Assembly (NCBI GenBank): GCA_016842005.1
Contig: JAENYD010000014.1
Span: forward strand, 1-64,000
Direction: 5' to 3'
DNA length: 64,000 bases
DNA from: Clostridium thermobutyricum
Lineage (GTDB): Bacteria > Bacillota > Clostridia > Ch29
Numbering within the stretch: the first letter of the stretch is position 1; the number at the start of each line of letters is the position of its first letter. Under the pieces are notes generated by a model. It had not been told where the DNA came from. It made no database searches and saw nothing but the letters and a program-made list of their open reading frames with translations. The translations under genes and the position numbers were made by a program. Below, piece after piece: positions 1 to 64,000 of this stretch.

Positions 1-18
1 CTATGAATACATGAGGAT

Positions 19-204
19 TTAAGGCTTATTGTCCAAAATTAAGGGGTCAGCCCGCCATTTAATGGTGTCCGGACGGACGTCTATCAGTTTGCGGTCACGG
101 ATAAAAAGTTCCAGGGCAAGGTCGAAGTCCAGGCAGGCCGGATGAGTCATTCCGGGTACAGCCTGATTAGGAATGAAAGTGAGGTGGTTATTGATCCTTG
201 GCAT
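19..204 (-). pseudogene. Truncated tyrosine recombinase (integrase) N-terminal remnant
   Basis: A 61-codon reading frame starting at an ATG preceded by AAGGAGGAATTAATA. Residues about 30-52 (ALELFIRDRKLIDVRPDTIK) resemble the SAM-like core-binding domain that opens phage-type integrases, where a 'FL..R.L.P.TI..Y' pattern is usual. The frame stops after DNKP, so the catalytic R-H-R-Y domain is absent from this frame; nothing left of base 19 can be assessed far. Its position just downstream of a tRNA operon fits the usual integration targets of such elements. I read it as the decayed remnant of an integrated element; a short unrelated protein is possible. Confidence 0.4.
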
Positions 205-319
205 TATTAATTCCTCCTTGAGCATAATTTTTGGAGGTATGCGCTGGATTTTTTTAATTTTGACCCAATAGGTGCACAGGATTTTGGAAGTGGATTTTTA
301 AAACAGTCTCACGCAGATA

Positions 320-356
320 AACAAAAATGGTTTCAAGGGCAAAACCCTGAAACCAT
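320..356 (-). terminator. Terminator of the six-gene tRNA operon
   Basis: Read on the minus strand, ATGGTTTCAGGG and CCCTTGAAACCAT form a 12-13 bp stem (bases 345-356 with 327-339, one bulge) followed by TTTTTGTTT. It lies just after tRNA-Leu, the last gene of the tRNA operon. Confidence 0.85.
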
Positions 357-369
357 CGATATACCTGGC

Positions 370-458
370 TGGTGCCGGGAACCGGAATCGAACCGGTACG
401 GGTTTTAACACCCGCAGGATTTTAAGTCCTGTGCGTCTGCCTGTTCCGCCATCCCGGC
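370..458 (-). tRNA. tRNA-Leu (anticodon TAA)
   Basis: Class II tRNA with long variable arm. Acceptor GCCGGGA pairs with TCCCGGC, the anticodon loop reads ACTTAAAAT with TAA, the T loop is GGTTCGATTCC, and CCA is encoded. Last gene of the minus-strand tRNA operon. Confidence 0.96.
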
Positions 459-468
459 TTATAGAAAT

Positions 469-543
469 TGGAGGCGACACCCAGATTCGAACTGGGGAAT
501 AAAGGATTTGCAGTCCTCTGCCTTACCACTTGGCTATGCCGCC
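469..543 (-). tRNA. tRNA-Cys (anticodon GCA)
   Basis: Acceptor GGCGGCA pairs with TGTCGCC (one G-U), anticodon loop ACTGCAAAT, T arm with GTTCGAATC, discriminator U73 as expected for Cys, encoded CCA. Fifth gene of the tRNA operon. Confidence 0.96.
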
Positions 544-559
544 GCAAAGAATTAAAAGT

Positions 560-634
560 TGGAGCGGAAGACGGGATTCGAACCCGCGACTTTCGCCTTG
601 GCAAGGCGACGCTCTACCACTGAGCTACTCCCGC
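560..634 (-). tRNA. tRNA-Gly (anticodon GCC)
   Basis: Acceptor GCGGGAG against CTTCCGC, anticodon loop TTGCCAA, T arm GGGTTCGAATCCC, discriminator U, encoded CCA. Fourth gene of the tRNA operon. Confidence 0.96.
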
Positions 635-643
635 AAATTCTAA

Positions 644-719
<76 letters not shown>

Positions 720-722
720 TAA

Positions 723-799
723 TGGCGACCCGGAAGGGACTTGAACCCTCGACCTCCAGCGTGACAGGCTGGCATTCTAACCATCTGAACTACCGGGCC
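723..799 (-). tRNA. tRNA-Asp (anticodon GTC)
   Basis: Acceptor GGCCCGG pairs with CCGGGTC, anticodon loop CTGTCAC, T arm GGGTTCAAGTCCC, discriminator G as expected for Asp, encoded CCA. Second gene of the operon. Confidence 0.96.
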
Positions 800-808
800 A
801 TATAAAAA

Positions 809-884
809 TGGTGGGCACAACTGGGCTCGAACCAGTGACCCCCTGCTTGTAAGGCAGGTGCTCTCCCAACTGAGCTATGCGCCC
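809..884 (-). tRNA. tRNA-Val (anticodon TAC)
   Basis: Acceptor GGGCGCA pairs with TGTGCCC, anticodon loop CTTACAA, T arm CTGGTTCGAGCCCAG, discriminator A, encoded CCA. First gene of the tRNA operon. Confidence 0.96.
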
Positions 885-906
885 ATCTCATATAGCGACA
901 GATATT

Positions 907-935
907 AGTATACATCAGTATAGATGCTAAGTCAA
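907..935 (-). promoter_or_regulatory. Sigma-A promoter of the tRNA operon
   Basis: On the minus strand TTGACT (930-935), a 17-base spacer and TATACT (907-912) form a near-consensus vegetative promoter about 20 bases upstream of tRNA-Val. Confidence 0.85.
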
Positions 936-1104
936 AACACTTCTTTCGTTGTTTGATTGAATTATAACGATAGTTATTGCTAAATCTTTATTATACTCAA
1001 TTATACTATAGATTCTAACTCAATGCATCATTTTTTATAATATTTTTATCACATTCGATACTTTCAAATGAGAAGAAAAGAAAAGATAAAATAATATTGC
1101 AGTC

Positions 1105-1209
1105 TTATTTGAATGCAACCTGTACCAACAGAGAAACCAGTGAGAAGCACAATATTGTTCCCATCATAAATACCAGCATAATCTTGCCATTGATTTCTTC
1201 CTTACTCAA
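1105..1209 (-). CDS. 34-residue single-pass membrane miniprotein
   Basis: A TTG start lies 8-9 bases after the ribosome binding site AGGGGG, and the frame runs 34 codons to TAA. The protein begins MSKEEINGKIM and continues with one hydrophobic helix of about 20 residues (MLVFMMGTILCFSLVSLLVQ), ending VAFK. Shape: short polar N-terminus followed by a membrane anchor. I do not recognise a family. The good ribosome binding site and uninterrupted hydrophobic segment support translation; no neighbour on this strand shares an operon with it. It could be a regulator peptide of a membrane complex or a type I toxin-like peptide, but nothing decides this. Confidence 0.5.
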   Translation of the reverse strand: MSKEEINGKIMLVFMMGTILCFSLVSLLVQVAFK

Positions 1210-1297
1210 TTTCAGACCCCCTATTTGTGGAATAAGTAATTCTTATCTCTAATTACTATATTATCATATAACTCTGAACAGTTTAATAATATTGCAG

Positions 1298-1332
1298 AAA
1301 ATTCACCTCTCCCTAGAGGAGAGGTGAATTTT
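1298..1332. terminator. Strong 15-bp hairpin
   Basis: AAAATTCACCTCTCC (1298-1312) and GGAGAGGTGAATTTT (1318-1332) are perfect inverted repeats with a 5-base loop. The U-rich side is better on the plus strand (TTTTGTT). No plus-strand gene is visible just upstream, so it may insulate the minus-strand small gene. Confidence 0.55.
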
Positions 1333-1561
1333 GTTAAAGGGGTCTGTATTAAGTTAAAAATAAAGAGGGTCTGTTAATATACTGACGCGCTGCTTACACT
1401 GTTAATAATATAACAGCACGTCAAAAAATGCAAGAGTAATTTCATAAATATTATTTTATGCAAGAATAATGACATATTCACCTGAAATTTGTGATTATAA
1501 GTTTAAATTTAATTTAGACGTTGAATTTTACAAAAGATAGCACCGGGACAAAATAAAAAAG

Positions 1562-1582
1562 AGGCGGCACTAAGTGCCGCCT
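1562..1582 (-). terminator. Hairpin terminator on the minus strand
   Basis: AGGCGGCAC (1562-1570) pairs with GTGCCGCCT (1574-1582) with loop TAA. On the minus strand it is followed by CTTTTTTATTTTG, a good terminator tail, so it would end a minus-strand transcript that starts downstream of base 1582, where no minus-strand gene is seen. Confidence 0.6.
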
Positions 1583-1601
1583 AAAATAGGGGGGTGGTAT
1601 A

Positions 1602-1670
1602 TTGGGAAGTTTTGCATTATATCAATATGTGCTCTCGTTAAAAGTAGTGAGTGATTTTTGTTTATATTAA
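1602..1670 (+). CDS. Candidate 22-residue peptide, possible holin-like toxin remnant
   Basis: TTG start a few bases after the strong ribosome binding site AGGGGGGTGG; the frame ends at TAA 1668. The peptide starts MGSFALYQYVLSLK and is short and hydrophobic. The pattern 'Y..LSL' after a strong site, with a minus-strand terminator immediately upstream, recalls the layout of small holin-like type I toxins with antisense RNAs. The match is weak, and the frame lacks the long hydrophobic tail of those toxins. It may be non-coding. Confidence 0.2.
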   Translation: MGSFALYQYVLSLKVVSDFCLY

Positions 1671-1715
1671 GGAAGGAAAATCCATGAAAAGAAGTATTTT
1701 TTCAGTAGAACCCAC

Positions 1716-1744
1716 TTGAAACCTTGATACAATTCATGTATAAT
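1716..1744 (+). promoter_or_regulatory. Promoter of tRNA-Trp
   Basis: TTGAAA (1716-1721), a 17-base spacer and TATAAT (1739-1744), ending 26 bases before the tRNA. Confidence 0.85.
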
Positions 1745-1770
1745 ATTAAAACGTAACAAGAATTCCATAC

Positions 1771-1846
1771 AGGGGCATAGCTCAATTGGTAGAGTAGCGG
1801 TCTCCAAAACCGTTGGTTGCGGGTTCAATTCCTGCTGCCCCTGCCA
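1771..1846 (+). tRNA. tRNA-Trp (anticodon CCA)
   Basis: Acceptor AGGGGCA pairs with TGCCCCT, anticodon loop CTCCAAA, T arm GGGTTCAATTCC, discriminator G and encoded CCA. A single-gene transcription unit with its own promoter and terminator. Confidence 0.96.
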
Positions 1847-1852
1847 TGAAAC

Positions 1853-1880
1853 AAGAGGCTTTCAGGCCTCTTTTGTTTTT
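1853..1880 (+). terminator. Terminator of tRNA-Trp
   Basis: AAGAGGC pairs with GCCTCTT around a 6-base loop, followed by TTGTTTTT. Confidence 0.85.
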
Positions 1881-2410
1881 GCCTGAAAATATATTTACAG
1901 GTTATGCATTAATTCAGATGAATACATTTCAGGAACTAAGCGAATTAACCTGACGTATTTTACTCGCCGGAAATACAAAAATAATATATAAAATTTTGTA
2001 AGTACCGATGCGTTGGTTAGGGACCTCCTGTTTGCGATTTTTCGATACGGCTAAAAAATTGTCAAAAAAAGGCGTTATTTAGGAGGGATATTTTAACTTA
2101 TGTAGAATTAATAAACCCATATGAAAACCATATGAAAAATTTGCCATCAAAGGGGTGCCAGAAGCCGAAGCTCAGCAAACGCAAAATTTTATAGAATTTA
2201 CTTTATCTTAATTGTCTGTACAATGCAAACAAATTTCTACATGTTTTTAAAACACTGATTGTAGAATTTTGTAGAATTTTCGATAATTTTTTTCAAAACC
2301 GGTCTTCTGCGGTCAAATTTTTCTAATACATTACGAAACAATATAATTAGAAACATATGGGAAAAAAGAAAGGGGGATAACAGTAGCGACAGCTGCTGAG
2401 CTAAAGGATT
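1881..2410. other. 530-base AT-rich leader region of the HD-GYP-like gene
   Basis: No gene is seen. It holds an array of TGTAGAA motifs (listed separately), a direct repeat CCATATGAAAA at about 2118 and 2129, and a possible -10 TATAAT at 2342 with no good -35. TTGTCAAAAA near 2060 is one base from a Spo0A box, which I do not rely on. Confidence 0.45.
2101..2276 (+). repeat. Array of five TGTAGAA motifs
   Basis: TGTAGAA occurs at 2101-2107, 2260-2266 and 2270-2276, inverted as TTCTACA at 2235-2241, and with one mismatch (TATAGAA) at 2190-2196. The last two are direct repeats exactly 10 bases apart (one helical turn), and the inverted copy at 2235 forms a wide palindrome with the copy at 2260. 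This looks like a binding array of an unidentified regulator 60-240 bases upstream of a possible -10 at 2342. Confidence 0.5.
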
Positions 2411-3376
2411 ATGAGACTGGCAAAATTGGATGTCAACATATTGGACAAGAAACTTGCAACGCCTATAATGTTAAAGAACGATACAAAATTGGTTAGCGGG
2501 GGAGTACAGATTACCGAAAAATTGATTAAGAGACTGAAAGAATACGGGTTCCATGCTGTATATATAGAAGACCCGAGTGTGGATGTAGAGTTGACGGGGG
2601 ATATGTCCGAAACTGTAAGGTCAAATATTATTGGCAAGTTAAATGAAATGTATAATAGAATATGCGATGGTAGCTTTGATGAGTTTGCATTCAGCAGATT
2701 GATTAGAGAAGACATATTTCCGGAGATATCACACAGCAGGCCTGTTAGCCTGTCCGTCTGCAGGCCGTTCATGACCGATGATATTTCCCTGCACTCACTG
2801 AATGTATGTCTTCTGTCCATGGGAACAGCCATAAAGGTAGGCCTTGATATGAGAAAAATAGAGATATTGGGAAAGGCAGCCCTTTTTCACGATATAGGCA
2901 AGCTAATGGAGGACGACAAACGGCATGCAGGGCATGAGCAAAAGGCGTTTGAGCTGCTGAAGGATTACGGATCTTCGGTATTGCTGTATACTGCTGTGCG
3001 TTACCACCACGAAACCCTGGACGGCACCGGTCCGTATAGGCTACCGGCCGAGAAGCAGACTGATATAGTAAGAATACTTAGTATATGTAACTATTTTGAA
3101 AGACTTTTCAGTGTTCACGGTATGTTGCCTCACCAATGCTTTGAAGAAATAAATTCTCTTGTGGATGAAAAATTCGACAGATACGCATTTGAGGCCCTGG
3201 CGAAATCTGTCTGGTTTTACCCGGTAGGCCTGCCGGTCAGACTTAATAATGATGAAATGGCCGTGGTGGTAGGGCAAAACGATTTATTTCCTTTCAGACC
3301 CATAGTTCAGACAGAGAATGCCCGGTACAATCTGATGAAGGATCTGTCGTTAAATATAGCCCAGGTGCTGCTATGA
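2411..3376 (+). CDS. HD-GYP-type phosphohydrolase (candidate c-di-GMP phosphodiesterase)
   Basis: A 321-residue protein. Residues 1-70 resemble the DUF3391-like segment that precedes HD-GYP domains (RLAKLDVNILDKKLATPI). The HD core is visible at about 158-162 (HDIGK) with a further HHETLDGTG at about 198. Family members hydrolyse c-di-GMP with a di- or tri-metal site. The hallmark HHE...DGSGYP reads HHETLDGTGPY here, so the GYP tripeptide is replaced and activity is uncertain. It is monocistronic behind the TGTAGAA array. The only in-frame ATG after the upstream stop was chosen as start; its ribosome binding site (AAAGGA) sits close to the ATG. Confidence 0.75.
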   Translation: MRLAKLDVNILDKKLATPIMLKNDTKLVSGGVQITEKLIKRLKEYGFHAVYIEDPSVDVELTGDMSETVRSNIIGKLNEMYNRICDGSFDEFAFSRLIREDIFPEISHSRPVSLSVCRPFMTDDISLHSLNVCLLSMGTAIKVGLDMRKIEILGKAALFHDIGKLMEDDKRHAGHEQKAFELLKDYGSSVLLYTAVRYHHETLDGTGPYRLPAEKQTDIVRILSICNYFERLFSVHGMLPHQCFEEINSLVDEKFDRYAFEALAKSVWFYPVGLPVRLNNDEMAVVVGQNDLFPFRPIVQTENARYNLMKDLSLNIAQVLL

Positions 3377-3457
3377 GATGTACAACCGGTTGAGCGGCTG
3401 GCATTTCTGCCTGATGTTTGATTGTATCCTGTGAATTTGTATTGGGGGAGGGAAAGA

Positions 3458-3706
3458 ATGTCAACCCTGAAGAACTGCAAAAAATGTGGAAAACTGTTCG
3501 TCAGCACGGGGAGTATGATATGCAGCTCTTGCATAGAGGCTGATAGAGACCTTTATGGCAGGATAACCGAATATATTGCCCACCGTCCCAACTCTACCAT
3601 ATTTGATGTGGCAGAAGCTCTTGATATTTCTGTTAGGAAGGTGCTGGACCTTGTAAATGATGGAAACCTGGAACTGCGTTGCAAGACCATTAATACCGAG
3701 GGTTGA
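3458..3706 (+). CDS. YvyF-like flagellar-operon family protein
   Basis: An 82-residue protein with an N-terminal zinc-binding CxxC...CxxC pair (NCKKCGKLF, then ICSSC), followed by a small helical HTH-like segment (TIFDVAEALDISVRKVLDLV). This architecture matches the YvyF/TIGR03826 'flagellar operon protein' family. The start was set at the ATG after GGGGGAGGGAAAG, not at an upstream in-frame ATG without a site. No flagellar genes lie nearby, so a flagellar role is not supported by context; the HTH suggests a regulator that may bind nucleic acid. Confidence 0.65.
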   Translation: MSTLKNCKKCGKLFVSTGSMICSSCIEADRDLYGRITEYIAHRPNSTIFDVAEALDISVRKVLDLVNDGNLELRCKTINTEG

Positions 3707-3730
3707 AAAAAGGCCTTTCAAGCCTTTTTT
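3707..3730 (+). terminator. Terminator after the YvyF-like gene
   Basis: AAAAAGGC and GCCTTTTTT flank a short loop immediately after the stop codon. Confidence 0.85.
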
Positions 3731-3792
3731 CATTCACTGAAAAAAACCTCCCGTCATAAGATATATTGTGATGATGAAGGGAGGTGCAAGCA

Positions 3793-3888
3793 GTGGAAGG
3801 ATTAGGAGGCATCTATGGCGGATATGGTATTCTGTTCTTGCTTCTGGTTATAATAATAATCTTCTTCGCGGCTGGGGTTAAGTATTAG
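3793..3888 (+). CDS. YjcZ-like 31-residue membrane miniprotein (copy 1)
   Basis: GTG start 6 bases after GGGAGGTG. The protein opens with a glycine-rich head (MEGLGGIYGGYG) followed by one membrane helix (ILFLLLVIIIIFFAAG) and a VKY tail. This glycine-tyrosine head plus short hydrophobic helix is the pattern of the YjcZ family of small sporulation proteins of Firmicutes. A paralogue lies 170 bases downstream with an almost identical helix. Each copy has its own terminator, so they are probably separate transcription units. Function in the family is not well known; spore envelope association is by family only. Confidence 0.65.
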   Translation: MEGLGGIYGGYGILFLLLVIIIIFFAAGVKY

Positions 3889-3920
3889 AATAGATAGAAG
3901 ATTAGAACAATAGCCAGTTT

Positions 3921-3950
3921 GGTCGGGGTTTCTCACCTCCCACCCCGACC
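3921..3950 (+). terminator. Terminator after YjcZ-like copy 1
   Basis: GGTCGGGGT (3921-3929) pairs perfectly with ACCCCGACC (3942-3950), followed by GTTTCTATTT. Confidence 0.75.
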
Positions 3951-4060
3951 GTTTCTATTTGGATGCACCATCTCATTCTGTTCACAAAAGTCCGGTCCGT
4001 TCCATATTATATAATGAGATAAATTTACATTAATGTATGGAAAAGCGGAGGTGAATAATA

Positions 4061-4162
4061 ATGGCAGACAATTTCCTTGACACTTTATCTGGGGGTTATG
4101 GTACTCTGTTTTTGCTACTGGTTATTATAATCATTTTCTTTGCTGCGGGCGCAAAATATTAG
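4061..4162 (+). CDS. YjcZ-like 33-residue membrane miniprotein (copy 2)
   Basis: ATG start 8 bases after CGGAGGTG. The sequence is MADNFLDTLSGGYGT followed by the helix LFLLLVIIIIFFAAG and AKY. From the GGYG motif to the C-terminus it differs from copy 1 at only two residues (I/T and V/A), while the N-terminal heads are different, so selection seems to act on the helix. The nucleotide sequences of the two copies differ much more than the proteins do (for example GTTATAATAATAATC against GTTATTATAATCATT), which argues for an old duplication under purifying selection and for real translation. Confidence 0.68.
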   Translation: MADNFLDTLSGGYGTLFLLLVIIIIFFAAGAKY

Positions 4163-4191
4163 GCTGCCGGTGCAGCGAGGGAAAAAGAAAT

Positions 4192-4222
4192 AAGCAGTCC
4201 GGTTGCGGTCGGACTGCTTTTA
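4192..4222 (+). terminator. Terminator after YjcZ-like copy 2
   Basis: AAGCAGTCCG (4192-4201) pairs with CGGACTGCTT (4210-4219), followed by TTTAC. It may also serve pdxT from the other side. Confidence 0.8.
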
Positions 4223-4254
4223 CATATGGCGGGATTATGCTGTTTTGAGCAAAA

Positions 4255-4824
4255 TTACATATCGAAGCAGAAATACCTGTGAAACTCCAGATTGTCTGTA
4301 AGCTCGGGATGAAAAGAAGTAACCAGCATATTATCCTGCCTTGCTGCTACAATATGACCGTCCAGCTCCAGAAGTGAAACAACCCCTTTACCCATTTCGG
4401 TAACATAGGGGGCACGGATGAAGATAAGGGGGATTTCCTCTTCAGATATCAGGGGAATGACCTTCCTGGTATCAAAACTGTCCAGCTGGCCCCCGTATGC
4501 GTTTCTTCTGACTGTTATATCCATAGTTTCCAGGTATCCCTCATTACCACCCTCAATCCGTTTTGCCATCAGGATCATACCGGCGCAGGTTCCCCAGACC
4601 GGCATGCCTTTCCGTATTCTCTTAGCCAGGGGGTTGATGAGATTGTAATCCCTGAGCAGTTTCCCGATGGCAGTGCTTTCGCCTCCCGGGATTATCAGTC
4701 TTTCCACTGTTTCCAGGGTATCCTGTTTCTTAACCGGTACAGGGGTTACTCCTGACAGCCTTTTCAGGCTTGCCATGTGTTCCTGTACAGAGCCTTGGAG
4801 AGCAAGAACGCCTACTCTTTTCAT
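4255..4824 (-). CDS. pdxT: Pyridoxal 5'-phosphate synthase glutaminase subunit
   Basis: 189-residue class I glutaminase that frees ammonia from glutamine for PdxS in the DXP-independent vitamin B6 pathway. Visible marks are the start MKRVGVLALQGSVQEH, the GGEST motif at about 46, the nucleophile cysteine in GTCAGM at about 78, and the catalytic His-Glu pair in SFHPELT near the C-terminus. The start was set at this ATG because an upstream in-frame ATG would overlap pdxS without a site; GAGGGTGGTAAC precedes it. It begins one base after the pdxS stop, so the two are translationally coupled. Confidence 0.96.
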   Translation of the reverse strand: MKRVGVLALQGSVQEHMASLKRLSGVTPVPVKKQDTLETVERLIIPGGESTAIGKLLRDYNLINPLAKRIRKGMPVWGTCAGMILMAKRIEGGNEGYLETMDITVRRNAYGGQLDSFDTRKVIPLISEEEIPLIFIRAPYVTEMGKGVVSLLELDGHIVAARQDNMLVTSFHPELTDNLEFHRYFCFDM

Positions 4825-4825
4825 G

Positions 4826-5704
4826 TTACCACCCTCTGTCGGCATATCGATCTTCTTTTTCCAGTTTCTTTATTTCCATGCCATACATGGGTTCTCCCAG
4901 GTCCTCGGATACTTCTGCCAGTATCCCGGGGTCGTCATAGTGGGCGGTGGCTTTAACGATAGCCCGGGCCCTTTTTTCGGGGTTGGATGATTTGAAAATG
5001 CCCGAACCCACAAAGATACCATCGCATCCCAACTGCATCATAAGGGCCCCGTCGGCAGGAGTGGCTATACCGCCCGCTGCAAAGTTCACCACCGGCAGTC
5101 TACCATGTTCGGCAACATATCTGACCAAATCATAAGGTGCCGCCATCTCTTTTGCAGCGCTCATCAGTTCTTCCGCAGGCATTGATTGCAGTGTTCTGAT
5201 CTCGGACATAATGGTTCTCATATGCCGTACCGCTTCTACCACATTTCCGGTGCCGGCCTCACCCTTGGTCCTTATCATGGCAGCCCCCTCGCCTATACGT
5301 CTCAGAGCTTCTCCGAGATTTCTGGCCCCGCATACAAAGGGGATGCGGAACCTGGTCTTGTCTATATGATGCATTTCGTCCGCCGGTGTCAGTACTTCAC
5401 TCTCGTCTACATAGTCAATTCCCAATGCTTCCAGAATTTGGGCCTCCACAAAGTGGCCAATACGTACCTTTGCCATAACGGGGATGGTAACAGCAGCCTT
5501 AATCTCTTTTATGAGTTTGGGATCCGACATACGGGCAACTCCTCCGTGCCGTCTTATGTCTGCAGGTACCCTTTCCAGGGCCATAACTGCAACTGCGCCG
5601 GCCTTCTCGGCTATCAGGGCCTGTTCTGGAGTAACCACGTCCATAATAACGCCGCCCTTGAGCATCTGTGCAAGGTTGCGGTTGAGCATAAGCCTGTCTT
5701 CCAT
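4826..5704 (-). CDS. pdxS: Pyridoxal 5'-phosphate synthase lyase subunit
   Basis: 292-residue (beta/alpha)8 enzyme, the usual family length, that builds PLP from ribose 5-phosphate, glyceraldehyde 3-phosphate and ammonia delivered by PdxT. Typical blocks are [20 protein letters not shown] at 17-36, [31 protein letters not shown] (catalytic Lys), RTKGEAGTG and [19 protein letters not shown]. It is preceded by AGGAGAAT and diverges from the pdxR-like gene. The -10 like TATAAT at 5727-5732 on the minus strand lies next to a palindromic operator, consistent with activation by that regulator. Confidence 0.97.
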
Positions 5705-5753
5705 AAATATTCTCCTTTACAAAGAAATTATAGTTGATATAATATAGGTGATA

Positions 5754-5870
5754 ATTGTAACGATACAATAGTGATGCGAAGAATATATTCTCAACTGCAT
5801 TATTTCATACGAATAAGCCATATGTCAATAGTGGGGAGGATTTCCGTGAAAAAAAGTGTTACGATACAAT
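5754..5870. promoter_or_regulatory. Candidate PdxR operator sites between pdxS and pdxR
   Basis: ATTGTA-ACGA-TACAAT (5754-5769) is a perfect 6-bp inverted repeat. The 13-mer GTAACGATACAAT (5757-5769) recurs with one mismatch as GTTACGATACAAT at 5858-5870, just inside the pdxR coding start. The spacing from the palindrome to the pdxS -10 fits an activator site, and the second copy could give autorepression of pdxR. Inference from layout. Confidence 0.55.
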
Positions 5871-7330
5871 TAATCCGGGAGAGCGATACGCCCCTGTATA
5901 TCCAGCTTTTCTGGCATCTTAAGAGACTGATTGAAGAAGGGGTGTTTGATGGAAATGAAAGGCTGCCGTCCATAAGAAAAATGGCGGGGGACCTGGAGGT
6001 TAACAATATCACCGTTGTTAATGCATATAAACTGCTTGAGAAGGAAGGGCTGGCATATTCCAGGATTGGAAGCGGCACTTATGTCTGCTCGGGGGGGCAT
6101 GACCGGCATGATCTCGAAAGGCCCGGCGCAGTAAGGAATGGTGTTCAAATAGACGGAGGAGGGGAGACCCATGTAAAGCCCGGGGTTATCAATTTTGCCA
6201 GTTCCACCCCTGATCCAGAGTTGTTTCCGGTGGAGCATTTCAAGATGCTTATAAACAGAGTTCTGGACAGGGATAGGGGTAATGCCTTCGGATACCATGA
6301 GATACAGGGATATCAGCCTTTGAGACAGGCTGTATGCGAATATCTCCGCAGTTATTCCATTGAGGCCTGTGTTGATAATATACAGGTGATATCAGGGGCC
6401 CAGCAGGGTATAGATGTGGTTTCCAAGGCCCTGATAGATTTTGGGGACTGTGTATTTGTGGAAAGCCCTACCTACAGGGGGGCTATAGAAGCCTTCCGTT
6501 CCAGGGGGGCACGGATAGTTGACATCCCCATGGAGGAGGACGGCATAGACCTGGAAGAACTGGAGCGTAAACTGCCTGTTTACAGGCCCAGGCTTATCTA
6601 TATCATACCCAATTTTCAGAATCCCACCGGCTGGTCATACTCGGAATACAAGAAAAAAAAGGTTCTGGAACTTATAAAGGGATATAACACCTATGTAGTG
6701 GAAGACGATTTTCTCAGCGAACTCGGATATACCCGAAGGAAGTTCGCCCCCCTGAAGGTTATGGACAGGGAAGAGAGGGTAATATACATCAAGAGTTTTT
6801 CCAAGATATTTATGCCGGGACTGAGGCTGGGCTTCATGGTAATTCCGGAGGGGCTGTGGAACAGGATACTGTCTGCCAAGCATGTTTCGGACATATCCAC
6901 TTCCGGGCTGCTGCAAAGGACTTTTGAACTGTATCTGAGGGACAATCTGTGGGTCAGGCATGTTTCGTATATGAAGGAGATATACAGTGGAAGATATGAA
7001 ATGTTTATAAAGGCGGTGGAAAAACATTTCCCCCGGGCAGTGTATTATAAAGACCCGGAAGGGGGTCTTCACCTCTGGTTCAAGCTGCCTGAGGGATATT
7101 TTGCAGGAGAGTTTTATAACCGGTGTCTGAAGCGGAATATTCTTATAACTCCAGGATCACTCTTCCATACGTCGAACACCGATGACAGCCATTTCAGGAT
7201 GAGTTTTGCCGCGGTAGCCCCTGAACGCATTGAACAGGGTGTTATTGCCGTTGCGGGAGTCCTGAAAGAATACCTGGCGGAGGAGCCTTTTTTTCCTTAC
7301 AGGACAGATGGCTACAGTCCCTTTGTGTAA
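5846..7330 (+). CDS. pdxR: MocR-family regulator, probable PdxR activator of pdxST
   Basis: 494 residues from a GTG start preceded by GGGGAGGATTTCC; the longer frame upstream lacks a site. An N-terminal GntR-type winged helix (SDTPLYIQLFWHL to NNITVVNAYKLLEKEGLAYSRIGSGTYV) is fused to a fold-type I aminotransferase domain with the NPTG motif (IPNFQNPTGW) and the PLP lysine in SFSKIF at about residue 320. MocR proteins of this kind sense PLP and activate pdxST. The divergent position and shared palindrome support that role. The aminotransferase domain is full length, so a true enzyme cannot be excluded but is less likely. Confidence 0.85.
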   Translation: MKKSVTIQLIRESDTPLYIQLFWHLKRLIEEGVFDGNERLPSIRKMAGDLEVNNITVVNAYKLLEKEGLAYSRIGSGTYVCSGGHDRHDLERPGAVRNGVQIDGGGETHVKPGVINFASSTPDPELFPVEHFKMLINRVLDRDRGNAFGYHEIQGYQPLRQAVCEYLRSYSIEACVDNIQVISGAQQGIDVVSKALIDFGDCVFVESPTYRGAIEAFRSRGARIVDIPMEEDGIDLEELERKLPVYRPRLIYIIPNFQNPTGWSYSEYKKKKVLELIKGYNTYVVEDDFLSELGYTRRKFAPLKVMDREERVIYIKSFSKIFMPGLRLGFMVIPEGLWNRILSAKHVSDISTSGLLQRTFELYLRDNLWVRHVSYMKEIYSGRYEMFIKAVEKHFPRAVYYKDPEGGLHLWFKLPEGYFAGEFYNRCLKRNILITPGSLFHTSNTDDSHFRMSFAAVAPERIEQGVIAVAGVLKEYLAEEPFFPYRTDGYSPFV

Positions 7331-7396
7331 TACTGGTTCCTGCCTCCGGCAGGACAAGGACCTGGATTAATGCAAATTTGGGAAGGAGAAAAATAT

Positions 7397-8143
7397 ATGG
7401 AAGGACCCAATGTTCCTTACTCTCAGGTGAGGGCGGTAATCGTCGACGGCAGGATCAGTGTGCCTATGGAGGAAAGGCTTGTTCGCATGGGTATGGACGT
7501 TATAAAGACAGTAAGACATCCCCGCTTGTACCCGGCTGTTTCATACCATCCCGACCTTGTTGTCTGCCCTGTAGGGAGGGGCAGGATGGTGGTGGCTCCG
7601 GAGATGTTTGAGTATTATAAAAGGGCTCTTGCTCCATACAGGGTCCGGTTGATAAAAGGGGAAAAGATGCTGTCAGGCAACTATCCCATGAATATAGCAT
7701 ATAATATAGCATCAACGGGGAAAAAAGCTGTCCTGTACTCCAGGCACACAGATCCGGCTGTGATGCGTGAACTGAAGGGCAATAACACTGAACTGGTAGA
7801 GGTAAAGCAGGGTTATGCCAAATGCTCCACAGCTATTGTGAGCGAAAATGCCATTATAACTTCGGATAAGGGAATTGCACGTAAATCCGGGGAAAAAGGG
7901 GTGGATGTGCTGCTTATCAGGTCGGGGCATATCAGACTGGAAGGACTGGATTATGGTTTCATAGGTGGATGCTGCGGCAGAATTAGTGAAGATTATATAT
8001 TGTTTACCGGGAATATATCTTTTCACCCTGATGGAGAACTGATAAAAAATTTTTTGAAAAAATACAATATTTGTCCTGTTGGTTTACATGACCATATGCT
8101 TGTGGATTTAGGTTCCATAGTACCTGTGGTGGAAAAAAATTGA
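7397..8143 (+). CDS. DUF6873-like conserved protein
   Basis: A 248-residue soluble protein of the Clostridia-type family annotated as DUF6873 (GME fold). It contains KGEKMLSGNYPMNIAYNIA at about 90, a block GYAKCSTAIVSENAIITSDKGI and a conserved GFIGGCCGR motif followed by FTGNISFHPDG and a C-terminal HDHMLVDLGSIVPV. The GME fold is shared with amidinotransferases and dimethylarginine hydrolases; here a cysteine in GGCCGR and a late histidine are candidates for a catalytic pair, by analogy only. Start at the ATG after GGAAGGAG. It sits 65 bases after pdxR and could be cotranscribed with it. The biochemical role is unknown to me. Confidence 0.6.
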   Translation: MEGPNVPYSQVRAVIVDGRISVPMEERLVRMGMDVIKTVRHPRLYPAVSYHPDLVVCPVGRGRMVVAPEMFEYYKRALAPYRVRLIKGEKMLSGNYPMNIAYNIASTGKKAVLYSRHTDPAVMRELKGNNTELVEVKQGYAKCSTAIVSENAIITSDKGIARKSGEKGVDVLLIRSGHIRLEGLDYGFIGGCCGRISEDYILFTGNISFHPDGELIKNFLKKYNICPVGLHDHMLVDLGSIVPVVEKN

Positions 8144-8223
8144 TATGTAATATATGTATTATATTTAAGGGCGGAATAGCTGTTTTTCGCGATACGCATA
8201 ATATTACTGAAAGGGGTGAAAAA

Positions 8224-9135
8224 ATGGATCTGATATCCATTGGCGTTAGTGATGAAATAGACCAGGTCTATGAGAGGCTTACATTGGAACTTGATGTACT
8301 TAGCAAACAGGGTATTGATGTATGTATAAATCAAAGACATCAGGGAAGCATTCTGTTCCTGGACTGCAGTGTTTCGGGAGATCTCATGGATAATTATTCC
8401 TATAATGATATAGTATATGTTTCAAAACACTATATAGCTAATGCTATTTCAAATATAATTATAGATTTTTGGGAAATGAAAATACTCAGGAAGATTGTGG
8501 ACAGTAATTACTATTATTTCAGCCCGCAAGAAAGAGAAAGGATACTGGCCTTTGCCGGCAAGACCCTCGGTGCCGAGGAGAATTATAAAGGCGAAGGATG
8601 CATATACAGACTGAGCAGAAAAGCCCGTGTACTCCAGAAGATACTGGATTATCTTGATTGTAACAGTAAAATAATAATAGACGGTTTTGTCAGATTCAGG
8701 ATGAGAGACTATATAGCTGAACTGGAAGATGCAGTAGACAGGGCTGTGGAAGAGTACCTGATGGAGAGGGAATACAATGAATTCATAAAACTGCTGAGGT
8801 ATTTTGTGGAAATACAGGAACCCAAGGTGGATACCGTAAATATATTGAAAAACGTGGACGGTAGTTATAAACTGCTGGACGGGCAGGGACATACAATAAA
8901 CAGCGAACTGCTGGATGATCTGGGAGGGGAGGTCAGTGACAGCAGTATTAATTACGATGACCTGCTGATAAGCTCTCTCATAACCCTTGCCCCCAGCAGA
9001 ATTGTGTTTCACAGCGTGACTGCCGTTCCCGGCAACGAAATACTGGATACCATAAAGAAGGTGTTTCATCAGAAGGTTGCCATATGCCATGGATGCGATA
9101 TGTGTTATATGAAGAAGCCTCTGGAAAAAGAATAG
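8224..9135 (+). CDS. ytxC: Sporulation protein YtxC-like
   Basis: A 303-residue protein matching the YtxC family of endospore formers: internal blocks FVRFRMRDYIAELEDAVDRA, VEEYLMEREYNEFIKLLRYF and the C-terminal APSRIVFHS ... NEILDTIKKVF are typical. The start ATG follows AAAGGGGTGAAAA; an upstream in-frame ATG lacks a site and overlaps the previous gene. The family is made under sporulation control and its exact function is unknown. A C-terminal CHGCDMCYM run could bind metal. Its presence is one of the main reasons for calling the organism a spore former. Confidence 0.82.
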   Translation: MDLISIGVSDEIDQVYERLTLELDVLSKQGIDVCINQRHQGSILFLDCSVSGDLMDNYSYNDIVYVSKHYIANAISNIIIDFWEMKILRKIVDSNYYYFSPQERERILAFAGKTLGAEENYKGEGCIYRLSRKARVLQKILDYLDCNSKIIIDGFVRFRMRDYIAELEDAVDRAVEEYLMEREYNEFIKLLRYFVEIQEPKVDTVNILKNVDGSYKLLDGQGHTINSELLDDLGGEVSDSSINYDDLLISSLITLAPSRIVFHSVTAVPGNEILDTIKKVFHQKVAICHGCDMCYMKKPLEKE

Positions 9136-9158
9136 GAGCATGCAAAGGATATATTATC

Positions 9159-9211
9159 ATATGGGAGAAGGGACAGGCTGTGCCGCGTACAGCCTGTCCC
9201 TTCTCCCATAT
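9159..9211. terminator. Bidirectional terminator with 23-bp perfect stem
   Basis: Bases 9159-9181 and 9189-9211 are perfect inverted repeats (ATATGGGAGAAGGGACAGGC at the left start) around loop GCCGCGT. It separates the convergent ytxC and znuB genes; a T run (TTTTTT) follows on the plus strand. Confidence 0.9.
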
Positions 9212-9220
9212 TACATTTTT

Positions 9221-10075
9221 TCAGGATGGGAGACAGTGGTCTGAAGGGTCCGGGGTCTTCCTGAAAGCGGGTAACATAATTTTCCGGAACGCCGCTGAAA
9301 CGAAATAACCGGTTGTTGACAGCAGGGCTATGGCTGCTCCGGAGGGCAGGTTAAACCGGTAGGAAAGGAATAAACCGGTGAGACAGAGCGCCATACCCAG
9401 AAAAACGGATACAAGCATTATTCTTTTCAGGTCATAGGTAAAGAGCCTGGCTATGGATGCCGGAACCGTCAGGAGGGTCATGACCAGTATTATACCTACC
9501 ACCTTTATTATCACAATTATGGTTAAGGCAATCAGAACGAAAAGGAAGTATTCAAGATAAACGGTTCCTATGCCCTGTATGGCGGCAAATTCTTCATCAA
9601 ACATATAAGCCTTCCAGTAATTGAACAAAGAGATGACAGCGACCAGTATAACGGTGTCCAGAACCAGTATCAGTTTTATGTATGTTCTGGAAACAGTTAG
9701 AATATCACCAAACAAATACGAGGTCATGTCAGGGGGATAACCCGGTGTCAATGCAATAAACAGAATACCCAGGGCCATTCCGGCGGACCAGAACATACCC
9801 ACCAGGGCATCCGGAGGGGTGCGGGTTTTCCGGTTGACGGCGGATATTCCCAGGGATGCCAGAACAGCTATGACAAGCCCCCCGAATATGGGTTCAATAT
9901 TAAAATAATAGCCCATGCCTATACCGCCAAAGGAAATATGGGCTATACCGCCGCTCATCATAACCAGTTTTTTTTCGATTATAATGGTGCCTATGATACC
10001 GCATACAATGCTTGCCAGTAATGCGCCTGCTACGGCATTCTGAAGGAAGGTATACTGAAAAAGGGCCTTTATCAT
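9221..10075 (-). CDS. znuB: Zinc/manganese ABC transporter permease
   Basis: A 284-residue integral membrane protein of the ABC-3 family with about eight hydrophobic segments, typical blocks MMSGGIAHISFGGIGMGYY and FAAIQGIGTVYLEY, and a late GIILVMTLLTVPASIARL. It forms the membrane channel for divalent metal import with the ATPase znuC. The ATG overlaps the znuC stop by four bases (ATGA) and is preceded by AAGGAGAG, so translation is coupled. Zinc rather than manganese is suggested by the adjacent Fur/Zur gene and is not proven. Confidence 0.88.
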   Translation of the reverse strand: MIKALFQYTFLQNAVAGALLASIVCGIIGTIIIEKKLVMMSGGIAHISFGGIGMGYYFNIEPIFGGLVIAVLASLGISAVNRKTRTPPDALVGMFWSAGMALGILFIALTPGYPPDMTSYLFGDILTVSRTYIKLILVLDTVILVAVISLFNYWKAYMFDEEFAAIQGIGTVYLEYFLFVLIALTIIVIIKVVGIILVMTLLTVPASIARLFTYDLKRIMLVSVFLGMALCLTGLFLSYRFNLPSGAAIALLSTTGYFVSAAFRKIMLPAFRKTPDPSDHCLPS

Positions 10076-10815
10076 GATATTCTCTCCTTGTGGCACCCCG
10101 GTATCCGTTGTGGAAAGCCGTGGATCAGGTCTACGGGGCATCCGTATACTTTTTCCAGCCTGTCCCCTGTCAACCGGGCGTCACCGTGGTATAACAGCTT
10201 CTGGTTCAGACAGGCAATGCTGTTTACGTAGCAAGAGACAGCACTCAAATCATGGCTTACCATCACAATGGTCATGTGCTCATTCAATTTTTCCAGCAAC
10301 TCGAATATCTCTGTCCGGGAATGGGCATCAATATTTGCTGTAGGTTCGTCCAGAAGGAGTATATCCGGCTGGGCGGTCAGGGCTCTGGCAATAAGTATTT
10401 TCTGGACCTGTCCTCCGGACAACTGCCTTATATGCCTTTTTCTGAGCTCCAGGATGCCCAGCCGTTCCATTATGCTGTCGGCTTTTTTTACATCTTCCGG
10501 GGTGTATCGGTGAAACGGTTTCAGGGGTTTTTTCAGCATGCCGGTTAAAACAACATCCAGCACATTTATGGGGAAATACCTGTTAAAGGCTGAATATTGC
10601 GGGACATAGCCCATGAGGGGGTTGCTGTTCACTATTACTTCACCCGCGGAAGGTTTTACCAATCCCAGCAGCACTTTTAAAAGGGTGGTTTTTCCTCCTC
10701 CGTTGGGACCGATAATGCCCAGAAATTCACCTTCTTCTATTTTCAGGTTAATATCCTTCAGGGCACATACCCGGTTATAGTAAACACTGACATTTTTTAA
10801 TTGAAAGACGTACAT
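10072..10815 (-). CDS. znuC: Zinc/manganese ABC transporter ATP-binding protein
   Basis: 247-residue ABC ATPase with Walker A GPNGGGKTT at about 37, a Q-loop in GYVPQYSAF, signature LSGGQVQK at about 130, Walker B ILLLDEPTAN and the switch histidine in MVSHD. Residue blocks such as RYFPINVLDVVLTGML match the metal-import subgroup. It lies between the binding-protein gene and the permease gene in one minus-strand operon. Confidence 0.9.
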   Translation of the reverse strand: MYVFQLKNVSVYYNRVCALKDINLKIEEGEFLGIIGPNGGGKTTLLKVLLGLVKPSAGEVIVNSNPLMGYVPQYSAFNRYFPINVLDVVLTGMLKKPLKPFHRYTPEDVKKADSIMERLGILELRKRHIRQLSGGQVQKILIARALTAQPDILLLDEPTANIDAHSRTEIFELLEKLNEHMTIVMVSHDLSAVSCYVNSIACLNQKLLYHGDARLTGDRLEKVYGCPVDLIHGFPQRIPGCHKERIS

Positions 10816-10826
10816 AAATATCGCTC

Positions 10827-11711
10827 CTACTGCAATACATTTTTGAACGTATTGGCAATTTTTCTCAGATTATCAATATAGTCGGGGGCCAGGGGTGCTA
10901 CCTGCTCGGTTGTTCCCCCTATTTCCTCCGCCAGTGTGCGGGACTGGGCACTGTCAATTTCAGCCTGGTAGAATACAGCCTTTATACCCTTTTCCCGGGC
11001 AATGTCTATAATCCTCTGCAGGTCCCTGGCAGTAGCTTCTTTTCCCTCTTGCTCAACGGCAATCATCTCCAGGCCGTAATCCTCCGCAAAATAGCCAAAG
11101 GCAGGATGGTATACTATAAAGGCCTTTTGTTTCATATCCTTCAAGGCATCTCCTATTTCCCGATCAAGGGCATCCAGTTCATTAATATAGTCCCGGGCGT
11201 TCTTCTCGAAGGTCTCTCTGTTCTCCGGGGACAGTATTCCCAATTCATCGGCCACAACATCCACAATTAATTTCACCCGTTTCGGCGAAAGCCAGATGTG
11301 GGGGTCCCGCTCTTTTTTTTCCTGGTCAAAATATCTGTGGGGGTAGGTTGCTCCCACAATATCCGCCAGGGGAACTATTTTCAACCGGTTGTTCAGTTCC
11401 CTGGCTTTGGGCAGTATATTGGCCTCTTCGGCCGGTACACCGATGGTGAAATACAGGGATGCCCTTCCGAATTTCTCCATCTCTCCGGGGGAGGGCTGAT
11501 GGTTGACAGGGCTGTATCCCGGCGGTATCATAACCACCACATCCGCCAGGTCTTTTGCCACCGCTTCCACAAAGGTTTTTTGCGGTACTATTGATACGGC
11601 TACCGTCAATTTGCCGTCACCGGGCCCTTCTACGGATTTCCCGGCACAGCCTGTTAGATTGATTATACCCATTACCAGAAAGACATATATCCAATTCCTT
11701 AAAGAAGTCAT
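10827..11711 (-). CDS. znuA: Zinc/manganese ABC transporter substrate-binding lipoprotein
   Basis: A 294-residue cluster A-I solute-binding protein. The N-terminus is a lipoprotein signal (hydrophobic helix ending NLTGC). Metal ligands of the family are visible: His in VNHQPSPGEM, His in DPHIWLSPK and His in VYHPAFGYFAEDYGL, with a late Glu or Asp in the QAEIDSAQSRTLAEE region. The long histidine-rich loop of many zinc-specific ZnuA proteins is absent (only GATYPHRYFDQEKKERDPHIW), so manganese or another metal is possible. The start ATG follows AGGAGGAAGCAAG. Confidence 0.88.
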   Translation of the reverse strand: MTSLRNWIYVFLVMGIINLTGCAGKSVEGPGDGKLTVAVSIVPQKTFVEAVAKDLADVVVMIPPGYSPVNHQPSPGEMEKFGRASLYFTIGVPAEEANILPKARELNNRLKIVPLADIVGATYPHRYFDQEKKERDPHIWLSPKRVKLIVDVVADELGILSPENRETFEKNARDYINELDALDREIGDALKDMKQKAFIVYHPAFGYFAEDYGLEMIAVEQEGKEATARDLQRIIDIAREKGIKAVFYQAEIDSAQSRTLAEEIGGTTEQVAPLAPDYIDNLRKIANTFKNVLQ

Positions 11712-11727
11712 CTTGCTTCCTCCTATT

Positions 11728-11782
11728 TGCAATTCATTTGCATTTACATATTTATTATATACCCGTATGGGGAAAAGTATAA
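11728..11782 (-). promoter_or_regulatory. Promoter and candidate metalloregulator operator of znuABC
   Basis: On the minus strand TTATAC (11777-11782), 17 bases, TATAAT (11754-11759) form a promoter. Just downstream of the expected start point lies TGCAA-ATGAA-TTGCA (11728-11742), an inverted repeat with 12 of 15 symmetric positions, placed where a repressor would block transcription. It differs from the classic Bacillus Zur box. Confidence 0.5.
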
Positions 11783-11810
11783 CTCCCGTAATGTATTATT
11801 TGGAGGGGAA

Positions 11811-11900
11811 ATGGGTGATTTTGGGCTGTATACCGCAAATATGGGGCAGAAACTGTATAATGTTAAATTTGAGGGTCATCGAAATGCTTTTTTCGCATGA
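11811..11900 (+). CDS. Weak candidate 29-residue peptide
   Basis: An ATG two bases after GGAGGGGAA opens a 29-codon frame (MGDFGLYTANMGQKLYN start) in the 307-base znuA-fur intergenic region. I recognise no family. The Shine-Dalgarno sequence is strong but very close to the start, and chance is likely. The rest of the intergenic region (11901-12018) is AT-rich with no clear motif. Confidence 0.2.
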   Translation: MGDFGLYTANMGQKLYNVKFEGHRNAFFA

Positions 11901-12018
11901 AAGAAGCAATGTATTCCTTTCAACAGGTAGATATTTTGATTTTCAATGGGTTTTACTATATTATTAAATAAGGTGAATGAAGGATACCAGTATTAATTTA
12001 TCCGGGAGAGGGTTCACG

Positions 12019-12462
12019 ATGAATATTGAGGATCTGAAAAGCAGGGTAAAATCCGGCGGATACAAAATCACGCCCCAGAGGAAGGCCATATTGACGGTAC
12101 TGCTTGAGCACAGGGGTTGCTTTATATCGGTAGAAAAAATATGCGAAGAAACGAGGAAAATACATCCGGAGATTAATATTACTACGGTGTACAGGAACCT
12201 GGATATTTTTGAAAACCTGCATATAGTCCACAAGATATTCATTGATGAAGGGGTTTCCCGCTATGATATAATTTCGGTTGATGCCCATCATCACCATATT
12301 ATCTGTAAGGGCTGTGGAAAGACCGAGGTTATAGAGTTCTGCCCCCTTGGTGACCTTGTCGGCCTGGCGGAAGAGAAGAAATTCACATTGACGGGGCATA
12401 AGATAGAATTGTACGGTTTCTGCGATAAATGCAAAAAGAAAAACGATGGTGCCGGTAAATGA
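12019..12462 (+). CDS. Fur-family metalloregulator, probable Zur
   Basis: A 147-residue Fur/Zur/PerR family repressor. The winged helix (GYKITPQRKAILTVLLEH ... INITTVYRNLDIF) is followed by the dimerisation domain with the metal ligands DAHHHHIICKGCGK and a second cysteine pair in FCDKCKKK, i.e. the structural CxxC-CxxC zinc site. Divergent orientation from znuABC suggests a zinc-uptake regulator, but the paralogue class (Fur, Zur, PerR, Mur) cannot be fixed from sequence alone. Start at the ATG after GGGAGAGGGTTCACG; the longer frame has no site. Confidence 0.85.
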   Translation: MNIEDLKSRVKSGGYKITPQRKAILTVLLEHRGCFISVEKICEETRKIHPEINITTVYRNLDIFENLHIVHKIFIDEGVSRYDIISVDAHHHHIICKGCGKTEVIEFCPLGDLVGLAEEKKFTLTGHKIELYGFCDKCKKKNDGAGK

Positions 12463-12545
12463 CGGTATTTTCTGCATCCGGTTTTTTGCAGGCAACAGAT
12501 TTGATATACTTATCAGGACATGATTAGTATTCCGGAGGAATGTAA

Positions 12546-13148
12546 ATGCTACTCAAAACATTGATAATGGCTGCTGTAGGGGCAATAATAGGATGGTTCA
12601 CCAACAGGATAGCGATAAGGATGCTTTTCAGACCCAAGACCCCCGTAGTCCTACCCCTTACGGGGATGAAGCTTCAGGGATTGATACCCAGGAGGCGGCA
12701 GGAAATAGCCGCCAGAATAGGTGAAGTGGTGGAAAAGGAACTGGTTTCCATAGAAGAGATAGTTATAGAGCTTTCGGCAGAGAAGAACCGGATTGAGATA
12801 TTGAGGCTGATAAAGTCCAATGCGGCAAAGATTACACTGGAAAAACTGCCGGTTTTTTTCCCTCATTCCATTAAGGAAGTCATAGTCGACTATATAAACG
12901 ATATTATCGACCGGCAGGGGGAGAGGATTATCGACGAAATGGCCGAGAGAATCATACACAAGGCCACCACCGAGATGAACCTCAGACAGATGATTGAGGG
13001 AAAGATAAACCAGTTCGACCTGGACAGGCTGGAAGAAATAATACTGTCGGTGGCGGGCAGGGAGCTGAAGCATATAGAATACCTCGGGGCCCTGATAGGG
13101 TTTTTCATAGGCCTGGGGCAGGCCCTGATAATCCACCTGATAGGATAG
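12546..13148 (+). CDS. DUF445-family membrane protein
   Basis: A 200-residue protein of the DUF445 (YheB-like) family. The N-terminal helix carries the conserved GAIIGWFTNRIAIRMLFRP block at about 12-30, followed by LPLTGMKLQGLIPRRRQEIA; the middle is amphipathic and charged, and the C-terminus is a second membrane helix (GALIGFFIGLGQALIIHLIG). It is about half the length of the B. subtilis YheB protein, as is usual for the short clostridial form. The start ATG follows CGGAGGAATGTAA. Function unknown; related proteins are linked to spore or cell-envelope assembly. Confidence 0.75.
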   Translation: MLLKTLIMAAVGAIIGWFTNRIAIRMLFRPKTPVVLPLTGMKLQGLIPRRRQEIAARIGEVVEKELVSIEEIVIELSAEKNRIEILRLIKSNAAKITLEKLPVFFPHSIKEVIVDYINDIIDRQGERIIDEMAERIIHKATTEMNLRQMIEGKINQFDLDRLEEIILSVAGRELKHIEYLGALIGFFIGLGQALIIHLIG

Positions 13149-13209
13149 AGCGAAATCTATTTCAGGTGGCAGACTATTCGATCAATTTGCATAATTTTGT
13201 ATAATAATG

Positions 13210-13238
13210 TTGACAGTCAGGTAAAATAGCATTATAAT
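13210..13238 (+). promoter_or_regulatory. Promoter of the thrS T-box transcript
   Basis: TTGACA (13210-13215), 17-base spacer, TATAAT (13233-13238); consensus hexamers. Confidence 0.9.
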
Positions 13239-13244
13239 AACAAA

Positions 13245-13490
13245 GAAACAGGATATAAAGGCTGTGAAGGGAAGAGTAGAGGGCAAGAGGCCTTAAGAGA
13301 GAAGATGCCGCAGGCTGGAAGCATCTTCAGGTGCTCGCCTTTGAAGACCGTCCCGGAGCCGTGTGTGTTAGAAGCATTGCCGGTGGCACCGTTACAGCCA
13401 CAATGAGTGGGTATTCATCAATGAGGGTGGAACCGCGGGAATAACCTCCCGTCCCTTTGCCGTTGCTGGGGGCGGGAGGCTTTTGATTTT
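13245..13490 (+). promoter_or_regulatory. T-box riboswitch (threonine) ahead of thrS
   Basis: The leader contains the antiterminator T-box AGGGTGGAACCGCGGG (13424-13439) followed by a terminator stem CCTCCCG/CGGGAGG (13445-13451 with 13473-13479) and TTTTGATTTTTT. In stem I the segment TTTGAAG-ACC-GTCCCGGAGC places ACC (13347-13349), a threonine codon, in the specifier position; the pheS leader at 39.6 kb has the same context with TTC. Uncharged tRNA-Thr should bind and switch thrS on. Confidence 0.95.
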
Positions 13491-13548
13491 TTGGGGATAT
13501 GGATTCTCAAAGGAGCGTTCTAATAATCTTTTGAATGGAGGAGATTTT

Positions 13549-15459
13549 ATGGCTGGGATAAAGGTTTATCTCAAGGACGGGTCATTCAAGGAATATGACA
13601 GCGGTATAAGCGTGAAAGAAGTGGCGGAGGACATCAGCCGGCGGCTGGCAAAGGATGCGCTCATAGGCAGTGTTGATGGAAGGCTGGTGGGGCTGGACTA
13701 CAGGCTGAAGAAGGATTGCAGTCTGGAAATCCTGACATTTGGGGATGAAGACGGCAAGGACGCCTTCAGGCATACTTCCTCCCATATTCTCGCTCAGGCA
13801 GTGAAGAGGCTGTTTCCTGAGGTCAAGCTGGCAATAGGTCCTGCCATTCAGGACGGGTTTTACTATGACTTTGATGTGGAAAGGCCTTTTACGCCCGATG
13901 ACCTGGAGGCCCTGGAAGGGGAGATGAATAAAATCATTGCCGAGGATTATCCCCTGGAGAGAATGGAGATGGGCAGGGAAGAGGCCCTCAAGTTCTTTGA
14001 GGAAAAGGGCGAAGATTACAAAGTGGAGCTTATTGGGGACATACCCGAGGGTGATACCGTATCTCTGTACAGGCAGGGTGAGTTTGTGGACCTCTGTGCC
14101 GGTCCCCATATTCCTTCAACCGGCAGGGTCAAGGCCTTCAAGCTTCTCAGTGTGGCAGGGGCATACTGGAGGGGGGACGAGAAAAACAGGATGCTCCAGA
14201 GGATATACGGTACATCCTATGAGAAAAAGAAAGACCTGGACGAATACCTGAACCTGCTGGAAGAAGCCAAGAGAAGGGACCACAGGAAACTGGGGAAGGA
14301 GCTGGACCTTTTCAGCATCATGGAAGAAGGCCCCGGATTTCCTTTCTTCCACCCCAAGGGGATGATTATAAGGAATCTGCTGGAGGACATGTGGAGGAAA
14401 GAACACGTCAAGGCGGGTTACCAGGAGGTAAAAACCCCCATCATCCTCAATGAGGATCTGTGGCGCCGTTCCGGCCACTGGGACCATTACAAGGAGAACA
14501 TGTACTTCACTGAAATCGATGATACGGGGTATGCCGTCAAGCCTATGAACTGCCCGGGGGGAATGCTGCTTTTCAAAAGAAAGCTGCACAGCTACCGGGA
14601 CCTCCCCCAAAGGGTGGCAGAGCTGGGACTGGTTCACAGGCACGAGCTCTCAGGGGCTCTTCACGGACTGATGAGGGTAAGATGCTTTACCCAGGACGAT
14701 GCCCACATTTATATGCTGCCTTCCCAGATAAGGGATGAGGTGGTGGGGGTTATAGACCTTACAGACCACCTCTACAGCATATTCGGTTTTGACTACCACG
14801 TAGAGCTTTCCACAAGACCTGAGAACTCAATGGGTTCAGAGGAGGACTGGGAAAGGGCTACCGATGGTCTAAGGGAAGCCCTTGAGGCCAAAGGGATAGA
14901 TTACAGGGTAAACGAAGGGGACGGGGCGTTCTACGGGCCCAAGATAGATTTTCATCTGAAAGACTGTATAGGACGTACCTGGCAGTGCGGCACCATACAG
15001 CTGGATATGCAGATGCCTGAGAGGTTCGAGCTGGTATATATCGGCCAGGACGGAGAAAAGCACAGGCCGGTCATGATACACAGGACAATATTCGGCAGTA
15101 TAGAGCGGTTTATCGGCATACTGACCGAGCATTATGCAGGCGCATTTCCTGTATGGCTGGCTCCCGTCCAGGTGAAGATACTACCCATTACCGACAAGCA
15201 TAACGGTTATGCCGAAGAGATCCGCAATAAGCTGTTCAACCTGGATATCAGGGCGGAATCCGACCTGAGAAACGAAAAGGTGGGATACAAGATACGGGGG
15301 GCCCAGATGGAAAAAGTACCCTTCATGCTTATTGTGGGAGACAAGGAGATGGAAAGCGGAACCGTATCGTTGAGGTCCAGGGAGAAGGGGGACCTGGGAA
15401 CTGTCAGCCTTGATGGGTTTGTCAATAATCTCAGGGACCTGGTTGAAAACAGAAAGTAG
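13549..15459 (+). CDS. thrS: Threonyl-tRNA synthetase
   Basis: A 636-residue class II synthetase of normal length. Domains in order: TGS (2-62), the editing domain with HTSSHILAQA at about 72 and the C-A-G-P-H zinc/editing residues (DLCAGPHIPSTG), the class II catalytic core with motif 2 (RVAELGLVHRHELSGALHGLMRVR), the zinc-binding cysteine in MNCPGGM, and the C-terminal anticodon-binding domain. Start ATG follows ATGGAGGAGATTTT; the longer frame begins in the T-box terminator. It is controlled by the upstream T-box and followed by its own terminator. Confidence 0.97.
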   Translation: MAGIKVYLKDGSFKEYDSGISVKEVAEDISRRLAKDALIGSVDGRLVGLDYRLKKDCSLEILTFGDEDGKDAFRHTSSHILAQAVKRLFPEVKLAIGPAIQDGFYYDFDVERPFTPDDLEALEGEMNKIIAEDYPLERMEMGREEALKFFEEKGEDYKVELIGDIPEGDTVSLYRQGEFVDLCAGPHIPSTGRVKAFKLLSVAGAYWRGDEKNRMLQRIYGTSYEKKKDLDEYLNLLEEAKRRDHRKLGKELDLFSIMEEGPGFPFFHPKGMIIRNLLEDMWRKEHVKAGYQEVKTPIILNEDLWRRSGHWDHYKENMYFTEIDDTGYAVKPMNCPGGMLLFKRKLHSYRDLPQRVAELGLVHRHELSGALHGLMRVRCFTQDDAHIYMLPSQIRDEVVGVIDLTDHLYSIFGFDYHVELSTRPENSMGSEEDWERATDGLREALEAKGIDYRVNEGDGAFYGPKIDFHLKDCIGRTWQCGTIQLDMQMPERFELVYIGQDGEKHRPVMIHRTIFGSIERFIGILTEHYAGAFPVWLAPVQVKILPITDKHNGYAEEIRNKLFNLDIRAESDLRNEKVGYKIRGAQMEKVPFMLIVGDKEMESGTVSLRSREKGDLGTVSLDGFVNNLRDLVENRK

Positions 15460-15475
15460 GGAAATATGATAAAAT

Positions 15476-15522
15476 AAAGGCAGGTTGACCGGTCTGTTCA
15501 GACCGGCAAATCTGCCTTTTTA
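15476..15522 (+). terminator. Terminator of thrS
   Basis: Outer stem AAAGGCAG/CTGCCTTT and inner stem CCGGTC/GACCGG, followed by TTTTT. Confidence 0.85.
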
Positions 15523-15543
15523 CAGGGTAACTATATTATATAT

Positions 15544-15745
15544 GATAAGCGGTTTATCCGATGGCTACCGCCGCTAATACTCCCGTCCTGTCAGCGGCCA
15601 GGGGACACACCTGCTGAAGCTCCGGTATTCTTTTGTGGACAGGAATGTTCCCAACTAAAGATAAGCGGCGTTACGCCCATGGATAGCGGTTTCTAAGCTT
15701 CGGATGGGGTTATAAAACCCCACCTGAAGCCAGGAATCCTGTTTG
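15544..15745 (+). repeat. Structured dispersed repeat, copy A (candidate non-coding RNA)
   Basis: A roughly 200-base segment almost repeated at 63731-63947. Shared blocks include ATACTCCCGTC, TGTCAGCGG, CAGGGGACACACCTGCTGAAG, AAGATAAGCGGCG, TTCTAAGCTT and ACCCCACCTGAAGC. Possible helices: GATAA/TTATC at the 5' end, TCAG..CAGG/CCTG.CTGA, ATTCTT/AGGAAT, GGCG/CGCC and GCTTC...GGGGTT/AACCCC...GAAGC. The strand is not known; the plus orientation is used for description only. It lies between thrS and the TSUP gene and holds no convincing reading frame. The rest of 15746-15898 is AT-rich with no motif. Confidence 0.7.
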
Positions 15746-15898
15746 ATTTTGATGTGCGTGTGTCATCTGAACTCTGAAGGATAGGAAGATAATCCCGATT
15801 GAATGAAGTTTTTTCCTTTATCAGAGTTCCACAACAGGTTATAATTCTATATATTTATAATATTCGAATAATATATTTGAGTACTGGAGGATAGACAT

Positions 15899-16654
15899 AT
15901 GTCATTGTATCATGTAATTCTGATTTTATCCGTAGGGGTTGTAGCAGGATTTTTAAATACTGTTGCCGGCGGGGGGTCCCTGCTTACCATGCCCGCAATG
16001 ATATTTCTGGGTTTGCCCTCGGCGGTGGCAAACGGTACCAACAGGGTTGCCATTATGGTACAGAACCTGATAGCGGTCACCAATTTCCGCCGCAAGGGTT
16101 TTTTTGACTGGCAGCTCAGCCTGATGCTGGGCATTCCCGCCATGCTGGGGGCTGTTATAGGTTCCAGAATTGCTGTTTCTCTGTCTGACAGCATTTTCAA
16201 TAAAATCCTGGCTGTGGTGATGATTGTTGTACTGGCTATAATAATATTTGAACCCCAGAAAAGATTTATTGTCTATGAAGAAATGCTGAACAAAAATCGA
16301 AAGATAGCAGCCATGACAGTGTTTTTCTTTGTAGGCATTTACGGAGGATTAATCCAGGCTGGAATAGGGTTTATCATCATTGCTTCCCTGACGCTTATTA
16401 CGGGGATGTCCCTGGTGAGGATCAACAGCCTGAAAGTATTTATTATTGCCTTGTATACCATATCCTCCCTGACAGTGTTTATAATCAACGGAAAGGTGGA
16501 CTGGGTACTGGGGTTTGCTCTTGCTGCCGGCAATGGGCTGGGGGGTTTTTTAGGCAGCAATTTTGCCGTTAAGAAAGGAGACAAGTGGATTAAGGCTATC
16601 CTGGTGGTTGCAGTTTTGGCCATGGCGCTGAAACTGCTGGGGGTTTTCGGTTAA
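15899..16654 (+). CDS. TauE/SafE (TSUP) family membrane permease
   Basis: A 251-residue integral membrane protein with about eight hydrophobic segments arranged as two repeats, each opening with the family pattern: GFLNTVAGGGSLLTMP at about 17 and VGIYGGLIQAGIGFIIIASL at about 147. Families of this type export or import small anions such as sulfite, sulfoacetate or organic acids; the substrate here is unknown. Start ATG follows CTGGAGGATAGACAT. It stands alone between the structured repeat and a terminator. Confidence 0.85.
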   Translation: MSLYHVILILSVGVVAGFLNTVAGGGSLLTMPAMIFLGLPSAVANGTNRVAIMVQNLIAVTNFRRKGFFDWQLSLMLGIPAMLGAVIGSRIAVSLSDSIFNKILAVVMIVVLAIIIFEPQKRFIVYEEMLNKNRKIAAMTVFFFVGIYGGLIQAGIGFIIIASLTLITGMSLVRINSLKVFIIALYTISSLTVFIINGKVDWVLGFALAAGNGLGGFLGSNFAVKKGDKWIKAILVVAVLAMALKLLGVFG

Positions 16655-16747
16655 CCGGATGAACGGGGATATCCGGCGGATTGAATCAGGTTATTGATTC
16701 AGGATAAGAACTGTAAATGAAGGATATTGACGGGGAAATATTACCGG

Positions 16748-16782
16748 GAGAAACTTCTCTGATTACAGAGGTTTCTCTTTTT
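16748..16782 (+). terminator. Terminator of the TSUP gene
   Basis: GAGAAACTTCTCT and AGAGGTTTCTC form a stem with loop GATTAC, followed by TTTTTG. Confidence 0.8.
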
Positions 16783-16908
16783 GTGTTCAATGGACAGAAA
16801 ATCTCAGCTGATAGAAGTTTCACTCTATTTATTATATACTGATATACTGGAGGACAGGAGATAAGTGTATACATCTGACGGTAAAAGACAGGAGGAAAGT
16901 TACCGGTT

Positions 16909-17559
16909 ATGAACAGGATAGAGAGCATCTACAACAGGCTTTTGGAGTACTACGGACCCCAATACTGGTGGCCGGGAGATACTCCCTTTGAAGTAATTGT
17001 CGGGGCCATACTCACCCAGAATACGGCCTGGACAAATGTAGAAAAGGCCATAAACAACCTGAAGCCTTTCCTGGAACCCGGAGTACTGCATGGTATGGAA
17101 ACCGACAGGCTGGCACAACTTATCAGGCCCAGCGGTTTTTTCAACATAAAGGCCAGAAGGCTGAAAAACTTCCTGGACTGGTTTAAAAGAAAGGATTTTT
17201 GCCTGAAGGCACTGGAGGATTACAGTGTTGAAGAACTGAGGAAGGAACTCTTGAGCATTAACGGGATAGGCAGGGAAACGGCGGATTCCATTATACTGTA
17301 TGCCCTTGAAAAACCCATATTCGTTATAGATGCCTATACCAGGCGGATGTTTGAGAGGCTGGGTTTTATGGTCCCTGATGATTATGATGATGTCAGACGG
17401 ATGTTTGAGGAAAGCCTGGAAGAAGACACCCGTATATTCAATGAGTATCATGCCCTTATTGTAAGGCATTCCAAGGAATACTGTACCAGGAAGCCTTTGT
17501 GCGGGGCGTGCTTTCTGAGAGATTGCTGTCCCGCGGGAAAGAAATCTATCGAAAAATAA
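16909..17559 (+). CDS. Endonuclease III-like DNA glycosylase without the lyase lysine
   Basis: A 216-residue HhH-GPD protein. The hairpin reads INGIGRETADSII and the catalytic aspartate is in FVIDAYTRR. Endonuclease III has LPGVGRKTA with a Schiff-base lysine; here that position is Glu, so the protein should be a monofunctional base glycosylase, as in MagIII-type 3-methyladenine glycosylases. A C-terminal cysteine cluster (CTRKPLCGACFLRDCC) would bind a [4Fe-4S] cluster, with first spacing x5 where the family usually has x6. Start ATG follows GGAGGAAAG. No operon partner. Confidence 0.85.
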   Translation: MNRIESIYNRLLEYYGPQYWWPGDTPFEVIVGAILTQNTAWTNVEKAINNLKPFLEPGVLHGMETDRLAQLIRPSGFFNIKARRLKNFLDWFKRKDFCLKALEDYSVEELRKELLSINGIGRETADSIILYALEKPIFVIDAYTRRMFERLGFMVPDDYDDVRRMFEESLEEDTRIFNEYHALIVRHSKEYCTRKPLCGACFLRDCCPAGKKSIEK

Positions 17560-17620
17560 TCTGATTTTTTGCAGGGTTTTCATATAACCCATCGTCTATA
17601 TTATTGGAAGGGGGGAAGGG

Positions 17621-18172
17621 ATGAATTCGGAGGATACTTTGATAAAGCAGGCCGTTAACGGCAACGAAGCAGCTTTTGAAGAGCTTGTGGAGAAATACAA
17701 GGCTTATGTATTCGCCATTGTACTCAATTTTGTCAGTGACAGGCACCAGGCCGAAAATATTGCCCAGGAAGTCTTCCTGCAGATTTATCTCTCCCTGCCC
17801 GGGTACCGTTTTGAAGGTTTTAAGACCTGGATTGGAAGAATTGCTGTTCATAAGGCTATCGACTGGAAGAGGAAGCAGCAGCGGGTGACGGCAAATGAAC
17901 GGTTGGCCGATGTTGAGAACCTGAATGAAGCGATTGTGGACTGCAGCCTGATGCCGGAGGATGAGGTTATCGGAAAGGACCAAATGGACAGATTGCGGTT
18001 AATGTGTGATGAACTGCCGGATAAATACCGTGTGGTGGTGGAGAAGCACTATTTTCATGATAAAAGCTACCAAAAAATCGCCCGGGAAGAGGGTATAGCG
18101 GTAAAAACGGTGGAGTCCCGGCTTTACCGCGCCAGGCAGATGTTAAAGAAGCAGTGGAAGGAGGGAATATGA
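17621..18172 (+). CDS. ECF-type RNA polymerase sigma factor
   Basis: A 183-residue sigma-70 family protein with region 2 (FEELVEKYKAYVFAIVLNFVSD, AENIAQEVFLQIYLSL, KTWIGRIAVHKAIDWKR) and region 4 with its HTH (KYRVVVEKHYFHDKSYQKIAREEGIAVKTVESRLYRAR); regions 1 and 3 are absent. Next gene is an anti-sigma factor starting directly after its stop codon, so it controls a membrane or envelope response. A CGTCTA motif at 17593-17598 could be the -10 of an autoregulated promoter, without a clear -35. Ribosome binding site GGGGGAAGGG. Confidence 0.9.
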   Translation: MNSEDTLIKQAVNGNEAAFEELVEKYKAYVFAIVLNFVSDRHQAENIAQEVFLQIYLSLPGYRFEGFKTWIGRIAVHKAIDWKRKQQRVTANERLADVENLNEAIVDCSLMPEDEVIGKDQMDRLRLMCDELPDKYRVVVEKHYFHDKSYQKIAREEGIAVKTVESRLYRARQMLKKQWKEGI

Positions 18173-18655
18173 ATGACGCACTTTACAGAAGGGGAATGGG
18201 AACTGTTCAGCCAGAATGAAATTGACGGGCATAAAAGGATGGTTATGGAGGACCACCTCATGGAATGCAACCTGTGCATGAATAGGTATTTATCCTGTAT
18301 TACCGGTGAAAAAGCTGACAGTGCCGCTGAAATTCTCTCTCTCGATTTCACTGCTGCTGTTATGGGCAGGATATCCGCCGGGAATGGAAAGAAACATGGG
18401 CGTAACGACAGGAGCCGGTTTGCTTATTATGCCGCTGCAGCATGCATTACCATTGCCCTTACAGGGATGGGGGTGTTTCAGCAGATAATGGATATAATAC
18501 CGCATATGACCGAGGGGAAAATTCCTGGAGTAGAAAAGACAGAGTTCAAACTGGACGGGGTGGTCAGGTTCGGGTGGTCGGATCAGTTGATGAATAAAAC
18601 CCTGACCCTGGTGGATGCAATAAAACCTAAAGACGGAAGGGAGGCAGGACATTGA
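18173..18655 (+). CDS. Anti-sigma factor with zinc-finger motif
   Basis: 160 residues. The N-terminal ZAS motif H-x3-C-x2-C is visible (EDHLMECNLC, about residues 26-34), the pattern that binds ECF sigma factors. One membrane helix lies at about 83-103 (FAYYAAAACITIALTGMGVF), followed by an extracytoplasmic C-terminus of about 57 residues. The ATG touches the sigma stop codon (TGAATGA), so the two proteins are made together. The signal sensed is unknown. Confidence 0.85.
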   Translation: MTHFTEGEWELFSQNEIDGHKRMVMEDHLMECNLCMNRYLSCITGEKADSAAEILSLDFTAAVMGRISAGNGKKHGRNDRSRFAYYAAAACITIALTGMGVFQQIMDIIPHMTEGKIPGVEKTEFKLDGVVRFGWSDQLMNKTLTLVDAIKPKDGREAGH

Positions 18656-19488
18656 AGAAAAAGAAAAAGTTTGTAGTGTTTCTACTGTCTGTAATCCCCG
18701 GATTGAGCCATTTTTACCTGGGATTGGCCAATAGAGGCCTTATATTCCTTGGTGCGGTTGCGGCCAATATAATTGGTGTGGTGATGCTGGTCACCCTGAC
18801 CATTGACGATTTTATGGTGCTGCTTATGGGGTTACCGGTAATCTGGTTCCTGGCCCTTATTGACAGCATGATGTGGACGGACAGGATCAACCGGAGTATG
18901 GCTAAGAAGCGGGCAGAAGACGAGGGCGAAAAGATCGAACAGATTGATGATGAGAAAAAGGAGGATATGGAAAAAGATATGAATATACAGAACAAAAAGG
19001 TACTGACCTGTCTTCTATCCTTCATACCCGGAGCCGGTCACATGTATCTGGGGTATAAGAGGCAGGGGCTGGAGCTTATGACACTGTTTTTCTTCTCCTT
19101 CTTCTTTGTTGACTGGCTGAGAATCAGTTTTTTCATGTTCATTATCCCTGTCATCTGGTTCTACAGTATGTTTGACGCCCTGGACAAAGCATCGGGGGCG
19201 GTAAGGGTTAACGGCGAAGAGGACAGTTCCATTATAGATACCCTGATCTCAGAAAAACCCGGGCTGAACGCTTCCAAGCTGCTGGGATACGCATTTATCT
19301 GTGTAGGGTTGCTCCTGATTTTTGACAGGATTATATCACCGATGATTTCCTACCAGATCAGGAGTTATCTCCAGACAGGTATTGTGGCAGTCCTCTTTAT
19401 ACTTGGAGGAGTAAAACTGCTCATGGGAAACAGGGTTGAAGGGAAAGAACGGGAGGAGGCTGAGAAAAATTGCGCAGATGGAGAGTAG
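18652..19488 (+). CDS. Multi-pass membrane protein with repeated TM2-like units
   Basis: 278 residues starting at a TTG that overlaps the anti-sigma stop. It contains two copies of a TM2-like unit: VVFLLSVIPGLSHFYLGLANRG at 8-29 and LTCLLSFIPGAGHMYLGYKRQG at about 118-139, each followed by a hydrophobic hairpin and a P-x-IWF motif (LPVIWFLALID, IPVIWFYSMFD). An internal acidic-basic linker separates the units, and two further helices end the protein. Probably an inner-membrane sensor or effector regulated by the sigma factor; exact function unknown. Confidence 0.7.
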   Translation: MKKKKKFVVFLLSVIPGLSHFYLGLANRGLIFLGAVAANIIGVVMLVTLTIDDFMVLLMGLPVIWFLALIDSMMWTDRINRSMAKKRAEDEGEKIEQIDDEKKEDMEKDMNIQNKKVLTCLLSFIPGAGHMYLGYKRQGLELMTLFFFSFFFVDWLRISFFMFIIPVIWFYSMFDALDKASGAVRVNGEEDSSIIDTLISEKPGLNASKLLGYAFICVGLLLIFDRIISPMISYQIRSYLQTGIVAVLFILGGVKLLMGNRVEGKEREEAEKNCADGE

Positions 19489-20405
19489 GGACCCTGTCCC
19501 TGGGTATACTGCTGATTGTGATGGGAATTGTCATGCTGGCAGCCCAGTTCAATCAGGTAGCCATACTGGACAGACTGCTTGTCTGGTGGCCAATTTTACT
19601 GGTGCTGATGGGGGTGGAAATACTGTGGCATGTCTATTCATCCAAAGAAGAGTATCCAAAGGTCAGATATGATGTTTTCAGCATGTTCATCATATTCGTG
19701 ATTGTCATATTCAGCATAGGCATGTACGGGCTGACTTCCACCGGGATACTGGTACAGGTTTCAAGGATGGCAGGCAGCCGGGATATTACGGTGGAGATAC
19801 CCGGGCACAGGCTGACCATACCTGACGGAGTGGAGGAAATTGTCCTTAGAGTTCCAGGGCAGGATATAAGTATCGGGAGCACCGATAATAGTGAAATACT
19901 GATTTTCGGTACGGCAGATGTCTTTGCCGTTGACCGGGAGGCAGCGGAAGCCCTGGTGGAACAGGGGAAAGCTGTCACCCGCAGGGAAGGCAGTACCGTA
20001 TTTGTGGACTTTATCATTATACCCAGAGCCGAGAATTTAACAGAAGGTGCCCGGGATGTGAGATATACACTGCTGATGCCCAGGGGCAAAAAAGTCAGGA
20101 TTGAAAGCACAGGCCATTCGAACATAACCATAAACCACGGGATACTGGAGGATATATACCTGGTGGAAGGTAAAACATGGTGCAGGGTAAGTACCCAACT
20201 CACCTCTGAATCCAACATAGCGGTTGAGGCATATGTCAATTCCCCCGGTGACCTGGGAGGCAATGCGGAATGGACCATTGAGCAGGATACCGGTGAAGAC
20301 GGAAACGGCAGGAAGGACTTTGTAAAAGGAACCTTAAAGCAGGGAGGCGGGGAACATAAGCTTACAATCATAGGAAGCGTAGGTGTGATGGTAAACCGGA
20401 TATAG
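19470..20405 (+). CDS. LiaF-like membrane protein with C-terminal adhesin-type domain
   Basis: 311 residues from TTG, preceded by GGGAGGAGGC; overlaps the previous gene by 19 bases. The N-terminus has the DUF5668-like pair of helices (LSLGILLIVMGIVML, LLVWWPILLVLMGVEIL) followed by a third helix at about 67-90. The extracytoplasmic part is a beta-rich domain (EIVLRVPGQDISIGS, VRIESTGHSNITIN, HKLTIIGSVGVMVN) like the putative adhesin/LiaF C-terminal domains of envelope-stress operons. It is the last gene of the ECF operon, and an insertion sequence sits 15 bases after its stop. Confidence 0.7.
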   Translation: MRRWRVGTLSLGILLIVMGIVMLAAQFNQVAILDRLLVWWPILLVLMGVEILWHVYSSKEEYPKVRYDVFSMFIIFVIVIFSIGMYGLTSTGILVQVSRMAGSRDITVEIPGHRLTIPDGVEEIVLRVPGQDISIGSTDNSEILIFGTADVFAVDREAAEALVEQGKAVTRREGSTVFVDFIIIPRAENLTEGARDVRYTLLMPRGKKVRIESTGHSNITINHGILEDIYLVEGKTWCRVSTQLTSESNIAVEAYVNSPGDLGGNAEWTIEQDTGEDGNGRKDFVKGTLKQGGGEHKLTIIGSVGVMVNRI

Positions 20406-20420
20406 CATATCAAAAATTGA

Positions 20421-21927
20421 ATCAGCATTAAAGTCGGTATTACTATAGTTTTGCAGAAAAATGAATAACAACAATATTACCATAAAACACCGTAGTGCAA
20501 TTAGGAAGCAAAATCCATGATAGTATCTTTATCCAAATTATTTTCTTGTAGTTCCGCTTGTTGTGCGGAATTGCGAAAAACAAGTTTTCCCAAGGTATAC
20601 ATTCTCAAACAGTATCGTAACTTGGAAAAATTCAACTCTGAGGTCCAGGGGGTATCCACTGGGTCAGAGGAAATGTTTAGCCAATTGCATTTGGAATACT
20701 TTAAAAGTACAATTTTACCAATATTATAGGCTACGCCTACAGTATGCAAAAAACGTAGTACTGGTAGCAAACTGTGATGCTGATATTCTTCAAACCCAAG
20801 GTGCTGTTTAACATCCCGTATTGCTAATTCAATTGAAAATCTGGAACTGTATATCTCAACAATTTGGGCTGCTGTCAGTGATGTATCGGTGCTGATTAAT
20901 GCCATTAACTTTTCTTTAGCACTACGAAGTACGACAGTTCGAACCTTCTTAGATGACTTCAGCATCCAGAGGTCAGCCACGGCAACTTCTACATCTTGAA
21001 GCTTACCATATATTCGCACGCTAATCATCTTATGCTCAGCCAGTTCCCACAGGTCATGAACTTTTATTCTTTTACCGTATTTGCGTTTACGACCTCTTGG
21101 TTTTTGTTGTGATGGTTCCGGGTCAAGGTTTGCTACACCATTAGCTCGTAGCTTGGTAACAACATTTATCTCTTTATCAACCAATGGCTGGATAAATGGT
21201 TTATTGGCAAAATAGGCGTCTGCTACAACACGCAGCTTATGCTTCTCACTTTTTGTCCACTCATGCAGTTGAAAAACTTGAGCATGGGCTACGTCCCAGA
21301 TTTTTAATTTTTCAGCTTTACCGTTTTCATGGCATTTCCATTGGCAGTTAGCTATTTTACCTGTAATGAGCCGGAAGGAAATTAGAAAACAGATAAACCG
21401 TTTTTTGAAGAAGCCTATAATCCCAAGAACACCCCAATGGTGTCCTATAAGATATTCACCACAATCGGCGTTACCACTGTGGTTACCCCACTTTTGGATA
21501 CCAAGAACCTTCTTGGAATTTTTAGAATTTAAAGTGGTATCAAAGCAGGCTTGCACTGAGCCGTACAGTATTAGTTCTTCCGGGAAGATTTTCAGAAGTA
21601 ATTGAAACATCCTTTTCATTACTTCTGTGTAGTCCCACTGATACTCAGTTAAGAACCTGCACCAGCTAGATACATTTTTACGGAAGAAAAAGCAATGCCG
21701 GTACATGTTTCTCGTGGTTTTTCTACCAGGGACAACGAGCAAGCACCAAATGTAGTAAACAAAATAATTATATGTGGTTATGCATGTAAAGCATTCTTTT
21801 GGAAACAATAGCAATTGTATTATTTCCATAGGAATGTAGATATTCATTGCAGAATCGCTCCTTTTTTGAGATTGGCCCGATGACCTGCAATATCTATATT
21901 CCTATTTTATTGTACTTTTATGCTGGT
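20421..21927 (-). mobile_element. Intact insertion sequence, IS4 superfamily
   Basis: About 1507 bp bounded by imperfect terminal inverted repeats ATCAGCATTAAAGT (left, 20421-20434) and ACCAGCATAAAAGT (right end, read inward), 12 of 14 matching. The flanks carry the same hexamer AATTGA (20415-20420 and 21928-21933), which I read as the target-site duplication. It contains one full-length transposase gene. Identical duplications and an intact gene suggest a recent insertion. Confidence 0.8.
20501..21847 (-). CDS. DDE transposase with YREK motif
   Basis: 448 residues. The IS4-superfamily signature Y-x2-R-x3-E-x6-K is complete in YSSRFSIELAIRDVK at about 343-357; the earlier catalytic aspartates are probably in ACFDTTLN (about 103) and VVADAYFANKPF (about 210). 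A basic segment (PRGRKRKYGKRIK) may bind DNA. The start ATG lies 20 bases inside the right end of the element after GGAGCGATTCTGCA. No frameshift is visible, so the element may be active. I do not place it in a named family; a 6-bp duplication and 1.5 kb size fit more than one. Confidence 0.85.
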   Translation of the reverse strand: MNIYIPMEIIQLLLFPKECFTCITTYNYFVYYIWCLLVVPGRKTTRNMYRHCFFFRKNVSSWCRFLTEYQWDYTEVMKRMFQLLLKIFPEELILYGSVQACFDTTLNSKNSKKVLGIQKWGNHSGNADCGEYLIGHHWGVLGIIGFFKKRFICFLISFRLITGKIANCQWKCHENGKAEKLKIWDVAHAQVFQLHEWTKSEKHKLRVVADAYFANKPFIQPLVDKEINVVTKLRANGVANLDPEPSQQKPRGRKRKYGKRIKVHDLWELAEHKMISVRIYGKLQDVEVAVADLWMLKSSKKVRTVVLRSAKEKLMALISTDTSLTAAQIVEIYSSRFSIELAIRDVKQHLGFEEYQHHSLLPVLRFLHTVGVAYNIGKIVLLKYSKCNWLNISSDPVDTPWTSELNFSKLRYCLRMYTLGKLVFRNSAQQAELQENNLDKDTIMDFAS

Positions 21928-21929
21928 AA

Positions 21930-22610
21930 TTGATGCATAAAGTTTTGAAAGTGCAAAACTATAGCGAGTTGTTTTATACTATTATATTTTTAGTGTCATT
22001 GTCTACGGCGGTTTTAAGCATTAAAGGGTCGGAGGAAGCGACCTTTGGCGGCCTGGGAACGGCAACGGTAATATTTATGTTTGTCTCCGGATTGGTTTGC
22101 TTTAAAGCAAGCTTCAAATTCATGATGGCCAATAATGTATCAAGAAAGAAATTCTATTATGGCAATATGGCTGCTCTGGTGACAATAGCTGCATTTATGG
22201 CAATGGTAGATACAGTATTGAACGGCATTCTTAGCCGGGTAATTCCATACGAAAGCTTGGTTGTGCAGCTCTATGGGACCAGCACTCATTTGGCCGAGTT
22301 TTTATGGTCCTTCGGATTATATGCCTTCTCTGTATGTCTGGGTTTGCTTATTACAACGATATATTACCGGGCCAACAGGATTATGAAGATTGTTGTTTCT
22401 GTCATTCCGTTTGTAATAGGCGTACTGTTCGGATATATTGACGGGCAGACCGGTAGAGTAGCAAGCAGAGCCCTTTCGGGTTTCATTGGCAGGGCTATGG
22501 GTTTTACCGCCAATAACGCATATTTCGGGGCATTTAGCTTTGTAGCGGGGACTGCGGTGCTGCTTTGGGCAAGCTTTATACTTATACGCAGGGCTCCTGT
22601 AAAGGATTGA
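21930..22610 (+). CDS. Multi-pass membrane protein, promoter or 5' end cut off by the IS
   Basis: 226 residues with about six hydrophobic segments (YTIIFLVSLSTAVLSI, ATVIFMFVSGLVCF, AALVTIAAFMAMV, FLWSFGLYAFSVCLGLLITTI, VVSVIPFVIGVLFGYID, GAFSFVAGTAVLLWASFILI) and a conserved-looking NNVSRKKFYYGN after the second. This resembles ABC-2 type permeases of the kind that lack their own ATPase. The first ATG sits in the target duplication of the insertion sequence and has no ribosome binding site, so the native start or promoter was probably removed; joining the flanks gives ...AAAATTGATGCATAAAG. It may now be silent or be read from an IS promoter. Confidence 0.6.
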   Translation: MMHKVLKVQNYSELFYTIIFLVSLSTAVLSIKGSEEATFGGLGTATVIFMFVSGLVCFKASFKFMMANNVSRKKFYYGNMAALVTIAAFMAMVDTVLNGILSRVIPYESLVVQLYGTSTHLAEFLWSFGLYAFSVCLGLLITTIYYRANRIMKIVVSVIPFVIGVLFGYIDGQTGRVASRALSGFIGRAMGFTANNAYFGAFSFVAGTAVLLWASFILIRRAPVKD

Positions 22611-22642
22611 GTAACCGGAAGGGCAGGTCTTTTGACATCATG

Positions 22643-22718
22643 AGACAGGGGGACCAGACAAGTCCCTGTCCCCCTGTCTGGACAAGTCCCTGTCCCCCTG
22701 TCTGTGTCCCCCTGTCTG
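22643..22718 (+). repeat. Tandem repeat of a 24-base unit with terminator-like hairpin
   Basis: GACAAGTCCCTGTCCCCCTG plus TCTG is repeated exactly at 22657-22680 and 22681-22704, with a 14-base partial copy at 22705-22718. An inverted copy of its core, AGACAGGGGGA (22643-22653), can pair with the TCCCCCTGTCT of any of the three units. No T run follows. Confidence 0.75.
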
Positions 22719-22850
22719 CCCATTCTGTTGAGTTGGTCTTAATTTATTTAAGCATAAATTGACAAATAATATAGTAAAGACTAAAATAGTTATGGACATT
22801 TTTTTAAGGTCAAATGATAATGCGTACTTAACTTTAAGGAGGTATACTAT

Positions 22851-23405
22851 TTGCTAGGTCCAAAAATAAGGGAAATTCGTCTGCAGAAGGGACTGACCCT
22901 TAACGAGATGTCGAAAAAGACCGGCTTAACCGCCAGCTATCTTTCGCAACTGGAAAGAAACATAATAGACCCTTCTCTGGCATCCCTCCGCAAGATATCG
23001 GCTGCCCTGGAAGTACCCTTATATACTTTTCTGGCTGATGAGACCAGGGAGCATGTTCTTATCACCGCTGACAAAAGGAAAAAACTTGACCTGCCCAACA
23101 GCAGCATAACATACGAATTTCTGACGCCCATGGCTTCGGATAAGAACGCCCATCCCAAGATGGAGATCATATACTACCAGCTGGAACCCCAGAGCTGGAG
23201 CAGCGATGATTACATCGTTCACGCCGCTGACGAGTGTATCTTTATATTGCAGGGGAAGATTGAACTGTATCTGGGGGAGGAGCAATATATAGTAAAACAG
23301 GGGGACAGTATATATATACGGGAAAACATCCCCCACAGGTTTTATAACCCGTCTCCCACCCAGAAGGCGGTGGGGGTAAGTACAATCTGCCCGCCCATAT
23401 ACTAA
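22851..23405 (+). CDS. XRE-family regulator with cupin sensor domain
   Basis: 184 residues from a TTG start after AAGGAGGTATACTAT. An N-terminal helix-turn-helix of the XRE type (LGPKIREIRLQKGLTLNEMS and TASYLSQLERNIIDPSLASL) is fused to a C-terminal cupin barrel (IVHAADECIFILQGKIELYL, QGDSIYIRENIPHRFYNPS, with Glu and His in the metal-like positions). Such proteins repress nearby amino acid or polyamine genes and sense a small ligand by the cupin. The aminotransferase and transporter just downstream are the likely targets. Confidence 0.85.
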   Translation: MLGPKIREIRLQKGLTLNEMSKKTGLTASYLSQLERNIIDPSLASLRKISAALEVPLYTFLADETREHVLITADKRKKLDLPNSSITYEFLTPMASDKNAHPKMEIIYYQLEPQSWSSDDYIVHAADECIFILQGKIELYLGEEQYIVKQGDSIYIRENIPHRFYNPSPTQKAVGVSTICPPIY

Positions 23406-23460
23406 GAGGGAATACAGGAAGAGCTTCCATGAAAGGGAGCTTTTTTATTTTTTGTTGATT

Positions 23461-23640
23461 TGTTAAAATAATCAACTATATATTAAATTAATAACAAATA
23501 TATTAATATTTTTTAATTAATAAATAATTAAATATTTTATTGACAAAGAAATTAATTAATACTATAATTATTAAAAAACTAAGCAATTAAATAATAATTA
23601 ATAATTTAAAATTTAATTAATAAAATTAATCTGATAACAG
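23461..23640 (+). promoter_or_regulatory. 180-base A+T-rich upstream region with consensus promoter
   Basis: The segment is nearly pure A/T with many AATTAAT/TTAATTA runs. It contains a perfect vegetative promoter: TTGACA (23540-23545), 17 bases, TATAAT (23563-23568), about 100 bases before the aminotransferase start. The A/T block upstream of the -35 may act as UP-element or curved DNA. Confidence 0.75.
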
Positions 23641-23661
23641 TCAAATTCCGGGAGGGGGATT

Positions 23662-25017
23662 ATGATGCAACTGAGTACAGAACGTTGCAATGAAGTGGTG
23701 AAAAAAGATGGTGAGGTTATCTCTCAGGCATCCCGTATGCCCTATTATCCGCTGGTGGTGAAGAGAGGTTATGGAGCAGTAATCGAAGATATTGACGGGA
23801 ACCGCTACATAGACCTTCTGTCCAGTGCCGCGGCCCTGAATACCGGTCATGCCCACCCGGAAGTGGTTAAGGCGGTAACCGAGCAGGTGAAGGATTTTGT
23901 TCATTATACCACTGCATACATGTACCACCAGCCGCTGGTGGAGCTTGCCGGCAAACTCGCTGAAATCACTCCGGGAGATTTCAAAAAGAGAGTGACTTTC
24001 GGGCTTTCGGGTTCGGATGCCAACGACGGTATGATAAAACTGGCCAGGGTCTATACGGGACGAAGTAAAATCATATCATTCGTCCAGGCATATCACGGGT
24101 CTACCTACGGGGCCATTTCCCTGTCAGCTTTAAGTCTTAACATGCGGAGGAAAATCGGTCCCCTGGTACCGGAGATTCATCATATACCCTATCCTGACTG
24201 TTACAGGTGTGCTTTCGGACAGGAAGAGGATACCTGTCACCTGGAGTGCCTCAAACAGCTGGAAATAGCCTTTAGACATTACCTGCCGGCAGAAGAAGTG
24301 GCAGCAGTGATAATGGAGCCCATCGCCGGGGATGCGGGGCTGATAATCCCGCCCAGGAAATATGTCGACAGGCTGTATGGCATATGTAAGGAAAAAGGCA
24401 TACTGTTTGTCAGTGAAGAGGTACAGCAGGGTTTCGGCCGGACCGGCAAATGGTTCGGGATTGAACATTTTGATGTGGTGCCGGATGCGGTTATTATGGG
24501 CAAGTCCATAGCCTCAGGTATGCCTTTGAGCGCCATAGTGGCCAGAGAAGAGATAATGCAAGCATGGGAGGCTCCCGCCCATCTCTTTACAATGGGGGGG
24601 CACCCGGTGTCCTGCAGGGCGGCCCTTGCTACCATAGATATTATACGCAATGAGAATCTGATGCAGCATGTCTTTGAACTGGGTGAATATGTGAAAGCCC
24701 GTTTCAACCGGATGAAGGAGAAATACGACCTTATCGGCGACGTCCGCGGAGTGGGATTGTCCATAGGCGTGGACCTGGTGAAAGACAGGGTGACCAGGGA
24801 AAAGGCCGGTGAGGCTGCCGCCAAAATATGTTACCGGTGCTGGGAGAAGGGCATTATACTGACATTTTTCGCCGGCAGTGTCCTGAGGATTCAACCGCCC
24901 CTTGTAATAACAAAGGAACAGATGGATAAAGCTATAGATATTATCCAAGAGGCAATCGGCGAATATCTGGCGGGAGACATTCCGGATGCAGTACTGGAAG
25001 TGGCCAAGGGATGGTAA
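23662..25017 (+). CDS. Class III PLP aminotransferase (GABA-aminotransferase-like)
   Basis: 451 residues of fold-type I, subgroup III. Visible marks: GSDANDGMIKLAR at about 113 (phosphate-binding region), FVQAYHGSTYGAISLSA, the acidic pair in VAAVIMEPIAGDAG, VSEEVQQGFGRTG at about 252 (usual DEVQ(T/S)G), and the PLP lysine in IMGKSIASGMPLSAIV. A CYRC...C...C cluster (DCYRCAFGQEEDTCHLEC) is unusual for catalysis but common in this subgroup. Possible substrates are GABA, lysine, ornithine or a branched-chain amino acid (an epimerase activity is known in one subgroup); position near a transporter and ilvE favours amino-acid catabolism. Start at MM after GGGAGGGGG. Confidence 0.85.
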   Translation: MMQLSTERCNEVVKKDGEVISQASRMPYYPLVVKRGYGAVIEDIDGNRYIDLLSSAAALNTGHAHPEVVKAVTEQVKDFVHYTTAYMYHQPLVELAGKLAEITPGDFKKRVTFGLSGSDANDGMIKLARVYTGRSKIISFVQAYHGSTYGAISLSALSLNMRRKIGPLVPEIHHIPYPDCYRCAFGQEEDTCHLECLKQLEIAFRHYLPAEEVAAVIMEPIAGDAGLIIPPRKYVDRLYGICKEKGILFVSEEVQQGFGRTGKWFGIEHFDVVPDAVIMGKSIASGMPLSAIVAREEIMQAWEAPAHLFTMGGHPVSCRAALATIDIIRNENLMQHVFELGEYVKARFNRMKEKYDLIGDVRGVGLSIGVDLVKDRVTREKAGEAAAKICYRCWEKGIILTFFAGSVLRIQPPLVITKEQMDKAIDIIQEAIGEYLAGDIPDAVLEVAKGW

Positions 25018-25139
25018 AGTATTAGTTCCGGAAGGGGGTATGCCTATTCAGAAAGGGTCCGGATGGAAACAGAAGTTGTTAAGGTAAACGCACTAATCAT
25101 TATTCATGATGCTGATATTATTAAGAGGGAGGTAAAAAA

Positions 25140-26278
25140 ATGTCAGGAAGCAGCAAGAAGAGTTTCTTTGAAGGCGGTTTTGGTAAGTATGTTCTTCCGG
25201 GTATTATACTTCAGTCGGTGCTTATCGGCGGAGGATACGCCACAGGCCGTGAAATTGTGGAATTCGGCGCCAAGTTCGGTGCACTGGGGTGGCTCGGTGG
25301 AGTGGGTATTTTCATCGGTTTCACTGTAATGAGTATCCTGACCTTCGAGATAGCGAGAATATACAGGGTTTATGATTACAAGTCCATAGTGCAGAAGATT
25401 GCCGGCAAAGGTTGGATATTATATGATGTCATATATATACTTCTGGCAATCCTGATCATAGCAGTTATGGCTTCCGCCACAGGGGAGATAGTGCAGAATA
25501 CACTGGGGATCCCGTATTGGGGCGGTGTTATCGGGGTAATAATTATTGTAGGTATCCTGAATTTCTACGGCAGATGGCTTATTGAAAGATTTGAAACATA
25601 TGGCACCATTGCACTGTATATAGGCTATATCATATTCGGTGCAATTGTCATATCAGCTACCTGGGGTCATGCCAGGGAGGTCTTTGCCACAGGGGACACC
25701 AGTTTTGTGGGAGAAACAAGCGTTGGTGCGGTTTTGTGGACAGGAGTTGTATATGTTGGTTACAACCTGGCCGTATATCCCGCTTCCTTCTTTACCCTTG
25801 AAAGGCAGAGCAAGAGGAAGGAGACAGTATGGGCGGGTATAATATCGGGTCTGCTTATGACAATTCCGTGGTTCCTCACATATTTTGCGGTTATGGGTTT
25901 CTATCCCTCAAAGGATGTACTGGGCGCATCGGTGCCCTGGCTGGCCATGATGCAGGGTATTACGGGACCGGGAGTGGTAGCGCTATTTGGTGTAGTGGTC
26001 GGAGGACATTGATAGAGACGTCTACAGGTATTATACACGCTCTTATTGAGAGGGTGAATGCAGGCCTGAAAGAGATGGGCAAGCCGGAATTCACTCCCAG
26101 GCAGAATGCACTGATTACAGTTATTGTGCTGATATTGGCTACCGTTTTTGCCAAGATAGGCATTATAGACCTGATAGCCAAAGGCTATACAGCCATGGCT
26201 TACGGCATGATAATCGTTTATGCCCTGCCTCTGGTCACGGTCGGCTTGTATAAGGTTGTTAAGAACGGTTCTAAATAG
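25140..26278 (+). pseudogene. YkvI-like membrane transporter broken by a frameshift
   Basis: The frame from 25140 (after GAGGGAGGTAAAA) encodes the start and nine or so helices of a YkvI/BCCT-like amino acid transporter (GGYATGREIVEFGAKFGALGW at about 30) and stops at 26012 after GVVVGGH. The family motif continues in another frame from about 26006: TLIETSTGIIHALIERVNAG, then two more helices, to 26278. Inserting one base between about 26002 and 26006 restores a single open frame of about 380 residues. Either a recent inactivating single-base deletion or a sequencing error. It follows the aminotransferase and is probably its operon partner. Confidence 0.75.
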
Positions 26279-26329
26279 TACTTATGCACTTGTTGACCTC
26301 CGTTATGTATAAGATTATATCATTTCAAT

Positions 26330-26360
26330 TAAGCCGATATATACCTGTCGGCTTATATTT
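26330..26360 (+). terminator. Terminator after the transporter
   Basis: TAAGCCGA (26330-26337) pairs with TCGGCTTA (26348-26355), followed by TATTTGTTT. Confidence 0.75.
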
Positions 26361-26514
26361 GTTTAACAGGGGATGATGGTTATGGCAGACATGGGGCAGC
26401 AAGGTTCCTGGCCTCATTTGACTGAAAGGGGAAATATTCTGTGGAAAATATGTTTATAAATTGGTAGACCTTTTATGGGATATACAATATAATAGTCTTA
26501 ATCCGTAAACTGTT

Positions 26515-26542
26515 TTAACACTGTTTATGTTTGTGCTATAAT
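26515..26542 (+). promoter_or_regulatory. Promoter of the branched-chain aminotransferase gene
   Basis: TTAACA (26515-26520), 16-base spacer, TATAAT (26537-26542). The rest of the 26279-26603 gap shows nothing else I can name. Confidence 0.7.
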
Positions 26543-26603
26543 AATAATAGGCAATTTTTTGTATGTATTACTCAAAAATTTTAATAATAAGGAGGCTGTA
26601 TAA

Positions 26604-27677
26604 ATGCAAGACCTTGTAATCAAAAGAACAGACAAACCGGGTATGATGCCTGATGAAGACCAGCTGGGCTTCGGCAAGTATTTTACAGACCATATGTTTG
26701 TGATGGACTATGAAACAGGTAAAGGCTGGCATTCGCCAAGGATAGTTCCTTACGGAGAGTTTTCCCTTTATCCTGCAGCCATGGTACTCCATTACGGGCA
26801 GGCTACTTTTGAAGGTATGAAGGCATACAGAACCGTGGATGACAGGATAGTACTGTTCAGACCAAAGGATTACCTCAACAGGTTCAACCAGTCCAACGAG
26901 AAGGTGTGTATACCACCGATAGACGTTGATTTTGTGCATCAGTGCCTGAAGAAGCTGGTGGAAATCGACAAGAACTGGGTTCCCAAGAAAATCGGGACTT
27001 CCCTGTACATCAGGCCCTTTATCATAGCTACCGACCCCTATGTTGGTGTAAAGGTATCGGATACATACAAGCTGTTCATAATCCTTTCACCGGTCGGAGC
27101 ATATTATGCTGCAGGGTTCAATCCTGTGAAGATCAAAGTCGAGGACAAATATGCAAGGGCTGTTAAAGGCGGCCTTGGAGAAGCCAAGACCCCTGCCAAT
27201 TATGCAGCCAGCCTGAAGGCGGGAGTAGAAGCCAAGAAAGAAGGCTTTGCCCAGGTGCTGTGGCTTGATGCCATTGAAAGAAAGTATATTGAAGAAGTTG
27301 GTACCATGAATATCCTGTTCAAGATAAATGATGAGATTATAACTCCTCCTCTGGCAGGCAGTATTCTTTCGGGAAGAACCCGGTTAACCACCCTTGAGCT
27401 TGCCAAAGACATGGGAATGAAAGTAACCGAGAGGAAGATTTCAATAGAAGAAGTGTTTGAAGCCCACGAAAAGGGAGAACTGCAGGAAGTGTTCGGTTCC
27501 GGAACCGCTGCCGTAATATCTCCTGTGGGAGAGCTTACATGGAAAGGCAAGACGATAGTTATAAACGACAATAAGACCGGTCCCACAGCTCAGAAGCTGT
27601 TTGATACCATAACCGGCATACAGTACGGTAAGATAGAAGACAAATTTGGCTGGGTAGATGAAGTAACAAAACTGTAA
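26604..27677 (+). CDS. ilvE: Branched-chain amino acid aminotransferase
   Basis: 357 residues of fold-type IV, the longer BCAT subgroup. Typical blocks: ALHYGQATFEGMKAYR-like (VLHYGQATFEGMKAYR) at about 65, LYIRPFIIATDPYVGV, the PLP lysine in GGLGEAKTPANYAAS at about 200, EEVGTMNILF, and GSGTAAVISPV near the end. It interconverts leucine, isoleucine and valine with their 2-oxo acids. Start ATG follows AAGGAGGCTGTATAA, with its own promoter and terminator. With livKHMGF elsewhere in the window it can serve synthesis or Stickland-type oxidation. Confidence 0.95.
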   Translation: MQDLVIKRTDKPGMMPDEDQLGFGKYFTDHMFVMDYETGKGWHSPRIVPYGEFSLYPAAMVLHYGQATFEGMKAYRTVDDRIVLFRPKDYLNRFNQSNEKVCIPPIDVDFVHQCLKKLVEIDKNWVPKKIGTSLYIRPFIIATDPYVGVKVSDTYKLFIILSPVGAYYAAGFNPVKIKVEDKYARAVKGGLGEAKTPANYAASLKAGVEAKKEGFAQVLWLDAIERKYIEEVGTMNILFKINDEIITPPLAGSILSGRTRLTTLELAKDMGMKVTERKISIEEVFEAHEKGELQEVFGSGTAAVISPVGELTWKGKTIVINDNKTGPTAQKLFDTITGIQYGKIEDKFGWVDEVTKL

Positions 27678-27684
27678 AGAGAGT

Positions 27685-27718
27685 AAAAAGCAACCGGATA
27701 ACAGCCGGTTGCTTTTTT
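27685..27718 (+). terminator. Terminator of ilvE
   Basis: AAAAAGCAACCGG and CCGGTTGCTTTTT are perfect inverted repeats, ending in a T run. Confidence 0.9.
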
Positions 27719-27832
27719 AGTTGGCGAGGGCAAATAATTTTTGGCATTTGACAAAAACTATTTTCAGGCATATTATATAATTGGTATATGCCAATAACAT
27801 ATTTTGCACATCAGACGAAGGGAAGGATATGA

Positions 27833-28612
27833 ATGGAAAAGATTACATCAGAAAAATCCAGCATTGGAAGGACTATAGGCATAATGAGCGGAAAGGGAGG
27901 GGTGGGCAAGTCATCGGTAACAGGTCTGCTGGCAGTGGGATTAAAAAACCAGGGATATGAAGTTGGTGTTCTGGACGGAGATTTGACAGGTCCCAGTATC
28001 CCCAAAATATTCGGTATCAGCAAAAGGCCCGGGCAGAGTGAAGAAGGGATGGTCCCTGTAACTACCGTTTCAGGCATAAAGGTCATGTCTATCAACCTGC
28101 TGGTGGATGAGGAGGATACTCCGGTCATATGGCGGGGTCCACTGCTGGCCAATACGGTAAAACAGTTTTACACCGACGTGGTGTGGGGAGACCTGGATTA
28201 CCTGCTGATAGACCTGCCTCCCGGAACGGGAGATGTCCCCCTTACCGTTATGCAATCTTTCCCCATGGACGGTATTATAATAGTTTCCTCTCCCCAGGAC
28301 CTGGTTAAGCTTATTGTCAGGAAGTCGATAAATATGGCAAAAAAAATGGATATACCGGTAATGGGAATTGTTGAAAATATGAGCTACCTTGAGTGTCCCG
28401 AATGCGGCAAGAGAATCAATCTTTTCGGCAAGAGCGATATAGAGCAGGCCGCCCGGGAAGCGGGCATTGAAGTCCTGGGCAAACTTCCCGTGGACCCGGA
28501 TTTCGCGGAACTCTGCGATGAAGGGAAGATTGAGCTTTATAAGTCCATAAGCGATTATATGAAGGATACTTTTGACAGAATTGAAGAGAAACTGGGAGGT
28601 GAAACAAAATGA
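27833..28612 (+). CDS. mrp: Mrp/ApbC-type P-loop ATPase (Fe-S carrier)
   Basis: 259 residues. Deviant Walker A MSGKGGVGKSS at about 18, Walker B-type DYLLIDLPPGTGDVPLTVMQS, and the C-terminal cysteine pair in YLECPECGKRINLFG that holds a bridging Fe-S cluster in the Mrp/NBP35 family. Family members carry and deliver Fe-S clusters. Start ATG follows GGAAGGATATGA. Its stop overlaps the start of the next gene (ATGA). First gene of a five-gene operon with two MinD-type ferredoxin ATPases and two NifX-like proteins. Confidence 0.9.
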   Translation: MEKITSEKSSIGRTIGIMSGKGGVGKSSVTGLLAVGLKNQGYEVGVLDGDLTGPSIPKIFGISKRPGQSEEGMVPVTTVSGIKVMSINLLVDEEDTPVIWRGPLLANTVKQFYTDVVWGDLDYLLIDLPPGTGDVPLTVMQSFPMDGIIIVSSPQDLVKLIVRKSINMAKKMDIPVMGIVENMSYLECPECGKRINLFGKSDIEQAAREAGIEVLGKLPVDPDFAELCDEGKIELYKSISDYMKDTFDRIEEKLGGETK

Positions 28613-28989
28613 AAATCTGTATTTCCGCGGGAGGAAAGGATTTAACTTCCGCGGTTGACGACAGGTTCGGACGGTGCAAGTATTTTTTGATTGTGGATAC
28701 CGGTAAAGAGGATATCCGCTGTATGGAAAACCAGGGAGCGGTGTCTCCGGGAGGCGCCGGGATAGCTGCAGCCCAGCAGGTTGTTGATGAAGGGGCTGAA
28801 TATGTTATAACCGGCAACGTGGGGCCAAACGCTATGAAGATACTCAGTGCAGGTGGCATAAAAGTATACAGGGGAAGCGGCATGACTGTTTCGGATGCCG
28901 TAGAAAGCCTGCAGGAAGGTCTGCTGGAAGAGATTGATGTTCCGGGACCTTCCCACAGGGGTATGGGTCAGGGCAGAGGGAACAAATAA
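28609..28989 (+). CDS. NifX/NifB-type (dinitrogenase FeMo-cofactor-binding) small protein
   Basis: 126 residues with the family core MKICISAGGKDLTSAVDDRFGR (typical 'VDDRFGRC..F') at the start, GAGIAAAQQVVDEGAEYVITGNVGPNA in the middle and an additional Gly-rich tail (GMGQGRGNK). The family binds metal clusters or FeMo-type cofactors; here no nitrogenase genes are visible, and it belongs to the MTH1175-like branch seen next to MinD ATPases. Overlaps mrp by four bases and the next gene by one base, so translation is coupled. Confidence 0.85.
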   Translation: MKICISAGGKDLTSAVDDRFGRCKYFLIVDTGKEDIRCMENQGAVSPGGAGIAAAQQVVDEGAEYVITGNVGPNAMKILSAGGIKVYRGSGMTVSDAVESLQEGLLEEIDVPGPSHRGMGQGRGNK

Positions 28990-29840
28990 TGATAATATCG
29001 GTTCTTAGCGGCAAGGGCGGTACGGGGAAAACCACAATTGCCACCAACCTGGCGGTTATGACCGACAATTCCAGATATGTGGACTGTGATGTGGAGGAGC
29101 CCAACGGTTTCATATTCCTGAGGCCCAGGATTGACACTCAGGTAAATGTCCGCGTAATGATACCCAAGATAGATACCGGAAGGTGCACAGGCTGTGGTAA
29201 ATGTGCCCGCTTTTGCTACTTTAATGCGCTGGCCCTGGTGAAAAATACCCCTGTGGTGTTTCCGGAACTGTGTCATGGATGCGAAGGATGTGCCATCCTT
29301 TGCCCGGAACAGGCAATCGAAAGAGATAATAAGACCATTGGAAAAGTGGAGATCGGTTATAGAGGCCAAACCGAATGCATAAGAGGAGTGCTTGATGTGG
29401 GTGAACCGGTAGGGGTGCCCATCTTGCGGGAGATCAAAAAATTGACAGGGGATGACAGATTTACGGTTGTGGACTGTCCTCCGGGGAGTTCCTGCAGTGT
29501 AATAAACTCCATAGAGGGCAGTGACTTTGCGCTGCTGGTTACCGAGCCCACTGTCTTCGGCCTGCACGACCTGAAGATTGCCCTCGAACTGGTGAGACAA
29601 CTCAATATCCCTGCCGGTATAGTGATAAACCGTTCCGGGGAAAGGGATTGCCTGATAGAGGAATATTGCCGAAATGAAGAAGTTCCTCTGCTCGGCAAAA
29701 TACCTTTTGACAGGAGAGCAGCAGAGATATATTCCAGGGGCGGGTTGTTGGCAGAGGATAAGGAATTCAGGAGTTATTTGCAAAATATACTTGAAAACCT
29801 GAAGGGGGCTGCAGGAAATGAAGCAGATAGCCGTAATTAG
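28989..29840 (+). CDS. MinD-type ATPase with inserted 2x[4Fe-4S] ferredoxin domain (1)
   Basis: 283 residues. N-terminal deviant Walker A LSGKGGTGKTT at about 6-16, then an inserted ferredoxin domain with two clusters (CTGCGKCARFC at about 64 and CHGCEGCAILC at about 94), followed by the rest of the ATPase with VVDCPPGSSCSV and the DLKIALELVRQL region. It joins a nucleotide switch to electron transfer. The paired homologue follows with a 23-base overlap. Comparable pairs are found in the ORP (orange protein) operon of sulfate reducers. Confidence 0.88.
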   Translation: MIISVLSGKGGTGKTTIATNLAVMTDNSRYVDCDVEEPNGFIFLRPRIDTQVNVRVMIPKIDTGRCTGCGKCARFCYFNALALVKNTPVVFPELCHGCEGCAILCPEQAIERDNKTIGKVEIGYRGQTECIRGVLDVGEPVGVPILREIKKLTGDDRFTVVDCPPGSSCSVINSIEGSDFALLVTEPTVFGLHDLKIALELVRQLNIPAGIVINRSGERDCLIEEYCRNEEVPLLGKIPFDRRAAEIYSRGGLLAEDKEFRSYLQNILENLKGAAGNEADSRN

Positions 29841-30717
29841 CGGAAAGGGCGGTACCGGCAAGACAACCATAACCGGCTCCTTTGCCAGCCTGTCAAAGGC
29901 CGGGGATATTATTATGGCGGATTGCGACGTTGAAGCCCCCAACCTCCACCTGATTATGGGGGGAGAGGATGTGTGCTCGGATGAATTCAGCGGGGCAAGG
30001 GTTGCCGTTATAGACCCGGATAAATGCAGTGGCTGCGGCATATGCAGTGATGTTTGCAGGTTCGGTGCAATTGAAAACTGCACGGTGAACAGCCTGAAAT
30101 GTGAAGGGTGCGGCACCTGCAGCATTGTCTGTCCCGAAGGGGCAGTTGAGATGAAAGATGAGATAACGGGGAAAACATATATAACCGACTGTGAGGGCAT
30201 GGTGTTTTCCCATGCCAGGCTGGAGATTGGTGCCGACGGTTCCGGGAAGCTGGTTACAAGGGTCAGGAAGAATGCCGTCGAACACCTTGAAGAGCAGGAA
30301 TACGTGATAATAGACGGTTCCCCGGGGATCGGCTGTGTGGTAATAGCATCAATTACCGGTTGTGATGCTGCCCTGATTGTAACGGAACCTACCAGATCCG
30401 GGCTGGAAGACCTCAGACGGGTTCTTTCCACCTGCAGGCACTTTGGTGTAAAATCTTTTGTGTGTATAAACAAGTTTGACCTGAATACCCAGATTACCGG
30501 AGAGATAGAGGAGTTTTGCAGGAATGAAGGTCTGGAGGTGGTAGGCAGGATCCCTTATGATGACATGGTTATTGAAGGGTTGAAGGATATGAAGCCTGCT
30601 GTGGAGATGGAGGGCAGTCAGGCAGGACGGCAAATAAGAAGTATGTACCTTAGAATAATGAAATTACTGAAAGAGGAGGATGCTGATGTTACTGGCAATT
30701 GCTATGGACGGTTCTGA
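29818..30717 (+). CDS. MinD-type ATPase with inserted 2x[4Fe-4S] ferredoxin domain (2)
   Basis: 299 residues. Walker A ISGKGGTGKTT, ferredoxin insert with CSGCGICSDVC at about 67 and CEGCGTCSIVC at about 98, then VIIDGSPGIGCVVIASITG. Sister of the previous gene with the same domain order but only moderate identity, which is usual for this pair. The start overlaps the previous gene by 23 bases; a site (GGGGGCTGCAGGA) lies inside the upstream gene. Confidence 0.88.
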   Translation: MKQIAVISGKGGTGKTTITGSFASLSKAGDIIMADCDVEAPNLHLIMGGEDVCSDEFSGARVAVIDPDKCSGCGICSDVCRFGAIENCTVNSLKCEGCGTCSIVCPEGAVEMKDEITGKTYITDCEGMVFSHARLEIGADGSGKLVTRVRKNAVEHLEEQEYVIIDGSPGIGCVVIASITGCDAALIVTEPTRSGLEDLRRVLSTCRHFGVKSFVCINKFDLNTQITGEIEEFCRNEGLEVVGRIPYDDMVIEGLKDMKPAVEMEGSQAGRQIRSMYLRIMKLLKEEDADVTGNCYGRF

Positions 30718-31042
30718 GGTTTCTCAGCACTTCGGACACTGTGAGGGATTTGAACTGGTAAATATAGAAGAAGGTAAGGTTTCAAGCCGGAGCACAATAC
30801 CAAATCCGGGGCACAGGCCCGGGTTTTTACCGGTGTTTCTGTCCGAAAAGGGAGTGGATTTGATTATAGCAGGAGGTATGGGAGGAGCGGCCCAACAGCT
30901 TTTCAGGGAAAGGGGCATAGAAGTTTGTACAGGTGCCCGGGGGAGTATTGACGGTGTTATAGATGATTACCTGAACGGCCGGCTGGTATCGGATAACAGC
31001 ACCTGCAGGGAACACGGTTTTGAAGGCCAATGCAACGGGTAA
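30686..31042 (+). CDS. NifX-like small protein at the end of the ORP-like operon
   Basis: 118 residues. Family core LLAIAMDGSEVSQHFGHCEGF at the start ('HFG.C..F' replaces the 'RFGRC' of its sister), GVDLIIAGGMGGAAQQLFRERGIEV, and GARGSIDGVIDDYLNG. The same family as the second gene of the operon but a different branch, like the two NifX-type genes in ORP operons. A second ATG six bases upstream is possible; this one is better spaced from GAGGAGG. It overlaps the preceding ATPase gene by 32 bases. Confidence 0.82.
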   Translation: MLLAIAMDGSEVSQHFGHCEGFELVNIEEGKVSSRSTIPNPGHRPGFLPVFLSEKGVDLIIAGGMGGAAQQLFRERGIEVCTGARGSIDGVIDDYLNGRLVSDNSTCREHGFEGQCNG

Positions 31043-31206
31043 GGCCTGCCGGAAAGCAGGAGTAAAAAGAGATTTTTCATGTCTCCGGGAAAGCGTGAAA
31101 ATATCCGGCGTATAGGTTATAATATATTCTGTAAGAATGGATGCAGGAGAAAATACAGCGATGACGAATAAATATGATAGACTGAACACAAAGCAGGTGT
31201 ATCTTT

Positions 31207-32067
31207 ATGACCGGAGGTAGAAATAATCTGCCTGTAGGGGTTTTTGATTCCGGACTGGGAGGTATAAGCGTTCTGGCCCAACTGATGGAAATAATGCCCG
31301 GTGAGGACTATATCTATCTGGGAGACTGCCTGAATGCACCCTATGGCACCAGAGACGTGGAAGATATACAGAGGCTTACCTTTGAGGCTGTAAACTTTCT
31401 TCTCAAAAAAGGCATCAAAGTACTGGTGGTGGCGTGCAATACCGCCACCAGTGCAGCCATCGTACAGCTGAGGGAAAAGCTGGATATCCCTGTTGTGGGT
31501 ATGGAGCCGGCCCTTAAACCTGCCGTTGAAAAGGGCAGGGATGGCAGTATTGTTGTAATGGCTACCCCCACAACCCTGAGAGAGGAGAAGTTCCGCAGGC
31601 TGATGGAGAAATACCGTACAAAGGCGGATATCATACCCCTGCCCTGCCCCGGACTGGTGGAACTGATAGAAGATGGAAAGCTGGAAGGGGAAGAGATAAC
31701 CGGTCTGCTGAAAAAGCTGGTATCTTGCCTGGAAATAAAAAAAGTTTCTACGGTGGTCCTGGGATGTACCCATTATCCTCTGATTCAGGATACCATACAG
31801 AAGGTTTATGGAGATGCGGAGGTAATTGACGGTAACGAGGGAACAGCCCGTCAGGTCAGGAGGATAATGGAGGAAGAGAACCTGCTGGCAGCCTCCGGCA
31901 GAGAAAAAGGAGAGGTTCGATTTTATACCTTCGGGGATAAAGAGAAGGTAATTCCCCTGTGCAGGTTTTTGTTGAATCATATGCTGAAGAAAAACCGGCC
32001 CCTCCGAACGACAGGGAACCTGAAGCATATACAGGATACGGAGAAAAATGAAAGCCTTAACCGGTAA
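31207..32067 (+). CDS. murI: Glutamate racemase
   Basis: 286 residues. Makes D-glutamate for peptidoglycan with two cysteines as acid/base. Visible: PVGVFDSGLGGISV at about 9-22, ACNTATSAA (Cys 1), LVVACN, LGCTHYPLI (Cys 2), and NAPYGTR. The C-terminal extra stretch after LLNHML is weakly conserved. Start ATG after GACCGGAGG is tentative; it is the first ATG before the conserved start. It converges on ftsH, with a hairpin overlapping both stop codons. Confidence 0.94.
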   Translation: MTGGRNNLPVGVFDSGLGGISVLAQLMEIMPGEDYIYLGDCLNAPYGTRDVEDIQRLTFEAVNFLLKKGIKVLVVACNTATSAAIVQLREKLDIPVVGMEPALKPAVEKGRDGSIVVMATPTTLREEKFRRLMEKYRTKADIIPLPCPGLVELIEDGKLEGEEITGLLKKLVSCLEIKKVSTVVLGCTHYPLIQDTIQKVYGDAEVIDGNEGTARQVRRIMEEENLLAASGREKGEVRFYTFGDKEKVIPLCRFLLNHMLKKNRPLRTTGNLKHIQDTEKNESLNR

Positions 32068-32081
32068 CAAGGTTAAGGCTT
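32052..32081. terminator. Hairpin shared by murI and ftsH ends
   Basis: AAGCCTTAACC (32052-32062) pairs with GGTTAAGGCTT (32071-32081). It overlaps the murI stop codon and touches the ftsH stop. The better T run lies on the minus strand (TTTCATTTTT). Confidence 0.7.
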
Positions 32082-33603
32082 AAAAATTGCATATCATGTT
32101 CAGGTCTTCCCCTGAGATGGTTTCTTTTTCTATAAGCTGTTCCGCAATTTGGCTCAGGTATTCGCGATTTTTCATTATTATGGTTCTTGCCATGTCATAA
32201 CTCTCGTCTATTATCAGCTTAATCTCTTTTTCCACCAGGGGATTTGATTTGCTGCCCTGGCTGTGGTCAAATACCCTGCTGCCCAGATTACCCATACCGA
32301 ATTCACATACCATCTGCTGAGCTATTTCAGTGGCTTTTGTCAGGTCATCCTTGGCCCCCGTGGTTATTTCACCGAATACAATTTCTTCTGCCGCCCTTCC
32401 TCCGAGGAACACTGCAATTTTCTCCTTGAGCTCCTTTTTTGTTATAATAAACCTGTCTTCATCCGGAAAGTTCAGCACATAGCCCATGGATTGTCCCCGT
32501 GGAACAATACTTATTTTTTCTATCATATTGGCGTTCAGCATCCTGCTTACCAGCGCATGGCCCGCTTCGTGGAAAGCCACTATCTGTTTCTCCCTTTCTA
32601 CGATGGTAGCATTTTTCTTCTGGAGGCCTATCATTACCCTCTCTATTGCCTGGTTGAACTCTTCCCTGCTGACCTTGGACTTGTTATTCCTTACTGCCAG
32701 TATAGCAGCTTCATTGGCTATATTGGCCAGGTGAGCACCGGACATCCCGTGGGTTTTACGTGCTATTTCCTTGATATTTACAGTTTCATCCAGAGGTTTG
32801 TCCCTGGTGTGAACCTTAAGGATTTCTTCCCGGTCTCCCACGTTGGGGTTTCCAATATACATGTGGCGGTCAAACCTTCCGGGCCTGAGCAGGGCGGGAT
32901 CCAGCAGGTCGATACGGTTGGTGGCCCCTATCACAACCACGTTGTCCTTGGCATTAAACCCGTCCATTTCAACCAGCAGCTGGTTTAGGGTCTGGTCTTT
33001 CTCGCTGTTGTTATCGATATTTCTGGTGGAGCCTATGGCGTCAATTTCATCGATAAACACTACCGATGGACTGTTTTTAACCGCCTTTTCAAAAAGTTCC
33101 CTGATCCGGCTGGCTCCTACTCCCACGTATTTTTCCACAAATTCCGATCCGCTGGCATATATGAAGTTGGCATTGGATTCTCCTGCTACTGCGGAGGCCA
33201 TAAGGGTCTTTCCGGTCCCGGGAGGCCCGTAAAACAACGTGCCCCTGGGGATTTTGGCTCCCATTTTCCTGTACTTTTCGGAGTTTTTTATGAAGTCTAT
33301 TATCTCGGCCAATTCTTCCTTTACTTCATCCAGGCCTGCTACATCCTTGAAAGTAACTGTTCTGACCGTCTCGTCCTTCTGTTTTTTTTTCTGTTCCTTG
33401 TTCTTCACAGTGGCAGGGACAAGCTGCGTATTTTTGTCCAGTCTGATGTAGTATACCAGCAGTACCAATGTTGCTAGAGTAGGCAGGAACAGCTGCTGAG
33501 GGTTTCTGAAAACGGTTGAGGTGGCCCGGGTAACCGTTGAGTACAAAAAGGTTGTGACAACGAGAGAAATACACAAACTCCAGAACACTATCTGCTTTTT
33601 CAA
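32080..33603 (-). CDS. ftsH: FtsH-type ATP-dependent zinc metalloprotease, short form
   Basis: 507 residues. AAA module with Walker A GPPGTGKT at about 121, Walker B FIDEIDAIG, SRH ATNR..LDPALLRPGRFDR, and the protease site HEAGH at about 342, with a downstream acidic ligand near GAKDDLTKA. Normal FtsH has about 75 residues outside the membrane between two helices; here helices at 5-22 and 40-54 are only about 18 residues apart, so the extracytoplasmic domain is missing. It lies opposite murI and may be a paralogue rather than the main FtsH. Confidence 0.88.
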   Translation of the reverse strand: MKKQIVFWSLCISLVVTTFLYSTVTRATSTVFRNPQQLFLPTLATLVLLVYYIRLDKNTQLVPATVKNKEQKKKQKDETVRTVTFKDVAGLDEVKEELAEIIDFIKNSEKYRKMGAKIPRGTLFYGPPGTGKTLMASAVAGESNANFIYASGSEFVEKYVGVGASRIRELFEKAVKNSPSVVFIDEIDAIGSTRNIDNNSEKDQTLNQLLVEMDGFNAKDNVVVIGATNRIDLLDPALLRPGRFDRHMYIGNPNVGDREEILKVHTRDKPLDETVNIKEIARKTHGMSGAHLANIANEAAILAVRNNKSKVSREEFNQAIERVMIGLQKKNATIVEREKQIVAFHEAGHALVSRMLNANMIEKISIVPRGQSMGYVLNFPDEDRFIITKKELKEKIAVFLGGRAAEEIVFGEITTGAKDDLTKATEIAQQMVCEFGMGNLGSRVFDHSQGSKSNPLVEKEIKLIIDESYDMARTIIMKNREYLSQIAEQLIEKETISGEDLNMICNF

Positions 33604-33758
33604 GAAGCATTCCTGCCTTTCTGTATGCTTATTACCGTATTCTTATTTTTGCCTAAAGGGTTTTAAATAATAAAGGGATATGCATTTTAATTTATGGAAG
33701 ATTTCACTTATATTTCACCTGCATGAACAATTGTGATGCCCGGCATCGGGTTTGATAA

Positions 33759-33787
33759 TTGACCTAACCTGAAATTTGCAATATAAT
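33759..33787 (+). promoter_or_regulatory. Promoter of the HisC-like aminotransferase gene
   Basis: TTGACC (33759-33764), 17-base spacer, TATAAT (33782-33787). The rest of 33604-33854 is AT-rich with no other feature. Confidence 0.8.
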
Positions 33788-33854
33788 TTAATTAACATAT
33801 AATAAAATAATTAATTATATAAAAAAGTTTTGTTTGCGGAAAGGGGGAGATTGG

Positions 33855-34976
33855 ATGGAGATACAGGTAAGGGAGCATCTTCTGAATTTCAGGAGAGAAA
33901 GTTATGTGACTGACTGCGAAGATGACAAGCCGTCCGTTCTGGAAGGGAAAACCTATATTGATTGTTCCCTGGGGATAAATCCATTTGGATACCCGGATAC
34001 TATTGACCATGCAAGAAAATTGTTTTACCAGCATAAAGATATCAATGTTTATCCCGGTTATCCATATAATGATTTAAAGGATGCCATTGCAGAATACTGG
34101 AAGGAATCGGCCCGCCTTAAAACCTGCAATATTAAAATAGGATGTGGGTCAATAGGCATTATTGCAAATATAAACAAGATGTTTATGGACAAGGGGGCAA
34201 AAGCCCTTGGATACTGTCCCCAGTTTACTGATTTCATGGTTGAAGTAAAAAGCTGTAATGGCACCTTTGATTATATAGCATTGAAGCCGGACAACAACTA
34301 TAGGTTTGATAAACAGGAAATGATTACAGCCATTAACGGCGGATACCGGCTGGTCTATATTGATAATCCCAATAACCCGACAGGACAGGTTACTCCGCTT
34401 TCTGACATAGAAGAAATCGTAAAAGCTGCTGAAAAAATGAACGTTTGTGTCCTGGTGGACGAGGCCTATGGGGAATATATGAATAAAAGCAATTCGGCCA
34501 TATCACTGGTCAACCGCTATGAAAATTTGCTTGTTACCAGGAGTTTTTCCAAGGGATTTGGTCTTGCGGCCTATAGAGTAGGCTATCTGGTTACCGGTGA
34601 ACTTATTGGAAGCATTTATTCCAAGATTGACTGGCCTTTTGCAGTGTCTGCCCCGGGGCAGTTTGTAGCGCCTTTTGCATTGAAAGACAGTACTTTTCTT
34701 GAAAAAAGCAGGAGCAAGATAAGAGAGGCGAAAAAAAGGATAATAAAGGCATGTTCAAGGATAAAAATATTTGAAACAGACATGGATGTTCCCATTATGG
34801 TATTACAGCATCCCGATGAAGGGAGGGACCTTTATGCCGAGTTCAGGGAGCGGGGGATACTGACCGAACCAGGAGAAGCGTATATGGAGTTGGGAAAGAA
34901 CTGTGTCAGGCTGAGGGTTGCCGAAGAGGTTGACCGGATTATACATGCTGTCCGGGATATCGAAAAAAATGTGTAA
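33855..34976 (+). CDS. HisC/CobD-like class I/II PLP aminotransferase
   Basis: 373 residues from an ATG after AAAGGGGGAGATTGG. Fold-type I: YIDCSLGINPFGYP near the start, IDNPNNPTGQVTP at about 170, VLVDEAYGEYM, the PLP lysine in RSFSKGFGLAAYRVGYL at about 233, and VRLRV at the end. This is the histidinol-phosphate aminotransferase/threonine-phosphate decarboxylase group. No histidine or cobalamin gene is adjacent, so the substrate is open. It has its own promoter. Confidence 0.8.
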   Translation: MEIQVREHLLNFRRESYVTDCEDDKPSVLEGKTYIDCSLGINPFGYPDTIDHARKLFYQHKDINVYPGYPYNDLKDAIAEYWKESARLKTCNIKIGCGSIGIIANINKMFMDKGAKALGYCPQFTDFMVEVKSCNGTFDYIALKPDNNYRFDKQEMITAINGGYRLVYIDNPNNPTGQVTPLSDIEEIVKAAEKMNVCVLVDEAYGEYMNKSNSAISLVNRYENLLVTRSFSKGFGLAAYRVGYLVTGELIGSIYSKIDWPFAVSAPGQFVAPFALKDSTFLEKSRSKIREAKKRIIKACSRIKIFETDMDVPIMVLQHPDEGRDLYAEFRERGILTEPGEAYMELGKNCVRLRVAEEVDRIIHAVRDIEKNV

Positions 34977-34999
34977 AACAGCTTATACATTTCAAAAGT

Positions 35000-35028
35000 T
35001 TGACAAATGATAATCTTAGTGCTATAAT
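35000..35028 (+). promoter_or_regulatory. Promoter of the infC-rpmI-rplT operon
   Basis: TTGACA (35000-35005), 17-base spacer, TATAAT (35023-35028). Confidence 0.9.
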
Positions 35029-35039
35029 ACTATCGAAAA

Positions 35040-35150
35040 TGAAGAAGAAGCCTATCGCTTCTCACCCTCCGCCGGAGGCTGCAGGGTTTATATCAACGGT
35101 AAAGTTTCTGTGTTGATGTGTAAGGATAGGTTTAACCTATCCTTTTTTGA
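35040..35150 (+). promoter_or_regulatory. L20/infC leader with attenuator hairpin
   Basis: The 5' leader contains GGCTTCTC and CCGCCGGAGG segments followed by a terminator stem AAGGATAGG/CCTATCCTT (35122-35130 with 35136-35144) and TTTTTTG, placed just before infC. In Firmicutes, ribosomal protein L20 represses this operon by stabilising such a terminator. Assigned from position and terminator; I did not match the full consensus. Confidence 0.75.
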
Positions 35151-35182
35151 TGATTGATTATAATATCAGGAGGTGAATCCAT

Positions 35183-35710
35183 ATTACTAAGGAATTGCAT
35201 ATTAACGAGCAAATCAGAGACAGAGAAGTAAGACTCATTGGGGCGAACGGCGAGCAACTGGGGATCATGTCTGTCAAAGAAGCGCAGAAGATGGCCAACG
35301 AAAGCCACCTGGACCTTGTAAAAGTTGCCCCTCAGGCAAAGCCACCGGTCTGCAGGATTATGGATTACGGTAAGTACAAATACGAGCGCAGTAAAAAAGA
35401 GAGAGAAGCCAGGAAAAATCAGAAGATTATCAGCATTAAGGAAGTCAGGCTTTCTCCCAAGATAGAGGAACATGACCTTAATGTTAAGAAAAGAAATACC
35501 GAGAAGTTTTTGCTGAAAGGGGACAAGGTGAAAGTTTCCATCAGATTCAGGGGCAGAGAGATGAACCATACTGATTTGGGCCGGGAAATAATGGAGAGAT
35601 TTGCTCGTGACCTTGAAGAACTGGCTGTCATAGAAAAGCAGCCCAAACTAGAGGGTAAAAATATGATTATGATAATAGCACCAAAACAGACAATACAAAG
35701 CAGGAGGTAA
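35183..35710 (+). CDS. infC: Translation initiation factor IF-3, AUU start
   Basis: 175 residues when the rare AUU start at 35183-35185 is used, seven bases after AGGAGGTG. The protein then begins [21 protein letters not shown]-domain with [12 protein letters not shown] and the linker, then the C-domain with [14 protein letters not shown] and IMIIAPK. IF-3 inspects initiation codons, and an AUU start allows IF-3 to repress its own translation. The TTG at 35195 could serve but lacks spacing and loses conserved residues. First gene of the operon. Confidence 0.94.
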
Positions 35711-35715
35711 TATAT

Positions 35716-35913
35716 ATGCCGAAAATGAAGACCCACAGGGGAGCAGCCAAAAGGTTCAAATTAACCAAAACAGGCAAAATTAAAAGGGCCAAAGCTTATA
35801 AAAGCCATATTCTGACCAAAAAAACTGCCAAGAGAAAAAGAAACCTCAGGAAAGGCACTTTAGCCAGCAATGCAGACGCAAAAAACATCAAAAAAATAAT
35901 GCCTTATGCATAA
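35716..35913 (+). CDS. rpmI: Ribosomal protein bL35
   Basis: 65 residues, the usual length, very basic ([20 protein letters not shown] start and [14 protein letters not shown] in the middle). It starts 6 bases after infC with site AGGAGG inside the gap. Confidence 0.97.
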
Positions 35914-35937
35914 CCATGAGAACAAGGAGGAGACGTC

Positions 35938-36297
35938 ATGGCCAGAGTAAAAAGAGCGGTAAACGCCAGGAAGAAGCGAAGAAAGATACTTAAACTTGCC
36001 AAAGGGTACAGAGGTGCGAAGGGAAAACTTTTCAGGACAGCCAACCAGGCGGTCATGAAATCCCTTATGTATTCATATATAGGCAGGAAACAGAAAAAGC
36101 GGGATTACAGGAAACTGTGGATTTCAAGGATTAATGCGGCATCGAGGTCCAACGGGTTATCCTACAGCAAGTTCATTAACGGCCTTAAATGCTCGGGCAT
36201 AGAAATAAACAGGAAGATCCTCGCCGATATGGCTGTGAATGACACAGAAGGCTTCAAACAGCTGGTTGATATAGCAAAAAATAAACTGAGCGTATAG
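35938..36297 (+). CDS. rplT: Ribosomal protein bL20
   Basis: 119 residues, standard length, starting [19 protein letters not shown], with the conserved [20 protein letters not shown] block and LWISRINAA near the middle. L20 binds 23S rRNA early in assembly and represses its own operon. Site CAAGGAGGAGACGTC precedes the ATG. Last gene of the operon. Confidence 0.97.
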
Positions 36298-36304
36298 TTT
36301 TGAG

Positions 36305-36332
36305 AGTGAACCCCGGAGGAGGGTTCACTTTT
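36305..36332 (+). terminator. Terminator of infC-rpmI-rplT
   Basis: AGTGAACCC (36305-36313) and GGGTTCACT (36321-36329) with a 7-base loop, then TTT. Confidence 0.85.
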
Positions 36333-36421
36333 GTCCTATTAAAAAAGGGCTTGAAATGGTATAATATCAGAATAGAGAATGGCAATTTTTTTAACCGGAT
36401 ATGAGGTGGTTTTACTATATT

Positions 36422-37792
36422 ATGGATAACAACCATACCAACAGGGATACCGTAGCGAAATACAAGTTCAGGCTGGAACCTCCCCAGGTACTGGTACTCG
36501 GGTTCGCGGCAATTATTCTTGTGGGGGCCCTGCTTCTGTCACTTCCGGCTGCAACTGCAAGCGGACAGAGTGCGGGTTTTCTTGATGCCCTTTTTACAGC
36601 GACTTCTGCTGTTGCAGTTACAGGTCTGGTAGTGGTGGATACGGGTACCTACTGGTCCGTCTTCGGAAAAACTGTAATATTGCTTCTCATCCAGACAGGG
36701 GGTCTGGGGTTTATGACCGTTGCCACAATGGTTTTCCTTGTTTTGGGGAGGAAGATAAACCTGAGGGAGAGGCTTATAATCCAGGAGCAGCTCAATCAAT
36801 TCACCCTGCAGGGACTGGTCAGACTTACCAAATATATTATACTGGGTACCCTGCTTATAGAGAGCGCAGGGGCCGCCCTCCTGTCCATCAGATTTGTCCC
36901 CCAACACGGATTTATGAAGGGTCTTTATTTCAGTATATTCCATGCTGTTTCGGCCTTTTGCAATGCGGGATTTGACATTACCGGCGGTTACAGGAGCTTC
37001 ACCCCCTATGTTGATGATGCGCTGGTGAGCGGTGTGATACTCGTTTTACTGGTACTGGGGGGACTTGGCTTCACAGTGGTGGCGGAAATCCTGCAGACAA
37101 AAAAGTTCAGGAAATTGTCCCTGCATACCAAGATGGTTTTGACTATAACGGGGGTGCTGCTTCTCTTCGGGACCCTGTATATATTTGTTTTTGAATATTC
37201 CAACGCAGCTACACTGGCGGGCTTGTCTCTGAAAGGTAAGCTGCTGGCGTCACTGTTTCATTCGGCTACCCCCAGGACTGCAGGTTTTAATACCCTGCCC
37301 ACCGGGCAATTGAGAAATCCCACAAAGGTCCTCAATATTGTGTTTATGTTTATCGGAGGGTCCCCGGGCTCCACAGCGGGGGGGATAAAGACTACTACAG
37401 CAGGACTGCTCGTCTGGACGGTAATCTCTGTTGTGAAAGGGAGAGAGGACACTGAGGTTTTCAGAAGGCGGGTCAGCAAGGAAATGGTTTACAGGGCGCT
37501 GTCGGTGACCATCATATCAATGACCCTTGTGATGGTTACCACTACCATACTGACAGTTTCAGAGCCCGTACCATTTATGGATGCCTTTTTCGAAAGCACA
37601 TCAGCTTTCGGAACCGTAGGGCTTTCCACGGGTATTACCCCCGACCTGTCTGCAACAGGTAAGATCGCCGTTATTATTACCATGTTTACAGGCAGATTGG
37701 GTCCACTGACCATAGCTTTTGCCCTGGCACAGCGGCAGAGAAACAACAGAGGTAGGTTAAGATACCCTGAAGAAAAGATTTTAGTTGGATAG
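36422..37792 (+). CDS. Trk/Ktr potassium uptake, membrane subunit
   Basis: 456 residues, a TrkH/KtrB-type permease with four M1-P-M2 units. Selectivity-filter glycines are visible: ATSAVAVTGLVVVD, SAFCNAGFDITGGY, ATPRTAGFNTLPTG and SAFGTVGLSTGIT. The length and the two-gene context with an RCK protein fit a KtrB or TrkH. Start ATG after GAGGTGGTTTTACTATATT; an ATG seven codons upstream has a worse site. The next gene starts 12 bases after the stop and encodes the cytoplasmic gate. Confidence 0.92.
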   Translation: MDNNHTNRDTVAKYKFRLEPPQVLVLGFAAIILVGALLLSLPAATASGQSAGFLDALFTATSAVAVTGLVVVDTGTYWSVFGKTVILLLIQTGGLGFMTVATMVFLVLGRKINLRERLIIQEQLNQFTLQGLVRLTKYIILGTLLIESAGAALLSIRFVPQHGFMKGLYFSIFHAVSAFCNAGFDITGGYRSFTPYVDDALVSGVILVLLVLGGLGFTVVAEILQTKKFRKLSLHTKMVLTITGVLLLFGTLYIFVFEYSNAATLAGLSLKGKLLASLFHSATPRTAGFNTLPTGQLRNPTKVLNIVFMFIGGSPGSTAGGIKTTTAGLLVWTVISVVKGREDTEVFRRRVSKEMVYRALSVTIISMTLVMVTTTILTVSEPVPFMDAFFESTSAFGTVGLSTGITPDLSATGKIAVIITMFTGRLGPLTIAFALAQRQRNNRGRLRYPEEKILVG

Positions 37793-37803
37793 GGAGGGTG
37801 ATG

Positions 37804-38457
37804 ATGTTGAAGCAGTTCGTGATACTGGGTCTGGGCAGGTTCGGTTCCAGTCTTGCCAGGACCCTGTACGGTTTGGGGCATGACGTCCTGGCAATAGACG
37901 CCAGCGAGGATATAATTCAGGATATTTCGGACTCTGTTACCCATGCGGTCCAGGCCGATGCCACCGATGAGAATGCCCTGCGGTCCCTCGGACTGAGAAA
38001 TTTCGACGTGGCCATTGTAACCATTGGTTCAAATATTCAGGCCAGTATAATGGTTACGCTGATTGTTAAAGAGCTGGGGGTAAAATATGTGGTATCCAAG
38101 GCTCAAAGCGAGCTTCATGCAAAAGTGCTTTATAAAATCGGGGCGGACAGGGTGGTATTTCCCGAAAGGGATATGGGAGTGAGGCTGGCCCACAATCTTG
38201 TATCTTCCAATATTCTTGACTTTATAGAACTGGCTCCCGATTACAGCATTGTAGAGATTGCAGCCTTACCCGAGTGGGAGGACAAAACCCTTGAGCAACT
38301 GGGTATGAGGGTGCGGTACGGTATCAATATCATGGCTATAAAACGCGGCAGTGAAATCAATATTTCACCCCGGGCGGATGATATAATTCAAAACAATGAT
38401 ATTCTGGTGGTAATAGGCAGTAATGAGGATTTAACCAGGCTTGAAAACAGGACCTAG
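37804..38457 (+). CDS. Trk/Ktr potassium uptake, RCK regulatory subunit
   Basis: 217 residues. Rossmann RCK-N with GLGRFGSSLARTL at about 8-20, ADATDENAL, VIVTIG, and the conserved VSKAQSELHAKVL block, followed by an RCK-C domain (SIVEIAALPEWEDKTLEQLG ... DILVVIGSNEDL). It binds nucleotide and gates the permease. ATGATG at 37801; the second ATG has better spacing from AGGGAGGG. Operon partner of the upstream gene. Confidence 0.9.
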   Translation: MLKQFVILGLGRFGSSLARTLYGLGHDVLAIDASEDIIQDISDSVTHAVQADATDENALRSLGLRNFDVAIVTIGSNIQASIMVTLIVKELGVKYVVSKAQSELHAKVLYKIGADRVVFPERDMGVRLAHNLVSSNILDFIELAPDYSIVEIAALPEWEDKTLEQLGMRVRYGINIMAIKRGSEINISPRADDIIQNNDILVVIGSNEDLTRLENRT

Positions 38458-38463
38458 GGGACG

Positions 38464-39267
38464 GTGTTGGGTGTGATTACCAGTGAAAGCAACCCCCTTG
38501 TAAAAAGGGTCAGGAAACTGCATACCCGTAAGGGAAGGGAAAAATACGGGGAGTTTTTTGTGGAAGGAATAAGGGGAGTAGAACAGCTGCTGGAAAATGG
38601 CGCAGCTATCAGGACAGTGATATATAGTGAAGAGGTTTGCGGTATTAATGGAGGAGAGGACCTTCTAAGCAGACTTAGGGAGAACGGCACCGATGTCTGC
38701 CGGGTTGACGGCAGCCTGTTCGGGAAGATGACCGATACGGTAACTCCCCAGTTTATTCTGGCTTTAGTGGGGATAAAGGATTATATCCTTTCCGATATAT
38801 TATCAAAAGAGACTTTGATGCTTGTCATTGTTGACGGGATTCAGGACCCGGGAAACCTGGGGACCATAATCCGGACCGCTGATGCTGCCGGAGCCGACGG
38901 GGTAATACTGTTCAAAGGCACTGCCGACCCCTACAGTCCGAAATGCGTAAGGAGTACCATGGGGTCCATATCCGGTATTCCTGTTTTTACAGGGAACAGT
39001 GTTGAGGATACCTTCAAGGTACTGGAGAGCGGAGGGGTAAAAATAATAGCTGCCAGTACGGACGGGGATATGCCGTATTACAGGGAGGATTTCCGCGGGA
39101 AAACAGCTATTGTTATAGGTAGCGAGGCAGCAGGTATATCACCGGGAGTAAGGGAATATGCTGACCGTTTTGCCAGGATCCCGATGAGAGGAAAAGCAGA
39201 ATCCCTGAATGCGGCGGTGGCATGCGGTATAATCTTGTATAAGGCGGTTGAACAAAGGTTAACATAA
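38464..39267 (+). CDS. TrmH-family (SPOUT) rRNA/tRNA 2'-O-methyltransferase
   Basis: 267 residues starting at GTG. N-terminal substrate-binding part (SESNPLVKRVRKLHTRKGREKYGEFFVEGIRGVEQLL) and C-terminal knotted SPOUT domain with DGIQDPGNLGTIIRTADAAG at about 125-144, IVIGSEAAGISP at about 219 and IPMRGKAESLNAAVACGIILY near the end. These are motifs 1-3 of SpoU enzymes. The likely target is 23S rRNA, as in YsgA-like proteins, but not proven. It begins 6 bases after the potassium gene and may be cotranscribed. Confidence 0.9.
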   Translation: MLGVITSESNPLVKRVRKLHTRKGREKYGEFFVEGIRGVEQLLENGAAIRTVIYSEEVCGINGGEDLLSRLRENGTDVCRVDGSLFGKMTDTVTPQFILALVGIKDYILSDILSKETLMLVIVDGIQDPGNLGTIIRTADAAGADGVILFKGTADPYSPKCVRSTMGSISGIPVFTGNSVEDTFKVLESGGVKIIAASTDGDMPYYREDFRGKTAIVIGSEAAGISPGVREYADRFARIPMRGKAESLNAAVACGIILYKAVEQRLT

Positions 39268-39276
39268 ACATATTCC

Positions 39277-39305
39277 TTGTAATGCCTCAAGGCCTGTGTT
39301 ATAAT
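39277..39305 (+). promoter_or_regulatory. Promoter ahead of yqzL and the pheS T-box
   Basis: TTGTAA (39277-39282), 17-base spacer, TATAAT (39300-39305). No other good promoter is visible between yqzL and the T-box. Confidence 0.65.
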
Positions 39306-39397
39306 ATTCCTAACAGTTTCAGGAGTACGGGGCTGAACGGTTTTATTAAAATTAGGTCAGGTTCAACAATACCGAGTGAATGATAAGGGGTGTTAGT

Positions 39398-39490
39398 TTG
39401 TTGATAACCGCCGATTTCTTCTGGAGGGTTTTTGAGGCTACCGGTTCAGTTGTTGCCTATTTGATGTATAGGAATCTCCTGGTGCAGTAG
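39398..39490 (+). CDS. yqzL: YqzL-like 30-residue protein
   Basis: TTG start seven bases after AAGGGG. The sequence starts MLITADFFWRVFEATGSV and continues AYLMYRNLLVQ, which matches the small YqzL family of Firmicutes (a DFxWKxFexTG...YLLY pattern). Family function unknown. Here it lies between the promoter at 39277 and the T-box leader of pheST, so it would be read on the same transcript. Confidence 0.7.
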   Translation: MLITADFFWRVFEATGSVVAYLMYRNLLVQ

Positions 39491-39511
39491 TAAGAAGTTA
39501 TATATACGTTG

Positions 39512-39757
39512 TTAACGCGATGATGAAGGAAAGTAGACAGGTTTCTGTTGACAGAGAGGGAGTGTCACCGGCTGCAAGCATTCCTGAGCATGAGCCTTTT
39601 GAAGTTCCCTTCTGAGCGGTAGGACTGAATTCGTAAGGATAGTAGGTTTTAACGTCTGGCAAGCGTTATTTTGCTTTAACGAGGCCGCTGCAACGCTGCG
39701 GCGAATTAGGGTGGTACCACGGAGTACAGTCTTCGTCCTTTGGACGGGGATTTTTTT
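39512..39757 (+). promoter_or_regulatory. T-box riboswitch (phenylalanine) ahead of pheST
   Basis: T-box AGGGTGGTACCACGG at 39708-39722, terminator stem CTTCGTCC/GGACGGGG with loop TTT (39731-39749) and a T run. In stem I the context TTTGAAG-TTC-CCTTCTGAGC puts TTC (39605-39607), a phenylalanine codon, in the specifier position, parallel to ACC in the thrS leader. Confidence 0.95.
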
Positions 39758-39782
39758 ATTTGCGGAGAAGGGAGATGAAACT

Positions 39783-40817
39783 GTGAAATCAAAGCTTGAA
39801 TCCATCAAAGGGAAGGCGGTACGGGAAGTCAAAGCATGTACCGACCTTAAAGAACTGGATAACTTCAGGATCAAGTATCTTGGCAAGAAAGGAGAACTTA
39901 CGGCAATACTCCGGAGTATGGGAGAACTGTCCCCCGGGGAAAGGCCTGTTGTAGGTAAACTGGTCAATGAATTAAAGGATTATATTGAGGATGTCCTGGC
40001 GAAACAGAAAGAGATGATTGAAAAGACCGCCAGAGAAGAGAGACTGAAAAAAGAAAGCCTGGACGTGACGGTTCCCGGCAGGAAACCCTTGAGGGGGAAA
40101 AGGCATCCCCTTACCAAAACCCTGGACGAAATAAAAGAGATATTTTTGGGGCTGGGATTCAGTGTGGTAGAGGGACCGGAGATAGAATATGCGTATTATA
40201 ATTTTACGGCTTTGAACATTCCTGAGGAACATCCCGCCAGGGACCTGCAAGATACATTTTATATAAGCAGTGCCGTGGAAAATGATGATATTGTCCTGCG
40301 CACCCAGACCTCCCCCATGCAGATAAGGACAATGGAAAGGCAAAAGCCGCCCATAAGGGTTATTGTCCCGGGAAAAGTATACCGGTCGGATGATGTTGAT
40401 GCCACTCATTCCCCTGTATTCCACCAGATTGAAGGACTGGTAGTGGATAAGGGTATAACCCTTGGTGACCTGAAAGGTACCTTCGACCTGTTTGTCAAGC
40501 AGCTGTACGGTGAAGATGTGGTTACAAAGTTCCGTCCGCACCATTTCCCCTTTACCGAACCTTCTGCAGAAATAGACGTTATGTGCTACATGTGCAAGGG
40601 TGAAGGATGCCGGGTCTGTAAAGGTTCCGGCTGGATAGAGCTGTCCGGGGCAGGGATGGTGCATCCCAGGGTGCTGGAAAGATGCGGCATTGATTCCCGG
40701 GAGTATACCGGATGGGCTTTCGGGATGGGGCTGGACCGTATAACGACGCGTAAATACGGTATAGAAGACCTCAGATTGCTCTTTGAGAACGATATCAGAT
40801 TTTTGAGGCAGTTTTAA
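39783..40817 (+). CDS. pheS: Phenylalanyl-tRNA synthetase alpha subunit
   Basis: 344 residues from GTG. N-terminal coiled-coil tRNA-binding arm ([20 protein letters not shown]), then the class II core with motif 2-like [36 protein letters not shown] and [14 protein letters not shown]. An insertion with [16 protein letters not shown] (about 265-280) is a cysteine pair set found in many clostridial PheS proteins and probably binds zinc. Start GTG follows GGGAGATGAAACT. Regulated by the upstream T-box and followed by pheT after 13 bases. Confidence 0.96.
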
Positions 40818-40830
40818 GGAGGGATGAAAA

Positions 40831-43221
40831 GTGCTGGTACCGATGAACTGGCTGAAGGATTATGTTGAGATAAATGTGGATACCAAAACCCTGGCAGATG
40901 CCATGACAATGTCAGGTACAAAGGTAGAAGAAATTTTCAAATCAGGGGAAGAAGTGAAGAATGTCGTAGTGGGGAAGGTTCTTGAGATGAAGGGGCATCC
41001 CGGTGCCGACAGGCTTTTTATAGGAAATGTGGATATCGGGAGTTCGGTACTGCAGATTGTGACAGGGGCCAGGAATGTCAGGGAAGGGGATTATGTCCCT
41101 ATAGCCCTCGACGGGGCAGTCCTGCCCGGAGGAGTAAAGATTGAGAGCGGAAGGATAAGGGGAGAAGAGTCCCAGGGGATGATGTGTTCTGCCCTTGAGC
41201 TGAACCTGGACCTTGATAAAATACCCGAGGACAGGAGGGAAGGTATATACATCCTGGAACATTCCTTTAAGCCGGGAACAGATATTAAGGAAGTGCTTGA
41301 TCTGGATGAAGAGGTTATAGAATTCGAAATCACCACCAACAGGCCTGACTGTTTATGTATAACCGGGATTGCCAGGGAGGTCTCGGCAACCCTGGGGACC
41401 CCGTTCAGGATGCCTGATACAAAAATTAAAAACCCCACAGGAAACATAAAAGACTATTTTAACGAGATTATAATAGAGGAACCGGAGCTGTGTCACCGGT
41501 TCTGTGCAAGGGTTATCCATGATGTCAGGATTGAGCCGTCTCCGCAGTGGATGCAAAAAAGGCTTTTGCAGGCGGGGATGAGGCCCATAAATAATATTGT
41601 TGACATTACCAACTATGTGATGCTGGAAATGGGGAGGCCCATGCATGCTTATGACCTTGAAAAACTGGCAGGGAGAAAAATCATAGTGCGAAGGGCGGAA
41701 GACGGCGAACAACTCGTCACCCTTGACGGCAAGCACAGGGTTTTAAGCAGAAATGACCTTGTGATTGCGGATGCGGAAAAAGCCGTGGGTATTGGTGGAG
41801 TTATGGGCGGAGAAGAAACTGAAGTGACACCGGATACACGGGTCATCTTACTGGAGTCAGCCAATTTTGATTCTTACAGTGTACGGATGACTGGAAAAAA
41901 ACTGGGGCTGAGCAGTGAAGCTTCCTTCAGGTATTCCAAAGGCCTTGACCCCAATATGGCTGAAGCAGGTATTAACAGGGCGGTTATGCTTATGGAACAA
42001 CTGGGAGCCGGGAAAATTGCCGATGGAATGATTGATGCCTATCCCGTTCCCGTATACCCTCATACTGTCCAGGCATCCCCGGACAGGATAAACAAACTTC
42101 TGGGCACTGACATAGCTGAACACCAAATGACAGAGATACTGGAAAGTCTGGAGATGAAAGTCGAAAAAGTCGACGGAAAACTCAATATCACAGTGCCCAC
42201 TTTCAGACAGGACATTCTCCTTGAAGACGATGTAGCAGAAGAAGTGGCAAGGATTTACGGATTTGACAGGATACCCGCTACCATTATGGCGGGAAGCTGG
42301 GTTCAGGGTAAGAGAAGCCGGGAGCAGAAGATAGAGGATGTTGTGAAGGAAGTCCTCTGCGGCTGCGGTATGTTCGAGATTTTGACCTATTCCTTCGAAA
42401 GTCCGAGGGTTTTCGACAAGATAAGAGTTCCGGAGGACAGTGGGCTGAGGAAGGCCATAGCTATAAAAAATCCTCTGGGAGAGGACTACAGCATAATGAG
42501 AACAACTCTTATCCCTGCCATGCTGGGGGTGCTTTCCCTGAACTATAACAGGGGGGTAAGGCACGCCCGGTTATTTGAAGTGGCTCCCAGATATATTGCC
42601 GGGGAAATACCGCTGAAAGAACTTCCCCTGGAGAAGAAGACTCTGTGTCTGGGATTATACGGTGATGAGAGTTTTTACACCATTAAGGGTATTGTGGAGG
42701 TACTGATGGAAGAATTGAATATCCGCAACTACCGGTTCAAAAAGACCCGGCATCCTTCCTATCATCCGGGAAGAACCGGGGAGGTCTTTGTTGACGGTGA
42801 GAGTCTGGGGATAATAGGGGAGATTCATCCCGATGTTGCGGAAGAATTCGACATTGACGCAAAGGTCTATATCGGGGAGCTTGATATGGAACTGCTGATG
42901 GGCAAAACAGTGTTTGATGTCAGGTATTCACCGCTGCCAAAGTTCCCCTCAATCAAGAGGGATATCGCTGTGCTCCTTGATACCGATATAGAAGTCGGGG
43001 AAATAGAGAATATTCTTCGGGAGACCGGTGGAGATCTAGTTGAGGGTATAGAGCTTTTCGATATCTATACGGGGGAGCAGATCCCCGAAGGCAAGAAGAA
43101 TGTGGCTTATGCCCTTACCTTCAGGGCCAAGGACAGGACTTTAAAGGACCAGGAAGTAAACCTGGTTATGGAAAAGATGGTTAAAAATCTTCAAAATAAG
43201 CTGGGAGCCAGTTTAAGGTAA
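40831..43221 (+). CDS. pheT: Phenylalanyl-tRNA synthetase beta subunit
   Basis: 796 residues from GTG after AAGGAGGGATGAAAA, the usual length. Domains in order: tRNA-binding OB-fold (about 39-150, VVVGKVLEMKGHPGADRLF), B3/B4 editing region with MRPINNIVDITNYVMLEMGRPMHAYD-like residues, B5, the catalytic-like core and the C-terminal anticodon-binding FDX-ACB domain (YSPLPKFPSIKRDIAVLLD). It forms the alpha2beta2 enzyme with pheS. Confidence 0.96.
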   Translation: MLVPMNWLKDYVEINVDTKTLADAMTMSGTKVEEIFKSGEEVKNVVVGKVLEMKGHPGADRLFIGNVDIGSSVLQIVTGARNVREGDYVPIALDGAVLPGGVKIESGRIRGEESQGMMCSALELNLDLDKIPEDRREGIYILEHSFKPGTDIKEVLDLDEEVIEFEITTNRPDCLCITGIAREVSATLGTPFRMPDTKIKNPTGNIKDYFNEIIIEEPELCHRFCARVIHDVRIEPSPQWMQKRLLQAGMRPINNIVDITNYVMLEMGRPMHAYDLEKLAGRKIIVRRAEDGEQLVTLDGKHRVLSRNDLVIADAEKAVGIGGVMGGEETEVTPDTRVILLESANFDSYSVRMTGKKLGLSSEASFRYSKGLDPNMAEAGINRAVMLMEQLGAGKIADGMIDAYPVPVYPHTVQASPDRINKLLGTDIAEHQMTEILESLEMKVEKVDGKLNITVPTFRQDILLEDDVAEEVARIYGFDRIPATIMAGSWVQGKRSREQKIEDVVKEVLCGCGMFEILTYSFESPRVFDKIRVPEDSGLRKAIAIKNPLGEDYSIMRTTLIPAMLGVLSLNYNRGVRHARLFEVAPRYIAGEIPLKELPLEKKTLCLGLYGDESFYTIKGIVEVLMEELNIRNYRFKKTRHPSYHPGRTGEVFVDGESLGIIGEIHPDVAEEFDIDAKVYIGELDMELLMGKTVFDVRYSPLPKFPSIKRDIAVLLDTDIEVGEIENILRETGGDLVEGIELFDIYTGEQIPEGKKNVAYALTFRAKDRTLKDQEVNLVMEKMVKNLQNKLGASLR

Positions 43222-43229
43222 AGTTATTT

Positions 43230-43280
43230 CGACAGGAACTGCCATTAATTATAAAAAATAAGGCAGTTCCTGTCGTTATT
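43230..43280 (+). terminator. Terminator of pheST
   Basis: CGACAGGAACTGCC (43230-43243) and GGCAGTTCCTGTCG (43262-43275) are perfect 14-bp inverted repeats, followed by TTATTTTT. Confidence 0.9.
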
Positions 43281-43439
43281 TTTGTAAAAATTTCCTATAA
43301 AAATAGGAGGATTTTAAGCTTTTATGTAGTATACAGTCTATTGAATATTTATTAGTTAATTTTTTGGGAATTCACATAAAAAGATTACATTAAAGCGATA
43401 GGAGGTAAATACAAAGAAATGTAAGGAGCGAAGCGAAGG

Positions 43440-43598
43440 ATGTGTCTGAGCTTGGAGGAAGATATAAATAGTTTAAAAGAAAAATTGTATTCGCTTATGG
43501 AAAACAATGACAAAATCAACAGTAAAATCATCTTGGAATGCAGCGAGGAACTTGACAGGCTAATTACACAGTTTTATCAGTTATGTGAGAGAGAATAA
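43440..43598 (+). CDS. Spo0E-like sporulation regulatory protein
   Basis: A 52-residue helical protein beginning MCLSLEEDINSLKEKLYSLM, with the family signature in ECSEELDRLITQFYQL (Spo0E pattern 'SQ.LD.LI..Y', here S-E-E-L-D-R-L-I). Spo0E proteins dephosphorylate Spo0A~P and delay sporulation. The start ATG follows GGAGCGAAGCGAAGG. The SQELD glutamine is replaced by glutamate, so phosphatase activity may differ. The 218 bases upstream contain an ATG-TAA minimal frame and AGGAGG at 43400 without a gene. Confidence 0.7.
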   Translation: MCLSLEEDINSLKEKLYSLMENNDKINSKIILECSEELDRLITQFYQLCERE

Positions 43599-43730
43599 TA
43601 TCTATCGCTTTGATGTAGGGAGTTCTTCTTTACCGGTGCCTTTAGCGGAGGCACCATTTTTATTTGGCTGGCATTACTTTAGAGTATTCATTGTGTTATA
43701 ATATTGATAGAAATTCCTGGAGGAGTCATT

Positions 43731-44282
43731 ATGGAAGACAAAAAGAACAGGGTTACAGTGAACATAATAGGCAACGAATATACAATGATGGGAAAAGAAC
43801 CGGAGGAGTATATTCAGAGTGTTGCGTTTTATGTCGATAAAAGAATGAAGGAAATACGCCAGCAGAACAAAAATCTCAGCAGTACCATGACTGCTGTTCT
43901 TGCTGCTTTGAATATAACCGATGAATTGTTCAAACTGCAGCAGGAACTGGAAGCAACCAAAAAAGAGGTGGCCAAGCCGGGGAAAGAGCTGGAAGAAGCC
44001 CGGTATCAACTGAGAAAAACCAAAGAAGAACTGTCCAGGCTGCACGGGGAAACCGACAACCTGAAGCAGCAGCTGGCCAATTCTCAGGAAGAGGCTGCCA
44101 ACATTTATGACGAATGGCTGAAAGCGCAGAAAGAAATAAAGGACCTCAGGGAAAAACTGTCGACAATGGAGGAACTCAAGGATGAACTGGAAGCCAGGTT
44201 GAGCAAGGTTAAGGCCGAGGAGAAGAGGGTTAAGGAAGAACTGGAACATTTTCTGAAGGCCATTGACGGCAATAAGGTATAG
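43731..44282 (+). CDS. zapA: ZapA-like cell division protein with long coiled coil
   Basis: 183 residues. N-terminal ZapA domain (RVTVNIIGNEYTMMGKEPEEYIQSVAFYVDKRM) that binds FtsZ, followed by a long heptad-rich coiled coil (about 75-180, e.g. ELEEARYQLRKTKEELSRL). The usual clostridial ZapA is about 90-130 residues, so the coiled-coil tail is long. Start ATG after TGGAGGAGTCATT; the upstream frame has no site. It bundles FtsZ protofilaments at the Z ring. Confidence 0.85.
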   Translation: MEDKKNRVTVNIIGNEYTMMGKEPEEYIQSVAFYVDKRMKEIRQQNKNLSSTMTAVLAALNITDELFKLQQELEATKKEVAKPGKELEEARYQLRKTKEELSRLHGETDNLKQQLANSQEEAANIYDEWLKAQKEIKDLREKLSTMEELKDELEARLSKVKAEEKRVKEELEHFLKAIDGNKV

Positions 44283-44385
44283 TTGCTATCTTAACGCGTG
44301 TCGTCTTTCACCGGAGGTAAAGCTTTGTATTAATTCAACATATGAATAGATTATGGGTAAATAATGATTAACGGGGGGAAGCCAA

Positions 44386-45381
44386 ATGTCAGAGGTTTTA
44401 GTTCATGTAACCAGAGGAAAAGAGGTGGAGTCCCTGCACAGGGGAGACCTGGTTGTGATTGACTGTAATGCCAGCATTCTATACAGCATAGGTGATCCAT
44501 ACAGGAAGACATACTGGAGGTCAGCAGCAAAGCCCTTTCAGGTACTGCCTGTGATAGAATCAGGAGGCATAGAAAAATACGGGTTTACCGGTGAAGAGCT
44601 TGCTGTTATGACCGCTTCCCATGGTGGAGAAGAACGACATGTGAGAATAGTCAGTGAGATTTTTGAAAAGCTTGGCTGTGATATAGATTTGCTGGATTGC
44701 GGTGTGGCTTCACCCATGAACAGTGGTGCCAGTAAAAGGGTTTTGAAAAGAGGAGGGATTTACCAGCAGGTTCACAATGCCTGTTCGGGAAAGCACAGTG
44801 CTATGATTGCCCTGGCCCGATTAAAAGGATATCCCATTGAGGGATATATCAAGTCCAATCATCCGGTCCAACAGGAAATATTTGAGACCATAGCCCAGGT
44901 AACCGATCTTGGCAAGGATGAAATCGGCGTAGGTACCGACGGATGCGGAGTGCCGGTTTATTATATGCCTGTATTCAATATGGCTCTGGCCTATGCCAGG
45001 CTGGCCAGGCCGGAGTGCGTAAAACCGGATACCAGGGCCAGAGCCCTGAAAATCATCGCAGAAGCAATGACCGGGCATCCATACTTCGTGGCCGGCACAG
45101 AAAGGCTGGATACACATCTGATGGAAGTGACAAAAGGAAGACTGGTGGCAAAATTGGGTGCTGAGGCGGTATACTGTGTAGGGGTTATGGGCCGGGGTAT
45201 CGGTATAGCATTTAAAATAGACGACGGAAACTACAGGGCCATAGACCCCGTAATCATAGAGATTTTACGAAGACTGGACCTGATTACCCCTGAAGAATTT
45301 GAAGAACTCAGGGACAGGTGGGAGGTAAAAATAAAGAATCACAGGAAAGAGGTTATTGGCGTAATAAAGGCGGTGTTTTAG
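44386..45381 (+). CDS. L-asparaginase II-type amidohydrolase
   Basis: 331 residues of the AnsA-unrelated asparaginase_II family (Rhizobium etli thermolabile type). Motifs: RSAAKPFQVLPVIESGG at about 46-62, TASHGGEERHV, HNACSGKHSAMIALAR (the nucleophile Ser-x-x-Lys region), GTDGCGVPVYYMPV, and GHPYFVAGTERLDT. It hydrolyses asparagine to aspartate and ammonia. Start ATG follows ACGGGGGGAAGCCAA. A terminator follows and livF converges on it. It fits the amino-acid use theme of this region. Confidence 0.88.
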   Translation: MSEVLVHVTRGKEVESLHRGDLVVIDCNASILYSIGDPYRKTYWRSAAKPFQVLPVIESGGIEKYGFTGEELAVMTASHGGEERHVRIVSEIFEKLGCDIDLLDCGVASPMNSGASKRVLKRGGIYQQVHNACSGKHSAMIALARLKGYPIEGYIKSNHPVQQEIFETIAQVTDLGKDEIGVGTDGCGVPVYYMPVFNMALAYARLARPECVKPDTRARALKIIAEAMTGHPYFVAGTERLDTHLMEVTKGRLVAKLGAEAVYCVGVMGRGIGIAFKIDDGNYRAIDPVIIEILRRLDLITPEEFEELRDRWEVKIKNHRKEVIGVIKAVF

Positions 45382-45389
45382 AGCCGAGT

Positions 45390-45420
45390 AAACCCCGGAA
45401 CAGTTTCCGGGGTTTGTTTG
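45390..45420. terminator. Bidirectional terminator between asparaginase and livF
   Basis: AAACCCCGGAA (45390-45400) and TTCCGGGGTTT (45405-45415) are perfect inverted repeats with loop CAGT, followed by GTTTG. Confidence 0.85.
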
Positions 45421-45421
45421 G

Positions 45422-46135
45422 TTAAACTGCTGCTTCGCCAAGATAGGCTTTCTTTATATTGTCATTGGTCATCAGTTCCCCGCCGGTTCCTTTTATGGTT
45501 ATATTTCCAGTTTCCAGCACGTATCCGTAATCGGCAATCTGCAGTGCAGCCTTGGCGTTTTGCTCAATGAGGAGTATGGTTACTCCTTCATTATGGATTT
45601 GCTTTATTATATCGAATATATTTTTCACAATCAATGGAGCCAGGCCCAGAGAAGGTTCGTCCATCATCAGCAGTTTTGGTCTGGACATCAGAGCCCTGCT
45701 GACGGCAAGCATCTGCTGCTCCCCGCCGGACAGGGTTCCGGCCTGCTGCCAGTATCTTTCCTTCAAAATAGGGAAAAGTTCATAAACCCAGTTCATGTCC
45801 TTCTTGATTTCGTTTCTGTCATTTCTCGCATATGCCCCCAGAATAAGGTTTTCTTCCACCGTAAGGTCAGAGAAGACTCTCCTGCCTTCCGGAACAAGCA
45901 CAATACCTTTTTTTACAATGTCTTTGGTTTTCATGCCGGTGATATCCTGACCGTCATATGTTACCTTGCCGCTCGCACTTTTTACAAGACCGATAATACT
46001 TCTGAGGGTGGTGCTCTTTCCCGCACCATTAGCTCCGATCAGTGTAACAATCTTATTCTTGGGAACATCTATGCTTATACCTCTTAAAGCCTTTATTCCC
46101 CCATAGTGTACATGTAAATCCCTTACTTCAAGCAT
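45422..46135 (-). CDS. livF: Branched-chain amino acid ABC transporter ATPase LivF
   Basis: 237 residues. Walker A GANGAGKST at about 36, the LivF-specific Q-loop region VPEGRRVFSDLTVEENL, signature LSGGEQQML, Walker B LLMMDEPSLGLAPL and IEQNAK. It powers the uptake of leucine, isoleucine and valine with LivG. Last gene of the livKHMGF operon; it begins one base after the livG stop codon. Confidence 0.95.
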   Translation of the reverse strand: MLEVRDLHVHYGGIKALRGISIDVPKNKIVTLIGANGAGKSTTLRSIIGLVKSASGKVTYDGQDITGMKTKDIVKKGIVLVPEGRRVFSDLTVEENLILGAYARNDRNEIKKDMNWVYELFPILKERYWQQAGTLSGGEQQMLAVSRALMSRPKLLMMDEPSLGLAPLIVKNIFDIIKQIHNEGVTILLIEQNAKAALQIADYGYVLETGNITIKGTGGELMTNDNIKKAYLGEAAV

Positions 46136-46136
46136 G

Positions 46137-46898
46137 TTATTCCACCCCTAAATAAGCTTCTATAACTTTTGGATTGTTTTGAATCTCGCTAGGTGTACCA
46201 TTAGCTATAGTCACTCCATAATCTAATACATATATGTTTTCACATACTCCCATAATAACCTGCATGTGGTGTTCTATCATAAATATGGTCAGATCGAATC
46301 TGTCCCTGATACTATGAATAAAGTCCATCAATTCCAGGGATTCCTGAGGGTTCATCCCTGCCGCCGGTTCATCCAGTAATAGTAACTGGGGGTCGGTTGC
46401 CAGCGCTCTCGCTATCTCAAGACGTCTCTGTTTGCCATACGGCAGTGAGAACGATCTTTCATTCTTTACATCTTCCAGTCCCACTTCTTTTAGCAGGTGC
46501 ATGGACTTTTCATATATATGCTTTTCTTTCCTGATATAATCCGGAGTTTTGATCACCGATGAAACCCAGTTGGAGTTTAATCTCATATGGTTTGCTATCA
46601 AGACATTGTCCAGGACTGACAGCTCTTTAAATAATCTGATGTTTTGAAAGGTTCTGGCGATACCCAGTTTTGTTATTTCATGCACTTTTATTCCGGTGAT
46701 ATCCTTGCCTTTGAAGTAGATGTGCCCTTCAGTCGGCGTGTATACGCCGGTTATCATATTGAATGCAGTGGTCTTCCCGGCACCATTGGGACCGATCAGC
46801 CCGACAATCTGGCCGCTTTTTATTTCAATATCAAAATTTGATACAGCTACCAGTCCGCCGAATTTCATGGTTATTTTGTCTGTTTTTAATACAGCCAT
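46137..46898 (-). CDS. livG: Branched-chain amino acid ABC transporter ATPase LivG
   Basis: 253 residues. Walker A GPNGAGKTT at about 36, GIARTFQNIRLFKELSVLDNVLIA (typical of LivG), signature LPYGKQRRLEIARAL (the family usually has LSYGxQRRLEIARAL), Walker B LLLLDEPAAGMNPQE and MIEHHM. Works with LivF below the two permeases. Confidence 0.95.
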   Translation of the reverse strand: MAVLKTDKITMKFGGLVAVSNFDIEIKSGQIVGLIGPNGAGKTTAFNMITGVYTPTEGHIYFKGKDITGIKVHEITKLGIARTFQNIRLFKELSVLDNVLIANHMRLNSNWVSSVIKTPDYIRKEKHIYEKSMHLLKEVGLEDVKNERSFSLPYGKQRRLEIARALATDPQLLLLDEPAAGMNPQESLELMDFIHSIRDRFDLTIFMIEHHMQVIMGVCENIYVLDYGVTIANGTPSEIQNNPKVIEAYLGVE

Positions 46899-46912
46899 AT
46901 TTTCACTTCCCT

Positions 46913-47971
46913 TTAGCTAGCTTTTTGTTGGTTCGCCCTTTTAAAGAGTTTTTTCTTCAAATCAAATATCCATTCCCATTTAAATTCATTGGTACCCATG
47001 AGGCCTCTCTGATAAAAAAGAATCACTATCATAAGTAGTGCGGAAAAGACAACCATACGCAAACCCGGTATGCCATGAATGGTCACAAAACCGAGATTCA
47101 TCACTCCATCCAGTACCCTTAGAAGCTCCATCATTATTGTTACAATTACGGCGGATATTACTGTCCCGGTTATGCTTCCGATACCTCCCAGCACAACGAT
47201 GAGAACAATATTGAAGGTCATCAGAAACCGGAACATCAAGGGGTCAATGGTTCCCATCAGGTGACCGAGCAGAGCACCGCCTACTCCCGCCATAAAAGAG
47301 CCTATAGTAAAGGCGAGCAATTTATGCTTAAACAGATTAATCCCCATGGCTTCGGCAGCTATTTCATCTTCTCTGATTGCCTTGAAAGCTTTACCGTAGC
47401 TTCCCTTTACCAGCAGAACCATAAATGCGATACTGATGATTGCAATGCCCCAGGCCCACCATATATTTGTAAAATTAGGAAGTCCTTTCAATCCCAATGC
47501 TCCGTTTGTCAGGCTCTGCGTATTTGTGAAGATTACTCTTATTATCTCAGCAAAACCCAAAGTCGCTATTGCCAGGTAGTCATCCTTCAACCTTAGAACC
47601 GGAGCGCCAATGATAATTCCCGCTAAGGCTGCCATAAAACCAGCCATCAGTAAAGCGGGCAGGAACGGCCATTCTACATTTGCAAGCCATGGAACTATGG
47701 GCTTCAGAAAGAAATTCATCTGCTTTAACTCTTTCGGCATTGTCAACAGGGCTGACGTGTATGCCCCTACTGCCATAAACCCTGCATGTCCCAGTGAGAA
47801 TAATCCGGTAAAACCGTTAATCAGATTAAGACCCAATCCCAGGATGACATAAATCCCGCATAGATTAAATATTCTTAATTGATAAGAATCCAGCACATGA
47901 TTCAAGAGAAACATCAAACCTATGAAAGCTATGATAGATACAAGCGTTAATATGTTTTTTTTGTCCTTCAT
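46913..47971 (-). CDS. livM: Branched-chain amino acid ABC transporter permease LivM
   Basis: 352 residues with about nine hydrophobic segments. Family blocks LGLNLINGFTGLFSLGHAGFMAVGAYTSALL at about 45-75, LRLKDDYLAIATLGFAEIIR and the EAA-like loop GKAFKAIREDEIAAEAMGIN at about 195. The C-terminus has a charged cytoplasmic tail. Starts three bases after livH with its own site. Confidence 0.94.
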   Translation of the reverse strand: MKDKKNILTLVSIIAFIGLMFLLNHVLDSYQLRIFNLCGIYVILGLGLNLINGFTGLFSLGHAGFMAVGAYTSALLTMPKELKQMNFFLKPIVPWLANVEWPFLPALLMAGFMAALAGIIIGAPVLRLKDDYLAIATLGFAEIIRVIFTNTQSLTNGALGLKGLPNFTNIWWAWGIAIISIAFMVLLVKGSYGKAFKAIREDEIAAEAMGINLFKHKLLAFTIGSFMAGVGGALLGHLMGTIDPLMFRFLMTFNIVLIVVLGGIGSITGTVISAVIVTIMMELLRVLDGVMNLGFVTIHGIPGLRMVVFSALLMIVILFYQRGLMGTNEFKWEWIFDLKKKLFKRANQQKAS

Positions 47972-47974
47972 AAT

Positions 47975-48868
47975 CTACACCTTCTCTGCTGTAGTTTTGC
48001 CCATTAAACCCGAAGGTTTAAATAACAGTATCAGTATCAAAAGGATAAATGCAAAGGCATCTCTGTATCCCGACAGGGCAGGCAAGGATGCAACAAGCAT
48101 GATTTCACCTAGACCCAGTATAAAACCACCAAAGACTGCCCCTTTGATATTGCCTATTCCCCCTACAACGGCGGCAATAAAGCATTTGAGCCCGGGCATA
48201 AGCCCCATCAATGGTATCAACTGCGGGTATTTCAGTCCCCACATTACCCCTCCTACGGCAGCAAGGGTTGAGCCAATTCCGAAGGTAATGGTTATTATCA
48301 TGTCCACGTCTATAGCCATAAGTCTCGCAGCTTCATAGTCCTTTGAAACCGCCCTCATTGCCATGCCTGTCTTGGTTTGATGCACGATATACAGCAGCGC
48401 CATCAGGACCGCAAGGGTTACAATAGGAATGTAAATGGACACAGTAACAATGGAGATTCCTCCGGGTTTCACAATATGGTTGAATAGGGGAGGTATCGGG
48501 AAAGCCTTGGGCCTTCCGCCAAAGAATACTATGGCCAGATTTTCTATCAGAAAGGATGCGCCGATGGCGGAAATCATAACCGATATCCGTGGCGAGTCCC
48601 TGAGGGGCCTGTAAGCAGCCCTTTCTACCACTATTCCAAATATACATGTCAGGACTATGGCTATCAGGAAAGACACATACCATGGAAGTAAGAATGAAGT
48701 CATGGCATAAAACGCGATATATGTTCCAATCATAAAAATATCCCCATGGGCAAAGTTTATCAGCCTAAGAATACCGTACACCATTGTGTATCCAATGGCC
48801 AGAAGAGCGTACAGACTGCCAAGGGAGATACCGTTGACTAAATGCTGTAAAAAAAGTTGAAAAGTCAT
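47975..48868 (-). CDS. livH: Branched-chain amino acid ABC transporter permease LivH
   Basis: 297 residues. Family blocks NGISLGSLYALLAIGYTMVYGILRLINFAHGDIFMIGTY near the N-terminus and the EAA-like KTGMAMRAVSKDYEAARLMAIDVDM at about 165-190. About eight membrane segments. Follows a palindromic hairpin that separates it from livK. Confidence 0.94.
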   Translation of the reverse strand: MTFQLFLQHLVNGISLGSLYALLAIGYTMVYGILRLINFAHGDIFMIGTYIAFYAMTSFLLPWYVSFLIAIVLTCIFGIVVERAAYRPLRDSPRISVMISAIGASFLIENLAIVFFGGRPKAFPIPPLFNHIVKPGGISIVTVSIYIPIVTLAVLMALLYIVHQTKTGMAMRAVSKDYEAARLMAIDVDMIITITFGIGSTLAAVGGVMWGLKYPQLIPLMGLMPGLKCFIAAVVGGIGNIKGAVFGGFILGLGEIMLVASLPALSGYRDAFAFILLILILLFKPSGLMGKTTAEKV

Positions 48869-48932
48869 GAAATTGCCCCCAGACTTGAAAAATTCATTTT
48901 TTCTTTAAATATGCCTGATTTTACATAAAAAC

Positions 48933-48970
48933 GATAACATAGACTTCCTTGCAAGGAAGTCTATGTTATC
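48933..48970 (-). terminator. Perfect 38-base palindrome between livK and livH
   Basis: Bases 48933-48970 are a 19 + 19 perfect inverted repeat with no loop (GATAACATAGACTTCCTTG and its complement), followed on the minus strand by GTTTTTATG. As a partial terminator and stabiliser it would allow more binding protein than permease. Confidence 0.85.
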
Positions 48971-48997
48971 AATCATTGGTTATGTTTCATTTACAGA

Positions 48998-50158
48998 TTA
49001 ATATGGTTCAATAACTGTGAGATATTTGAATTCTCCGTCCTGTATCGTCTTGATTACTGCGCTCTTAACCGCGTCACCATTCTCATCGAAGGAAATGGTT
49101 CCTGCTGCTCCGGGATAATTCTTTGTAGCTGCAAGGGCGTCCCTTATGGCGTTACTGTCAGTGCTTCCGGCCCTTTCAATAGCATCAAGGGCAACCAGAT
49201 AGGCATCGAATGCCAGTGCTGTTACTGCAGCAGGTTCCTTGTTATATTTTTCCCTGTATGCATCCAGGAATACTTTGGACATGTCAGTAATCGGAACTTC
49301 GGAAGCGAAGAATGTGGAGAATACTGCCCCTTCAACCGCTTCACCGCCGATTTCAATTACTTCGGGAGTTTCCCAGGTGTCTGCACCAAGCATTGGCAGG
49401 TCAATCCCAAGCTCTTTGGCTTGTTTCATAAGTAAGGCTGATTCTGTAAAGTTACCGGGCGCGAATATTGCGTCTGCATCCGAATTTTTTATGTTGGTCA
49501 ACTGTGCAGTGAAGTCCTGGTCACCGGTGTTGTAGTTTGATACGCTTACTATTGCGTTTTCATCTCCGGTTAACTTTTTGAATGCCTCTGTGAAGAATTG
49601 CGCCAGAGCCACAGAATAGTCGTTTGAGATTTCCTGGATTATTGCTACTTTTTTAGCTCCAACTTCTTTATAAGCGTAGTTTGCCATAACAACACCCTGG
49701 AAGGAATCAATGAAGCAAACCCTGAAATAGTAATCGTTGTTCAATGTTACCAGAGGATTTGTGCAGGAAGTTCCTATGGCAGGCACCTGAGCATCTTTCA
49801 ATATAGGGCCGGCTGCCATTGAGAAGGAGCTTCCCCAGCTGCCTATAACTACCGGAACTTTCTCCAGTTCTACCAGTCTCGTTACCGCATTTGCAGCTTC
49901 AACCTTATCCGACTTGTTGTCCACTATAACAAGCTCAACTTTTTTACCCAGTACTTCCGGGTACAGCTCATTTGCCAGTTTAAGGCCTTCGATTTCCAGT
50001 GCTCCGCCGGCAGCATTTGCACCGGTCAAAGGTTCAAACACACCTATTTTTATTACGTCTTCGCTTCCTGTAGAGGTTTCCTGCTTTTTGGAGCAACCTG
50101 CAAAAAGAAGTGACATTGTCAAGAGTACAACCAGAAGAATGGCAAGGTTTCTTTTCAT
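48998..50158 (-). CDS. livK: Branched-chain amino acid ABC transporter substrate-binding lipoprotein
   Basis: 386 residues. Lipoprotein signal (MKRNLAILLVVLLTMSLLFAGCSKK) with lipobox LFAGC. Type I periplasmic-binding fold: IGVFEPLTGANAAGGALEIEGLKLA at about 42-66, GSWGSSFSMAAGPILKDA, PAIGTSCTNPLVT, YNTGDQDFTAQLTNIKNSDADAIFAPGNFTESALLMKQA and a C-terminal ALAATKNYPGAAGTISFDENGD. It captures the amino acid for the permease. First gene of the operon; site AAGGGGGTCAATAA precedes the ATG. Confidence 0.95.
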   Translation of the reverse strand: MKRNLAILLVVLLTMSLLFAGCSKKQETSTGSEDVIKIGVFEPLTGANAAGGALEIEGLKLANELYPEVLGKKVELVIVDNKSDKVEAANAVTRLVELEKVPVVIGSWGSSFSMAAGPILKDAQVPAIGTSCTNPLVTLNNDYYFRVCFIDSFQGVVMANYAYKEVGAKKVAIIQEISNDYSVALAQFFTEAFKKLTGDENAIVSVSNYNTGDQDFTAQLTNIKNSDADAIFAPGNFTESALLMKQAKELGIDLPMLGADTWETPEVIEIGGEAVEGAVFSTFFASEVPITDMSKVFLDAYREKYNKEPAAVTALAFDAYLVALDAIERAGSTDSNAIRDALAATKNYPGAAGTISFDENGDAVKSAVIKTIQDGEFKYLTVIEPY

Positions 50159-50245
50159 TTATTGACCCCCTTATTGTTATATACACACAATGAAGTAATT
50201 AAATGGCACTGTGGTGCGGCTTATACCTCACTGTGCATTTCCTTG

Positions 50246-50274
50246 ATTATACTATAAAAATTTCCAAAGGACAA
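50246..50274 (-). promoter_or_regulatory. Promoter of livKHMGF
   Basis: On the minus strand TTGTCC (50269-50274), 17-base spacer, TATAAT (50246-50251), 90 bases upstream of livK. Confidence 0.8.
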
Positions 50275-50361
50275 CTACCAAATAGTGAATTTGAAACATC
50301 ATCAGGGCTATAAGTTTCTGGAAAATGAGGGATTGGATGGGACCTGAACCAAGCAGCGATT

Positions 50362-50413
50362 CCGGGGCAAAAACCTGCCCCCGGCTGTTGAACCGGGGGC
50401 TGCCAGCCCGGGG
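50362..50413 (+). other. G/C-rich region with mutually exclusive stems upstream of the U32 peptidase gene
   Basis: Four complementary segments lie in a row: A CCGGGGCA (50362-50369), B TGCCCCCGGCT (50376-50386), C CCGGGGGCT (50393-50401), D AGCCCGGGG (50405-50413). B can pair with A or with C, and C can pair with B or with D. The surroundings are AT-rich. A TTG start with site AAGGGGG at about 50461 opens only 20 codons and is not called. The rest of 50275-50645 has no other gene or motif I can name. Confidence 0.45.
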
Positions 50414-50645
50414 AGACTGAGGTTTTGAATATATGATATATTATTGAAGAAGGGGGTATAGTTGAGGAAGTTGCTCCGGATTTGTCTTTCTGGTTATAAT
50501 ATTATGATGCTTGTATTAACTTGAGGTTATGAGAAAGTAAATTGGTGGTTAAATATGCGATATGTTTTTATTTTTTGAAATGGTTATATATAATATATAG
50601 GTGGACAGGTGCAAGAGTAGGCCTGTTGATAAAGGATGATCGGAC

Positions 50646-53051
50646 ATGGATTACAAACCGGAGCTCATGAGCCCGGCAGGGAGCATGGAGGCCCTCAGGG
50701 CGGCGGTGCAGAACGGCGCCGATGCCGTTTACCTGGGGGGCAAGCGTTTTAATGCCAGGCACTCTGCGGGGAATTTTGATGACCAGGCTATGAAACAGGC
50801 GGTTGAATACGCCCATATAAGAGGGGTAAAGGTGTATGTTACCCTGAATATCCTGCTGGGGGACAACGAAATAAAAGATGCAGTCAGGTATCTGGAATTC
50901 ATCTATGAAATAGGGGCAGATGCAGTAATAATCCAGGATATGGGTCTGGTTTCGATAATTAAAGATAAATTCCCGGGCATGGAAATACACGGCAGTACCC
51001 AGATGACCATATACGATACTGGAGGGGCCAGATTTCTGGAGGGCCTGGGAGTGTCCAGGGTGGTCCTTGCCAGGGAGGTACCCCTTGAAGACGTGAAGTA
51101 TATAAGCAGTCATTCCTCCCTGGAACTGGAGGTGTTCGTTCAGGGGGCTCTCTGTATGTGCTATTCGGGGCAATGCCTCATGAGCAGCGTAATAGGCGGA
51201 AGAAGTGGCAACAGGGGCAAATGCGCCCAGCCCTGCCGGTTGAAATATTCCATAGTGGACAGGCGGCGGAAGGATAGTGTGTACAGGGAAGGTTATCTGC
51301 TCAGTCCCAGAGACCTGTTCACCCTGGACAGCATTGACAGGGTAATGGCTGCAGGGGTATCGGCCGTCAAGATTGAAGGCAGGATGAAAAGACCTGAGTA
51401 TGTGGCTGCGGTTACTGCATGTTACAGGAAGGCCATTGATGCCTGCACCGGACATGGCAGACCGGTAGATTTACGGGAATGCACTGACACAATCCGGAGA
51501 GTGTTTAACAGGAATTTTACCGGGGGATATCTTCTGGGGGACGGGTATGAGAATTTTCTGAGCGGTGAAAGACCCGACAACAGGGGTGTGCCCCTGGGAA
51601 GGGTTATGGGATATGACAGGGAAAAGGGCAAGGCTGCTATAGAACTGTCGGACAAGCTTAGCAGGGGAGACGGCATTGAAATACAGACAGGTGAAACAAC
51701 CGTAGGTATAAAGGTATCTTCCATAGAAGTGAAGGACAGACCGGCTGATAAAGCGGAAAAGGGAAGCACTGTCGCGGTTGGAGTGAAGCACTCCGTCGGG
51801 CGGGGAGACGGGGTGTTCAAGACCTATGACAGACTTCTCATGGAACGGCTGGCAAGAAGCTATGAAGGTGAGAACAGGAAGATACAGGTTATCTGTGCGT
51901 CATCCTTCAGGGTGGGGAAACCGGCGGAAATGTATTTTTGGGATGACAGGGACAATATGGTTTCAGTAAAAGGAGAGCATCCGGTGGAGGAGGCCTTAAA
52001 AGCGCCCCTTAGTCCGGAAAGAATCAGAGAGCAGTTGTGCAAAACCGGGGACGCACCCTACATCATAAGCCGGGTGGATATAGAGGCCGACAGCAATATA
52101 TTCCTCCCTGTATCCGAGATCAATCGGATGCGAAGGGCAGGACTGGAGAAATTGAGCGAAAAGAGGACAGGATACAGGCAGCCGGCTGATACCGGGGATG
52201 TGTACAGGCAAATTGCCGGGCTGTATGAAGACAATAAAGCTGCAGGCCCCGGGAGAGCTGCCGGGGCATATATAGCTGTGGAAACGGGAGACCCGGGGGC
52301 TGTATGTGCCTTTGCGGAAGCAGGAGCAGATAGAATTTATATCAGGTATTCGGAGGACATAATGCAAAACTTGGGCAGTATAAATACCAGGATACCTTTG
52401 TTTGTGAAGCTTCCACTGATTACAGGACATGAGGACTTGTCCGGGATAATCCGGTTTATCAGGGAAAAGGGAAAAACCCTTTACGGGATAGAAGTGTCCA
52501 ACCCCGGGCAACTGGAGGCTCTCAAGGACGTAGCAGAGGGAATAAAACTGCACGGGGGTGTAAATCTCAACATTTTTAACAGTTTCAGTGTGGAGGCCTA
52601 TACCAGCCGGGGCTGTGATACGGTGACCCTCTCCGTCGAACTAAGTCTGTCCCGGATCAAAGGGATTACAGGACTGGACAGATGTGAAGCTGTGGTTCAC
52701 GGGAGACTGACCCTTATGATACTGGAATATCCCCTGCTGAATAATCTTCCTCCGGGAAGCTACGGACTAAAGGACAGGAAAGGAATGATTTTTCCGCTGT
52801 TCAGAGATGGAACCGGCAGGACCGAGGTCTGTAATTCCCGGGAACTGTTCATGCTTGACAAAATAAAAGATGTGATGGAAACCGGTGTGGGCGGTATCCG
52901 GCTGATCCACCGGGACGAACACACAGAGGAATTTTCCCGTGTTATTGAGAATTACAGGAAGGCGGTTAAAGGCCTGGATTATGATAAAAACCTGACAGAC
53001 AGGATTGTAAGGACAGGTATTACCAGGGGACATTTTTACAGGGGAGTTTGA
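50646..53051 (+). CDS. U32-family peptidase / tRNA-rRNA hydroxylase-like protein with DUF3656
   Basis: 801 residues. N-terminal U32 domain: PELMSPAGSMEALRAAVQNGADAVYLGG, STQMTIYDTGGARFLEGLGVSRVVLARE, and the cysteine-rich Fe-S-like region LEVFVQGALCMCYSGQCLMS... CAQPCRLKY at about 160-205, which holds the redox cysteines of the RlhA/YegQ group. A DUF3656 domain follows and further TIM-barrel-like repeats at the C-terminus (GINLNIF..VTLSVEL). Family members hydroxylate RNA bases or act as peptidases; the larger RlhA-like type modifies 23S rRNA. It precedes mutS2 with a 15-base gap and may share its transcript. Confidence 0.85.
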   Translation: MDYKPELMSPAGSMEALRAAVQNGADAVYLGGKRFNARHSAGNFDDQAMKQAVEYAHIRGVKVYVTLNILLGDNEIKDAVRYLEFIYEIGADAVIIQDMGLVSIIKDKFPGMEIHGSTQMTIYDTGGARFLEGLGVSRVVLAREVPLEDVKYISSHSSLELEVFVQGALCMCYSGQCLMSSVIGGRSGNRGKCAQPCRLKYSIVDRRRKDSVYREGYLLSPRDLFTLDSIDRVMAAGVSAVKIEGRMKRPEYVAAVTACYRKAIDACTGHGRPVDLRECTDTIRRVFNRNFTGGYLLGDGYENFLSGERPDNRGVPLGRVMGYDREKGKAAIELSDKLSRGDGIEIQTGETTVGIKVSSIEVKDRPADKAEKGSTVAVGVKHSVGRGDGVFKTYDRLLMERLARSYEGENRKIQVICASSFRVGKPAEMYFWDDRDNMVSVKGEHPVEEALKAPLSPERIREQLCKTGDAPYIISRVDIEADSNIFLPVSEINRMRRAGLEKLSEKRTGYRQPADTGDVYRQIAGLYEDNKAAGPGRAAGAYIAVETGDPGAVCAFAEAGADRIYIRYSEDIMQNLGSINTRIPLFVKLPLITGHEDLSGIIRFIREKGKTLYGIEVSNPGQLEALKDVAEGIKLHGGVNLNIFNSFSVEAYTSRGCDTVTLSVELSLSRIKGITGLDRCEAVVHGRLTLMILEYPLLNNLPPGSYGLKDRKGMIFPLFRDGTGRTEVCNSRELFMLDKIKDVMETGVGGIRLIHRDEHTEEFSRVIENYRKAVKGLDYDKNLTDRIVRTGITRGHFYRGV

Positions 53052-53066
53052 ATAGGGGGATGAACA

Positions 53067-55442
53067 GTGAATGAGAGAACTTTAAGGGTGCTGGAATTTG
53101 ACAGGATTGCCGAAAAACTGTCACGGATGGCTGCCTCCCGGCCCGGGGCGGAAAGATGCCTGGAGATAATGCCTTCCAGGGATATGGACGAAATAGAGCA
53201 GCTTCAGCAGGAAACTGCAGAAGGTATAAAGGCGCTGGTAAAGAAGGGTGAACCACCTATGGCCGGCATAAGGAACCTGAAACCGGTGTTTAAAAGGGTG
53301 GAAGCGGGCGGTGTGCTGGATACCGAACAGCTTTTACAGACTGCCGACCTGCTCAGGGCGGCCCGGAACATGAAAAATTATCTGAAACCCGAAAGAGATA
53401 GGGATGAGGAAGAATATCCGGTACTGAAGGAAACGGGTGACGGTCTTGTGGTTCACCGGAAGGTTGAAGATGATATAAACAGATGTATAGAAGGACCTGA
53501 CCTGATATCCGATGATGCCAGTCCCACCCTGAAAAATATCAGGAGACAGAAAAATACTGTCAATGAGCAGATAAGGAGCAAGCTCAATTCCATCATAAGC
53601 TCTCCGAAATTTCAGAAGTATTTGCAGGATACAATAGTCACCAGGAGGGGAGACAGGCATGTTATCCCGGTAAAACAGGAATACCGGGGCAGTGTGCCGG
53701 GTATTGTCCATGACCAGTCCACTACCGGTGCCACTCTGTTCATAGAACCCATGGCAGTGGTGGAACTCAACAACAAATTAAGGGAACTGGAAGCCGGAGA
53801 GAGGATTGAGATTGAACGTATTCTTGCTACGTTAACCCTTGAGGTCAGCGAGATACTGGATGACCTGAAACTGGACCTGGAAATCCTGGTGGAACTGGAT
53901 TTTATATTTTCCAGGGCAAAACTGGGACTTGAAATGGACGGCTGCAGGCCCATTTACAATTCTTGCGGATATATCAACCTGAAGAAGGCGAGACACCCGC
54001 TGATTGAACGGGATAAGGTAGTGCCTGTAGACATTCACCTTGGTAAGGACTTTGATGTACTGGTGATTACAGGCCCCAATACCGGTGGTAAGACCGTATC
54101 TCTGAAAACAGTGGGACTTACGGTACTGATGGCCCAGGCGGGGCTGCACATACCCTGCGGCAGTGGCACCGAGTTGACCATGTTTTCCAGCGTATTTGCC
54201 GATATAGGGGATGAGCAGAGTATTGAGCAGAGTTTGAGTACTTTTTCCTCCCATATGACCAATATTGTGAATATACTCAAGGAGGCCGACAGGGACAGCC
54301 TAGTGCTGATGGACGAACTGGGAGCCGGTACCGATCCTACTGAAGGAGCGGCCCTGGCCATGGCCATCCTGGATTATCTCTTCAGCAGGCATATCAGGAC
54401 CATTGCCACCACCCACTACAGTGAACTGAAGCAGTATGCCCTGGTCAGGGAGAGGGTGGAGAATGCCAGTGTGGAGTTTGACGTGGAGACCCTCAGTCCG
54501 ACATACAGGCTTACAATAGGCATACCAGGAAAGTCCAACGCCTTTGAAATATCAAGGCGACTGGGCCTTGGTGAGAATATTATCGAAAAGGCGGCTGGGT
54601 TCCTTACAGGAGAGGAAGTAAGGTTTGAAGATATAATCAGGGACCTTGAGAGGAACAAAAAAGAGGCCCTTCAGGAGAAGGAATGGACACAGAGGCTCAG
54701 ACGGGAAGTGGAAGCCATAAAGGAAGAATACCAGAGAAAAATGGACCGTCTGGAAGAGAACCGGGAGAAAATACTGGACCAGGCCAGGAGGGAAGCCAGA
54801 TTACTGCTGACAGAGGCAAAAGATGAAGCGGCAGATATAATAAAGGACCTCAGAAACCTGTCCCGGGTGGAGGCCAGGGAGAGGAACCGGAGGGTGGAAG
54901 AGGCCAGGAAAAAGCTGAAATGGGATATTGAAAAACTGGAAGAGGCATTAAGCAAAGGCATCAGAGAAGTTACTTCGGATAAACCTCCCGAAGACCTTAA
55001 GCCCGGAGACCCGGTGAAGGTACTGAGTCTGGGTCAGAGGGGAACTGTGCTGGAGACACCGGACAATGCCGGGGAGGTTATGGTGCAAATCGGGATAATG
55101 AAGATGAAGGTTAATCTGACCAATCTGGAGAAAGTGGAACAAAAAGGAGAAGAGAAGGTTATTGTCAAAGGCACCCGAAGGCCGTCCAAGGCAGCGGGTA
55201 TATCGGTTGAAACGGATGTCAGGGGGCAGACGCTGGAAGACGCTTTGATGAATGTGGATAAATACCTTGACGATGCCAGTCTTGCAGGCCTCAAGCAGGT
55301 GACCATAATCCACGGGAAGGGCAGTGGTGTGCTGAGAAGCGGCATCCAGCAGCTGCTAAAATCCCATCAGCATGTTTCATCCTTCCGGCGGGGCGTATTC
55401 GGAGAAGGCGGGGACGGTGTTACTGTAGTGAAGTTAAAATAA
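53067..55442 (+). CDS. mutS2: Endonuclease MutS2
   Basis: 791 residues from GTG. Core with Walker A TGPNTGGKTVSLKTVGL at about 333, the Walker B/signature region STFSSHMTNI and LVLMDELGAGTDPTEGAALA, the long charged coiled coil (about 510-640, with KEALQEKEWTQRLRREVEAI), and the C-terminal Smr nuclease domain (VETDVRGQTLEDALMNVDKYL, IIHGKGSGVLR). It lacks the mismatch-recognition domain of MutS. Roles known for the family are suppression of recombination and rescue of collided ribosomes. Confidence 0.95.
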   Translation: MNERTLRVLEFDRIAEKLSRMAASRPGAERCLEIMPSRDMDEIEQLQQETAEGIKALVKKGEPPMAGIRNLKPVFKRVEAGGVLDTEQLLQTADLLRAARNMKNYLKPERDRDEEEYPVLKETGDGLVVHRKVEDDINRCIEGPDLISDDASPTLKNIRRQKNTVNEQIRSKLNSIISSPKFQKYLQDTIVTRRGDRHVIPVKQEYRGSVPGIVHDQSTTGATLFIEPMAVVELNNKLRELEAGERIEIERILATLTLEVSEILDDLKLDLEILVELDFIFSRAKLGLEMDGCRPIYNSCGYINLKKARHPLIERDKVVPVDIHLGKDFDVLVITGPNTGGKTVSLKTVGLTVLMAQAGLHIPCGSGTELTMFSSVFADIGDEQSIEQSLSTFSSHMTNIVNILKEADRDSLVLMDELGAGTDPTEGAALAMAILDYLFSRHIRTIATTHYSELKQYALVRERVENASVEFDVETLSPTYRLTIGIPGKSNAFEISRRLGLGENIIEKAAGFLTGEEVRFEDIIRDLERNKKEALQEKEWTQRLRREVEAIKEEYQRKMDRLEENREKILDQARREARLLLTEAKDEAADIIKDLRNLSRVEARERNRRVEEARKKLKWDIEKLEEALSKGIREVTSDKPPEDLKPGDPVKVLSLGQRGTVLETPDNAGEVMVQIGIMKMKVNLTNLEKVEQKGEEKVIVKGTRRPSKAAGISVETDVRGQTLEDALMNVDKYLDDASLAGLKQVTIIHGKGSGVLRSGIQQLLKSHQHVSSFRRGVFGEGGDGVTVVKLK

Positions 55443-55457
55443 GGATTTATAGAAATA

Positions 55458-55486
55458 TTGATTTTTTCAGTACTTTGCGTTATACT
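55458..55486 (+). promoter_or_regulatory. Promoter of tRNA-Pro, placed upstream of the mutS2 terminator
   Basis: TTGATT (55458-55463), 17-base spacer, TATACT (55481-55486). Expected transcription start is near 55493, inside the left arm of the next hairpin. Confidence 0.7.
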
Positions 55487-55491
55487 ACCAT

Positions 55492-55518
55492 AAGGGAGGT
55501 TTGCTCCCTTTTGTTTTT
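55492..55518 (+). terminator. mutS2 terminator nested between tRNA-Pro promoter and tRNA
   Basis: AAGGGAG (55492-55498) and CTCCCTT (55504-55510), loop GTTTG, followed by TTGTTTTT. A transcript starting at about 55493 would lack part of the left arm and so would not be terminated by this hairpin. Confidence 0.75.
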
Positions 55519-55595
<77 letters not shown>

Positions 55596-55606
55596 TAATT
55601 ATTCGG

Positions 55607-55635
55607 AAAGCTCGGGTTTTTTCCGGGCTTTTTGA
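55607..55635 (+). terminator. Terminator of tRNA-Pro
   Basis: AAAGCTCGG pairs with CCGGGCTTT (one G-U), loop of T residues, followed by TTGATTTTT. Confidence 0.8.
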
Positions 55636-55761
55636 TTTTTATGATAATATATAATGCGGACTGTAAAATCTGTAGGGTACTGTACGGGAAAATTCCGGGC
55701 TGTTGAAAAGGGTAGAAGAATACGGAAATCATACCAACCGGATGCTGGCAGGTATTAAACA

Positions 55762-56175
55762 TTAAAGGTCTTCTTCGGAAATCACACGGATACCGTGCTG
55801 TTTCAGTATCCGGGTGGCTATACCGTCTCCCTCCACCACCTTTCCGCTGAAACTGCCGTCGTATATCTGACCGCATCCGCATGAAGGGCTTCTTTGTTTG
55901 AACACTGCCCTGTCCGCTCCCACTGCTTTTGCTATTTCAAGGGTTTTGAAAGCACCTCTGAGAAAATCATCGGTAATATCCTTCCCGGATTTGTTTATCA
56001 CCCTGTCTCCAGTGATTTCCGCAGGTATCCTGGGCGTTGGCAGGCCTCCCAGTACTTCGGGGCAGACAGGGATCACTTTTCCCTCTATCATTTTCTTGTA
56101 TACCCCGGGATTGAAGTTGTTCCCCCCGCTGTATTTGCAGTTGATTCCGCACAGGCAGGCACTTGCAATATCCAT
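55762..56175 (-). CDS. DUF523-family protein
   Basis: 137 residues. Conserved blocks ACLCGINCKYSGGNN at about 6-20, VIPVCPEVLGGLPTPRIPAEI at about 35-55, DDFLRGAFKTLEIAK and KQRSPSCGCGQIYDGSFSGKVVEGDGIATRIL. This is the whole DUF523 (YbbK-like) module; the cysteines suggest metal or Fe-S binding. The start was taken at the second ATG after GGGGAGGAATGAAC because the first is too close to the site. Function unknown; it stands alone opposite the GH18 gene. Confidence 0.85.
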   Translation of the reverse strand: MDIASACLCGINCKYSGGNNFNPGVYKKMIEGKVIPVCPEVLGGLPTPRIPAEITGDRVINKSGKDITDDFLRGAFKTLEIAKAVGADRAVFKQRSPSCGCGQIYDGSFSGKVVEGDGIATRILKQHGIRVISEEDL

Positions 56176-56374
56176 GTTCATTCCTCCCCGTATATAGATA
56201 TCCGGTATATCAGGTTTTGGGTTCATCCCTGCGCAACCCTGTCTTTTCCATGATGTAAAGAGGTATTTACTGCCGTATGCATTCACCGGTGACCTCCGAT
56301 TACCATCATTTGTAGGGTGAAAAGATGGTACTGGAATGATAGAATGATTATGTAAACCAATCCGGAGGTGTATT

Positions 56375-57712
56375 ATGACTACATACGGCAGGCAGAGATT
56401 CTTATTTTCAGTTATTCTTATCGTTATGGTCTTCTTTTATGTGGACAGTCACATTATAACATATTCCAATCATTTGACCCAATATGAGCATTTACCGGAA
56501 AATTATATGGACCAGCCGGATATTGTGCTGGCAGCACCGGATGAAAAGACAGGTGAAGATGTCCGGGGACAGGATAAAGTCGATGAAAGTCCGGAGGAAA
56601 ATACAGACGGGAAACAGCAGACCGGTAGCGAAAACAACGCACCTTCATCTGAAAAAAAGGAAGACAGCCTGCCCCCCCAAGAAGGGAACCAACCAGAGGA
56701 TACTGCCCTCCGGCACGTTCTGGGGTTTTATGTGGACAAGGAATACCTTCATCCCAGCTCTTATCAGGTGATGCTGAATAACAGCGACAATATAAGCAGT
56801 ATAGCCCCTTTCTGGTACAGACTTTCACCCGGCGACGGTTCGGATATACAGGAACGCCACCCCTGTGACGGGTTCACCCCGGAGATTATAAAAGGGATAG
56901 TGAATAAGGCCCATCAGAAGAACATAGAAGTCTATATGCTTGTTCATAATCTGCTCTACGGCGGAGAAGCCAACGGAAAAGAGCTGGCCCGGCATATGCT
57001 GGCCACTGCTGATACCCGGAAGGCATTTATCGATGATGTGGAAAGACTTATAAAAGAGTATGGATATGACGGGGTCAATATTGACATCGAGAATATCCGG
57101 CTGGAGGACAGGAACAGGTTTTCATTATTGATAAAGGAACTCTACAGCCGTCTAAATCCTCAGGGATATAAAGTTACTGTATGTGTGCCTGCTAAAACCG
57201 GGGACAACCGTTCCAATTCCTGGTCAGGACCCTTTGATTATAATAAAATTGGTAAGTATTCTGACCTTGTAGCCATTATGACGTATGACGAGCACGGCTA
57301 TTCCAGCGGTCCCGGGCCCATAGCTTCTTATGAATGGGTAAGGAGTGTGGCCGGATATGCGGTGAGCCAGATGCCCCGGCAGAAGATTCTTTTGGGCATG
57401 CCCGGGTACGGATTTGACTGGAAGGTGGGGCAGAAGAGTCCTACATATATTTCATATTCACAGGCTATTGAGATAGCCAATTCTCGCGATGCGAAAATTC
57501 AGTGGGACAGCAAGGCAAAAGTTCCCTACTTCAAGTACTGGGAAAGCAGCGGCCAGGAACACGAGGTCTGGTTCGAGAGTTCTTACAGTCTTGAAGCCAA
57601 ACTGGATATAGTGGAAGAGTTCAACATTAGGGGTATAGCCATCTGGAGACTGGGACTTGAAGACCCGGAGGTGTGGAATATGCTGGACAAGAGAATAAAA
57701 ACCCAAAAATAA
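56375..57712 (+). CDS. GH18-family glycosidase, spore-type, membrane-anchored
   Basis: 445 residues. N-terminal signal anchor (FLFSVILIVMVFFYVDSHI), a low-complexity acidic/Gln-rich linker (about 45-112, with KKEDSLPPQEGNQPED), then a GH18 barrel: VLGFYVDKEY..HPSSYQ, IAPFWYRL, the catalytic DxxDxE in GYDGVNIDIENI at about 228 (D-x3-D-x-E), AIMTYDEHGYSSGPGPIASYEW, and ILLGMPGYGFDWKV at the end. This is the SleL/YaaH-like group that cleaves spore cortex or peptidoglycan; no LysM repeats are present. Site CCGGAGGTGTATT precedes the ATG. Confidence 0.88.
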   Translation: MTTYGRQRFLFSVILIVMVFFYVDSHIITYSNHLTQYEHLPENYMDQPDIVLAAPDEKTGEDVRGQDKVDESPEENTDGKQQTGSENNAPSSEKKEDSLPPQEGNQPEDTALRHVLGFYVDKEYLHPSSYQVMLNNSDNISSIAPFWYRLSPGDGSDIQERHPCDGFTPEIIKGIVNKAHQKNIEVYMLVHNLLYGGEANGKELARHMLATADTRKAFIDDVERLIKEYGYDGVNIDIENIRLEDRNRFSLLIKELYSRLNPQGYKVTVCVPAKTGDNRSNSWSGPFDYNKIGKYSDLVAIMTYDEHGYSSGPGPIASYEWVRSVAGYAVSQMPRQKILLGMPGYGFDWKVGQKSPTYISYSQAIEIANSRDAKIQWDSKAKVPYFKYWESSGQEHEVWFESSYSLEAKLDIVEEFNIRGIAIWRLGLEDPEVWNMLDKRIKTQK

Positions 57713-57737
57713 GCAGGATGATACCTGCTTTTTTTCT
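57711..57737 (+). terminator. Terminator of the GH18 gene
   Basis: AAGCAGG (57711-57717) and CCTGCTT (57724-57730), followed by TTTTTTC. Confidence 0.8.
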
Positions 57738-57960
57738 TTTTTAGCGCATTTGATAGTGATAAAATGTATTTGTAACTGAAAGACCTATGAAGATGAGGGA
57801 TTGATGGAATGAGATCAGATAGCCGGTTATGTATCTGTAATCACGGCGGTGATACTGACAAACCTGATGAAAAGGGATGATTATGCGCCTCATGCGGAGG
57901 AAACTGCAGGTATGTAGAGCAATATGGCTGTCTGCCAGTTCATGCAAAGGATGTGAAGAG

Positions 57961-58884
57961 ATGAAAGAGAGGTCCGTGACCCGCGGTACCATAATGGTTT
58001 TAATTACAGCGGTATGTTTCGGGGCCACCGGCATTGCCGCCAAACTGGCATATGCAGAGGGAGCCACACCCATATTTGTGCTGGTCATGAGGTTTACCAC
58101 GGCTGCTATATTATTATGGATATATAATCTTGTATCAGGCAGAATGGGGAAAGGTTCAATCACCCGGAAGCAGCTGCTGCTGCTTTTCCTGGCAGGGGGA
58201 ATATTCAATTTCACCACCACCATGTGCTACTTCAATGCCATTGTATATATCCCTGTTTCGTTGAATGTGATGATACTGTACCTGTATCCGGTGCTGATAA
58301 ACCTGTTTTCAGCCGTCATTCTCAAAGAAAGAATGATGTCCAGGCAGGTGATCGCGCTGGTTATGGCATTTTCGGGTATAGTCATGATGGTATGGGCCCC
58401 GGGTATTTATATCAACTGGTTCGGGGTGCTGCTGGCTGCCTTTGCCGCACTGTCCAACAGCAGTTATGTGCTGATGCTGGGAAGCAGGCTTATAGAAGAA
58501 CTGGATTCTATTACTGTATCCACATATGTGACCACTTTTGCAGCGGTATCTTTTCTGATAACCGGAGCTGCCGCCAATCAGCTGGGGCTGCATATATCGG
58601 TCGGAGGCTGGGGAGCAATACTGTTTATCGCTCTGTTCTGTACGGTAATAGCCACTATAGCTCTGTACCTGGGGGTAAAGGAGATTGGTGCTTCCAGGGC
58701 GTCCATCATCTGCACCTTTGAGCCTGTGGTGGCCGCCTTGCTGGGAATATTGATACTTAAAGAGACCTTGACTGTGTTTCAGGCTGCAGGGGCAGTACTG
58801 ATAATTGCTGCGGTGGTGATTGTTAATACGGTCAAGACCCCCACTCCTGCAATATGTATTGAGGAACAGGGGGAAATGAGATAA
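57961..58884 (+). CDS. EamA/DMT-family transporter
   Basis: 307 residues with ten hydrophobic segments in two five-helix repeats, the first opening VTRGTIMVLITAVCFGATGIAAKLAY and the second about GVLLAAFAALSNSSYVLMLG. The typical EamA patterns GATGIAAKLAY and FNTTTMCYFNAIVYIPVSLNVMILYLYPVLI are visible, as is LGVKEIGASRASIICTFEPVVAALLGIL. These proteins export or import metabolites such as amino acids; substrate unknown. Start at the ATG after AAAGGATGTGAAGAG. Confidence 0.88.
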   Translation: MKERSVTRGTIMVLITAVCFGATGIAAKLAYAEGATPIFVLVMRFTTAAILLWIYNLVSGRMGKGSITRKQLLLLFLAGGIFNFTTTMCYFNAIVYIPVSLNVMILYLYPVLINLFSAVILKERMMSRQVIALVMAFSGIVMMVWAPGIYINWFGVLLAAFAALSNSSYVLMLGSRLIEELDSITVSTYVTTFAAVSFLITGAAANQLGLHISVGGWGAILFIALFCTVIATIALYLGVKEIGASRASIICTFEPVVAALLGILILKETLTVFQAAGAVLIIAAVVIVNTVKTPTPAICIEEQGEMR

Positions 58885-59145
58885 ATCCGCCCGGCTGGAT
58901 AGAATAATCAGAGACTACATTATGAGAGAGAGAAAAGGTTTGATAAGAGTGGTACTGGCAGGAGCAGAAAATATACCTTTTCAGGTGCGGTATACTTTTA
59001 GAGAATGAAGCAGAAGGGATTTTACAGTACTGATAAGAAGGCGGTGACCGGTGCGGGTTAAAGAGACAAAATGAACGGTATCTTTGCCAGGAAACTGATG
59101 TAGTGTATAATATTCTATAAAGAGAAAAAGTTAGGAGGAGAGCCA
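58885..59145. other. Intergenic stretch before the zinc-ribbon gene
   Basis: Nothing recognised apart from a possible -10 like TATAAT at 59106 and the site TTAGGAGGAGAGCC at about 59130. Confidence 0.5.
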
Positions 59146-59634
59146 ATGGGTTTTATTGATGATATAGGCAAAAGGATTTCCAGAGGGACAAAGGTTTTGG
59201 GACAAAAGTCAGGGGAATTCATAGAAGTTACCAGGATAAAACTGGACATTGCTTCTGAAAAGGACAAACTGGAGAAACTGTATGAGGAAATCGGGAAAAT
59301 AGCCTACCAGTTTTACAAGGATGGCAGTGGTGATATGCCTCAAATATCCGATCAGTGCCGGCTGATTGATGAGATACAGCAGAAGATTAAGATCCTCAAT
59401 AAAAAGATTGTACAGGTTAAAGGCGGAAGTCTCTGTAAGGAATGCGGAGAAGTGGTGAGTACCACTCAGCGGTACTGTCATCATTGTGGGAGAGAGCTTG
59501 AACGAACAAATGCTGTAGTGGAAAATGAAAAGGAATACAGGGTGGAGGTTTCCAATGGTGTTGTATGCAAAGAATGCGGGGCATTGAACGAGGAAGATGC
59601 CGAATATTGCGCTTCCTGTGGAAACAAGCAGTAA
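59146..59634 (+). CDS. Double zinc-ribbon protein with coiled-coil head
   Basis: 162 residues. The first 80 residues are helical and charged (KRISRGTKVLGQKSGEF, IDEIQQKIKILNKKIVQV). Two zinc ribbons follow: CKECGEVVSTTQRYCHHCG (97-115) and CKECGALNEEDAEYCASCG (141-159), each CxxC-x10-12-CxxC. Such proteins are common beside membrane proteins in Clostridia and have no settled function. ATG after AGGAGGAGAGCCA. A terminator follows; next genes are on the same strand. Confidence 0.8.
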   Translation: MGFIDDIGKRISRGTKVLGQKSGEFIEVTRIKLDIASEKDKLEKLYEEIGKIAYQFYKDGSGDMPQISDQCRLIDEIQQKIKILNKKIVQVKGGSLCKECGEVVSTTQRYCHHCGRELERTNAVVENEKEYRVEVSNGVVCKECGALNEEDAEYCASCGNKQ

Positions 59635-59664
59635 TACTCCGGTAAAGGTCCGGGGTATTTTTTT
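59633..59664 (+). terminator. Terminator after the zinc-ribbon gene
   Basis: AATACTCCGG (59633-59642) pairs with CCGGGGTATT (59650-59659, one G-U), followed by TTTTTTA. Confidence 0.8.
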
Positions 59665-59792
59665 ATCATGGGTTGACCGCTGCCTGCATAATCTTTAGCA
59701 AGGGATAACCGGGCGTAATCCTTCATCCTCTTCATAATGGAGTTCAATGCCCGGTAACCTTGCATTTGTCTTGGCGGAGGAGAGGAAAAGTC

Positions 59793-60761
59793 ATGGACGA
59801 TTATTCACGGATACGGGAACGGGTGGAAAATTACTTTCACGGAAGGTATACCGGTTATGCAGGCGGGGAGATGCCGGATTTCAGCCGGTTCTGCAGCGGC
59901 CGCAGGATGGAAGAGGAAGAAAAAAGGTACCAATACGAAGTGAAGACTGCCAAAGATAAAGGCCTGTCCTTTTCAGACTGGCAGTTGAATATCCTGTTTA
60001 AGAGGATAGCTGTCATGGGGAACCATGCCCGTGTGGAAATCGAGGAACAGCACAGGGTAGTGTTCCCTGTCACAGGATTTACTCCGTCCTCCATGAAAGG
60101 GCTTGTGCACCGCTTAACACTCAAAAAAATCCGAAATCAGTGGTATGTAACCGCGCACAGTACCCGGGATGAAAGGGTAATATATTCTGCTAAATGTAAA
60201 CCGGGAGGAACTGCTTGCCCGAAATTGATTGAAGAGACAGGGGTAGACGGGCAGGGGACAAAAAGAATTATACACACATACAACCGGGAGGCTGCCGTAA
60301 GATATGCCCGTAGATGGGCCCTTGGCAGGAATCCCGCATACTATGATTTTGAAAACCTGGGAGGGGATTGTACCAATTTTTGTTCCCAGGTAATTCATGC
60401 CGGGGGAGCCCCGATGAACATGGATAAACGTAACGGCTGGTATTATATAAGTCTTAACAACCGTTCCCCTTCCTGGACAGGGGTTGAGTACCTTTATCGG
60501 TTTCTCCTGACCAACAGAGGACAGGGGCCCCACGGTGAGATGGTGGCTCTTTCCGAGATTGAAATCGGAGATATTGTCCAGCTGGATTTTCCCCACAGCA
60601 ATGGTTTCAACCATTCCCTGACAGTGGTATCCAATCCGCAGCCGGGAAACATAAACAGAATTCTGATTTCAACCCATACAATTGACAGAGATAATTATCC
60701 CCTTATTTTCTATAACTGGAGAAATATCAGATACGTACATATCATCGGGTACGGCATATGA
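59793..60761 (+). CDS. Putative amidase-domain protein (PF12671-like)
   Basis: 322 residues. The C-terminal half carries the family block YNREAAVRYARRWALGRNPAYYDFENLGGDCTNFCSQVIHAGG (about 168-210) with Cys, and later HSLTVVSNPQPG and RYVHIIGYGI, i.e. Cys and His for a papain-like triad. The N-terminal half is a separate domain with no recognised match. No signal peptide is seen, so the protein may be released by sporangial lysis or act inside. Start at ATG after GGAGGAGAGGAAAAGTC. Could act on cell-wall peptides. Confidence 0.75.
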   Translation: MDDYSRIRERVENYFHGRYTGYAGGEMPDFSRFCSGRRMEEEEKRYQYEVKTAKDKGLSFSDWQLNILFKRIAVMGNHARVEIEEQHRVVFPVTGFTPSSMKGLVHRLTLKKIRNQWYVTAHSTRDERVIYSAKCKPGGTACPKLIEETGVDGQGTKRIIHTYNREAAVRYARRWALGRNPAYYDFENLGGDCTNFCSQVIHAGGAPMNMDKRNGWYYISLNNRSPSWTGVEYLYRFLLTNRGQGPHGEMVALSEIEIGDIVQLDFPHSNGFNHSLTVVSNPQPGNINRILISTHTIDRDNYPLIFYNWRNIRYVHIIGYGI

Positions 60762-60848
60762 ATCCTGTGTGAATGGGAAAATGTATATTATCTACTGCAG
60801 AAATAAGGTATAATTTAAGGGAATAATCTGTTTACAAGGAGGTCAAAG

Positions 60849-61670
60849 ATGGGACAGTTCAGTGAACTATGGTCATACTGCAAGGAAGCGTTTAACGTGG
60901 TTAAGGAAAGACCTTTTCTATTCCTTCCACCCGTGATATTTATGGGACTTTTGATTGTTGTTCTTCTGGTTGCGCTGGGTCCGGCTTTTGCCGGGTTTGT
61001 CATAGGCAGAAATGTTAGATTTTTTTCTGCAGCAGTGTTATTTGTTATACCGATGGCATTTGTTGCATTCGCAATAGTAACTGCCGGTCAGCAGAACCTG
61101 TACAGGAAGGCCGCCCTGGGACATTATGTAAACATGGGGGATTTCCTGGACGGTATCAAGTGGTTTACAGGGAGGATAGTACTGGGTATCCTGCTCTTTA
61201 TGGTAATATTTATTGGTACTGCATTAGTGGCAGTGCTGTTCTTACCCGTTCCGGGGCTGAGGGTGTTAGGTATAATAGCGGCTGCGGTTCTGGGATTTGT
61301 GATAAAGGTGTTCTTAAGCGCATGGACGGCAGCCATGGCCTTTAAGGACATGGGGGTAACGGATGCCTTTAGGGATAGCTATCGGTTTGTTAAAGAATTT
61401 TTCTGGCCAATGGTCCTGCTAACATTTATTAAAGGATTCTTCGACGGCAGTGGAAACAACGGCTCTGATGCAGGAAGGAATTCGGGGTCCAATATAAGGA
61501 TTAACCTTCCGGGTATCAATTTTCGTGTGTTTGGAGGACAGAATATAAGAGCGGACCTGGCCGTGCTGATTCCGTTTATGATAGCCATGGCCATAATTTC
61601 CATTGTCATAACGGTATATCTTGAACAGCTTGTTTTTGTGGTCTACGGGCGAAGGGAGGGTATTATATAA
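60849..61670 (+). CDS. Multi-pass membrane protein
   Basis: 273 residues with about five or six hydrophobic segments (FLFLPPVIFMGLLIVVLLVAL, FSAAVLFVIPMAFVAFAIVTAG, GRIVLGILLFMVIFIGTALVAVLF, LGIIAAAVLGFVIKVFLSAWTAAM, LAVLIPFMIAMAIISIVITVYL), a Gly/Asn-rich loop (GSGNNGSDAGRNSGSNIRINL) and a YRFVKEFFWP motif between helices. This shape matches glycerophosphoryl-type or DUF7544-like clostridial membrane proteins, but I do not assign a family. ATG after AGGAGGTCAAAG. Confidence 0.55.
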   Translation: MGQFSELWSYCKEAFNVVKERPFLFLPPVIFMGLLIVVLLVALGPAFAGFVIGRNVRFFSAAVLFVIPMAFVAFAIVTAGQQNLYRKAALGHYVNMGDFLDGIKWFTGRIVLGILLFMVIFIGTALVAVLFLPVPGLRVLGIIAAAVLGFVIKVFLSAWTAAMAFKDMGVTDAFRDSYRFVKEFFWPMVLLTFIKGFFDGSGNNGSDAGRNSGSNIRINLPGINFRVFGGQNIRADLAVLIPFMIAMAIISIVITVYLEQLVFVVYGRREGII

Positions 61671-61778
61671 TAATTATCCGATTGAAGGATAAGTTCCATT
61701 CCAACTTATTTTGTCCTTTTGTCTGTCTGTTTTCCGGTATCATTATAATAATTCAAAATCAAAACGGAGTGGTTTTAT

Positions 61779-63686
61779 ATGGCCAATAATATTTGCGTGA
61801 TATCAACCCATAGAACCCTTGGTGAAAAAATCAGGTCAATAATTGAAGAGATGGATGAAAATATCGAAGTATATACGGCGACCCTTGATGAAGCGGTAGT
61901 GCTCTGTGAAAAGCTTATGGCGGAAGGCACAAGGGTGTTCGTAAGCCGGGGAGGTAATGCAAAGTATATCAGAAAAAAGCTGGGATGCACTGTTGTAGAT
62001 ATTTCCCATAATCTTTCCGATTATATTGAAGCCTTTGAATGGGCAAAAAACGTAGAGGGCAAAATTGGGGTTTTCGTCTATGAAAACAGACTGGAGGACC
62101 TCGATGCGGTTGGGCAGCTGATAAATATTGATATGAAGCAGTATACCTTCACCGACCTTAATGCTGCCGAAATGGCAGTCAGGGATGCAACCAAGGACGG
62201 CGTAGTATTGGGTATAGGGGGTATCGTTACGGGTAAGATTGCCCAGAATATGGGCATGGATTATTTCGTAATTGACAGTTCCCGGTCTTCCATAGTCAAC
62301 GCTATAAATATGGCAAAACAACTATTACAGGTCCAGATGGAAGAGAACAGAAAGGCGGAAAACTACAAAATCCAGATGGAGAACTACAGGGCCATTCTGA
62401 ATTTTTCCTATAGCGGAATAATCGCTATTGATGAAAACTGCATAATTAAAACCTTCAACCCTATAGCAGAGCATCTCCTTGATATACAGGCGGAGCAGGC
62501 TGTGGGAAGGGATATCAGGGAGTTCTTACCCGGGACCAAACTGGTTAATGTACTGGATACAGGGAAGGCTGAGCTGAACCAGATTATGAAGGTAAATAAC
62601 AGGATTATTTATACAAACAGGGTACCTATATGTATAAACGACAAGGTCAGGGGCGCAGTGGCAACCTTTGAAGACGTGAAAAAAATCCAGGAAAATGAAT
62701 ATGAAATCAGGAGAAGACTGCACAATAAAGGACTTATTGCAAAATACAGTTTTTCGGATATCCACGGTAATAGTACCACAATTAAACAGGTGATTGAGAT
62801 TGCCAAGAGTTATGCCAGGACCGATTCAACGGTTTTGATTCAAGGGGAGACGGGAACCGGCAAGGAACTGTTTGCCCAGAGTATGCACAATTACAGCGAT
62901 AGAAGGGCTAAACCTTTTGTAGCTCTCAATTGCGCCGTGTTACCAAAAGACCTGCTAGAGTCAGAATTATTCGGGTATGAGGACGGGACCTTCACCGGAG
63001 CTCGAAAGGGTGGGAAGATGGGGCTGTTTGAAGCTGCCCACGGAGGAACTATATTTCTTGATGAGATTGCGGAAATGCCGCTCAGCCTGCAGGCCCAGAT
63101 GCTGAGAGTGCTGCAGGAGAAGGAGATACGGAGGCTGGGCAGTGATACTATTATTCCCATAGATGTAAGGGTTATTGCAGCCACAAACAAGAACCTGGAG
63201 AAGGAACTCAAGGAAGGCAGATTCAGGGAAGACTTGTTTTACAGGATTAACGTATTAAAATTAAGTTTGCCTCCTCTAAGAGAAAGAAAGAACGATATTA
63301 TAGAAATTGGTTCTTGTTTTTTAAAAAGGAAATACAATAGAATCTTTTCTAAGAACCGGGAACTCTGGGTTAATATTCTGGCTGACTTGAGGGAACATCC
63401 CTGGTATGGCAACATTAGGGAGCTTGAGAATGTTATAGAGAGGCTGGCTGTTATTCTTGAAAGGGGTATAATAAACCAGTCCAACTACTCATTGTTTGTC
63501 CGGGAGGTTCTGGGCTATAATCCCGCTCCACAGGAGAAAATCAGGAACAACGATACAGATGAAAGAGAGGAAGTATACAGGGCCCTGGTAGAAAGCGGCT
63601 GGAACAGAACTGAAGCGGCCGAAAGGCTTGGTATAAGCAGGGCCACATTGTGGAGAAAAATGAAAAAGTACGGGATAGGCACTTAA
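61779..63686 (+). CDS. Sigma-54-dependent transcriptional activator with PrpR-type sensor
   Basis: 635 residues. N-terminal PrpR_N-type domain (1-190, ICVISTHRTLGEKIRSII ... VVDISHNLSDYIEA, IGGIVTGKIAQNMGM), a PAS domain (about 205-310, ILNFSYSGIIAIDENCIIKTFN), the AAA+ domain with Walker A QGETGTGKELFAQS and Walker B GGTIFLDEIAEM, and a C-terminal Fis-type HTH (GWNRTEAAERLGISRATLWRKMKKYG). The sigma-54 contact loop reads GTFTGA instead of GAFTGA. Such regulators activate fatty-acid, amino-acid or propionate catabolism genes, probably just beyond the window. ATG after GAGTGGTTTTAT. Confidence 0.92.
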   Translation: MANNICVISTHRTLGEKIRSIIEEMDENIEVYTATLDEAVVLCEKLMAEGTRVFVSRGGNAKYIRKKLGCTVVDISHNLSDYIEAFEWAKNVEGKIGVFVYENRLEDLDAVGQLINIDMKQYTFTDLNAAEMAVRDATKDGVVLGIGGIVTGKIAQNMGMDYFVIDSSRSSIVNAINMAKQLLQVQMEENRKAENYKIQMENYRAILNFSYSGIIAIDENCIIKTFNPIAEHLLDIQAEQAVGRDIREFLPGTKLVNVLDTGKAELNQIMKVNNRIIYTNRVPICINDKVRGAVATFEDVKKIQENEYEIRRRLHNKGLIAKYSFSDIHGNSTTIKQVIEIAKSYARTDSTVLIQGETGTGKELFAQSMHNYSDRRAKPFVALNCAVLPKDLLESELFGYEDGTFTGARKGGKMGLFEAAHGGTIFLDEIAEMPLSLQAQMLRVLQEKEIRRLGSDTIIPIDVRVIAATNKNLEKELKEGRFREDLFYRINVLKLSLPPLRERKNDIIEIGSCFLKRKYNRIFSKNRELWVNILADLREHPWYGNIRELENVIERLAVILERGIINQSNYSLFVREVLGYNPAPQEKIRNNDTDEREEVYRALVESGWNRTEAAERLGISRATLWRKMKKYGIGT

Positions 63687-63702
63687 AGGTGTCTTTTTTT
63701 TA
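63677..63702 (+). terminator. Terminator of the sigma-54 activator gene
   Basis: AGGCAC (63677-63682) pairs with GTGTCT (63689-63694, one G-U) and is followed by TTTTTTT. It includes the stop codon. Confidence 0.75.
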
Positions 63703-63730
63703 TTCCGTCCGGATTTGTATACCGGGGAAG

Positions 63731-63947
63731 GAATAAAAAATTTATTCGATGGTTACTGCTACTGATACTCCCGTCTTGTCAGCGGTCAGGGGACACACCT
63801 GCTGAAGTTCCGGTATTCCTTCTCTGTGGGCAGGAATGTCCCCATCGGAATGTCCCGGCTGAAGATAAGCGGCGCTACGCCCCTGGATAACGGATTCTAA
63901 GCTTTAGATGGAGTTAAAACCCCACCTGAAGCTTGGGATCCTGTTTG
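63731..63947 (+). repeat. Structured dispersed repeat, copy B (candidate non-coding RNA)
   Basis: The second copy of the element at 15544-15745. It is longer by about 15 bases because GGAATGTCCC is duplicated near 63834-63860. The 5' hairpin reads GAATAAA/TTTATTC (63731-63737 with 63741-63747) where copy A has GATAA/TTATC, so pairing is kept while bases differ. ATTCCT/AGGAAT replaces the weaker ATTCTT/AGGAAT. The rest of 63687-64000 is AT-rich with runs of TGTTTCAT and TGAAAC near the window end and no gene. Confidence 0.7.
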
Positions 63948-64000
63948 CGCCTGATGTTTCATATGAACCTTGAAACAATCAATGAAACATAATATGAAAC

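Follow-up and report, generated by a model that had tools for sequence, protein, structure and literature searches.

The question raised by this locus is whether a sequence of about 200 nt, found in two unrelated intergenic regions of the 64,000-nt stretch of Clostridium thermobutyricum DNA analyzed here (contig JAENYD010000014.1; hereafter the window), represents a novel class of non-coding RNA, as considered in the original prediction, or a repeat of another kind. The repeat itself is real. As predicted, the two segments share long blocks, matching at 88% over 81 nt, 84% over 67 nt and 84% over 43 nt in pairwise comparison, and both were recovered by a covariance model trained without either of them (E-values of 2.5e-23 and 7.3e-21). 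Model R1 scored 110 bits for positions 15553-15746 and 99 bits for 63741-63948. The first copy had been delimited at 15544-15745, which located the element correctly but missed its exact limits: same-orientation alignment of copies from the same genome revealed sharp edges, TTTATCC on the left and CCTG-TTTAT on the right, with unrelated flanks beyond. In the window copies, the right edge reads TTTGA (copy 1) and TTTGC (copy 2) in place of TTTAT.

The whole-genome and Clostridia searches proposed at the outset showed that these are members of a large family. More than 50 further copies are present in the C. thermobutyricum genome, and of 391 Clostridia genomes scanned with a covariance model of the basic copies, 30, spread over many families, contained the repeat; it occurs in other Firmicutes as well. 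A pattern scan of named genomes found matches in Clostridium ljungdahlii, C. ragsdalei, C. carboxidivorans, Haloimpatiens, Desulfosporosinus, Sporomusa, Thermincola and Syntrophomonas, among others. Copy numbers exceed 50-100 per genome, with 103 matches in one complete 3.1-Mb genome (G336). The family-specific pattern had no match in viral contigs, and no earlier description of this repeat family was found in the literature searched.

Many copies measure only about 133 nt and do not have the central 60-70 nt carried by the window copies. This basic unit consists of a first hairpin, H1 (TTATCC-GA-...-CT-GGATAA), a linker GGATAA-N, also written GGATAAC(G), a second hairpin, H2 (GGTTTCTAAGCTTCAG...CTGAAGCCAAGAATCC), and a terminal pentamer T[T/G/A]AT. 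H1 and H2 are imperfect, subterminal hairpins, one at each end and on the same strand, as seen in both folds and pair counts. Folding of the basic unit gives z-scores of about -9 (RNA) and -8.6 (DNA); L104 from G178, the most regular of the copies, forms two near-perfect hairpins with a DNA z-score of -17. The element, of about 130-200 nt, contains no open reading frame and has no coding capacity; inverted ends were not seen either, in agreement with what had been noted from the sequence.

Copy 1 can be read against this plan, all its features lying on the plus strand. Its left junction is the target pentamer TTTAT at 15553-15557, a flanking C_L-like site that corresponds to the conserved left limit of the copies and to the single TTTAT of empty sites. 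Pentamer excluded and extra loop module included, the copy spans 15558-15746, according to the alignment of own-genome copies and the R1 match. H1 occupies 15554-15686, its TTATCC..GA.. arm pairing with a ..CT..GGATAG arm and the module lying in the loop (RNA and DNA folds; pair counts over 28 copies). The central linker, proposed to be the guide, is GGATAGCG at 15681-15688 (family consensus GGATAACG), followed by H2, GGTTTCTAAGCTTCGG...CCTGAAGCCAGGAATCC, at 15688-15739, which is supported by the folds and by the pair counts (helix 3, with 91% of cells paired). The right terminal pentamer TTTGA, a C_R-like end that is TTTAT, TTGAT or TTAAT in the right-end tables of the family, lies at 15742-15746. 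Copy 2, also on the plus strand, has its left TTTAT at 63741-63745 and extends over 63746-63948, as indicated by alignment, fold and the R1 match; its H1 arms are degenerate and the family H1 fold is lost, and its loop module carries a duplicated ATCGGAATGTCCC block. Its linker, GGATAACG, is found at 63885-63892, H2 at 63892-63941 (from the fold), and the right pentamer TTTGC, located by sequence, alignment and right-end table, at 63944-63948.

The loop module (CAGGGGACACACCTGCTGAAG...GGAATGTCCCC) is found within the H1 loop of one subfamily and is missing from the basic element; stand-alone copies exist in G002 and in the C. thermobutyricum genome. The window copies are therefore composites. 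Their conserved GGGGACACACC block represents a REP-like module in its own right, located in the H1 loop. In copy 1, the module (GGGGACACACC...GGAATGT(C/T)CCC) lies at 15597-15653 on the plus strand. The form GGGGACACACC...GGAATGTCCCC was observed at 15597-15653 and 63785-63870 of the window and in L097 and L098, alone or inside the H1 loop, often with tandem repeats of ATCGGAATGTCCCC. It resembles the GGGGAC-type repeats adjoining the three RAYT-like Y1 genes of C. thermobutyricum, and may possibly be tied to RAYT-like Y1 genes with such repeats in their flanks. In G001 (L112 1501-1690; L096), the H1 loop carries a different module at this place, TGCACTGGTATTTCTACGCATTGCAAAAGACTCAATGCTAGAACTACTGGCGTAA, which measures about 60 nt. 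Some copies of C. ragsdalei, C. ljungdahlii and G209 have a related mini-element (CCTAAAGGATAACG...CTGTTAAT), about 50 nt long, nested in their H2 (L282 5643-5825; L298 7174-7306; L293 1912-2045; L191 2202-2336). Elsewhere in the window, a long hairpin at 9148-9222, with 34-nt arms that are 85% complementary and containing GGGAGAAGGGACAGGCTGT, is perhaps another REP-type repeat. The window also holds two T-box leaders (Rfam RF00230), one at 13255-13459, upstream of a threonyl-tRNA synthetase gene, and one at 39511-39743, as well as six clustered minus-strand tRNA genes (373-884).

We then focused our attention on how copies come to occupy their sites. Comparison of several pairs of filled and empty sites showed that insertion takes place exactly 3' of a single TTTAT pentamer, which is afterwards present on both sides. 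A filled site in C. ljungdahlii (L327) reads TCTTATCT-TTTAT-[element]-TTTAT-AGTTTTTC, and its empty counterpart in C. ragsdalei (L286) reads TCTTATCT-TTTAT-AGTTTTTC; a single TTTAT was likewise found in the empty site of further pairs (L286 versus L277, L318 versus L296). In G248, two copies lie inside a comM-like gene adjoining a Y1 gene; the first of these sites is unoccupied in G071, and removal of 123 nt restores the comM reading. Among 255 copies selected by regular expression, a left TTTAT was combined with a right TTTAT in 113, with TTGAT in 20 and with TTAAT in 11, from which it follows that the right pentamer belongs to the element. Such systematic differences, for instance a right TTGAT beside a left TTTAT, rule out a target duplication, in line with the original reading that none was present. 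Moreover, head-to-tail tandem copies have one TTTAT common to both. As to strand, IS608 targets the lagging-strand template; with the origin assumed at coordinate 0, orientation agreed with replication for 48 of 91 copies in G336 and for 12 of 17 in G248.

We next compared the linker between the hairpins with the right end. Of 53 genome-level combinations, 50 have a base N after GGATAA that is complementary to the base preceding the right pentamer, against a permuted mean of 25; three pair types are represented (C-G, 32; G-C, 13; T-A, 5). Shared ancestry inflates this count, yet it does not create three matched types, and both C-G and G-C types coexist within single genomes, C. carboxidivorans and G317 among others. 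The arrangement at the right end, where the proposed guide 5' of the hairpin foot would pair with the right cleavage site, follows the IS608 rule, in which the guide 5' of each hairpin foot pairs with the cleavage sites and the target (PMC5934647). At the left end, no guide pairing with the target was found 5' of the left hairpin foot: H1 starts at the target itself, and the sole complementary stretch is the ATAA 3' of H1, in the central linker. The natural series of guides and ends (AAC-GTT, AAG-CTT, AAT-ATT) offers a ready test of guide-directed cleavage.

The proposal of an RNA rested on compensatory changes, which we evaluated at the level of the family and of the host genome. Over 28 copies of the family, 18 pairs and 45 cells were changed on both sides, as compared to 9.1 and 14.5 in shuffles, counts that are inflated by the presence of related sequences; 90% of cells pair, versus at most 48% with partners slid. 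The stem substitutions counted in 21 copies from the host genome comprised 71 broken, 42 one-sided and 5 two-sided changes, against 75.5, 40.2 and 3.0 under random placement. Stem pairs are thus broken at the neutral rate, which indicates that the copies are not kept as RNAs. Because compensatory changes are seen between lineages, selection acts on the transposing lineage, where the hairpins are needed, rather than preserving every copy as an RNA. The structured, dispersed element with compensation that had been proposed does exist, but at the level of the family only. The two specific changes that had been invoked between the window copies do not hold up as covariation. The 5' hairpin (GATAA/TTATC versus GAATAAA/TTTATTC) pairs DNA outside the element with the terminal TTTAT, and does so at chance level: stems of at least 5 bp were present in 3 of 49 copies, with 1.9 expected in shuffled flanks and 149 of 500 shuffles reaching that number. 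In the internal stem, the change of ATTCTT to ATTCCT leaves AGGAAT unchanged and is one-sided (G-U to G-C), in a module absent from the basic element.

A functional structured non-coding RNA of a new class, whose dispersal would be incidental, would agree with the strong folding, the family-wide compensatory changes and the intergenic location. Nevertheless, we regard it as very unlikely, given the precise insertion at TTTAT, the empty sites, the 50-100 or more copies per genome, the insertions within genes, the neutral stem breakage in individual copies and the lack of H1 in window copy 2. Moreover, the same covariation is expected from a hairpin needed as single-stranded DNA. As for known RNA classes, the suggested comparison with Rfam 15 gave no significant match at either gathering or permissive thresholds. 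Empty and filled sites, the TTTAT target, tandems, high copy number and neutral decay point instead to a mobile DNA element. This removes a false non-coding RNA candidate, and carries the warning that covariation among dispersed copies can arise from single-stranded DNA transposition and not from RNA function.

We consider it likely that the repeat is a transposase-free mobile DNA element working like a miniature IS200/IS605 (single-strand, HUH/Y1) element. In such a mechanism, the single-stranded DNA of the element would fold into two adjacent hairpins, and the linker GGATAA-N between them would serve as guide. At the left end, ATAA would pair with the target's TTAT; at the right end, the base after ATAA would pair with the one immediately preceding the pentamer, and the cleavage points would be set in this way. 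A HUH-type transposase acting in trans would cut the element out and insert it again 3' of a TTTAT, the target being single-stranded and not duplicated in the process. Inserted copies then mutate without constraint. The excised junction predicted for C. ljungdahlii and C. ragsdalei is ...CTG-TTTAT-CCGATGAC....

In search of an autonomous parent, Y1 (PF01797) and TnpB (PF07282) were sought in the C. thermobutyricum genome and in 22 element-bearing genomes, and Y1 also in eight named genomes. None with these ends was found among the Y1/TnpB loci examined, where R1 and end-specific BLAST gave isolated or stray copies only; as none of these ends was seen to enclose a transposase gene, the element is non-autonomous and PATE-like. 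Furthermore, the assemblies of G371 and G059, both with many copies, contain no intact Y1 gene. These two observations, together with the apparent absence of strand bias in G336 and the different left-end design, count against the IS200/IS605-like reading. A short Y1 protein (about 185-240 amino acids, the PF01797 match ending at position 119) is encoded in several many-copy genomes, for instance at L386 5983-6573 in Haloimpatiens and at L191 1577-2164 in G209; a Y1 protein of G336 is encoded at L194 1047-1895. The short protein was weighed as the mobilizer and set aside, its neighborhood being too inconsistent: in G209, G248 and Haloimpatiens, elements adjoin its gene or lie within the locus, but most genomes lack such an arrangement, with a copy nearby in only 3 of about 11 such genes, at varying positions and orientations. 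Separately, a short Y1 (IS200-like) gene adjoins comM (and dprA) in several clostridia (L193 1499-3501; L386 4817-6573; L194 1047-3397), and in G248 it continues in frame into comM sequence, that comM copy being the one that holds two mobile elements.

The same data bear on the other ways in which the repeat could have spread. Spread as a REP-like element by a domesticated single-copy Y1 transposase (RAYT/TnpA_REP), and not by an IS200 transposase, is conceivable though unlikely. The short Y1 protein and the elements at its locus speak for it, as do the high copy number and the missing autonomous copy, which are REP-like. However, chance contributes to the 3 neighborhoods in about 11 because several of the genomes concerned have many copies, a GTAG/GGAG-type foot is absent from the element, a TTTAT pentamer serves as target, the unit consists of two hairpins, and the element is absent from the three RAYT-like loci of its own genome, which are flanked by other, GGGGAC-type repeats. 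Movement by a rolling-circle HUH enzyme (IS91/Helitron-like) or some unknown system seems rather improbable to us: it would accommodate the head-to-tail tandems, a hairpin near the 3' end, the absence of a Y1 gene in G371 and G059 and the apparent lack of strand bias, but a Y1 system predicts both the covariation between guide and cleavage site and the presence of a fixed pentamer at either end, and tandems are also explicable by insertion into a right-end TTTAT. An RNA carried by a lost transposon had been another suggestion, which comes close in spirit given the missing transposase and the IS200/IS605-like ends, but no link to TnpB was found. A remnant of a guide RNA (omega-RNA-like) for TnpB, IscB or a similar nuclease is most improbable. 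TTTAT and TTGAT do resemble target motifs of TnpB-bearing IS605 elements; nevertheless, TnpB loci in element-bearing genomes do not have such ends, the inspected TnpB elements of G282 end differently, the TnpB trace in the C. thermobutyricum genome is a weak zinc-ribbon only, and Rfam gave no match.

A more novel but doubtful reading is that the elements, each of two hairpins, form a Firmicutes-wide mobile family with one linker guiding both ends (ATAA for the target, the base after it for the right end) and with a mobilizer that is, in some hosts at least, not a recognizable Y1 transposase. If true, this would be a minimal element whose choice of target is specified by one internal guide of DNA or RNA. 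The IS200/IS605-like reading itself would explain a repeat family of C. ljungdahlii, C. carboxidivorans, Haloimpatiens, Desulfosporosinus, Sporomusa and others, and turns the missing mobilizing enzyme into a definable question.

Overall, the repeat can be placed among known systems by its behavior. Like IS200/IS605 elements (PMC5934647), it inserts 3' of a fixed short sequence kept on the left, without target duplication, and has end hairpins and, next to the foot of the right one, a proposed guide complementary to the right end; in IS608, the sequence kept in the left flank is a tetranucleotide, TTAC, and the target of ISDra2 is TTGAT (PMC5934647). Unlike them, it has no tnpA or tnpB, its left guide is not 5' of the left hairpin, its covarying right-end base lies just outside the terminal pentamer, and its copies in G336 show no apparent strand bias (48/91, for an origin assumed at coordinate 0). 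Because of the left guide position and the lack of an own or resident transposase, we call it a variant working like IS200/IS605. With classical MITEs it shares small size, non-autonomy and lack of coding capacity, but, in contrast to these DDE-type elements, it has neither terminal inverted repeats nor target duplication. REP, REPIN and BIME sequences with their RAYTs (PMC2817692, PMC3116915, PMC6006769) are also short, palindromic, high-copy repeats, probably mobilized in trans by Y1 proteins; however, they measure 20-65 nt and have a GTAG-type foot beside one RAYT, whereas the present unit is of about 130 nt, with a TTTAT target and no consistent RAYT neighbor. The PATEs of Haloquadratum walsbyi (PMC3119063) are likewise transposase-free and devoid of inverted terminal repeats, with near-terminal palindromes, a short oligonucleotide at the end that is identical to the targeting sequence, empty sites specific to particular strains and frequent hits by other small repeats. 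They differ in sharing their palindromes with resident IS605-type transposons, a parent of which no counterpart was found here at Y1/TnpB loci, and the present unit is shorter, with two abutting hairpins and one common linker, and occurs in Firmicutes. In its behavior, the repeat is IS200/IS605-like, with the Haloquadratum PATEs (PMC3119063) as its nearest known counterparts.
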